This document shows, in pieces, positions 1 through 23,878 of a stretch of 23,878 nucleotides of DNA. Where the stretch lies: positions 1 through 23,878 of the IMG/VR virus record IMGVR_UViG_3300031772_000284, one strand, 5' to 3'. How positions within the stretch are numbered: position 1 is the stretch's first letter; each line of letters starts with the position of its first letter. The notes under the pieces were generated by a model, which ran no database searches, had not been told where the DNA came from, and saw only the letters and a list, made by a program, of their open reading frames with translations. This DNA comes from a virus. The position numbers and the translations under genes were made by a program.

Positions 1-64
1 AAGTCACCAAAGCTTAGCGCGAATTTCTCTAGTACACTACAAAAGCGTCTTTGTAGTTAAATGA
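1..64 (+). CDS. C-terminal tail of an upstream gene (partial)
   Basis: Two + strand frames are open from the window edge. One ends with TGA at 62-64, overlapping the speD ATG as ATGA. The other ends with TAA at 58-60, directly before that ATG. The third frame is closed by TAG at 15-17. The ATGA overlap is also used at other junctions in this phage (3438 and 4639), so I favour the frame ending at 64. Only about 20 residues are visible and no family can be named. Confidence 0.3.
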   Translation, partial: SHQSLARISLVHYKSVFVVK

Positions 65-438
65 AGGGAAAGCACTATCTTGTAGATCTATATGAGTGTA
101 ATCTGTCTAAGATTAACGATCCCCTTTTTATTGATTCGTTGCTCACAGAAGCTTCTAAGATAGCACGATCTACTTTGCTGGATCTTAAACTTCATTTGTT
201 TGAACCGCAAGGCATCACAGGTTTTGCCTTGTTAGCTCAGTCACATATCTCCATTCATACATGGCCCGAAAACGGCTATGTCGCCGTGGATATTTATACC
301 TGCGGTGAAGATACAGATCCGGCAAAGGCAGTCAAATTTATTATTGAGGAGTTAGAAGCTGAGAAACATTTGATTAAAAATATTGCTAGGTACACGCCCG
401 AATGTTTTGTTAATACTCTTGAACCCGTAACTGTTTAG
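61..438 (+). CDS. speD: S-adenosylmethionine decarboxylase-family proenzyme (SpeD)
   Basis: A 125-aa protein, the usual length for the small bacterial, Thermotoga-type SpeD class. These proenzymes cut themselves before a serine, which becomes the pyruvoyl cofactor, and classically decarboxylate S-adenosylmethionine for spermidine synthesis. The signature is clear: SHISIHTWPE at residues 61-70, then VAVDIYTCG at 74-82. Ser61 would be the cleavage and pyruvoyl residue, His66 and Cys81 the processing and catalytic residues, by comparison with T. maritima Ser63, His68 and Cys83. The residue before the scissile serine is Gln60, where the family usually has Glu. speD is a known auxiliary gene of marine cyanophages. 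Some SpeD homologues have been reported to act on arginine or ornithine instead, so the substrate is inferred. No spermidine synthase is visible here. The ATG directly follows or overlaps the previous stop, and no strong Shine-Dalgarno is seen. Confidence 0.9.
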   Translation: MKGKHYLVDLYECNLSKINDPLFIDSLLTEASKIARSTLLDLKLHLFEPQGITGFALLAQSHISIHTWPENGYVAVDIYTCGEDTDPAKAVKFIIEELEAEKHLIKNIARYTPECFVNTLEPVTV

Positions 439-463
439 ACTGAGTTTAGCTTGTCCAATATGT

Positions 464-865
464 GTGAGTGCAACTGACGAGCAAGAGTTAGTTTTTAATC
501 TGCAGTGTTTACAACGCCGAACGGCACGTAAACGATTTCGTAAAGATATTCTTGAAGCTTGGAGAGATATATGTGCATATTGCGGATCAGATAGAGCCCA
601 CACATTAGATCATATTGTTCCTAGAGCTAAAGGAGGTTCAACTAAACGAGGTAATTTATTAGCTTGCTGTCCTACTTGTAATTTAGATAAGTCAGATATT
701 GACTGGCTCCTGTGGTATCGATCCCAAAGTTTTTGGTCTATTGAGCGAGAGGAAGCTATCTGGGAGTGGTTGTCTTATAACCACGAAGCTAACGTTGCCG
801 CACGTGAATACGAAAAAGCGTGCCAGGAACCCTTAAAGCTCCCAGCACACTCTGATAAAACTTGA
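464..865 (+). CDS. Free-standing HNH endonuclease
   Basis: A 133-aa protein with a complete zinc-ribbon HNH core. It has C37-x2-C40 (CAYC), the catalytic-type DHIVPRAKGG at 49-58, Asn64, and CPTCN with C69 and C72 forming the second zinc knuckle. This is the compact HNH type common in cyanobacteria and cyanophages, usually a nicking or homing-like enzyme. The GTG start at 464 is the best in-frame choice, because an ATG at 460 is in another frame and closes quickly. Its stop lies 1 bp from the stop of the convergent holin-like gene. The Trp-rich tail after the core (WLLWYRSQSFWS) resembles that of other cyanophage HNH proteins, from memory. It could act on competing phage DNA, but nothing here shows the target. 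Confidence 0.87.
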   Translation: MSATDEQELVFNLQCLQRRTARKRFRKDILEAWRDICAYCGSDRAHTLDHIVPRAKGGSTKRGNLLACCPTCNLDKSDIDWLLWYRSQSFWSIEREEAIWEWLSYNHEANVAAREYEKACQEPLKLPAHSDKT

Positions 866-866
866 A

Positions 867-1043
867 TTATTTTTTAGCTAATTTAGTAATTATTCCAGCA
901 AAGATTTCAATCACTTTATAAAACTTTGCTACCTGCTCGTTATCTTTAGGGGTTGGTGTCAGGTTAACAATGGCGATTGCCACCGCGTGGGCAGCGATAA
1001 GAACAGCAAGAAGTTGTTGAATGTGGGCAAGAAGTTGTTCCAT
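867..1043 (-). CDS. Small holin-like membrane protein (58 aa)
   Basis: A short reading frame with ATG at 1043-1041 and TAA at 869-867. Residues 1-12 are amphipathic. Residues 11-27 are strongly hydrophobic, Ala/Val/Ile/Leu-rich, and could span a membrane. An NLTPTPKD motif follows at 27-34, then an amphipathic segment (VAKFYKVIEIFAGIITKLAKK) ending in a basic tail. This plan, with the TPTPKD turn followed by a K/R-rich end, resembles small phage proteins annotated as putative holins. Holins form inner-membrane lesions that release or activate the endolysin. It lies about 1.1 kb from the endolysin gene, with a membrane-anchored coiled-coil gene between. The function is inferred from size, topology and neighbourhood. 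The frame fills an otherwise empty 200-bp gap. Confidence 0.65.
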   Translation of the reverse strand: MEQLLAHIQQLLAVLIAAHAVAIAIVNLTPTPKDNEQVAKFYKVIEIFAGIITKLAKK

Positions 1044-1074
1044 GGTAATTAAGTACCTTGTATATGTAGTCTAA

Positions 1075-1389
1075 TTAATTTCGAGTAAAAGTACTTTTTA
1101 TTTCCATTGCTCCTCCTAATAACTCTTGCGCTTTTGATCCATCAGGTTCATGTTCAATAAATGTATATTTTGGTAAGTCAGATTTTTCCCAATCTTTTTT
1201 TATAGAGTCTATCTGTTTATCTACATCATTTAACGCTAACTCTACTTTCCAGAGCACCCAGTCTGGTTTACAATAATTTAAAATTAGTTTTACGAATTTA
1301 TTTTGCTGTAATTTCGGATATTGCTGAGAGATAAGATTAGTAAATTCGTAACTTAAAGCAAACCAAATGTTGTAATTAGAGTTTTTCAT
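1075..1389 (-). CDS. Hypothetical protein (104 aa) of the lysis region
   Basis: A 104-aa soluble-looking protein, rich in Lys, Asn, Trp and aromatic residues, with no signal peptide, lipobox or membrane segment. I do not recognise a family. Its start overlaps the end of the upstream 89-aa gene by 14 bp, so the two are probably translated from one - strand message. The message would continue into the holin-like gene. The central region (VELALNDVDKQIDSIKKDW) looks helical. A lysis-associated role is only a guess from position. Confidence 0.6.
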   Translation of the reverse strand: MKNSNYNIWFALSYEFTNLISQQYPKLQQNKFVKLILNYCKPDWVLWKVELALNDVDKQIDSIKKDWEKSDLPKYTFIEHEPDGSKAQELLGGAMEIKSTFTRN

Positions 1390-1645
1390 GGAGTTTAGTA
1401 AGTATAAGTTGATCTAATTTATCGTTAATATGGTTAAGCCTATCTTTAATTTCCGATAAACCAAGATTTAAATCAGATTTTAAAGCGTACATTTTAGGGA
1501 ATTCGTTTATTTCTTTTTCAGTATCTTCTAAACGTTTTTTTATCGAGTTAAATCGATCATTTAAAATAGTTTGTTTTTGTGAGTGATTCCAAGTAAGAAA
1601 ACCTAAGCCAGCTGTAAGCACAGCAACAATAGCTTCCACACCCAC
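1376..1645 (-). CDS. N-terminally membrane-anchored coiled-coil protein (89 aa)
   Basis: An 89-aa protein starting with GTG at 1645, with AGGA about 5 nt upstream. Residues 2-19 (GVEAIVAVLTAGLGFLTW) form one hydrophobic membrane segment. The rest is a charged helix with heptad-like spacing (NSIKKRLEDTEKEINEF, then LSEIKDRLNHINDKLDQLI), typical of a coiled coil. This topology fits an inner-membrane spanin-like or other lysis accessory protein, but no outer-membrane lipoprotein partner is visible. It is divergent from the + strand endolysin cluster, across a roughly 100-bp intergenic region holding a promoter-like sequence. Confidence 0.65.
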   Translation of the reverse strand: MGVEAIVAVLTAGLGFLTWNHSQKQTILNDRFNSIKKRLEDTEKEINEFPKMYALKSDLNLGLSEIKDRLNHINDKLDQLILTKLHEKL

Positions 1646-1699
1646 AGTCCTGTACCCTTGTTTAGCTAAATAAATTTTAATTCATTTAAAGACATAAAC

Positions 1700-1727
1700 A
1701 TGACGTATTTTCTGATTAAAATATAGA
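1700..1727 (+). promoter_or_regulatory. Candidate promoter for the endolysin cluster
   Basis: In the AT-rich divergent intergenic region, ATGACG (1700-1705) is followed after 16 bp by TATAGA (1722-1727). This is a reasonable match to a sigma70-type -35/-10 pair. It would start transcription about 15 nt before the GTG at 1748. No experimental or comparative support is available. Confidence 0.35.
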
Positions 1728-1747
1728 TATCGAATGATCGTATCGGC

Positions 1748-2185
1748 GTGGCCCAGTACACAAAAAACCTTGAGCTGGATTCCGTCATTAACAGCGGCAT
1801 CACGGATCCTACTCGTCGTACAGAATCTACTCACTTTGATCAACGTCGGACATTAGATTCCAGCGGCGTGGTTGTAGTTACATCTGAGAATCGTGAGTAT
1901 GCAGCTGATGGCATGTACGGTATTTCAGATGTTTATAAATTAACTGTGAACGCAACAGGTATTTTACGGGTTGATATTCGTAATCAAAATTCTTGCGGTC
2001 CTGTTGTTGTTCTTGACTCGGCTGGTACCGCCGTTTTGACTGCTAATCCATCCAAATTTAGTTCTAGGGCAACGTCCACTACTACGACTACAATCAATAC
2101 CTCAGGTACTTACTACACTTATATTCAACTCAAAGGTCGCAGCGGTTGCGAATACCGCGTGGGCATTAACGTTACCAGCACCTAA
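1748..2185 (+). CDS. Beta-rich hypothetical protein with a PPC-like C-terminal half
   Basis: A 145-aa protein starting with GTG. The N-terminal about 60 residues are polar. Residues 60-145 have the alternating strand pattern of a beta sandwich: a KLTVNATGILRVDI strand, a PVVVLDSAGTAVLTA hairpin, a Thr-rich segment, then GTYYTYIQLKG and a final YRVGINVTS strand. This order resembles bacterial pre-peptidase C-terminal (PPC)-type domains, which are non-catalytic. There is no signal peptide. It overlaps the endolysin start by 1 bp (TAATG), so the two are probably co-translated. It could be a virion decoration or cell-surface binding protein. The fold call is from pattern only. Confidence 0.6.
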   Translation: MAQYTKNLELDSVINSGITDPTRRTESTHFDQRRTLDSSGVVVVTSENREYAADGMYGISDVYKLTVNATGILRVDIRNQNSCGPVVVLDSAGTAVLTANPSKFSSRATSTTTTTINTSGTYYTYIQLKGRSGCEYRVGINVTST

Positions 2186-3441
2186 TGAATATTTCCCCTG
2201 CGGGGGTCAATTTAATAAAAAACTTTGAAGGTCTTAGGCTGACTTCGTATCAATGCGATGCCGGCGTCTGGACTGTTGGATACGGCACCACCGGTGCTCA
2301 AATTGGCCCTGATCTTACGATTACTAAAGAGCAAGCAGAAGAATTTCTTTTGCATACTTTGCAGTACTTTGAAGATTCAGTTTCAGAATTAATCAAAGTT
2401 AGACTTAATCAAAGTGAATTTGATGCTCTAGTAAGTTTTACGTACAACGTAGGTGTTGGTGCGTTTAAACAATCAACATTACTAAGGCTCCTCAACGATG
2501 GAGTTGATCGTTCTATAGTTGCATCAGAGTTATTAAAGTGGACTAAAGTTAATGGAAATGTTAACGAAGGTCTTGCAAACCGCCGTCGGCGCGAAAAAGA
2601 GTTATTTTTAGCTAAATCTGTACATCCACTCTTGGCTACTTCAATTCTGGCGCAGCGTGACACGTGGTTAAAACGTAAACCCGAACAAGCTTCTACTCTT
2701 TCTGCCGAACAAAAAGTTTTTGTTCCGAAAGGAGCTGCTCACGAGTGGCGCACAATCACGATGATTCCCGGAGAAGTTGATTACAGGATTCGACTTGAGG
2801 CTCAACCAGAGCAAGACTGGTGGTTTTACCCAAGCCATTGGAAAATTATCAATGATCTCAAATCTTTGCCCGCTTCAACGGATATTTCTTCGTCTCCCAC
2901 TCCAGTCCACGCAGATAAAGTTTTAAATATTCCTTATTATTCTCAGCGAGATAACGTTCGTGATCCTTTACGGACTTGTTTCTCTAGCTCTTGCGCCATG
3001 ATGCTTAAGGGATTAAAGCCCAACAGCATCGACAACGATGATAAATATATAGCAACTGTGTTTAAACACGGTGATACTACGTCAGCAACAGCGCAGTTGG
3101 AAGCTTTAGAAGATTACGGAGTAAGAGCTGAGTTTTGTCAAAAAGGCTCGTGGAAAGACATTGACGCTCAACTAGATAAAGGTATTGCCGTGCCCATCGG
3201 CATTCTTCATAAAGGTTCAGTTCACAACGCAACTGGAGGGGGTCACTGGATTTGCGTTATAGGACGTTCCGAAGATAATAAAAGTTATGTAGTTAACGAT
3301 CCGTTTGGTGACTTAGATCTTGTTAATGGGGGATACCTCAGCACAAACGGAGCTAAAAAGCTATACTCTAGATTGAATTTAAAACCTCGCTGGATGGTGG
3401 AGGGAGAGGGCTCTGGTTGGTTTATCAAGGTTTTAAAATGA
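2185..3441 (+). CDS. Modular endolysin: GH24 lysozyme, linker domain and C39-like peptidase
   Basis: A 418-aa protein with three parts. Residues 1-145 are a phage-type GH24 muramidase. The E-x8-(D/C)-x5-T triad is Glu15, Cys24 and Thr30, followed by VGYGTTG and the SFTYNVGVGAF helix. The Cys variant is also found in P1 Lyz. Residues 150-225 form a small beta-rich module (DTWLKRKPEQASTL, KVFVPKG, WWFYPSHW) resembling SH3-like modules of cyanobacterial C39-like proteins. Residues 245-418 look like a C39-like papain-fold peptidase: NIPYYSQRDN, Cys265 in RTCFSSSC as nucleophile, His354 in GGGHWICVIG, and Asp372 in VVNDPFGD. It would cut glycan strands and possibly peptide cross-links. There is no signal peptide, so release depends on a holin. 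At 418 aa it is much longer than single-domain GH24 lysins of about 150-180 aa. The downstream gene overlaps by 4 bp. Confidence 0.9.
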   Translation: MNISPAGVNLIKNFEGLRLTSYQCDAGVWTVGYGTTGAQIGPDLTITKEQAEEFLLHTLQYFEDSVSELIKVRLNQSEFDALVSFTYNVGVGAFKQSTLLRLLNDGVDRSIVASELLKWTKVNGNVNEGLANRRRREKELFLAKSVHPLLATSILAQRDTWLKRKPEQASTLSAEQKVFVPKGAAHEWRTITMIPGEVDYRIRLEAQPEQDWWFYPSHWKIINDLKSLPASTDISSSPTPVHADKVLNIPYYSQRDNVRDPLRTCFSSSCAMMLKGLKPNSIDNDDKYIATVFKHGDTTSATAQLEALEDYGVRAEFCQKGSWKDIDAQLDKGIAVPIGILHKGSVHNATGGGHWICVIGRSEDNKSYVVNDPFGDLDLVNGGYLSTNGAKKLYSRLNLKPRWMVEGEGSGWFIKVLK

Positions 3442-3653
3442 CCAGTCGCAAAAAACTTGTAAAGCAAGCACTTAAAGTTGACTGGCAGAATATAGAACGT
3501 TGCGCTCAGCAACGAGCGAATGAAAAAACATTCAATTGGGACGAGGACTCTAATCCTTTAGGGGATTTAGAAACCAGAGAACTTGCACGAATAATGGCGT
3601 ATCGCAGTGCGCTTATTTGTGCCCTTTTGGATGATTTATTCCAACTCTTTTAA
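3438..3653 (+). CDS. Hypothetical protein (71 aa)
   Basis: A small basic-then-acidic protein beginning MTSRKKLVKQAL. The ATG at 3438 forms an ATGA overlap with the endolysin stop and is preferred over an in-frame upstream GTG at 3417. The C-terminus (ALICALLDDLFQLF) is a hydrophobic helix, probably too short and acidic for a stable membrane span. No family is recognised. Translational coupling to the endolysin suggests late expression. Confidence 0.6.
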   Translation: MTSRKKLVKQALKVDWQNIERCAQQRANEKTFNWDEDSNPLGDLETRELARIMAYRSALICALLDDLFQLF

Positions 3654-3675
3654 TTTCTTTACAAAACCTCTGTTT

Positions 3676-3909
3676 ATGTTTAAATATCAAGACATTCTTT
3701 CTTCCTGGGACGTAAGCTGGGAACAGAGAAAGGTAGATTTTATGCAAGAACTTTATGAGTTTTATACTCCTGAAAATTGCTGCTATACGGGATTATTTCA
3801 AAAATACGAGCAAGATCTTGCTGAATTTGTTCGAGATTATGACCGTATCGAATTGGAAGACCCACGACACGGTAAACCGTGGTTGTTTCCTTCGCCTACA
3901 ATTAGTTAA
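3676..3909 (+). CDS. Hypothetical protein (77 aa)
   Basis: A 77-aa acidic, aromatic-rich protein starting MFKYQDILSSWDVSW. The ATG at 3676 lies 22 bp after the previous stop. An earlier in-frame ATG at 3607 would lie inside the preceding gene, so it is less likely. The middle (FMQELYEFYTPENCCY) and the C-terminal DPRHGKPWLF are the notable stretches. No family is recognised. Confidence 0.55.
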   Translation: MFKYQDILSSWDVSWEQRKVDFMQELYEFYTPENCCYTGLFQKYEQDLAEFVRDYDRIELEDPRHGKPWLFPSPTIS

Positions 3910-3923
3910 AAGTTTATAAGTTC

Positions 3924-4148
3924 ATGGCGGACCGTGACTATAAAAAAGAATACGAAGATTATCACGGTTCGCCTGAACAGATTAAGCGTCGCGCTGCCCG
4001 AAATCAAGCTCGCCGTCATCTAGCAAAGAAAGGCAAAGTTCATAAAGGTGACGGAAAAGATGTGGATCACAAAAACCATAATCCTTTAGATAATAGTCCT
4101 GCTAACATAAGGGTTAGATCTAAGTCCGCTAATCGGAGCGATCAATAA
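3924..4148 (+). CDS. Small HNH-like basic protein (74 aa)
   Basis: A 74-aa, strongly basic protein. The first 40 residues form a charged helix (KKEYEDYHGSPEQIKRRAAR). They are followed by GDGKDVDHKNHNPLDNSP with Asp48-His49, and NIRVRSKSANRS with Asn61 and Asn70. The DH, N and N spacing matches the minimal HNH finger of phage proteins. Compact proteins of this type with the GKDVDHK motif are, from memory, widespread in marine phages, often near packaging or virion genes. Without the zinc cysteines of larger HNH enzymes, nuclease activity is uncertain. It overlaps the next gene by 1 bp (TAATG). Confidence 0.7.
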   Translation: MADRDYKKEYEDYHGSPEQIKRRAARNQARRHLAKKGKVHKGDGKDVDHKNHNPLDNSPANIRVRSKSANRSDQ

Positions 4149-4642
4149 TGGCAATTGTGCCTGGTATTGGGAACGGTAAAGCTCCCGAACAGATAGGGGG
4201 CCTGATGTTTCCTCCTGGTTTGGGGGGGTACAACCGTGAGCCCCAACTAGGTGTGCGACGTGTGATGCAGTTGGATAATGCCAGCCGCATTGCTTCACAA
4301 ATTGAACATGATCGCGGTGTCTACAGCAGACCCCCCGTGGGGCCGGTTGAGTACGCAGAAAGCAATATTAAAAAAAGTACTGAACTAACCGGTGTTGCTG
4401 GTTATAACCAGCGCAATGTGCCTATTAAAGATAGTCCTGATGACATGAGTCAAGCTGATTATCTACTTTCGATGAAGCAAGAGACTCCTGAGCAACGTAT
4501 GCGGATGCGTCAGGCTCTTACCGTTGCTAATCAAAACTTTTTAAATACTCGCACAACCAATATGGATTACCCTTCAAATTCACATAATATGGTTAATAAT
4601 CTTTTAGCTTTGTCTAAAGCTAAACTACAAAAAGGAAAATGA
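4148..4642 (+). CDS. Hypothetical protein (164 aa)
   Basis: A soluble protein with a Gly/Pro-rich N-terminus (IGGLMFPPGLGGYN), a polar centre, and a helical C-terminal half rich in Gln, Met and Asn. No membrane segment, signal or catalytic motif is visible and I recognise no family. It is coupled to neighbours on both sides: TAATG with the HNH-like gene and ATGA with the 43-aa gene. The low-complexity N-terminus and position suggest a structural or virion-associated role, but that is inference. Confidence 0.6.
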   Translation: MAIVPGIGNGKAPEQIGGLMFPPGLGGYNREPQLGVRRVMQLDNASRIASQIEHDRGVYSRPPVGPVEYAESNIKKSTELTGVAGYNQRNVPIKDSPDDMSQADYLLSMKQETPEQRMRMRQALTVANQNFLNTRTTNMDYPSNSHNMVNNLLALSKAKLQKGK

Positions 4643-4770
4643 GAGATTCTGATTTTCCCATCCGCATGGCCGGTCAGCGTTTAGGTTTAGATGCCTATAA
4701 AATGACTGGGATTACACCGACTGAAGTTACGCGTCGGTTACGTTACCAAGAAGCTTTCCCGAGGACCTGA
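4639..4770 (+). CDS. Small hypothetical protein (43 aa)
   Basis: ATG at 4639 overlaps the previous TGA (ATGA) and has a good Shine-Dalgarno, AAGGA, just upstream. The 43 residues start MRDSDFPIRMAGQRLGL and include a GITPTEVTRRLRYQE helix. No homology is recognised. The overlap, ribosome site and fit between neighbours support it as real despite its size. Confidence 0.5.
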   Translation: MRDSDFPIRMAGQRLGLDAYKMTGITPTEVTRRLRYQEAFPRT

Positions 4771-4772
4771 AA

Positions 4773-4952
4773 ATGCGCATTGCTGGCCCCCAAATCCTGA
4801 CCGACCCTTCGTCTATGCCTCGCACTGCGAACCGCTTTGCAGGCCGCGTGGCGAAAGAAAACCCAGGGTTGGTTGAACGCATTACTAACGCTATTATTCC
4901 TGGACACGGTGCCGCAAATCCAGGTGGACGAGAGCCTTCTGCACAAGGTTGA
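4773..4952 (+). CDS. Small hypothetical protein (59 aa)
   Basis: ATG at 4773 is 2 bp after the previous stop, and TGA ends at 4952. The protein is Pro/Gly/Arg-rich (MRIAGPQILTDPSSMPRTAN) with one amphipathic helix (NPGLVERITNAII) and a Gly/Ala-rich tail. Local GC content looks higher than in the flanking genes. Its end overlaps the apparent start of thyX in another frame. I recognise no family. Confidence 0.5.
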   Translation: MRIAGPQILTDPSSMPRTANRFAGRVAKENPGLVERITNAIIPGHGAANPGGREPSAQG

Positions 4953-5628
4953 GCTTAGTTGGATTACTCCCTACGCCGAAAGCGTAGTTGCTAAGCACGC
5001 GAGAGTATCCACAAAAAACCCTGATCGAGACGAGTATACCCGTCTCTTAGAGTACTGTATTCAACACGGACATTGGAGCGTATTTGAGCAAGTCTGCGCC
5101 TCCTTTGAGATTGTTACTACTAGAGCAATTTCACCGCAAATCTTACGGCATAGGAGCTTTACATTCCAGGAAACAAGTCAAAGGTATTGTGATCCTCTAG
5201 ATGTTCTAGAGCAAGTAGCACCTGATTGTTCTGCTTTTGAACTTCGTTCACAAGATTTAAAAAATCGTCAGAACAGCTTTCAGTTTGAGGACGATTCCAC
5301 AGAAGAATTGTTTCGCAAACGTATTGAAGAATTGTTTGAGAGTTCTCGGGAACTTTATGACGATATGCTCTCCGCTAATGTCGCGAAGGAATGTGCCCGT
5401 AATGTGCTTCTAATGTGTTCGCCTACTCGGCTGCATATGACGGGTACGCTGCGCAGTTGGATTTTCTATGTGGGCCTTCGTGGGAATGTCGGGACCCAGC
5501 AAGAGCACCGACAAATTGCTCTTGGGATCGGGGATTATTTAGCTGATTTACTGCCAGTTATTAGTACAGCAGTAATGGAAGCTGCTCATTCAGGCACTAG
5601 TGGCCTTGAAGGTTGGCAATATATTTGA
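4924..5628 (+). CDS. thyX: FAD-dependent thymidylate synthase ThyX
   Basis: ThyX makes dTMP from dUMP using methylene-tetrahydrofolate, FAD and NADPH. The signature RHR-x7-S is intact: RHRSFTFQETSQRY, at residues 75-88 counting from GTG 4924. The C-terminal GTQQEHRQIALGIGDYL matches the conserved Q-Q-E-x-R helix. Homology begins around VELSWITPYAESVVAKHARV, so upstream in-frame codons from 4837 are probably just overlap with the 59-aa gene. GTG 4924 gives 234 aa, a normal length. No clear ribosome site is seen, so a start nearer 4939, by a rare codon or by coupling to the 59-aa gene, is possible. It is the last + strand gene before the hairpin at 5646. Confidence 0.93.
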   Translation: MDESLLHKVELSWITPYAESVVAKHARVSTKNPDRDEYTRLLEYCIQHGHWSVFEQVCASFEIVTTRAISPQILRHRSFTFQETSQRYCDPLDVLEQVAPDCSAFELRSQDLKNRQNSFQFEDDSTEELFRKRIEELFESSRELYDDMLSANVAKECARNVLLMCSPTRLHMTGTLRSWIFYVGLRGNVGTQQEHRQIALGIGDYLADLLPVISTAVMEAAHSGTSGLEGWQYI

Positions 5629-5645
5629 CGGCTAGATAAGCGAAA

Positions 5646-5667
5646 GCCGGGCTTGATTAGGCCCGGC
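5646..5667 (+). terminator. Hairpin between convergent gene blocks
   Basis: GCCGGGC (5646-5652) pairs with GCCCGGC (5661-5667) around an 8-nt loop. It sits 17 bp after the thyX stop and before the 3' end of the facing - strand block. The following bases are CTTAAGTTCG, so there is no real U-tract on the + strand. It could slow or stop transcription from thyX. It has AAA on the other side, which gives a short U run for - strand messages, so it may work both ways. Confidence 0.55.
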
Positions 5668-5697
5668 CTTAAGTTCGCCTTACGCTGCGTTCTCTTA

Positions 5698-6309
5698 CTA
5701 TAGAAGATTTGACCAAGCACCGACGGTTTCTTTAGATTTATTTAATGTGCTGGGATTTGGAATAAAAGAAGCTATAGGATTTTGGGTAGTTGTAGGTTCA
5801 AAACTAGGTTTGGTTGAGTTTATAACTGCTTGAAAAGCATTTAATTGTTGCTTAAGGATCAGATTTTCTTGTTCTAAAGGTTTTTTCTGCTCTTCCACCC
5901 AAGCTGTAGCATTTTCGGCCAGTCGATCCAAGACGTTTTGAGGATGAGGGAATTTGTAAACCACCCCTGTTTCTGTTTCGATTCGTTGCCCACCTTGGGA
6001 TTCTGCTAAAGCGTTCAGGAAAACTTCTGATTTACCTACAGGAATATCCGAACTAAACGAAAGCTGCTGTGGGTTTACAAGCCCACGATTTGTTTCGTAC
6101 AGGTAGCTAAAACTTTTTGCGACTTTGACAGCTTCGACAGTTTCATTTTCTTTCTTTCGACGATGTTCAATTGTTACGGATGTTCCGGCCAAAGCACCCC
6201 CAGCAGCTGCGATAGCTACAGGCATATTTAAAGGGGAGAAAACAGCAGTGCCTACTACACCGCCACATCCAACGCCAAAAATTGCCCAAAAAAGAGTTGT
6301 GTTGTTCAT
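5698..6309 (-). CDS. Membrane-anchored hypothetical protein with coiled coil (203 aa)
   Basis: Residues 5-45 hold two Gly/Ala-rich hydrophobic segments (LFWAIFGVGCGGVVGTAVF and MPVAIAAAGGALAGTSV), followed by a basic stretch (EHRRKKENE) that should be cytoplasmic. The middle (about 65-130) looks like a small winged-helix-like fold ending in GVVYKFPHPQNVLDRLAE. Then comes a short coiled coil (QKKPLEQENLILKQQLNAF) and a disordered Thr/Pro/Asn tail. No family is recognised. It starts 8 bp after the primase-helicase stop, so the two are probably in one operon. It might tether something to the inner membrane. Confidence 0.6.
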   Translation of the reverse strand: MNNTTLFWAIFGVGCGGVVGTAVFSPLNMPVAIAAAGGALAGTSVTIEHRRKKENETVEAVKVAKSFSYLYETNRGLVNPQQLSFSSDIPVGKSEVFLNALAESQGGQRIETETGVVYKFPHPQNVLDRLAENATAWVEEQKKPLEQENLILKQQLNAFQAVINSTKPSFEPTTTQNPIASFIPNPSTLNKSKETVGAWSNLL

Positions 6310-6317
6310 TTGATTGC

Positions 6318-9062
6318 CTAAGGTTTGTCGTGAGTTGTGAACGCTTGTTCCCAGATAGTTGGGTTCGAGGCGTATTCTATAGGTGAAGGCAAGCGCATGT
6401 CACCACTGGCAGAACGATCTGTAGAAGGATCGTAAGGTTTCAACCGTAGCCCACGGACTACAGCTTTACCGTTGATAAATTTGGGTTCAATATGCGGAAC
6501 TTTTAAAACATTGTTTACCGTTTCTTTAAGACGGTCAACAAAACGAGGTTTTGCGCTGGCTTTATATCCGTTTGATTTTGCAAAGTTAACGTACGAAGCA
6601 TAGAGTTCTGTGTAAGCATTTTTTACAAATAATCCCCTTTCCTGTTCATCAATACTGGGTCGAAAAGCACCGCCACCCAGCGTGGTGAGTGAATTAGGTG
6701 CATACAGAGTACATTCGGCTAACCAAGCACAGATTGGGTTATTAAACACAAGGGCTTCAAGGTTAGTTGCATTGAGCTGAGGGCAGAACTTTACCGGGTT
6801 GGCCATAACCTCCCGCATTTCTTCGAAAGGCATGTTGAGTGCCCATGCTGCTACCCCAGGAAGCTCTGGTGCCAGTTCGCCTTCGACTCTATCGTTATAC
6901 ACGCTGATTAAATTGCGTCGCTGTGAAGCGGGCACAACATTGTTCATGACAATAGTGAGCCTTCTTCGCTCCAAACCAGAACTTATATCTGAGGAGCTTA
7001 TGTGTTCGTTTGAAGCAATTGAAACCAGAAGCTCAGGCTTGAAATTTATAACTTGAGTTCCGTACTTACGTTCAGCTCGCAACGTATCCGAAGCTGAGGT
7101 CAATTTTTTAAGGGTGTCCAGTCTCTTACTGAAAGATGCTTCGTCTGTAAGAAGCAAAAGCCTTTTGCCGATCAAGCTGTGAGCTTCAAAACGATTTGTC
7201 TCGATCGTTTCTAGATCGCTTGTATGAGTGCCGGTAAAGCCTGCAAGAGCAATGAGAATCTGTTGCAGCGTGGACTTACCCGAACCACCAGCCCCTATTA
7301 AGTGAAGGAATTTTTCTCCCGTTGTGTAGCCCGTTAGGACTGCCCGACAGAAAGCTCGAATGATGATTACCTTGTCAGGTTCAACCGCCCAGCTAAGCCA
7401 CTTTATGAACTCAGTACAAGTTGCTGTGGGATCATAAACGTAAGAAAGTTTTGTCTGAAAATATAGATCCTTTTGATTCCCAGGCGTAAATTGCTGAGTA
7501 TTCGCGTTGAATACACCGTTTTTAAACGCAATTAATCCCCGTCCGGCTTGCCAAATGGAACTACGTCCACCGTTAATGGATTTAAGTAATTTGGCTTTAA
7601 GAATATGAAAAACTGAACTGACAGTGGAGGAGTTATAGCGAGGCAGAACCCCAGCCGTAATAAACGTATCCAGTGTTTTTACAATACGTCTTTTTATATG
7701 CTGTTCGTCGTTTATATACCAAACACCTTCGTCTTCGTCATAAGCAAAAAATTCATCCAGATTTGAATCAAATAAGAATTGATCGCCGTAGTTATTAACA
7801 ATTACATCTGCAATATCGTTCTCAGAAAACTGTTTGTTTTTTGACTGAATTTGAATCAATTGTGCCGGTGTGGATGGGGTAGAACTAGACATAGGTGCAG
7901 TTTGTGTTGCTGAAAAAGAACTTGATGTTGAGGAAGAAGTTGATGTTGAAGTGGGATCGTCAAAACTCAGTATTGAATTAACTGGTTTGGGTTTGCTGTT
8001 AGCAATTTCTGTCCGTACATTGTCCGGACAATGTGCTTCAAAAATGTCTTTATTAGTAAACTTTATCTTTTTCCAAATAGCACAGTCTCCGTCTTCAGAC
8101 ACGATAGACAAAGCTGGTTGGAGGCTCTTTGGGTCTGTGATACTACTTAGGATTCGGTCAAATTTGCTGTCCAGTTCGGGGGCGTACTCGTAGATATTCT
8201 CGAACACTTGGTTCGCTATGTCAAGGGGTGCCTTCCGGACTGGCAGCCCAGCATCGTTTAGCCAGTTGCACCAACCAATAATTTCATTAAACGCTGAGGC
8301 CATAGCGAAGGATCTATCCGTCACCTCTTCGCCGTCTAGGATCCGCCGCACAGCTGCGCTGACCAAGCGGGCTAGATCGACCCCTGTGGGAGAAATCTCC
8401 GCTAAGAGAGCCTCAGACGCGGCCTCCTTAGATGTATTTTCTTTAGGTAATTTTAAATAAACCTGATAAGCTTCGTCAATTTTGTTAATGGGTATGTAAT
8501 TTTCAGAAGTATAAATAAGTTCTGTGCCTTTTTTAGCACCATAAAATAAATTAGGTACTTGTGTTGCACGTATATCAGATCCCGGAATTTGCGCAGATAT
8601 TTGACGAGTAAACCATTGATAAAATCCGGTATCAATAATTGGTTTTTCTAAACCAAAAACTAAACGAAATCTTGGCCACTCTTCTTTATGACTCGGAGAG
8701 TAGTAAGCAAAACTTAAATAATTTTTACAAATGTCTAATTGCTGTGCTTGTTCTGCATTTAATTCTTGTTTCTGTATTTTGTTCCCTTCGCTATCTTTTC
8801 CGTCTGCTTGATTGTCAATGTCAATAATTAATAAACCAGCTTGAATACAACCAGTTTCATTTTTAGCTCGTTTTCCGTTAACAAGATGCCACGCACATAG
8901 GCCATAGCCATGCTGTACTATTTCAGCTATTTCAGCTGTACCTTGAGTTAACTTTTCCCAATTTTCATTAAAACTTTTAAAATTTCCGCCAGTAGGAATT
9001 TTGCCTGTTTTGGGGCTTACGTACTTACGTACTTCCTGATTGACACTGAAATGAAACTGCAT
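6318..9062 (-). CDS. Replicative primase-helicase, AEP-like primase plus P4/D5-type SF3 helicase
   Basis: Residue numbers count from an upstream in-frame ATG at 9083 (921 aa); ATG 9062 (914 aa) is preferred because AGGAG lies 6 nt before it. The N-terminal third looks like an archaeo-eukaryotic-type primase: LLIIDIDN with Asp88 and Asp90 as metal ligands, then WPRFRLVFG and NLFYGAKKG. A Ser/Thr-rich linker spans about 375-408. The C-terminal half is a D5/P4-family superfamily 3 helicase: Walker A GAGGSGKST (597-605), Walker B LLLLTDE (Asp647, Glu648), sensor SIASNE (Asn692), and the arginine cluster GLERRR (706-708). It would unwind and prime phage DNA with PolA and the SSB-like protein. The fusion is seen in many phages and plasmids. 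The upstream 20 bp at 9084-9122 hold no clear promoter. Confidence 0.9.
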   Translation of the reverse strand: MQFHFSVNQEVRKYVSPKTGKIPTGGNFKSFNENWEKLTQGTAEIAEIVQHGYGLCAWHLVNGKRAKNETGCIQAGLLIIDIDNQADGKDSEGNKIQKQELNAEQAQQLDICKNYLSFAYYSPSHKEEWPRFRLVFGLEKPIIDTGFYQWFTRQISAQIPGSDIRATQVPNLFYGAKKGTELIYTSENYIPINKIDEAYQVYLKLPKENTSKEAASEALLAEISPTGVDLARLVSAAVRRILDGEEVTDRSFAMASAFNEIIGWCNWLNDAGLPVRKAPLDIANQVFENIYEYAPELDSKFDRILSSITDPKSLQPALSIVSEDGDCAIWKKIKFTNKDIFEAHCPDNVRTEIANSKPKPVNSILSFDDPTSTSTSSSTSSSFSATQTAPMSSSTPSTPAQLIQIQSKNKQFSENDIADVIVNNYGDQFLFDSNLDEFFAYDEDEGVWYINDEQHIKRRIVKTLDTFITAGVLPRYNSSTVSSVFHILKAKLLKSINGGRSSIWQAGRGLIAFKNGVFNANTQQFTPGNQKDLYFQTKLSYVYDPTATCTEFIKWLSWAVEPDKVIIIRAFCRAVLTGYTTGEKFLHLIGAGGSGKSTLQQILIALAGFTGTHTSDLETIETNRFEAHSLIGKRLLLLTDEASFSKRLDTLKKLTSASDTLRAERKYGTQVINFKPELLVSIASNEHISSSDISSGLERRRLTIVMNNVVPASQRRNLISVYNDRVEGELAPELPGVAAWALNMPFEEMREVMANPVKFCPQLNATNLEALVFNNPICAWLAECTLYAPNSLTTLGGGAFRPSIDEQERGLFVKNAYTELYASYVNFAKSNGYKASAKPRFVDRLKETVNNVLKVPHIEPKFINGKAVVRGLRLKPYDPSTDRSASGDMRLPSPIEYASNPTIWEQAFTTHDKP

Positions 9063-9068
9063 TGCTTG

Positions 9069-9073
9069 CTCCT
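9069..9073 (-). promoter_or_regulatory. Shine-Dalgarno that sets the primase-helicase start
   Basis: On the - strand AGGAG lies 6 nt before ATG 9062. No such site precedes the upstream ATG at 9083, and the AGGAG itself lies inside the longer frame. Few genes in this window have so clear a site. Confidence 0.65.
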
Positions 9074-9122
9074 GCCCAGACATTGTGGCACACTGCCCCC
9101 AGCGTGGCCACCGGAGAAATCC

Positions 9123-9902
9123 TTAATTCTGTGCCTGAGCCTCATAGAATTGTTTAACTACTTCCAGCCACTGAACTTCGTGTTTTTCAACGTCGTTTTT
9201 GGAAAAAGTAAAAACTTGAACTGAGAACTCAGGTATCGCCGTAGAAACGATTATTTGCGTCTTATCAATTTTAATCCCTAAACATTTTTCAGCGGCAAGT
9301 TTATAAGCAGCAAGCTGAAGTTGAGTTTTTTTAAGTTTAAATACACCAGAAATTAGAGCCTTCTTGAGTTTATCGTCTATACCTGAGTTAGCTCTGGGAA
9401 ATTTATAACTATACGGACCTGCGGATGTTTTAAAGTCACCCAGAATTGTTTCACCGTTTTGATCTATATAGATAATGTCGCAACACCCCGCATATCCGTG
9501 CCCAGTATTTTCATCGTAGTAATGTATACGTCCTACACCGTCTTCACCAGTAAAATTCGCCCATTGCGGTTGATTATACGGTTTTTCCGACCACAGAACT
9601 TTACCATTTCCAAGTAATTCTTCCAGTTTTTCAGGCATATCCGTCCAATAAGGAGCGTATTCCTTGGGAGGATGTACCTGTAAACCTCTAATCCAATTCT
9701 CAGCTGCGTTATGGATCCAGTTTCCCCTCTCAGCTGCTTTATCAGCAACTCCAGGGTTCATAATGTTCCAGTGTGCTAATTTTGCGCGAGTCTCTTCTGT
9801 TTGCGTGGCAGATAAAACACTAGTTACGGATGGTAAAGGTTTAGGAACACCAGCGCAATTGTAGTGCCTAAGTCCGTTTAAAGTTAATCGTGTTTGAGAC
9901 AC
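9123..9902 (-). CDS. PD-(D/E)XK exonuclease, RecB/Cas4-like
   Basis: A 259-aa nuclease-fold protein. The RecB-type motifs are in order: His64 in RGNWIHNAAE, Asp142 in GYAGCCDIIYID, the core GDFKTS with Asp156 and Lys158, and QLQLAAY with Gln196-x3-Tyr200. The four-cysteine iron-sulfur ligand set of Cas4/AddB is not evident. Such phage enzymes process DNA ends in recombination-dependent replication or degrade host DNA. Start is GTG at 9902; no strong ribosome site is seen. It lies upstream of the primase-helicase in the same direction, 60 bp away, and downstream of the 119-aa gene, so it belongs to the replication cluster. Confidence 0.82.
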   Translation of the reverse strand: MSQTRLTLNGLRHYNCAGVPKPLPSVTSVLSATQTEETRAKLAHWNIMNPGVADKAAERGNWIHNAAENWIRGLQVHPPKEYAPYWTDMPEKLEELLGNGKVLWSEKPYNQPQWANFTGEDGVGRIHYYDENTGHGYAGCCDIIYIDQNGETILGDFKTSAGPYSYKFPRANSGIDDKLKKALISGVFKLKKTQLQLAAYKLAAEKCLGIKIDKTQIIVSTAIPEFSVQVFTFSKNDVEKHEVQWLEVVKQFYEAQAQN

Positions 9903-9940
9903 AAAACCGTGTCGAATTAACTAAATACTAGCGTTTATTT

Positions 9941-10300
9941 TTAGAATTTCATTGCAGGAAATCTAGCTGCTGTACTATCATCATCCTCGTCATCATCTTC
10001 TGAATCTTCTGCTTCATTATCTTCTTCGCCACCAATAAAAAATTCAGATTTCTGATAATCAAATTCTTTACTACGGTCACTGAGTTCTTCGTTTAAACAC
10101 ATACCTGCACAAAAACTTTCACTGACAATTTCAGCGCAATCTTGTGCCGAACGAATTTCTCCTTCGGGAGATATACATTCTTGAAGTAGTTGGTTCGAAA
10201 CCAGCAAAGCACAAACTTTATCAAGTTTGGTGTTCATCTGAATAAGCTGTTCCAGGATTGACTTTTGGAACACTTCAAATTTTTGTGATCTTGATGTCAT
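9941..10300 (-). CDS. Hypothetical protein with very acidic C-terminus (119 aa)
   Basis: Residues 1-45 look like an amphipathic helix or coiled coil (SILEQLIQMNTKLDKVCALL). Residues 90-108 are almost all Glu and Asp (EEDNEAEDSEDDDEDDDS), before a short hydrophobic end (AARFPAMKF). Acidic tails of this kind are common on phage DNA-metabolism proteins and can mimic DNA or recruit partners. No family is recognised. Its ATG overlaps the methyltransferase-like stop (TAATG), so the two are translationally coupled. Confidence 0.6.
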   Translation of the reverse strand: MTSRSQKFEVFQKSILEQLIQMNTKLDKVCALLVSNQLLQECISPEGEIRSAQDCAEIVSESFCAGMCLNEELSDRSKEFDYQKSEFFIGGEEDNEAEDSEDDDEDDDSTAARFPAMKF

Positions 10301-10977
10301 TATTCGAGCGGAGGAAGTGGCTCAACGCGGTCCCAATCTAAACCGAATGTCACTTGAGTGCCATCGCACCAGTTTTCCGGCTTCTGAAAGAGAAACCAAC
10401 AGCTAGTTACAGAATCTTTGGTCGAACCAAGTGCCCTGAATTTCGGGCGGGGGCTCAGAACAATCATGTTCGACAATTTATTTGCCAAGAGAAAATTTCG
10501 CCTCCTAGCAACAGGTTCTATGAAAGATAAACGATCTAAAACAGCAATCCCTGAAGTAGCGACCTGCATACCATATTCAAGAATGTACTCAGTGTAATTA
10601 GATAAACCCATTGTGCTGGAAATAACCCAGTTATACTTCTTTGATTTTTCTGAAATCCACCAAACAGGATCTGTTAAATTTTCTTCTTTTTCATTACGGG
10701 TTACTGCCAGGTTATGTGAGCGCAATTGATCGCTAAGAACTCCCAACGGATCGTGCGGCACTAAAACGGAACCAGTAATAAATGAATGTTTAATTAGAGA
10801 ATGTGTTACCCCTTTCGGGATACTGTAAAATTCTGACAAAGTTTTGAGGGGACTGGCTCCGTTAGAGCTTAACTGTTTTTCGAGTGTCGTCCAGTGTTTA
10901 GTGAGTATAGTTAACACATCAATTTCACCCCCGTGGCAACCATGGAGTGGGAAACCGCTGAGCAACGCTTTACTCAT
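10300..10977 (-). CDS. Methyltransferase-like protein without the catalytic NPPY motif
   Basis: The C-terminal half resembles phage N6-adenine methyltransferase-type proteins. It has DRLSFIEPVARRRNFL (148-163), VLSPRPKF (173-180) and DSVTSCWFLFQK (188-199), the pattern that in those enzymes follows the (D/N)PP(Y/F) catalytic loop. Here the corresponding place reads WVISSTMGLSN (117-127), with no NPPY. No clear glycine-rich AdoMet-binding motif is seen in the N-terminal half. So the fold is likely but methylation is not. Start is uncertain: ATG 10977 overlaps the NblA-like gene on the other strand by 36 bp, whereas GTG 10917 (205 aa) avoids this and has GGGGGTG 8 nt upstream. Coupled to the 119-aa gene by TAATG. 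Confidence 0.68.
   Translation of the reverse strand: MSKALLSGFPLHGCHGGEIDVLTILTKHWTTLEKQLSSNGASPLKTLSEFYSIPKGVTHSLIKHSFITGSVLVPHDPLGVLSDQLRSHNLAVTRNEKEENLTDPVWWISEKSKKYNWVISSTMGLSNYTEYILEYGMQVATSGIAVLDRLSFIEPVARRRNFLLANKLSNMIVLSPRPKFRALGSTKDSVTSCWFLFQKPENWCDGTQVTFGLDWDRVEPLPPLE
10906..10911 (+). promoter_or_regulatory. Candidate -10 element for the NblA-like gene
   Basis: TATAGT on the + strand lies 30 nt before ATG 10942, inside the methyltransferase-like gene on the opposite strand. No good -35 hexamer sits 16-18 bp upstream. Offered only because an isolated + strand gene needs its own promoter. Confidence 0.25.
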
Positions 10978-11178
10978 CAGAGGGTCATGCTCGAAGCTAA
11001 AAAACTTAGCAAAGACGAACTTTTAAAGATTTTTGATTCAGTTTATAGACAACAACAAATGCACAATCGATTGTTTACTTGTTTAGTTAAATGGTGCGTT
11101 AGTAATTCTGTAGAACTTCCCGCCTTCGATCAGCTACTAACACCCAAAATAGTTGATCACCCTGCGGAACAGAAATAA
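10942..11178 (+). CDS. nblA: Probable NblA-like phycobilisome-degradation adaptor
   Basis: A 78-aa protein from ATG 10942 (81 aa from GTG 10933). Residues 7-50 follow the NblA pattern without gaps: EQRF (7-10), a helix, LSKDELLKIF (22-31), VYRQ (34-37), an N in HNR, then LFTCLVK (44-50). Cyanobacterial NblA, for example from Synechococcus 7942, has EQQF, ISREDLEDLF, VVRQ, an N, then IFKGMIR at matching spacing. NblA links phycobilisomes to Clp protease, so antenna proteins are broken down to amino acids. Phage NblA is known in freshwater and uncultured marine cyanophages. A 28-residue C-terminal extension is not typical. It is the only + strand gene among - strand genes and overlaps both neighbours antisense. 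The match is from memory and from one family member. Confidence 0.62.
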   Translation: MEWETAEQRFTHQRVMLEAKKLSKDELLKIFDSVYRQQQMHNRLFTCLVKWCVSNSVELPAFDQLLTPKIVDHPAEQK

Positions 11179-11500
11179 ACCCCAAACGTTGTATATAACG
11201 AGATAATAAAGCTGAACGACTTGACTCAGGTTGAGTATAAATATGATGGTCTTCTGGAATTTCTTTGAGTAATTTTTTAAGTAAAACAAAAGCGGCAAGT
11301 AAATGCTGAAAAGAACCCACAGGTTGTTGCGCAACAACACGTCTAGATCTTTTATTCTTACGGCCAAAGTACCAATCGTTTGCTGCTCTTTTGGATTTGT
11401 TTACAATGATTCCCAAATTCCACACGTCGGGAGCAATCCGCTCTAAGTACAACGTAGACCAGATACCGTCAATCTTGATTCGAGCTGTTTTAAATCTCAT
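11099..11500 (-). CDS. Hypothetical protein, weakly GNAT-like (133 aa)
   Basis: An alternating beta-alpha protein. Two strands (LYLERIAPDVWNLGIIV) are followed by a basic loop, a long helix (FQHLLAAFVLLKKLLKEI), then IYTQPESSRSALLSRYIQRLGF, which resembles the C-terminal part of a GNAT acetyltransferase. The acetyl-CoA binding loop is not clear, so the assignment is weak. Start is ATG 11500, just after the terminator at 11511-11536. Its last 27 codons overlap the end of the + strand NblA-like gene. Confidence 0.5.
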   Translation of the reverse strand: MRFKTARIKIDGIWSTLYLERIAPDVWNLGIIVNKSKRAANDWYFGRKNKRSRRVVAQQPVGSFQHLLAAFVLLKKLLKEIPEDHHIYTQPESSRSALLSRYIQRLGFISVPQGDQLFWVLVADRRREVLQNY

Positions 11501-11508
11501 AATTTACA

Positions 11509-11536
11509 AGAAAAAAAAGGCGGCTTAGTAGCCGCC
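11509..11536 (-). terminator. Intrinsic terminator (minus strand)
   Basis: Read on the - strand, GGCGGCT (11536-11530) pairs with AGCCGCC (11525-11519) around a 4-nt loop. A run of eight U residues (complement of 11511-11518) follows. It ends the message of the 273-aa and upstream genes and lies 10-20 bp before the 133-aa gene. Confidence 0.85.
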
Positions 11537-11585
11537 CTATTGTTCCATTCCCCGTCTCCCCTTAAGGAGGTAGTGAAAGTCTACC

Positions 11586-12407
11586 TTAGAAATCCAGTCC
11601 TAACGACTTTGCTTGATCTTCCGTAAGCTCGACAGCTTTTTTAGGTTTTGGAGTAGAAGCTGTAGTCGGTTCATCAGCATCATCCACCACAGCAGACTTA
11701 AGAGCCTTAGCAGGAGCTGAACTCTGACCAAAAGTCCGCTCTTGCGATGGTGGTCGAGATGCGGCAAACTGCGCTTTAATCTCCGTGTGATCTGAGCCAA
11801 GTGAAAGCTCAACCAAATCCGATCCAGGAATGTGAGATTTGAGTGCGGCAGCGATGAGCCCAGGTCCTTGATTCGAAATCCAATCATCGATGTCATTGAT
11901 TAATTTAGTTTCTTCGTCTGTAGCAACAGGACGATCAGAGAATTCAAGAGCATTAAAGTTAATCTTTGCTCCATCAGCACCAGTTACAGGATCGCGTTCA
12001 TTGAAACTTCGAGTTACAAACTTAGTAGCTGTAACAACTGAAGCACAGTTAATCCTGTTGTTGTAAAGAGTTTGAAAATAACCAATAAAATTTTTCTGAG
12101 AGGATTTGCCAGAAATCATAGAAGTAGTCACACATCGAGGAGGAAGCAACCTGTGGTTAGGGCTGACACCGATGTAAGCAATGCGGAGAAATTCTTCTTG
12201 ATTACGCATTCCAAGGTTGCCAAAATACGGGCTAAACCCCAAAAGCACAAATTCAATTGGAATACCATTGTCATTTCGATCTACGATCGCGCTGTCAGAA
12301 TCAACATCAGATTTCCAACGACGAGCCTGTAGATCAATTCTTAAAGTATGTGGGGGAACATTACAAAGAATTTCGTCTTCAGAAAATTGACCAGCGATGA
12401 ACACCAT
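11586..12407 (-). CDS. Hypothetical protein of the replication cluster (273 aa)
   Basis: A two-part protein. Residues 1-190 form a compact mixed domain with LRIDLQARRWK, IPIEFVLLGFSPYFG and FLRIAYIGVSPNH segments. The rest is a flexible Ser/Ala/Pro/Lys-rich region ending in ELTEDQAKSLGLDF. A folded head plus disordered linker and short acidic/hydrophobic tip is the plan of phage single-strand binding and recombination-mediator proteins. It sits 14 bp after the SSB-like gene. I do not recognise its family. AGGT lies 8 nt before the ATG. Confidence 0.6.
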   Translation of the reverse strand: MVFIAGQFSEDEILCNVPPHTLRIDLQARRWKSDVDSDSAIVDRNDNGIPIEFVLLGFSPYFGNLGMRNQEEFLRIAYIGVSPNHRLLPPRCVTTSMISGKSSQKNFIGYFQTLYNNRINCASVVTATKFVTRSFNERDPVTGADGAKINFNALEFSDRPVATDEETKLINDIDDWISNQGPGLIAAALKSHIPGSDLVELSLGSDHTEIKAQFAASRPPSQERTFGQSSAPAKALKSAVVDDADEPTTASTPKPKKAVELTEDQAKSLGLDF

Positions 12408-12421
12408 AGTTAGTACCTAGA

Positions 12422-13069
12422 TCAGAGAGAGAAATCAATAGAACCGAGAGCAGCTGCAGCAACTTTACCTTTTTCAGGATCAGCAGCTTTTTTAGGTGCA
12501 GTTTTGTTGGATTTGGGCAAGTACAGAATCTTGTCCACGTTGTAGTTTAAATAAAATTTGTCGTCTTTTTCACTTGTTGAAACTTTTCCAACAGCAATGG
12601 TTGGAGTTCCCGGTGCAAGGTCTGACAATTGTTTTGAGAGTTCACCCCAAGCTGTCAGTTTGAACCATGCAGTTTCTGAGCTTTCTGTTTGCCACGCAAG
12701 CGAGCGATTCGTCACCGTGGTATCACTTAGCTCAACTTCCTCAGATTTAGGCCCAAGTCCTCCTGTAGCCATAAACAAATTAATGGCCAGCAAGTCACTG
12801 AAGTTATCTGAAGTAACAACCAGAATAGGCTGCATCTGTAAGACACCATCCGGTGTTGGTCGGGTTGGTCCGAGTGCTAGGACAGTTTGTTCAAGTTTTA
12901 AATCTTTTATAAGGCCACCGACATAGTGTCCTTTTTGCTGTAGCAGTTGCACTTTTGTTGCAACACGCTTGTCACTAGACGGAAGAGATTCCGTCAGCAC
13001 ATTTAAAACCCCTTGATCGTCCTCTTGTGCTTCAGCTGTTACTCGTAAACCCAGAAGAAAAACGTTCAT
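12422..13069 (-). CDS. SSB-like single-stranded DNA-binding protein
   Basis: A 215-aa protein. Residues 92-186 follow the bacterial SSB OB-fold: LLAINLFMATGGLGP, a TNRSLAWQT strand, AWFKLTAWGELSKQL (134-148), then PTIAVGKVSTS and LNYNVDKILYL. The first 90 residues also look beta-rich (VATKVQLLQQKGHYVGGLI, MQPILVVTSDN), perhaps a second OB domain. A Lys/Pro/Ala-rich linker ends in GSIDFSL, a possible partner-binding tip like the acidic tail of SSB. It would protect single strands during replication with the primase-helicase and PolA. Cys/zinc motifs are absent. CAGGA lies about 10 nt before the ATG, and its 5' end overlaps the previous gene by 38 bp. Confidence 0.72.
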   Translation of the reverse strand: MNVFLLGLRVTAEAQEDDQGVLNVLTESLPSSDKRVATKVQLLQQKGHYVGGLIKDLKLEQTVLALGPTRPTPDGVLQMQPILVVTSDNFSDLLAINLFMATGGLGPKSEEVELSDTTVTNRSLAWQTESSETAWFKLTAWGELSKQLSDLAPGTPTIAVGKVSTSEKDDKFYLNYNVDKILYLPKSNKTAPKKAADPEKGKVAAAALGSIDFSL

Positions 13070-13613
13070 TTTTTAGTTTCCTGTAAATCGTTGAACGGTG
13101 TACGTTAAGTGCGTCGGCTATCTGGTTTATGCCAGTGCCTTGGCTTCGGTAGGCTAGTAGCAATTTGGTGTCACCGCAAGAGAGTTTTGAGTTTTTTCCA
13201 AATAAATACGCAAAGTGATATGGGTTTATACAACATGTACAATTGCACGTAAGTTTTACATTTGAGTCAGTTGGAATATCTAAGTAACGAAGAATTAAAT
13301 TTTTTAGAAATAACCGTCTACCAAATATATAAACACAAGGAGCTTTATTACTGAATTTACCTCCCCACTCTGTGCATGTGTTGTATGTAAATAAGTTAAA
13401 AGCTAATTTTTCAAATAACTCTGAGAGTGGGGATACTTTTTGTTTTTCGTAACCTAGTTCATAGCTAGAAGCATTTATGCTTCGAGAAATATCTGTTGCT
13501 TGAGCCTGAGCGTGGTTACTGTCGTAAGCTTTTATAGAAATTTTTAAGTGTTTTGATTCTTCTCTTAAAATTAACCTATACGAATCAGTACACGTCGTTG
13601 CTGGTAAAGTCAT
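13032..13613 (-). CDS. Degenerate HNH_3-like protein with C-terminal HTH
   Basis: A 193-aa protein. Residues 95-135 resemble the HNH_3 homing-endonuclease core: FGRRLFLKNLILRYLDI, then CTCCINPYHF with Cys128 and His133. The usual catalytic DH or NH pair is missing, at LTC (121-123). Residues 147-182 form a resolvase/Hin-type helix-turn-helix (LLLAYRSQGTGINQIADALN, then VHRSTIYRKL), so it can probably bind specific DNA. A regulator derived from a homing nuclease is the simplest reading. GGAG lies 4 nt before the ATG. It overlaps the upstream gene by 29 bp and the SSB-like gene by 38 bp. It is AT-rich. Confidence 0.6.
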   Translation of the reverse strand: MTLPATTCTDSYRLILREESKHLKISIKAYDSNHAQAQATDISRSINASSYELGYEKQKVSPLSELFEKLAFNLFTYNTCTEWGGKFSNKAPCVYIFGRRLFLKNLILRYLDIPTDSNVKLTCNCTCCINPYHFAYLFGKNSKLSCGDTKLLLAYRSQGTGINQIADALNVHRSTIYRKLKNERFSSGFTSNS

Positions 13614-13890
13614 GGGCTCCTTCGGGAGCTAATTTTTTTGCTGCGGCAAGTATATCATCCTTTGTGTAGATTGCATTATGCACATCTAAATACCCTGAGT
13701 CCATTCCGACTATATAGCTATCGCAATCAAATTTAAAAACATCGTAAAGTACATACCGATACGTACCTCTGTCTTTTAAATCTCCTTTATATATTTTGTT
13801 TGTAACTACAAAAAAAGCTTTTAATTTATCTTCGTAAGATAACTTTTCCCACCAATCGTTTGCCTCACTTTCGTAAGCTGCGAACGTCAT
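13585..13890 (-). CDS. Conserved cyanophage-type hypothetical protein (101 aa)
   Basis: An aromatic- and acid-rich 101-aa protein. The EANDWWEKLSYEDKLKAFFVV start and GTYRYVLYDVF centre look, from memory, like short proteins carried by several T4-like and other cyanophages. No function is known to me. No membrane segment or catalytic motif is visible. It overlaps the downstream HNH/HTH gene by 29 bp, so the two are co-translated. Confidence 0.6.
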   Translation of the reverse strand: MTFAAYESEANDWWEKLSYEDKLKAFFVVTNKIYKGDLKDRGTYRYVLYDVFKFDCDSYIVGMDSGYLDVHNAIYTKDDILAAAKKLAPEGAHDFTSNDVY

Positions 13891-13902
13891 TTGTAATTAA
13901 AC

Positions 13903-14559
13903 TCAATAACCTCGACCACTCGCACCAATGGTCGCAAGATCTTGTTTAATCTGGTCTATAGATTTTCCAGTACCTTGCCAGTTAGAGATTTCTTGCGCAT
14001 TAGGCTGTCTCCCAAGAGAAGCTTGGTAAGAATCTTTAATTGACTGAGTGCCAGATAAAGAGTATGCACTATTTGCTAAACCTTGTTGAATTTCAGGCAA
14101 GGACTTACCCGTACCCACCCAATTTTGAACTTCCTGTTGCTGTGGTGCACGCCCTAAGAAGGTTTGGTAGGAGCTTTTTATACCCTCGGTCTTGGGGTCA
14201 GCCAAAGCAGGTTTAGGCGCTTCAACAGGTTGTTTCGGCGCAAGCGAAGCTAATATTGCGGATAACTGAGATGAATAGTCAGGTCCAGCAGGAGCAGGAG
14301 CGGGGCTAGAAGCAGGAGCTGAAGGAGGAGTAGGAGCAGGTGTTAGAACAGCAGCCCCACCGGGTGACGTGAAGGTAGCTTGTTGTCCGCCTTGACCAGA
14401 AGATGCTCCTAAACGGCCACCTCGTGAACCTTTATTGATCCCAGCAGAGAGTTTTAATTCTGGAAAATAACCGGACAGCACAGATTCTGACTCTTCCTGA
14501 TTGTCCTCCTGTGGGGTAAAACCAAAAAAATTACCCGCGAACCGACGACCTGATGGCAT
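13903..14559 (-). CDS. Protein with two DUF4214-like repeats (218 aa)
   Basis: Residues 1-70 are Gly/Ser/Glu-rich, 72-93 a Pro/Ala linker (TPAPTPPSAPASSPAPAPAG), and 127-165 and 174-212 are two near-identical 39-residue repeats, 47 residues apart. Each has I-K-x-SYQ, LGR-x-P, E-x-x-NW, GTGKS and I-x-Q-x-L. This is the DUF4214 pattern (LYxxxLGRxPD...W...S), best known from secreted bacterial proteins. The role is unknown. A virion or cell-surface binding protein is possible, but it lies between DNA-metabolism genes. There is no signal peptide. It starts 36 bp after the next upstream gene. Confidence 0.6.
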   Translation of the reverse strand: MPSGRRFAGNFFGFTPQEDNQEESESVLSGYFPELKLSAGINKGSRGGRLGASSGQGGQQATFTSPGGAAVLTPAPTPPSAPASSPAPAPAGPDYSSQLSAILASLAPKQPVEAPKPALADPKTEGIKSSYQTFLGRAPQQQEVQNWVGTGKSLPEIQQGLANSAYSLSGTQSIKDSYQASLGRQPNAQEISNWQGTGKSIDQIKQDLATIGASGRGY

Positions 14560-14595
14560 TTTTAAAAATAGTCCCGTGTGTTTAGTTTAGCAAGA

Positions 14596-15096
14596 CTATT
14601 TACTTTCGATAAAAAACCGCCTCAAGTAATGCCCTTGTTTCAGTACCATATTTAAAGTATTTTGTTTCATACGAGCTTCCTCATATGTTTTAAATAACAT
14701 AGCGTTTTCCTTTGTATCAGAGTACTCTGCTACTTTATTTTCTTTTAAAACAGATTTAACAAATTTACCTGATGGGCTGAGAATAACCCACGTTTCCCGG
14801 AACCGTAAGCTGGTCGCGTCGGCCATTTCGGTTTCCGTGTACAGTTTACAAACTTTGAGTATTTTAGATTGAAATTTTAATTTGAGTGATTGTTGATTTT
14901 TTTTAATATTTAAATCAATTTTATTTGTGCGCTTTAATTGCCTTGCAAAGTTTGCTGCTTTAAGCGGCGAATCAAATGATTCGTCCGTAAGGTAGAGACT
15001 TTCTTGCCCCACAATAACCCCGTGGTAAGCACTGTTTAATTTCACGGTGCACACTTCTTTGTCTGGATTTACTTTAAGTTTTACTAAGCTCATCAA
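14596..15096 (-). CDS. Hypothetical protein (166 aa)
   Basis: A strongly basic, Lys/Leu/Asn-rich protein of 166 aa (or 165 from the second ATG) with alternating beta and helix stretches. Examples are GVIVGQESLYLTDESFDSP, the central FRETWVILSPSGKFVKSV, and the C-terminal YEEARMKQNTLNMVLKQ. No family is recognised. It lies immediately downstream of polA on the same strand, with a perfect TATAAT hexamer in the 59-bp gap. Confidence 0.55.
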   Translation of the reverse strand: MMSLVKLKVNPDKEVCTVKLNSAYHGVIVGQESLYLTDESFDSPLKAANFARQLKRTNKIDLNIKKNQQSLKLKFQSKILKVCKLYTETEMADATSLRFRETWVILSPSGKFVKSVLKENKVAEYSDTKENAMLFKTYEEARMKQNTLNMVLKQGHYLRRFFIESK

Positions 15097-15115
15097 ATTT
15101 TTAAAAACTGATTAA

Positions 15116-15121
15116 ATTATA
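15116..15121 (-). promoter_or_regulatory. Candidate -10 element between polA and the 166-aa gene
   Basis: On the - strand the sequence reads TATAAT, a perfect -10 hexamer, 20 nt before ATG 15096. The best -35 at 17 bp is weak (TCCCAA). It would give a short leader for the 166-aa gene. Confidence 0.35.
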
Positions 15122-15155
15122 TGCCTTAATTATTTGTTTTGGGATTTAAATTTCA

Positions 15156-17048
15156 TTATTTAGCAGCCCACGAAAAACCAGCACTAGCGTCTGCTTCGGC
15201 TGGTACCGTTTTTAAAACAATTTCTGCTGCTTTTATCATCGCATCTTCCAGAATATGTTTGTATTTTTCAGCAAGTTCTTCCTTTACTTCCAGGACCAGT
15301 TCATCGTGTACGCAAGCGATTAAATAAGCATCCTCATTTAAATAATCCGCGATTTTTGCTATAGCAATTTTTAAAATGTCTGCTCCCGAACCTTGGATTA
15401 ATGTGTTCGCACTACACATCATTGTTGCGTCGTCGTAACTCAGTAATCTGCGCCGTCCGCAAGCGGTTCTGGTGTAGGCCCAGCCGTCGGCAACTAAAGC
15501 ATTGCGTTCCTGGTGCCAAGAACGCAAGCGTGGATAAGCCGCATGAAAAGCAGTATGGGCAACTTTAGCTTCAGATAAAGTTATCATTTTTCCGCTTTGA
15601 GCTGCGTATGTTTTATATTTTCTAAAACCCATACCGTATAACAAAGCAAAGTTCAAAGTTTTACCGTCTTGCCGTTCTTCTTTTGTAACGTCATTAATGT
15701 CTTTTTTATAAATCAAACTTGCGGTTAATGTGTGCAAGTCAATTTTGTTAATAAAAGCCGCTTTCATCTGAGGGATATTGATTAACTCCGCACCTAGTCG
15801 AAGTTCAATTTGAGCCCAGTCACATATGACTAGTTTGCACCCAGGCGTGGCAATAAAACACTCACGAAAGTCTTTTGACCGGGGAATCTGCTGTATGTTG
15901 ACCCCAAAAACTGTTTTTTGTTTGGTTTTAGCAACCTTTGGGGAGCCGCTGCTGGTAAAACGCCCTGAATTTGCTCCGAATTGGTTGTAACCGGAATGAA
16001 TGCGTTGTGAAATCGGGTTAATGTTGTCAATCAGTTTATTTACATGCTCTAATCGCGTTTCAACCTTGGCTCGTTCGCGATACAAACGTAACGTTTGATC
16101 GTCACTGTCAAATTCTGATAAAGCAACTTGATTCAGCGTGGGTTTATTTGTGACACCATCAAGCGGTAGTGCAATCCCACAGGATGTGAAAGTGGAAACA
16201 ATCTGAGCAGTCGATCCAGGATTAAATTCTTTTTTAGCTTTTTTACCTACGGCAATTCTGCCTTCAGGATCTCTTGGAAGTTTCCTATCATCAGGTAGAC
16301 GCGCATCTAAATCTTCGACAAACTGTAAGGTTCGTTTCTCAAGGTCTTCAGCTGTTTTTACTTTTAAAGTTTTTAATTTTTCCAAATCAATATTAAAACC
16401 TCGCCGGCACATTAAAGATACGGGTCTTATACACCTACTTTCTATCGAATACAGCTCTAGCAAACCTTCTTCTTTTAATTCTTCAAACTGTTGTTTAGCA
16501 ATAATCGGAAGAATTTTTACGTCTTTTGCGGCGTAAATTAACTGTTCTTCAAGTAATGGGTCAGCACTCCAATCTGAAACCTGTTGTTCTTTGTCAAGTT
16601 CTAAACTCAGTCGGCGTGCAGCTACAGCTTTCAGGCCGCAGGAGACATCAGCAAAATAAGGTTTCTTTGTCTGCGGAGCTATGCGTTTCTCTTTAAACCC
16701 AGCACGCAGCACACGTTCAGCAATGTAAGTACAGAAAATTTTATTCTTAAAATCACAGTTTATAGAGTGTAAAAACTGCAAATCAAAATTTGCGTTATGT
16801 GCAATCAGCGTGGATCTAGATTCAATGTAACGACATAGTTCGGTAGTATCAATTTTAAAAACATCAAAAACATAAACAGGATCATCTATATCTTCAACTA
16901 AAGCAGAACAAATCTGAATAAGGCGTACTTTTGCTATCCAACTGTCTAATCCAGTTGTTTCTGTATCTAGAACAATCTTCTCGTATTTAAGTAAAGCAGG
17001 TAATACTTCTGCACACTTTTTATCGGAGTCAACAAAAATTAAGTTCAT
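15156..17048 (-). CDS. polA: DNA polymerase, A family, with 3'-5' proofreading domain
   Basis: A 630-aa phage-type PolA without the 5' nuclease domain of bacterial Pol I. The proofreading domain has Exo I LDTETTG (Asp28, Glu30), Exo II AHNANFD (Asn86, Asp89) and Exo III YAAKD (Tyr172, Asp176). The polymerase part has motif A VICDWAQIELR (Asp410), motif B R459-x3-K463-x3-F467-x3-Y471 (NFALLYG), and motif C VHDELVLEV (His581, Asp582, Glu583). All catalytic residues are present. The position matching E. coli Phe762 is Phe467. This is the replicative enzyme of the phage. The gene starts 9 bp after an intrinsic terminator, so it may need read-through or a promoter I cannot see. Confidence 0.96.
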   Translation of the reverse strand: MNLIFVDSDKKCAEVLPALLKYEKIVLDTETTGLDSWIAKVRLIQICSALVEDIDDPVYVFDVFKIDTTELCRYIESRSTLIAHNANFDLQFLHSINCDFKNKIFCTYIAERVLRAGFKEKRIAPQTKKPYFADVSCGLKAVAARRLSLELDKEQQVSDWSADPLLEEQLIYAAKDVKILPIIAKQQFEELKEEGLLELYSIESRCIRPVSLMCRRGFNIDLEKLKTLKVKTAEDLEKRTLQFVEDLDARLPDDRKLPRDPEGRIAVGKKAKKEFNPGSTAQIVSTFTSCGIALPLDGVTNKPTLNQVALSEFDSDDQTLRLYRERAKVETRLEHVNKLIDNINPISQRIHSGYNQFGANSGRFTSSGSPKVAKTKQKTVFGVNIQQIPRSKDFRECFIATPGCKLVICDWAQIELRLGAELINIPQMKAAFINKIDLHTLTASLIYKKDINDVTKEERQDGKTLNFALLYGMGFRKYKTYAAQSGKMITLSEAKVAHTAFHAAYPRLRSWHQERNALVADGWAYTRTACGRRRLLSYDDATMMCSANTLIQGSGADILKIAIAKIADYLNEDAYLIACVHDELVLEVKEELAEKYKHILEDAMIKAAEIVLKTVPAEADASAGFSWAAK

Positions 17049-17056
17049 TTTAAGGA

Positions 17057-17089
17057 TAAAAAAATGTGCGTCACCTTTCGATGACGCAC
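17057..17089 (-). terminator. Intrinsic terminator upstream of polA (minus strand)
   Basis: On the - strand GTGCGTCA (17089-17082) pairs with TGACGCAC (17073-17066) around an 8-nt loop. This is followed by an A then seven U residues (complement of 17058-17064) and ATCC. It closes the 266-aa gene upstream and leaves only about 9 bp before the polA ATG. A strong, classical terminator. Confidence 0.87.
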
Positions 17090-17114
17090 TCTACTCTGTT
17101 TTAGCTCAGATGGA

Positions 17115-17918
17115 TCAGCTTGCGCGATCCAGTTGGTGGGAGAATTGCTGCGTGATGTAGTGCTCCATATCGCCCCAGTGACCGCACAGCTCACGACCTT
17201 TGGCCGTCAACCGCACTTTGTAGTACATGCGCTTCATCTTCGAGATCGACTTGGAAACGACTCTCTCTTTATCCGTGCAGCCCGTTGAGTGCATTTGACG
17301 CTGCTCAACCAGACCTTCTTTCGTACAGAAGACCAAGCCTTCCCTGAGGCTGAGGTAGATCGGCGACACGTGGAAAGTCATCCGACGGGGAACACCCGCA
17401 CTTTGATTAAGAGTCGTAAGCTTACCGTTCTCCATCGCAAGCCCACGAAAGAATCGAGAATTGCGTGAAATAGTAGGCATAACCCACATGCTGTTAGCAA
17501 AAGTCAAAGCTGTTTCACGAAGAGTAATCCACTCTTTATCGCTAGCAGCTTTCAGGATCATCGCAGCTCCTACAAAAGGATATGCCGTGGACTGAACCAT
17601 CTTGTCAATAAGCTCAACCACATCATGGTTTTTATGGACTGGAGTAACCCGCACCGATTTCGGGGAAATTACTTTATGTAGCTGAGGGAGTTGCTGCTTT
17701 TGATCGACTGACACCTTCCAAGCTAAGGAAGCCAAAGCTTGATTGTTGTTCTCAACAGCAAGTTCAAATAGCTTTTTGCTGTCTACGGTATTGAAATCCA
17801 AAAGATTGGACAATTCAATATTCAGGGGCTTTTTGCTGGCACCCCTCGTCGCCGTCATCAAAGCAGCAGCTTCGTTCTGGTCGATTGGGGTACCCTTAAG
17901 GCAGAATTGAAAGTTCAT
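17115..17918 (-). CDS. Hypothetical protein with a winged-helix-like C-terminus (267 aa)
   Basis: The start at ATG 17918 (MNFQFCLKGTPIDQNE) is preferred over an in-frame ATG 60 nt upstream, which would add a hydrophobic unlike-looking stretch. The centre is helical (VELIDKMVQSTAYPFVGAAMILKAA). The last 70 residues (MKRMYYKVRLTAKGRELCGHW) resemble a winged helix with its wing, suggesting DNA binding. Codon use is more GC-rich at the 3' end than in neighbours. No family is recognised. It is the last gene before the terminator at 17057-17089. Confidence 0.6.
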   Translation of the reverse strand: MNFQFCLKGTPIDQNEAAALMTATRGASKKPLNIELSNLLDFNTVDSKKLFELAVENNNQALASLAWKVSVDQKQQLPQLHKVISPKSVRVTPVHKNHDVVELIDKMVQSTAYPFVGAAMILKAASDKEWITLRETALTFANSMWVMPTISRNSRFFRGLAMENGKLTTLNQSAGVPRRMTFHVSPIYLSLREGLVFCTKEGLVEQRQMHSTGCTDKERVVSKSISKMKRMYYKVRLTAKGRELCGHWGDMEHYITQQFSHQLDRAS

Positions 17919-18006
17919 GTCAGAAAGAAATGACCAACTCAAGATAGAAAGGACTTTGTACGAAAAGCAAGTAGGCAAGCAGTTTCTTAATCTTTCTATG
18001 CTACAG

Positions 18007-18015
18007 CTTACTATA
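18007..18015 (-). promoter_or_regulatory. Candidate -10 (TATAGTAAG) before the 267-aa gene
   Basis: The - strand reads TATAGTAAG, about 90 nt before ATG 17918, and the TAG of the upstream 150-aa gene's stop codon lies inside it. The same nonamer occurs at 23509-23517. No good -35 is visible. Confidence 0.3.
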
Positions 18016-18463
18016 TAGTATGTAAGGCATGGAAAATTTCTTCAATATTGCTACACCAGTCATGTATTTCCTCTCGAACGGAATTACTAACGTCAGTAAT
18101 ATCAGCGGGTGAAAGCACAATTGCATTCTTTAACTGAACTATATTTGCTGAACCAAATAATTGTTCAAAATGAAGACCTGCAAATATAGATACGTCATAG
18201 GAACAGTCATCATCTCCTTCTGAAATTGCATCTTTTTTAGGTTTTTTATAAATGCTAAACAAGAGTAACTTAGGATGGTAATCCAATAAACAATCTAGAT
18301 ACAAAGTTTCTGGTTTAGATTCGTATTCAGGGCTATTAAGCGATCCTAAAAGACAATTGAATATCCACTTACCTAAAACTTCATAATTTATATTTTGCGG
18401 ATCATATTTATATCTGAGTTGGGCAACAGTTTCAGCACATTCAAGTCTCGTTAACTGACTCAC
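18011..18463 (-). CDS. Hypothetical protein (150 aa)
   Basis: An acidic protein with a helical N-terminus, a Leu-rich middle (LYLDCLLDYHPKLLLFSIYKK), and a C-terminal helix (EIHDWCSNIEEIFHAL). No motif or family is recognised. It starts with GTG at 18463, overlapping the previous stop by 4 bp (GTGA), so it is coupled to the 76-aa gene. The two follow the VWA gene in the same direction. Confidence 0.55.
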   Translation of the reverse strand: MSQLTRLECAETVAQLRYKYDPQNINYEVLGKWIFNCLLGSLNSPEYESKPETLYLDCLLDYHPKLLLFSIYKKPKKDAISEGDDDCSYDVSIFAGLHFEQLFGSANIVQLKNAIVLSPADITDVSNSVREEIHDWCSNIEEIFHALHTI

Positions 18464-18690
18464 TTGAGTTTTTCGAGCATGTGCTTAGAGTGTTCGTCTC
18501 CAATTTTAACCCACCGTGGCTGCCCATTAATCCTGCCCTGACAAAGGTGAAGTGTATTAGAACTTGTATCAAAAAACAAATCTCCAAATTTAGGATCTTT
18601 ATCACTAAGGGTATTTAAACTACCAATTTTAACTTTTTGACGCAAAGAATACTCTTCGTATATCTTTAAAATTTCTTGCTGGGGATCCAT
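18460..18690 (-). CDS. Small protein with a tail-fibre-type motif (76 aa)
   Basis: The N-terminus is a short helix (EILKIYEEYSLRQKVKIG). Residues 33-64 read FGDLFFDTSSNTLHLC then RWVKIGD. This GDL-(Y/F)-(F/Y)-D-T...N-x-L...W-V pattern is common in phage tail-fibre proteins. Here it stands alone in a 76-aa protein among early-type genes. Function unknown. Start is ATG 18690. Confidence 0.5.
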   Translation of the reverse strand: MDPQQEILKIYEEYSLRQKVKIGSLNTLSDKDPKFGDLFFDTSSNTLHLCQGRINGQPRWVKIGDEHSKHMLEKLK

Positions 18691-18735
18691 GTGCCGATGA
18701 TGTCGAAGAGTAAGATCAAGTAACTGTATTACCGA

Positions 18736-20286
18736 CTAGCGTAAGCACCTCTGTATGACATCAACTGTATCATTTTGATTCTTTAAGTTTACAGAGTAAA
18801 GTTCATCACTGAACATTTTACAAACAGCAGGCGTTGTAGAGTTCACACAAATTGTGCTCCACTGCATTCCAATAGTTTGTTTGAACTTGTTTAAACGATT
18901 AATAAAATTATCATGTACTTCACTGTGTCCATCAGTAATCATCAAAACATCTGCTCTCTCTTTAATATTAGCTTTATCTAGAGCGTGGGCAAGCACCGCG
19001 TTAAAGCTAGTGCCTCCACCTAGTGTCCAGGTGCCAACAAAGTCGAGTAGTTCTAAATTATTATTCCGGTCAGCACTAAGCGTGACTGAACCTTCAATTC
19101 GTGTATCGAATAAGTAGATTTGAACACTACGTTTCTCTTTAAGAGCTTGCTCAGCAATAACAAAAGCAATAGCTTTACTCCAAATTTCAGGCTCTCCTCC
19201 CATAGAACCAGATACATCGATGTACATAACTATCGGTCCTTTACCAATGTCCTTACGGTGTGCTGTGAAATCTTTTGTTAAAAGAGTTTTCTGAGAATAT
19301 TTGAGGGCAAAGAGCGCACGACCTTGCTCAGTGCCAGCTAATGCAATTTCACTAGAGAAAGCTTTAGGGACATCATCACTAAATTTTGCCCCCGTAATAG
19401 ATTCGTATTTATCTGTAATTTTTCTTGCTCGTTTCCGTTCTTGCCAAATACGGCGAAGAGCACCTAATTTTTTAATTAATTGTTGAAGTTGTTTGTTATA
19501 ACTTAAACTCTTCGCTAGATCTTTCTTTTCCTGTAGGTCTAGTGAGTGTGAGCCTGCACCCGCTTGGCTACCATGAAGTGCTTCAACAGCATCATTTGTT
19601 TCCTGACAATTTTCAAGAGCCTTATCAATAATTTTATGTGACTGACTTTGAATTTTATCCCTCGCTTTTTCTACCGCATCGGATATATCTTGAGCCAGAG
19701 CTTTTCCTTCTCTCCGTAGTTTCTCTGCTTCCGCCCTATCACCCTTTGCTTGAGCTTCTTGGAACTGTTCCCGTAGCTCTCTTAGTTTTTTACCAGCGTC
19801 AGTTAAGAGCTGTACGTCAAATTGACCTTGCTCAATAGCTTCAGTAATAACTTTTGAGAGTTCGTTGAGAATATTAACGGCATTATTACCCGCATTAAAC
19901 TGGTCACCGATGCTCCTATGAAGCAGGGTTGGCCACGCAGCCGCTTGACTTAAGTCTCCCATGATCGCATACCAGATACTGTTCTCCGGTTTAAACCCGC
20001 GTGGCACTGCCTTGGTATCCCCGTCACACATCTTTCTAAAATAATCTTCGTAGTCATCTTCAGTTACTAACCAATTAACATTGTCACCGTTATATAATCT
20101 TTCAAATAATTCTTTGCCAAAACGAGATAACTGTTTGATGTTATAGGAATCAATCAAATAAGTTACTGAGGGACGTGCATCCCTAATAAAGTCTTCCCAC
20201 AAAAAATCGGCTAAAGCTGAGCATGAAAGAGTCAGAGGTTCGTTAGCAATTAAACGAATAATCTCGGAGTGCGTTGTGAGGTTCAT
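18736..20286 (-). CDS. VWA-domain protein, ViaA/CoxE-like
   Basis: Residue numbers count from an upstream ATG at 20310 (524 aa). ATG 20286 (516 aa) is preferred because it starts 4 nt after the MoxR stop with AAAGAG before it. Residues 1-150 are mixed helix, and 150-300 are a long charged coiled coil (KKLRELREQFQEAQAKG). The C-terminal VWA domain (358-524) keeps all metal-site residues: DVSGS with Asp365, Ser367 and Ser369, Thr434 in GGGTSF, and Asp460 in ITDGHS. The layout (N-terminal helical region then C-terminal VWA, next to a MoxR ATPase) matches E. coli ViaA with its partner RavA. Together such pairs remodel or mature target proteins. The target here is unknown. Confidence 0.83.
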   Translation of the reverse strand: MNLTTHSEIIRLIANEPLTLSCSALADFLWEDFIRDARPSVTYLIDSYNIKQLSRFGKELFERLYNGDNVNWLVTEDDYEDYFRKMCDGDTKAVPRGFKPENSIWYAIMGDLSQAAAWPTLLHRSIGDQFNAGNNAVNILNELSKVITEAIEQGQFDVQLLTDAGKKLRELREQFQEAQAKGDRAEAEKLRREGKALAQDISDAVEKARDKIQSQSHKIIDKALENCQETNDAVEALHGSQAGAGSHSLDLQEKKDLAKSLSYNKQLQQLIKKLGALRRIWQERKRARKITDKYESITGAKFSDDVPKAFSSEIALAGTEQGRALFALKYSQKTLLTKDFTAHRKDIGKGPIVMYIDVSGSMGGEPEIWSKAIAFVIAEQALKEKRSVQIYLFDTRIEGSVTLSADRNNNLELLDFVGTWTLGGGTSFNAVLAHALDKANIKERADVLMITDGHSEVHDNFINRLNKFKQTIGMQWSTICVNSTTPAVCKMFSDELYSVNLKNQNDTVDVIQRCLR

Positions 20287-20290
20287 TTGA

Positions 20291-21481
20291 TTACTCTTTA
20301 CTAAAGTCACTAATAGCCCGTGTAAGTGTATTGCAGTTGTTTTGTAAATTTTGCTGAAGTTTCACACCTTTAGATCTAGTAGTAATTGACATGCGGAATC
20401 GAGTTCCATCAAGTATCTCACCAACTTTATCTCGTACAGTTGTCATATCTCTATGGTATTTCTTCAATAGAGTAACAAACTCATTTAACTCTCCCAATCC
20501 TTTTGCCTGGAATTTATGTTGCAGATTTGTATATTCAGCCACTATTCCAGCTGCTGCCCGCTTAGCGTCACTGAAAACATGATCCGCCGTGGGAACTTCC
20601 TGATCTAACACTTCCAAGATTACCTCCTGATCTTCTTTAGTTTGGTAAACAATATGTATCAAACTGTTGTGCATATGTTCTGGATAAAGCTTATCGTCAC
20701 CCTGCACTATTGCCCAAGCTTTTAGAAACTTAAGCACTTGTACGCGGCGACGATCACTAATAAAAATGTTGCGGTTAGCAAGCATTTCCCAGACACTACT
20801 GAACCGATCAAGAAACTCTTCTGAAATTTCAATTGTTTGAGCAGATTCTTGTAGATCTTGTAACTCAGCAAGTGTAATATGCTCCCCAACTTGCGGTCGT
20901 TCGTTACAACCTAGTGCCCATTCATCTAGCTTTCGTTTAGATACAGGTTTACGGAGAAGATCAACCGTGGGGCGGAATAGAAATCTATCGGCAAATGCCT
21001 GTAGAGATTCCTCATCGGGCCAACTGTTTGTAGCAGAAATAATGGACTGAATTGGGGTTTGAACTAAGTCTTTGCCGTTATTGAATGTACGTTCATTCAG
21101 CAAAGTTAGTAGTGAATTTAAGATTGCCGAACTTCCTCTAAAGAGTTCATCCAAAAATCCAATGTGGCTGCTAGGTAAGTAACCGTCTATGTCGCGTGTG
21201 TATTCATCTTTGAGAAGTTTAGTTACAGCAACAGGACCAAATACTTCAGACGGATCTGTTGTTGGAGTCAGTAAATAACCGAAGTAATTTGCTCCGACAA
21301 TTCCTTTACAAATACTTCTAACAAGATCTGATTTACCTGTGCCAGGAACACCCAACAAGAACGCATTTTGCTTACTTAGAAGTGTTGCTAAAAGACCATC
21401 GATAATGTGCTCACGTTCAAGAGCAGAGTTATTAAGTGCTCCTCGAAAATTTTGAAGCTTGGTGAATAAAGTGTCTTTCAT
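20291..21481 (-). CDS. MoxR-family AAA+ ATPase, RavA-like
   Basis: A 396-aa AAA+ protein. Walker A is GVPGTGKS (44-51), the MoxR loop follows (LTPTTDPSEVFGP), Walker B is IGFLDE (Asp111, Glu112), sensor 1 SATN (Asn152), and the arginine-type motif ADRFLFR (Arg166). The region SDRRRVQVLKFLKAWA matches the sensor 2/lid part of RavA (SDRRWKKAIRLLQ). A helical tail follows and takes part in partner binding in this family. MoxR ATPases work with VWA proteins as chaperone-like remodellers of large complexes. The VWA gene follows directly, and the 71-aa and 405-aa genes precede in the same direction. The upstream gap of 12 bp holds no promoter. Confidence 0.87.
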   Translation of the reverse strand: MKDTLFTKLQNFRGALNNSALEREHIIDGLLATLLSKQNAFLLGVPGTGKSDLVRSICKGIVGANYFGYLLTPTTDPSEVFGPVAVTKLLKDEYTRDIDGYLPSSHIGFLDELFRGSSAILNSLLTLLNERTFNNGKDLVQTPIQSIISATNSWPDEESLQAFADRFLFRPTVDLLRKPVSKRKLDEWALGCNERPQVGEHITLAELQDLQESAQTIEISEEFLDRFSSVWEMLANRNIFISDRRRVQVLKFLKAWAIVQGDDKLYPEHMHNSLIHIVYQTKEDQEVILEVLDQEVPTADHVFSDAKRAAAGIVAEYTNLQHKFQAKGLGELNEFVTLLKKYHRDMTTVRDKVGEILDGTRFRMSITTRSKGVKLQQNLQNNCNTLTRAISDFSKE

Positions 21482-21493
21482 TTTTAGGAAGGA

Positions 21494-21709
21494 TTAAGTG
21501 TTTAGACAAACCGCAATCGGCCTTGGGAAAGGCACATACTTAGCCACAATCCAGCATTGCTCGACCAGCAGATCGTTTATTTCCGCAAGTCGATAAGCTG
21601 CATTATCAAAATCAACAAAAGTTACAGCGTCTAAAATGTCATCTGTGTAACGTTCAATGTCTGCTAAAAAACCTTTGTTTGATTCAATTGCATAGAGTAG
21701 GCGTTCCAT
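21494..21709 (-). CDS. Hypothetical protein of the MoxR-VWA cluster (71 aa)
   Basis: An acidic, mostly helical 71-aa protein (RLLYAIESNKGFLADIERYTDDILDA) with a short Pro-rich C-terminus. No motif is recognised. TAATG overlap couples it to the 405-aa gene, and 12 bp separate it from the MoxR gene. It could be an adaptor for either. Confidence 0.55.
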   Translation of the reverse strand: MERLLYAIESNKGFLADIERYTDDILDAVTFVDFDNAAYRLAEINDLLVEQCWIVAKYVPFPRPIAVCLNT

Positions 21710-22926
21710 TAAAAGTCAACCTCTGAATCTGTTGTCAGTTCAAACTCTTCAGTTTCGCTTTCAACAATTGTTGAAATAAGATCATCTAGATTCTCACCAG
21801 CGACACCAATAAACTCTTTACGTTGATTGATAAGTTTGTTCAGTTGTTTGGATCGTTGGGCATAAATATCCAACTCTAAGTTTGCATTTTTAATCAGTAA
21901 GTTGAGCGCACTTGCATTCTCGGTTGTTTTAATCCGTTCACATAGAGTCTTATAGTTGTTTGAGAGTGAAAGTGATTGCTTCAAAGTTTCTAGTCCTTTA
22001 GAACTATCCCTTTGATCACAAATTGTTTCCAACTCTGACCGAATTAAATCTTGAACCTCGTGGAAGTCATCAGCACCTTTATTCCTCGTAACTCGTTCAG
22101 TTGATTGGATATCCACTCCGGCTTGAAGTAAGCGATCAGCGAGCGAAGTTAGATTGTCAAACCCCTGAACACTGTCGCTAATTAACTTCAGTTTCTGCGC
22201 AGTGATCTGCCAGCTCCCTCGTTTCTTGTCTCCACCCGTTTGTTGGCGGCCAACCTTAGTCGATGAACGAGCATCCAAATCATCTAGCAGCTCAGCACTA
22301 ATCATCAAAGCTTTATCAGCTGCATTGTTGCGAGCTGCTTCCAGCACTTGCTGTGTGTTGATTTGATTTTCATAAGCAATCAGAGAATCGATGTCACCCT
22401 CTACTGGTTTCTCTACTCTCTCCATCGAAGCAGGCAATGGTCCTAGAACTGAGACACGAATTGGAGTCTTATATTCTTCCTTTGTAGGGAAGAATTTCAT
22501 GTAGGCACTGAAGGCCAATTTAAATTCATCTGAATCAGCAAACAATGGCTTCAGAATTCCCTCAGCAGTTTCTTGCCAAGAGTTATATTCCGATTCCCAC
22601 AAGTCTTTCAGTCGATCGTTAGCTTCAGTTGCACTGTCTCTAATCTGTTTAATCAGTGTTTTAGCAGAATAAAAGTAGGAAGCAGTGACAAAGTGAGCGT
22701 CACCATAATGAATGCAATAGCTGTCATACAGTTCACGCTGCATAATGCGAAGCGAATCAAGCTCTGCTTTAAGTGCATTTGAAAGATTGGGACGCAGGCT
22801 GACCGTGTTATTCCGTTGCAGGGTTTCGATTACTGAAACTGGAAGTTTTAGATCATCGAATTTGATTTGTACGCTTTGACGTACATCCGCAGAGATTGAA
22901 CAGGACAGAAGATAGTGTGAAGTCAT
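21709..22926 (-). CDS. Hypothetical protein of the MoxR-VWA cluster (405 aa)
   Basis: A mostly helical 405-aa protein. The N-terminus (residues 1-45) looks beta-rich. Residues 60-180 are helical with several aromatics (LYDSYCIHYGDAHFVTASYF, WESEYNSWQETAEGILKPLF), followed by a SVLGPLPASM strand-turn. The C-terminal half is charged, coiled-coil-like, and ends with an acidic tail (ETEEFELTTDSEVDF). In outline the helical aromatic part recalls proteins placed beside MoxR/VWA genes in other phages (DUF3150 type), but I cannot confirm that. It would be the first large gene of the operon, and a promoter-like sequence lies 60 bp upstream. Confidence 0.65.
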   Translation of the reverse strand: MTSHYLLSCSISADVRQSVQIKFDDLKLPVSVIETLQRNNTVSLRPNLSNALKAELDSLRIMQRELYDSYCIHYGDAHFVTASYFYSAKTLIKQIRDSATEANDRLKDLWESEYNSWQETAEGILKPLFADSDEFKLAFSAYMKFFPTKEEYKTPIRVSVLGPLPASMERVEKPVEGDIDSLIAYENQINTQQVLEAARNNAADKALMISAELLDDLDARSSTKVGRQQTGGDKKRGSWQITAQKLKLISDSVQGFDNLTSLADRLLQAGVDIQSTERVTRNKGADDFHEVQDLIRSELETICDQRDSSKGLETLKQSLSLSNNYKTLCERIKTTENASALNLLIKNANLELDIYAQRSKQLNKLINQRKEFIGVAGENLDDLISTIVESETEEFELTTDSEVDF

Positions 22927-22983
22927 TTGAAGTAGTTAAAAACAAAGTGATGGAAGCTTGCTTCGCGGCGGTAAGCCCAAGCA

Positions 22984-23012
22984 ACTATACCTTATTGAAT
23001 GCAGTACAGCAA
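22984..23012 (-). promoter_or_regulatory. Candidate promoter for the MoxR-VWA operon
   Basis: On the - strand TTGCTG (23012-23007) and TATAGT (22989-22984) are separated by 17 bp. This is the best sigma70-like pair in the window. It lies in the 102-bp gap before the 405-aa gene and would leave a leader of about 50 nt. Confidence 0.5.
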
Positions 23013-23028
23013 GTAAACTGGGACTATT

Positions 23029-23454
23029 CTATTTACGCAGCCTGGTAAAAGCTAATACAATTTTCTCTACAGTTTCATCACAGTCACCTGCGATCACCAG
23101 TTCTTCCGCAGTATTTTTGAGTCGTGTTTTAGCAAGTTTCAGTTTCTTTTCTAGCAGCTCTACTTCATTGAGTAGTTTCTCCAATTTCACGTGCGGCGTT
23201 GGTTTACGTGTGATCCTTACGACAATGTTTGTGTTGTACATAGGAAACTTGAAACGGCTTTCTTCTCCGGAAAAGACGGAAAGGTCCAGCCCTTGTGTTG
23301 ATGCAATAGTTACATCGCGCAACAAATTGTCTTTAGTTGCTTCGTACACCACTCCAAAGGATTGATTTAACTCCGTTAGAGCTGTGTCGCATTCATCGTA
23401 AGCCTCTGCCGCCGTGGCAGCTAGCGCCACAAGCTCTGTTGTTTTGATGGCCAT
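23029..23454 (-). CDS. Hypothetical protein with C-terminal coiled coil (141 aa)
   Basis: Start ATG 23454 (MAIKTTELVALAATAAEAY) is preferred to a GTG 30 nt upstream. The N-terminus is an Ala-rich helix, the centre is beta-rich (YNTNIVVRITRKPTPHVKL), and the rest is a coiled coil (LLNEVELLEKKLKLAKTRL). No family is recognised. It lies upstream of the 405-aa gene, across a promoter-containing gap, and may be an early gene. Confidence 0.6.
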   Translation of the reverse strand: MAIKTTELVALAATAAEAYDECDTALTELNQSFGVVYEATKDNLLRDVTIASTQGLDLSVFSGEESRFKFPMYNTNIVVRITRKPTPHVKLEKLLNEVELLEKKLKLAKTRLKNTAEELVIAGDCDETVEKIVLAFTRLRK

Positions 23455-23508
23455 GGGGTTTTGATTTGGATGTGAGCGCACCACGTTAAAGGCTCTGTGC
23501 CGCCTGTG

Positions 23509-23517
23509 CTTACTATA
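23509..23517 (-). promoter_or_regulatory. Candidate extended -10 before the 141-aa gene
   Basis: The - strand reads TGCTATAGTAAGC, an extended -10 (TGn then TATAGT). It sits about 55 nt before ATG 23454, with no good -35. An identical TATAGTAAG is at 18007-18015. Confidence 0.4.
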
Positions 23518-23577
23518 GCACTATACAGGCTCTGTATCTGTGTGTAAATCGGAACCGAGGAAATCAAACCCTACTCG

Positions 23578-23603
23578 CGTTGCGCGTTGCGCAATACGCA
23601 ACG
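23578..23603. repeat. Inverted repeat in intergenic region
   Basis: CGTTGCG (23578-23584) pairs with CGCAACG (23597-23603). The 12-nt loop includes another self-complementary TTGCGCAA, so two alternative folds are possible. There is no U-tract on either strand. It lies 8 bp after the stop of the 44-aa gene on the - strand and could be an operator, a weak terminator or an RNA element. Confidence 0.5.
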
Positions 23604-23610
23604 GATATAG

Positions 23611-23745
23611 TCAACGTTTAGGGTAAACCGCCAATTTATAATTCTGTATAGCAGAATTTTCCGCTATAACTTTGGATTTAGCCTCCTCTGGAGTGCAGGC
23701 TTCGATCGTTTGGTAATAGGCCCAGCCAGTTTTTGGCTTTTTCAT
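23611..23745 (-). CDS. Small hypothetical protein (44 aa)
   Basis: ATG 23745 gives 44 aa starting MKKPKTGWAYYQTIEA. The TPEEAKSKVIAEN helix and the YKLAVYP strand fit a small alpha-beta fold. A TTG at 23811 would extend it to 66 aa. No family is recognised. Upstream to the window end (23746-23878) I see no other gene. Confidence 0.45.
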   Translation of the reverse strand: MKKPKTGWAYYQTIEACTPEEAKSKVIAENSAIQNYKLAVYPKR

Positions 23746-23878
23746 GAAAACATCAAATTGTTTAGCCAATGTCGTTAATGAAGTTGAAAACACGGGATTT
23801 GAGAAAACCAAGCAACCTTACTAAGTGTACCGTACCACCTGTGGAAATACCGCAGCACAGTGTTAGTTTTGCTCCTGT

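Follow-up and report, generated by a model that had tools for sequence, protein, structure and literature searches.

A predicted GH24 and C39-like two-enzyme lysin and its relatives among cyanophages

Described lysins and the modules of the window protein

The described protein closest to the lysin reported here is gp054 of Synechococcus phage S-CBS2, annotated as a "lysozyme" (ADF42410.1; 40.3% identity over 99% of the query). Like our lysin, it has a GH24 domain followed by a C39 domain and keeps the C39 catalytic residues, but it is 383 aa long and, judged by eye, has a shorter and different stretch in the place of the middle module. In the text available, a 2021 survey covering 2,182 lysins and 47 host genera describes bicatalytic lysins as confined to Gram-positive phages, with taxa chosen mainly for their clinical or epidemiological importance (PMC8223927). 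Neither "cyanobacteria" nor "synechococcus" occurs in the available portion of its main text, so cyanophages were probably outside the scope of that survey. Peptidase_C39_2 is among the domains of multicatalytic gut lysins (PMC13284279, available excerpts), and in a study that counted 14 endolysin domains in cyanophages, it appears in another table (PMC5017753, available excerpts). The GenBank record of S-CREM2 labels its copy "C39 family peptidase," though neither "C39" nor "peptidase" occurs in the available main text of PMC10665884. In the open-licence literature, to the extent that its texts were available, we found no study that characterizes the function of a C39 lysin from a cyanophage, and the S6 Table of PMC5017753 may already list C39. 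As far as we have seen, the lysin described here is a further member of a known cyanophage family that apparently lacks functional characterization in the literature, and the interest lies in that family rather than in this one copy.

The window is the whole 23,878-nucleotide stretch of DNA that was analyzed (IMG/VR virus record IMGVR_UViG_3300031772_000284). A sequence-only reading had proposed that a plus-strand ORF of 418 aa at 2185-3441 encodes a three-module endolysin (GH24 muramidase, SH3-like module, and C39-like peptidase), with E15, C24, and T30 as the GH24 triad and C265, H354, and D372 as a papain-like set. The ORF was exact, and all six residues lie at the positions given. The gene, its parts, and the neighboring genes are as follows.

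2185..3441, plus strand: predicted bicatalytic lysin gene, 418 aa, stop included (Pfam, PHROG, S-CBS2 relative)
2218..2595, plus strand: GH24 muramidase domain, residues 12-137 (Pfam, conservation, fold)
2227-2229, 2254-2256, and 2272-2274, plus strand: E15, C24, and T30, residues at the GH24 catalytic positions (alignment)
2638..2853, plus strand: middle beta-strand module, residues about 152-223 (AF2 models, profile conservation)
2857..2910, plus strand: low-confidence flexible linker, residues 225-242 (AF2 pLDDT under 50)
2923..3438, plus strand: C39-like papain-fold peptidase domain, Pfam part at 2923-3303 (Pfam, conservation, fold)
2944-2946, 2977-2979, 3244-3246, and 3298-3300, plus strand: Q254, C265, H354, and D372 of the C39-like domain (alignments)
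1748..2185, plus strand: 145-aa protein (weak PPC match under the Pfam cut-off; gene order conserved in relatives)
867..1043, minus strand: 58-aa protein containing a single hydrophobic segment, candidate small membrane protein for lysis, putative holin (hydropathy, kept order)
1376..1645, minus strand: 89-aa protein with an N-terminal hydrophobic segment, candidate spanin-like protein (PHROG, hydropathy)

A Pfam scan of the 418-aa protein returned Phage_lysozyme at residues 12-137 (PF00959, E 5e-43, profile 1-125 of 125) and Peptidase_C39_2 at residues 247-373 (PF13529, E 1.6e-7, 32.4 bits with the cut-off at 24, profile 1-142 of 143), with no match in the middle; both enzyme domains named by the sequence-only reading were recovered beyond chance. 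A BtrH_N match over the C39 part was sub-threshold. The top PHROG matches were endolysin families, namely phrog_10051 (E 1.8e-62; residues 209-416, the C-terminal half only) and phrog_7 (E 2.7e-61; residues 1-367), whose names reflect member annotations rather than assayed function. Hydropathy indicated no transmembrane segment in the lysin (highest 19-residue mean 0.94). The full-length AF2 model had a pLDDT of 88.4 and a pTM of 0.46, the latter meaning that the domains are well modeled while their mutual arrangement is not; a second model, of residues 145-418, had a pLDDT of 89.5 and a pTM of 0.66. These matches and models support the assignment of the protein as a predicted GH24 and C39-like lysin.

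The GH24 catalytic set is Glu, Asp or Cys, and Thr; the sequence-only reading named its Glu-Cys-Thr form. In an alignment of 33 of the 47 full-length GH24-C39 rows (the window and 46 others; startless, edge-cut, or identical loci had been dropped earlier), Glu15 was invariant (33/33), position 24 was Cys in 16 rows and Asp in 17, and position 30 was Thr in 32 and Ser in one. The GH24 part of the AF2 model matched the solved muramidase 9kbs_A (Z 25.1, rmsd 1.0, 142 aligned). As judged from the alignment, the E-C-T site of the N-terminal GH24 domain is complete, and muramidase activity is predicted.

The middle module is real and conserved: it spans approximately 75 residues, consists of beta strands in both AF2 models, and occurs in 20 of the same 33 rows (its profile matched 21, one of which was discounted by eye as an unrelated stretch). 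Pfam gave no match for the window's module at E ≤5, a PDB sequence search with the module's profile gave no credible match, and SH3 or other wall-binding folds were absent from the fold-match lists, an absence that carries no weight, the module being barely covered by those searches. The three-module layout proposed earlier holds for the GH24 domain, the C39-like domain, and a conserved module between them, whereas the SH3 label was not confirmed, and an SH3-like nature is a guess. The module is probably a wall-binding or spacer module, of which the wall-binding role is likewise guesswork. A match of residues 119-227 to RppH (Nudix; PDB E 0.0035, NCBIfam E 0.13 and 0.17) was rejected as chance, the stretch being the end of the GH24 domain plus the middle module. 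Among cyanobacterial genome contigs, L233 and L249 each encode the module, a GH19-like domain, and C39 in one protein (GH19-like by an in-house profile; L233 is below the Pfam cut-off and L249 is without a Pfam hit), and L238 has two adjacent ORFs that each contain the module; at a further locus (L176), the module is combined with C39. Because L233, L249, and L238 encode the same middle module, host and phage may have wall-lysis modules in common.

The C39-like domain and its possible substrate

Residues Gln254, Cys265, His354, and Asp372 of the C39-like domain presumably form the papain-like catalytic set sought for Peptidase_C39_2. All four were invariant in the 18 rows of an alignment of the window with 17 of the 18 phages examined (S-ShM2 was left out) and in the 33 full-length rows. 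S-ShM2 also retains the set, as seen in a larger alignment of 174 C39 rows. In a third alignment, comprising 82 of 156 candidate C39 rows, the four residues and His342 were invariant (82/82). Across the 174-row set, His354 and Asp372 were present in all rows and Gln254 and Cys265 in 173, the sole exception being an ORF cut before those two positions; His342 was kept in 171. Cys270 (2992-2994, in the motif CFSSSC) was kept in 81/82 and 167/174 rows of these two alignments, with Met in S-CBS2.

Papain-like enzymes usually have their Cys at the start of a helix, their His in a strand, and their Asp after a strand. The AF2 models show this order: a helix begins with Cys265, a strand contains His354, and Asp372 comes after a strand. 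Structure prediction, which the sequence-only reading had put forward as a check, also yielded matches of the C39 part to PeiR and C39 peptidases at Z of about 15-16. The closest were PeiR (8z4h; Z 15.9, rmsd 3.1, 144 aligned, 17% identity over the aligned part), a C39-like structure (3erv; Z 15.8, rmsd 3.1, 154 aligned), a double-glycine C39-type protease domain (6mpz; Z 15.4), and ComA (3k8u; Z 15.1), with staphopains at Z 12.7-13.7 and cathepsins at Z about 12. Both the fold match and the modeled secondary-structure elements in which the triad residues fall are consistent with a papain-like site. The window lysin scores modestly against the C39 Pfam profile, and leader peptidases are among the papain-fold relatives, as are other cysteine enzymes. 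Two matches of the C39 profile to de novo TIM barrels (E 4.4e-7 and E 7.3e-5) were rejected, their score being summed over four individually weak repeats.

Lysin domains with a papain fold can be amidases, as in the CHAP and Amidase_5 families (PMC8586454, available text), and the best PDB sequence match of the C39 part is 9jdd, a Bacteroides T6SS effector domain titled "Peptidase C39-like" (E 5.6e-5). Nonetheless, PeiR and C39 domains, the highest-ranking matches in the fold search, are peptidases, and we consider it unlikely that the domain is a cysteine amidase cutting MurNAc-L-Ala instead of an endopeptidase of stem or cross-link peptides.

Partner domains, distribution, and gene neighborhood

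A tblastn search with the whole lysin matched 2936 phage records, three with matches spanning 80% or more of the query; most of these matches are probably explained by GH24 alone. With the C39 part alone, 105 phage records were matched, all of them named Synechococcus phage (92) or Cyanophage (13). We examined 18 phages, among the matches listed (60 of the 105 C39 phage records), and the tailed-virus groups found among the C39 phage records examined were Autographiviridae, Kyanoviridae, and unassigned Caudoviricetes. Partners within the same protein were arranged as GH24-C39 in two phages, C39-GH24 in two, C39-GH19-like in two, GH73-C39 in four, and C39-GH73 in one, where S-ShM2 was assigned by in-house profiles only. 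In neighboring genes, the C39 gene adjoins a GH24 gene in four phages and a GH19-like gene in one (the neighbors in S-PM2 and S-CAM7 were also assigned by in-house profiles only). The GH19-like calls, fused or neighboring, were below the Pfam cut-off of 25.5 (S-B68, 16.6 bits; S-CREM2, 18.7 bits) or without a Pfam GH19 hit (S-N03), and the in-house GH19 profile was built from two of the counted phages. A recognized glycosidase is therefore fused to or adjoins C39 in 16 of the 18 phages examined, and no recognized partner was present in the stretch fetched for the other two. The sequence-only reading had called the pairing of glycan and possible peptide cutting uncommon in phages of Gram-negative-type hosts; this agrees with PMC8223927 in its available text (mainly clinical taxa), but the C39 part is widespread within cyanophages.

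This association with glycosidases bears on whether the C39-like domain acts on the wall at all. It might spare peptidoglycan and serve instead as an accessory module for wall binding or as a protease acting on proteins of the phage or its host, and several of its fold relatives (ComA, staphopain, AvrRpt2, and cathepsins) do act on ordinary proteins or peptides. The frequency of fused or adjoining glycosidases argues against such a role, the conserved Cys-His-Asp speaks against pure binding, and we regard this explanation as quite improbable. A peptidoglycan-directed peptidase is the reading that we retain.

C39 was fused to GH24 in 42 and to GH73 in eight of 81 IMG/VR ORFs (best 80 of 582), and a same-ORF partner was not recognized in 31 (one with an uncounted partial match to the GH19 profile). 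Among GTDB loci (best 80 of 125), 71 were assigned to Cyanobacteriota; mis-binned phage DNA is a possible source of the other nine (one without a phylum), because all nine are titled MAG. Several C39 or GH24-C39 genes were found in each of two assemblies of freshwater picocyanobacteria, Cyanobium sp. Cruz-8D1 (five loci) and Cyanobium sp. FGCU6 (six loci), with prophage remnants or autolysins among the possibilities for these C39 genes. A GH24 lysin of Nodularia phage kac65v151 (2501-3754 of its locus) has a weak YkuD match (E 0.003, below the cut-off) in the place of C39 and may represent a further cyanophage lysin with two enzymes.

Partner changes were traced on a quickly built tree of 174 C39 domains. 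The label (seven states) required 34 changes, compared with a minimum of 6 and a shuffled mean of 69.3, and 15 changes were counted among the 84 rows with a recognized partner; 53 of the 171 inner branches were poorly supported, which may inflate the change count. As reconstructed from these sequences, the partner label is clustered on the tree yet changed many times.

Within the window, the stop codon of the 145-aa ORF shares nucleotides with the start codon of the lysin gene (TAATG), and the phage collection contained no match to the 145-aa product at E ≤0.01. Minus-strand ORFs of 58, 104, and 89 aa lie beside the lysin at 867-1645. The 89-aa protein had "lipoprotein" as its best PHROG match (E 3.3e-6) and a weak match to an Rz-like spanin (E 0.018), and the three ORFs are a candidate divergent lysis accessory cassette (holin, spanin). 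In a comparison of gene order across seven loci (L001, L002, L094, L095, L097, L106, and L162), the 145-aa protein was kept in 7/7 and each of the three minus-strand ORFs in 6/7: L001 ends inside the 58-aa ORF, L095 showed no 104-aa ORF, and L106 showed no 89-aa ORF. Promoter-like sites between 800 and 5800 were at chance level (10 found vs 9.8 expected), and eight terminator-like sites were found there vs 4.3 expected (sd 2.1). Genes for S-adenosylmethionine decarboxylase and ThyX thymidylate synthase, at 61-438 and 4837-5628 on the plus strand, are likely auxiliary metabolic genes.

The gene neighborhood also bears on whether the protein could be a virion-associated lysin used for entry rather than an endolysin. 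The C39 and GH24 parts of S-ShM2 lie inside a reading frame of >1100 aa that is perhaps virion-associated, and the S-CBS2 relative adjoins structural-type genes. The window protein, however, has lysin-like modules only and adjoins ORFs with hydrophobic segments; in addition, GH24 is present in one copy in eight of the nine virus records of the window's group (the window's included) and in two copies in the remaining one, although these records may be fragments. We give the virion-associated alternative only a slight chance and continue with the endolysin reading. C39 is single-copy in all nine records.

Regarding the host, psbA (photosystem reaction-centre family PF00124), sought as a cyanobacterial host marker, was found in none of the nine virus records, so we infer the host from homology alone; it is probably a cyanobacterium. 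The best-ranked phage record was a Pseudanabaena phage for the DNA polymerase (27.9%; most matching records were phages of other hosts), S-EIVl for the primase (30.3%), and S-CBS2 for the lysin.

Proposed role and comparison with known systems

We consider it likely, on the basis of sequence and model evidence, that the window protein is a bicatalytic endolysin of a cyanophage that would cut both glycan strands and peptides, the two activities being predicted. Late in infection, the lysin would cross the inner membrane through a holin, a route that we propose because it has no transmembrane segment of its own. In the glycan strands, the GH24 domain would then cut between MurNAc and GlcNAc, and the target of the C39 cysteine enzyme would be the peptide part of the peptidoglycan, with the stem or the cross-link as the likeliest site. 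Together, these two types of cleavage would breach the rather thick sacculus of cyanobacteria. Within the cyanophage lysis toolkit, C39 appears to be the element that stays constant, with the glycosidase partner having been exchanged repeatedly.

A broader proposal, offered tentatively and as possible but short of probable, is that a cyanophage-specific C39 peptidase is shared by several tailed-virus groups with GH24, GH73, and GH19-like partners swapped around, and that it makes a PeiR-like cross-link cut in answer to unusually thick diderm peptidoglycan. A tie between a two-activity lysin and thick cyanobacterial peptidoglycan, also suggested by the sequence-only reading, is plausible; peptidoglycan layers of 14-18 nm are described for three filamentous cyanobacterial species (PMC9326267, available text). 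If both activities are real, two-enzyme lysins in phages of diderm cyanobacteria would break the Gram-positive-only rule. Bicatalytic lysins would then be common for one group of diderm hosts. This would also suggest that two activities are selected for by the thickness or cross-linking of the wall rather than by Gram type. The C39 part may also help to recognize cyanophage contigs.

Among the known cyanophage lysins compared, those of S-N03, ACG-2014f, S-CBP3, PSS2, and S-PM2 have the same C39 domain as the window protein (42-56% identity) but differ in their partners: GH19-like at the C-terminus in S-N03, GH24 at the C-terminus in ACG-2014f, GH73 at the C-terminus in S-CBP3 and at the N-terminus in PSS2, and GH24 in a neighboring gene in S-PM2. 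ORF123 of PaV-LD, an endopeptidase tested in Synechocystis, is a cyanophage lysis peptidase, as the window protein is predicted to be, but it has an M23 family domain and a transmembrane region rather than a fused cysteine enzyme (PMC9096620, available text). Pei enzymes cut an isopeptide wall linker by means of a C-H-D triad, and PeiW and PeiP are of prophage origin (PMC2989375, available text). The window protein resembles PeiW and PeiP in its C-H-D triad and PeiR in the fold of its catalytic domain, although its C39 domain is not classed as Pei; PDB sequence searches with the C39 part and with its profile, covering PDB chains only, listed no Pei enzyme up to E 10. Unlike the window protein, Pei enzymes have archaeal pseudomurein as their substrate, and PeiW and PeiP carry N-terminal pseudomurein-binding repeats.

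Follow-up and report, generated by a model that had tools for sequence, protein, structure and literature searches.

The analysed DNA, referred to below as the window, is the whole stretch of 23,878 nucleotides of the IMG/VR virus record IMGVR_UViG_3300031772_000284. It contains a small gene on the plus strand whose product of 78 aa resembles NblA, a host protein by which light-harvesting antennae are tagged for degradation, and whose relatives are summarized here as family I. The locus consists of the following features:

10300-10839, minus strand: methyltransferase-like gene, 179 aa, re-called from TTG 10839 (PHROG 799)
10840-10941, no strand assigned: divergent intergenic region containing the element GTGAGTATAGTTAACACA
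10942-11178, plus strand: NblA-like gene (family I), 78 aa, frame intact in ~85 loci, under purifying selection, top match of the NblA profile
10951-11091, plus strand: NblA-like core, residues 4-50, with 47 ungapped columns against NblA columns 7-53 (hhalign) and predicted helices
11092-11175, plus strand: C-terminal extension, residues 51-78, defined by column counts in 45 distinct sequences
11099-11500, minus strand: ORF of unknown family that shares 80 bp with the 3' end of the NblA-like gene
11517-11538, minus strand: strong terminator-like hairpin with a T run, located after ORF 11586-12407 and facing the minus-strand transcript

The 78-aa ORF at 10942-11178 (plus strand) is a real gene, for which an alternative in-frame start is present at GTG 10933. 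By using the protein and then growing alignments as queries, about 85 relatives with 100% to 43% identity were identified in IMG/VR, and within the searches made the hits were confined to phage contigs. The open frame is intact in all of these ~85 loci. For codons 1-52, which are located almost entirely outside the 3' antisense overlap, pairwise comparison of close relatives revealed dN/dS values of ~0.01-0.08, and therefore the family I protein is under strong purifying selection. In codons 53-68, which overlap with the minus-strand ORF 11099-11500, selection is looser in most of the compared pairs. The 80-bp overlap and the position as the only gene on its own strand might suggest that the frame is open merely by chance, opposite to real genes, and is no gene at all, but this is hardly credible given a frame kept in every locus down to 43% identity and such low dN/dS values in codons almost all outside the overlap; conservation of the frame rules it out. 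Both the ORF and its isolated position had been noted in a preliminary description of this DNA and were confirmed: it is the sole credible plus-strand gene between 5698 and 23484, all other credible genes there being located on the minus strand. Family I is an old, conserved gene of a widespread phage group.

Among the loci listed, the gene occupies the same site in the same orientation, opposite to the replication genes, in ~85 contigs. It is flanked by the methyltransferase-like gene and, on the other side, by ORF 11099-11500 or, where this is absent, by ORF 11586. Since position and orientation are fixed across diverged contigs, whose copies reach 57% divergence at the protein level, the recent insertion suggested in the preliminary description can be dismissed. 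The 5' overlap described there was caused by an over-long start call (ATG 10977) of the methyltransferase-like gene. This longer ORF is not conserved. The neighbour has a conserved FYxxPxG motif, and 64 of 73 loci share a start codon placed exactly three codons ahead of it, which corresponds to TTG 10839 in the window. In most of the relatives listed, a stop codon is located soon upstream of the re-called start. The two genes are thus divergent and ~100 bp apart. The label methyltransferase-like has weak support, from a match to PHROG 799 at 1e-6. At the 3' end, by contrast, an 80-bp overlap of the two genes in tail-to-tail arrangement is genuine and is kept in many relatives; the GNAT-like label given to ORF 11099-11500 gained no Pfam support, neither for the ORF alone nor in five relatives. 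The family of this ORF was not found in L056, L058, L062-L065, L080-L084, L086 and L087, where the NblA-like gene is kept.

The element GTGAGTATAGTTAACACA at 10901-10918, ~25-40 bp upstream of the NblA-like gene, occurs only once in the window and is conserved in the closer relatives. It may belong to a promoter; a sigma-70 consensus promoter was not found upstream of the gene. In the alignment of relatives the hairpin at 11517-11538 shows a paired change from GGCGGC/GCCGCC to GGCGAC/GTCGCC. It could end the minus-strand transcript ahead of the NblA-like gene, and it may divide two minus-strand transcripts. A search against Rfam found nothing. The opposite strand, the conserved upstream element and the facing hairpin make a separately controlled transcript of the NblA-like gene, as proposed before, plausible.

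Protein identities place the phage group in relationship to Synechococcus phage S-EIV1. In the relative G006, TerL shares 52% identity and a further ORF of the virion region 69% identity with S-EIV1, and the lysin, ThyX, SpeD, exonuclease and primase of the window have S-EIV1 counterparts at 30-47%. Because of this kinship, a phycobilisome-bearing host is likely for the window phage. SpeD (S-adenosylmethionine decarboxylase; 61-438, plus strand) and the thymidylate synthase ThyX (4837-5628, plus strand) are metabolic genes of host type. The lysin (2185-3441) consists of a phage lysozyme domain joined to a C39-like peptidase domain. At 18736-21481 on the minus strand, a MoxR-type AAA ATPase adjoins a von Willebrand A protein, a pairing which is kept in G006.

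When all PDB chains were searched in an unbiased way with the window protein, NblA of S. elongatus (3cs5) was the best match (E = 0.024), with residues 6-50 aligned to residues 12-56 of 3cs5 without any gap. The ungapped resemblance of ~45 residues noticed previously is therefore confirmed. When a profile of true NblAs was applied to all ORFs of the window, 10942-11178 ranked first (E = 0.0029; runner-up 0.18). In profile-profile comparison with hhalign, family I matched true NblAs at P = 2-3e-5 and a probability of 73-77% over 47 columns, which are exactly the NblA core, with ~17% identity. Against scores of 29.5-30.2, none of 300 column shuffles exceeded 18.3. The NblA profile A5 scored the window protein with 13.3 bits and the published NblA of S-SCSM1 with 3.6 bits; a profile built from cyanobacteria only gave 55 bits for Ma-LMM01, 40 for PaV-LD and 13.4 for the window protein. 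The AlphaFold2 monomer of the window protein, a model of middling confidence (pLDDT 79, pTM 0.47), has predicted helices at residues 6-20 and 24-54, which agrees with the two-helix architecture, a helix-loop-helix of ~60 residues, expected for NblA; the total of 78 aa is owing to the tail.

Pfam gave a mixed result. The window protein alone did not match PF04485 at E≤1, whereas matches below the cut-off were obtained for relatives. The best relative reaches 21.4-22 bits, and no member of family I reaches the curated gathering cut-off of 25 bits. In diverged members NblA is the best or sole Pfam match (best 3.5e-4), and of the whole phage records searched with PF04485, 11 of 14 contain a match, mostly to family I (7e-6 to 4e-3 per genome). 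The NCBIfam NblA model matched the window protein at 0.029 and a spore-germination model matched it at 0.0014; the latter model and DUF4158 show weak matches of similar strength to some members of family I. Origin as a fragment of a Tn3 transposase (DUF4158) was considered and rejected, since the match is partial (residues 25-68) and at best weaker than that of NblA. Further searches were negative. The predicted model gave no match to the PDB by Foldseek or by VIA-align, which is uninformative for a two-helix model, and NblA was not among the PDB matches of the relative L102 by phmmer. No credible match was found in phage isolates by tblastn with the window protein, the relative L012 or two cyanobacterial NblAs, and no match in scans of genome contigs with family I and with S. 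elongatus NblA. Of the two cyanobacterial probes, the one of Anabaena is identical to PDB 1ojh letter by letter. As the cut-off is missed, the protein is called NblA-like here and not filed as a PF04485 member. The NblA likeness noted in the original description is thus supported, as remote homology, by the PDB search, the profile-profile comparison and the ranking of the window ORFs, although the window protein alone falls short of PF04485. It is likely but not certain that family I is a remote homologue of NblA, for which the sequence comparisons give good but not overwhelming support.

Among 45 distinct sequences, W3, E7, Q8, F10, H12, K21, L22, L44, F45, L48, W51, C52, L59, P60 and L65 are invariant. 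Of the LxxEQxF motif of NblA, E7, Q8 and F10 are retained, and the position of the leading leucine is variable. In family I, no conservation is seen for the lysine located close to the end of the NblA core. The invariant L48 is found at the position equivalent to L51, a residue that matters in NblA. W51, C52, L59, P60 and L65 belong to the tail, in which H73-P74 are also nearly invariant. This C-terminal extension of ~28 residues (51-78), described before as unlike NblA, is real and has no counterpart in NblA. As reported in PMC4103541, NblA contacts ClpC close to the N terminus, and its contact with phycobiliproteins is close to the C terminus. By analogy, the conserved C-terminal addition may alter or tune target binding.

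In large relatives (L015, L107, L108, L111 and L114 of records G001 and G004-G007) a second small ORF matches PF04485. This family II comprises 59 IMG/VR loci. It is present in all six tested family I records of at least 55 kb, where both families share a strand and, assuming that the near-complete records are circular, are separated by ~24-30 kb. Of 17 family II records, 9 carry family I as well, among them the three largest; the others are fragments or are devoid of family I. Family II matches NblA over the same 47 columns (hhalign, P ~3e-5) and is predicted to form a helix-turn-helix. In its control of 300 shuffles the maximum score was 18.8; a single score of 133 in an earlier run of 100 shuffles was taken for a parsing error and was not seen in this rerun. 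When the profiles of families I and II were compared directly, nothing beyond chance was found, and tblastn of the family II protein against phage isolates gave no credible match. In S-EIV1 (KJ410740), the sole Pfam match of the protein AHV82245 (73902-74222; L141:33902-34222), which is annotated as hypothetical, is NblA (0.014). AHV82245 is located near a homologue of the neighbour gene of family II, at the site taken by family II in the relatives. Beside family II, G006 encodes a Dps/ferritin-like protein (45993-46532; L130), the counterpart of the DNA-binding ferritin-like protein of S-EIV1, and a small helix-turn-helix-like protein (46534-46830; L130).

Taken from these comparisons, the gene is probably a remote NblA homologue which would act as a proteolysis adaptor supplied by the phage. 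Alternatively, the likeness to NblA might be convergent, in a small helical protein of the phage that has another origin and serves, for instance, as a regulator or to inhibit an enzyme of the host: the fold is simple, resemblance among short helical proteins does not require a shared ancestor, no member passes the curated PF04485 cut-off, and weak DUF4158 matches cover residues 25-68. However, two separate families of the same phages match exactly the 47-column core at P ~2-3e-5 each, the shuffled controls stay far below the real scores and the DUF4158 match is partial and at best weaker than that of NblA, so that such convergence appears quite improbable.

If the protein derives from NblA, its target might have changed. 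The part facing ClpC would be kept, and another protein of the host or the phage would be delivered via the conserved C-terminal extension. This extension matches the core in its degree of conservation and has no NblA counterpart, a lysine close to the end of the core is not retained, and the second NblA-like protein of the same phages could do the classical job. Against this, the invariant L48 fits retained phycobilisome binding, and we consider a retargeted adaptor unlikely, if conceivable. Tentatively, families I and II could also form a two-part NblA system, either as a heterodimer or with ClpC delivery and antenna recognition split between them, in which the tail of family I would give a new target or phage-specific control. 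According to the title of Baier 2014, as cited in PMC7966870, NblA1 and NblA2 of Synechocystis form a heterodimer.

For the favoured reading, a phage-supplied NblA-type adaptor, there is published precedent for phage NblA and phycobilisome breakdown (PMC9602691; PMC4103541). As stated in PMC9602691 with reference to the original work, NblAs of freshwater and marine cyanophages led to phycobilin loss when expressed in cyanobacteria. By analogy, it is plausible that the family I protein breaks down phycobilisomes, acting as a phage-encoded, NblA-type adaptor of ClpC whose targeting is perhaps altered. During infection, the NblA-like gene would be transcribed alone, opposite to the replication genes, and its product would dimerise. 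The conserved N-terminal part (EQxF) would engage ClpC of the host, and the second helix together with the WC...LP...L tail would engage phycobiliproteins. Degradation of the antennae by the Clp protease would then free amino acids and lower the light input.

Antenna destruction by phage NblA has been documented in a few isolates. If both families are functional, this strategy would be a fixed, ancient trait of widespread S-EIV1-like cyanophages which was missed by standard annotation, S-EIV1 included. In that case, family I would also represent a naturally varied ClpC adaptor that carries an additional conserved module, and with it the target choice of NblA could be probed.

With cyanobacterial NblA (PF04485; 1ojh, 2q8v and 3cs5), family I shares the helix-turn-helix core of ~47 residues, which aligns without gaps, EQxF close to the N terminus and the aliphatic/aromatic pattern of the second helix. 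It differs in that the core is ~17% identical to NblA, in scores below the Pfam cut-off and in the extra conserved tail of 28 residues. The freshwater cyanophages Ma-LMM01 and PaV-LD also have phage-borne NblAs, but these resemble host NblA closely (55 and 40 bits), and neither phage carries family I. In Ma-LMM01, nblA is located in the DNA-processing region and expressed early (PMC4103541). Remote NblAs of marine cyanophages are described for S-SCSM1, S-TIM5 and podoviruses (reviewed in PMC9602691) and, like family I, are recognised only by distant-homology methods. The S-SCSM1 NblA, however, has 54 aa without the tail, fits the NblA profile more poorly than the window protein and is not detectably of one family with family I. 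S-EIV1 belongs to the same broader phage group and AHV82245 has its NblA match; family I was not found there, and AHV82245 is located at the site of family II, not at that of family I.
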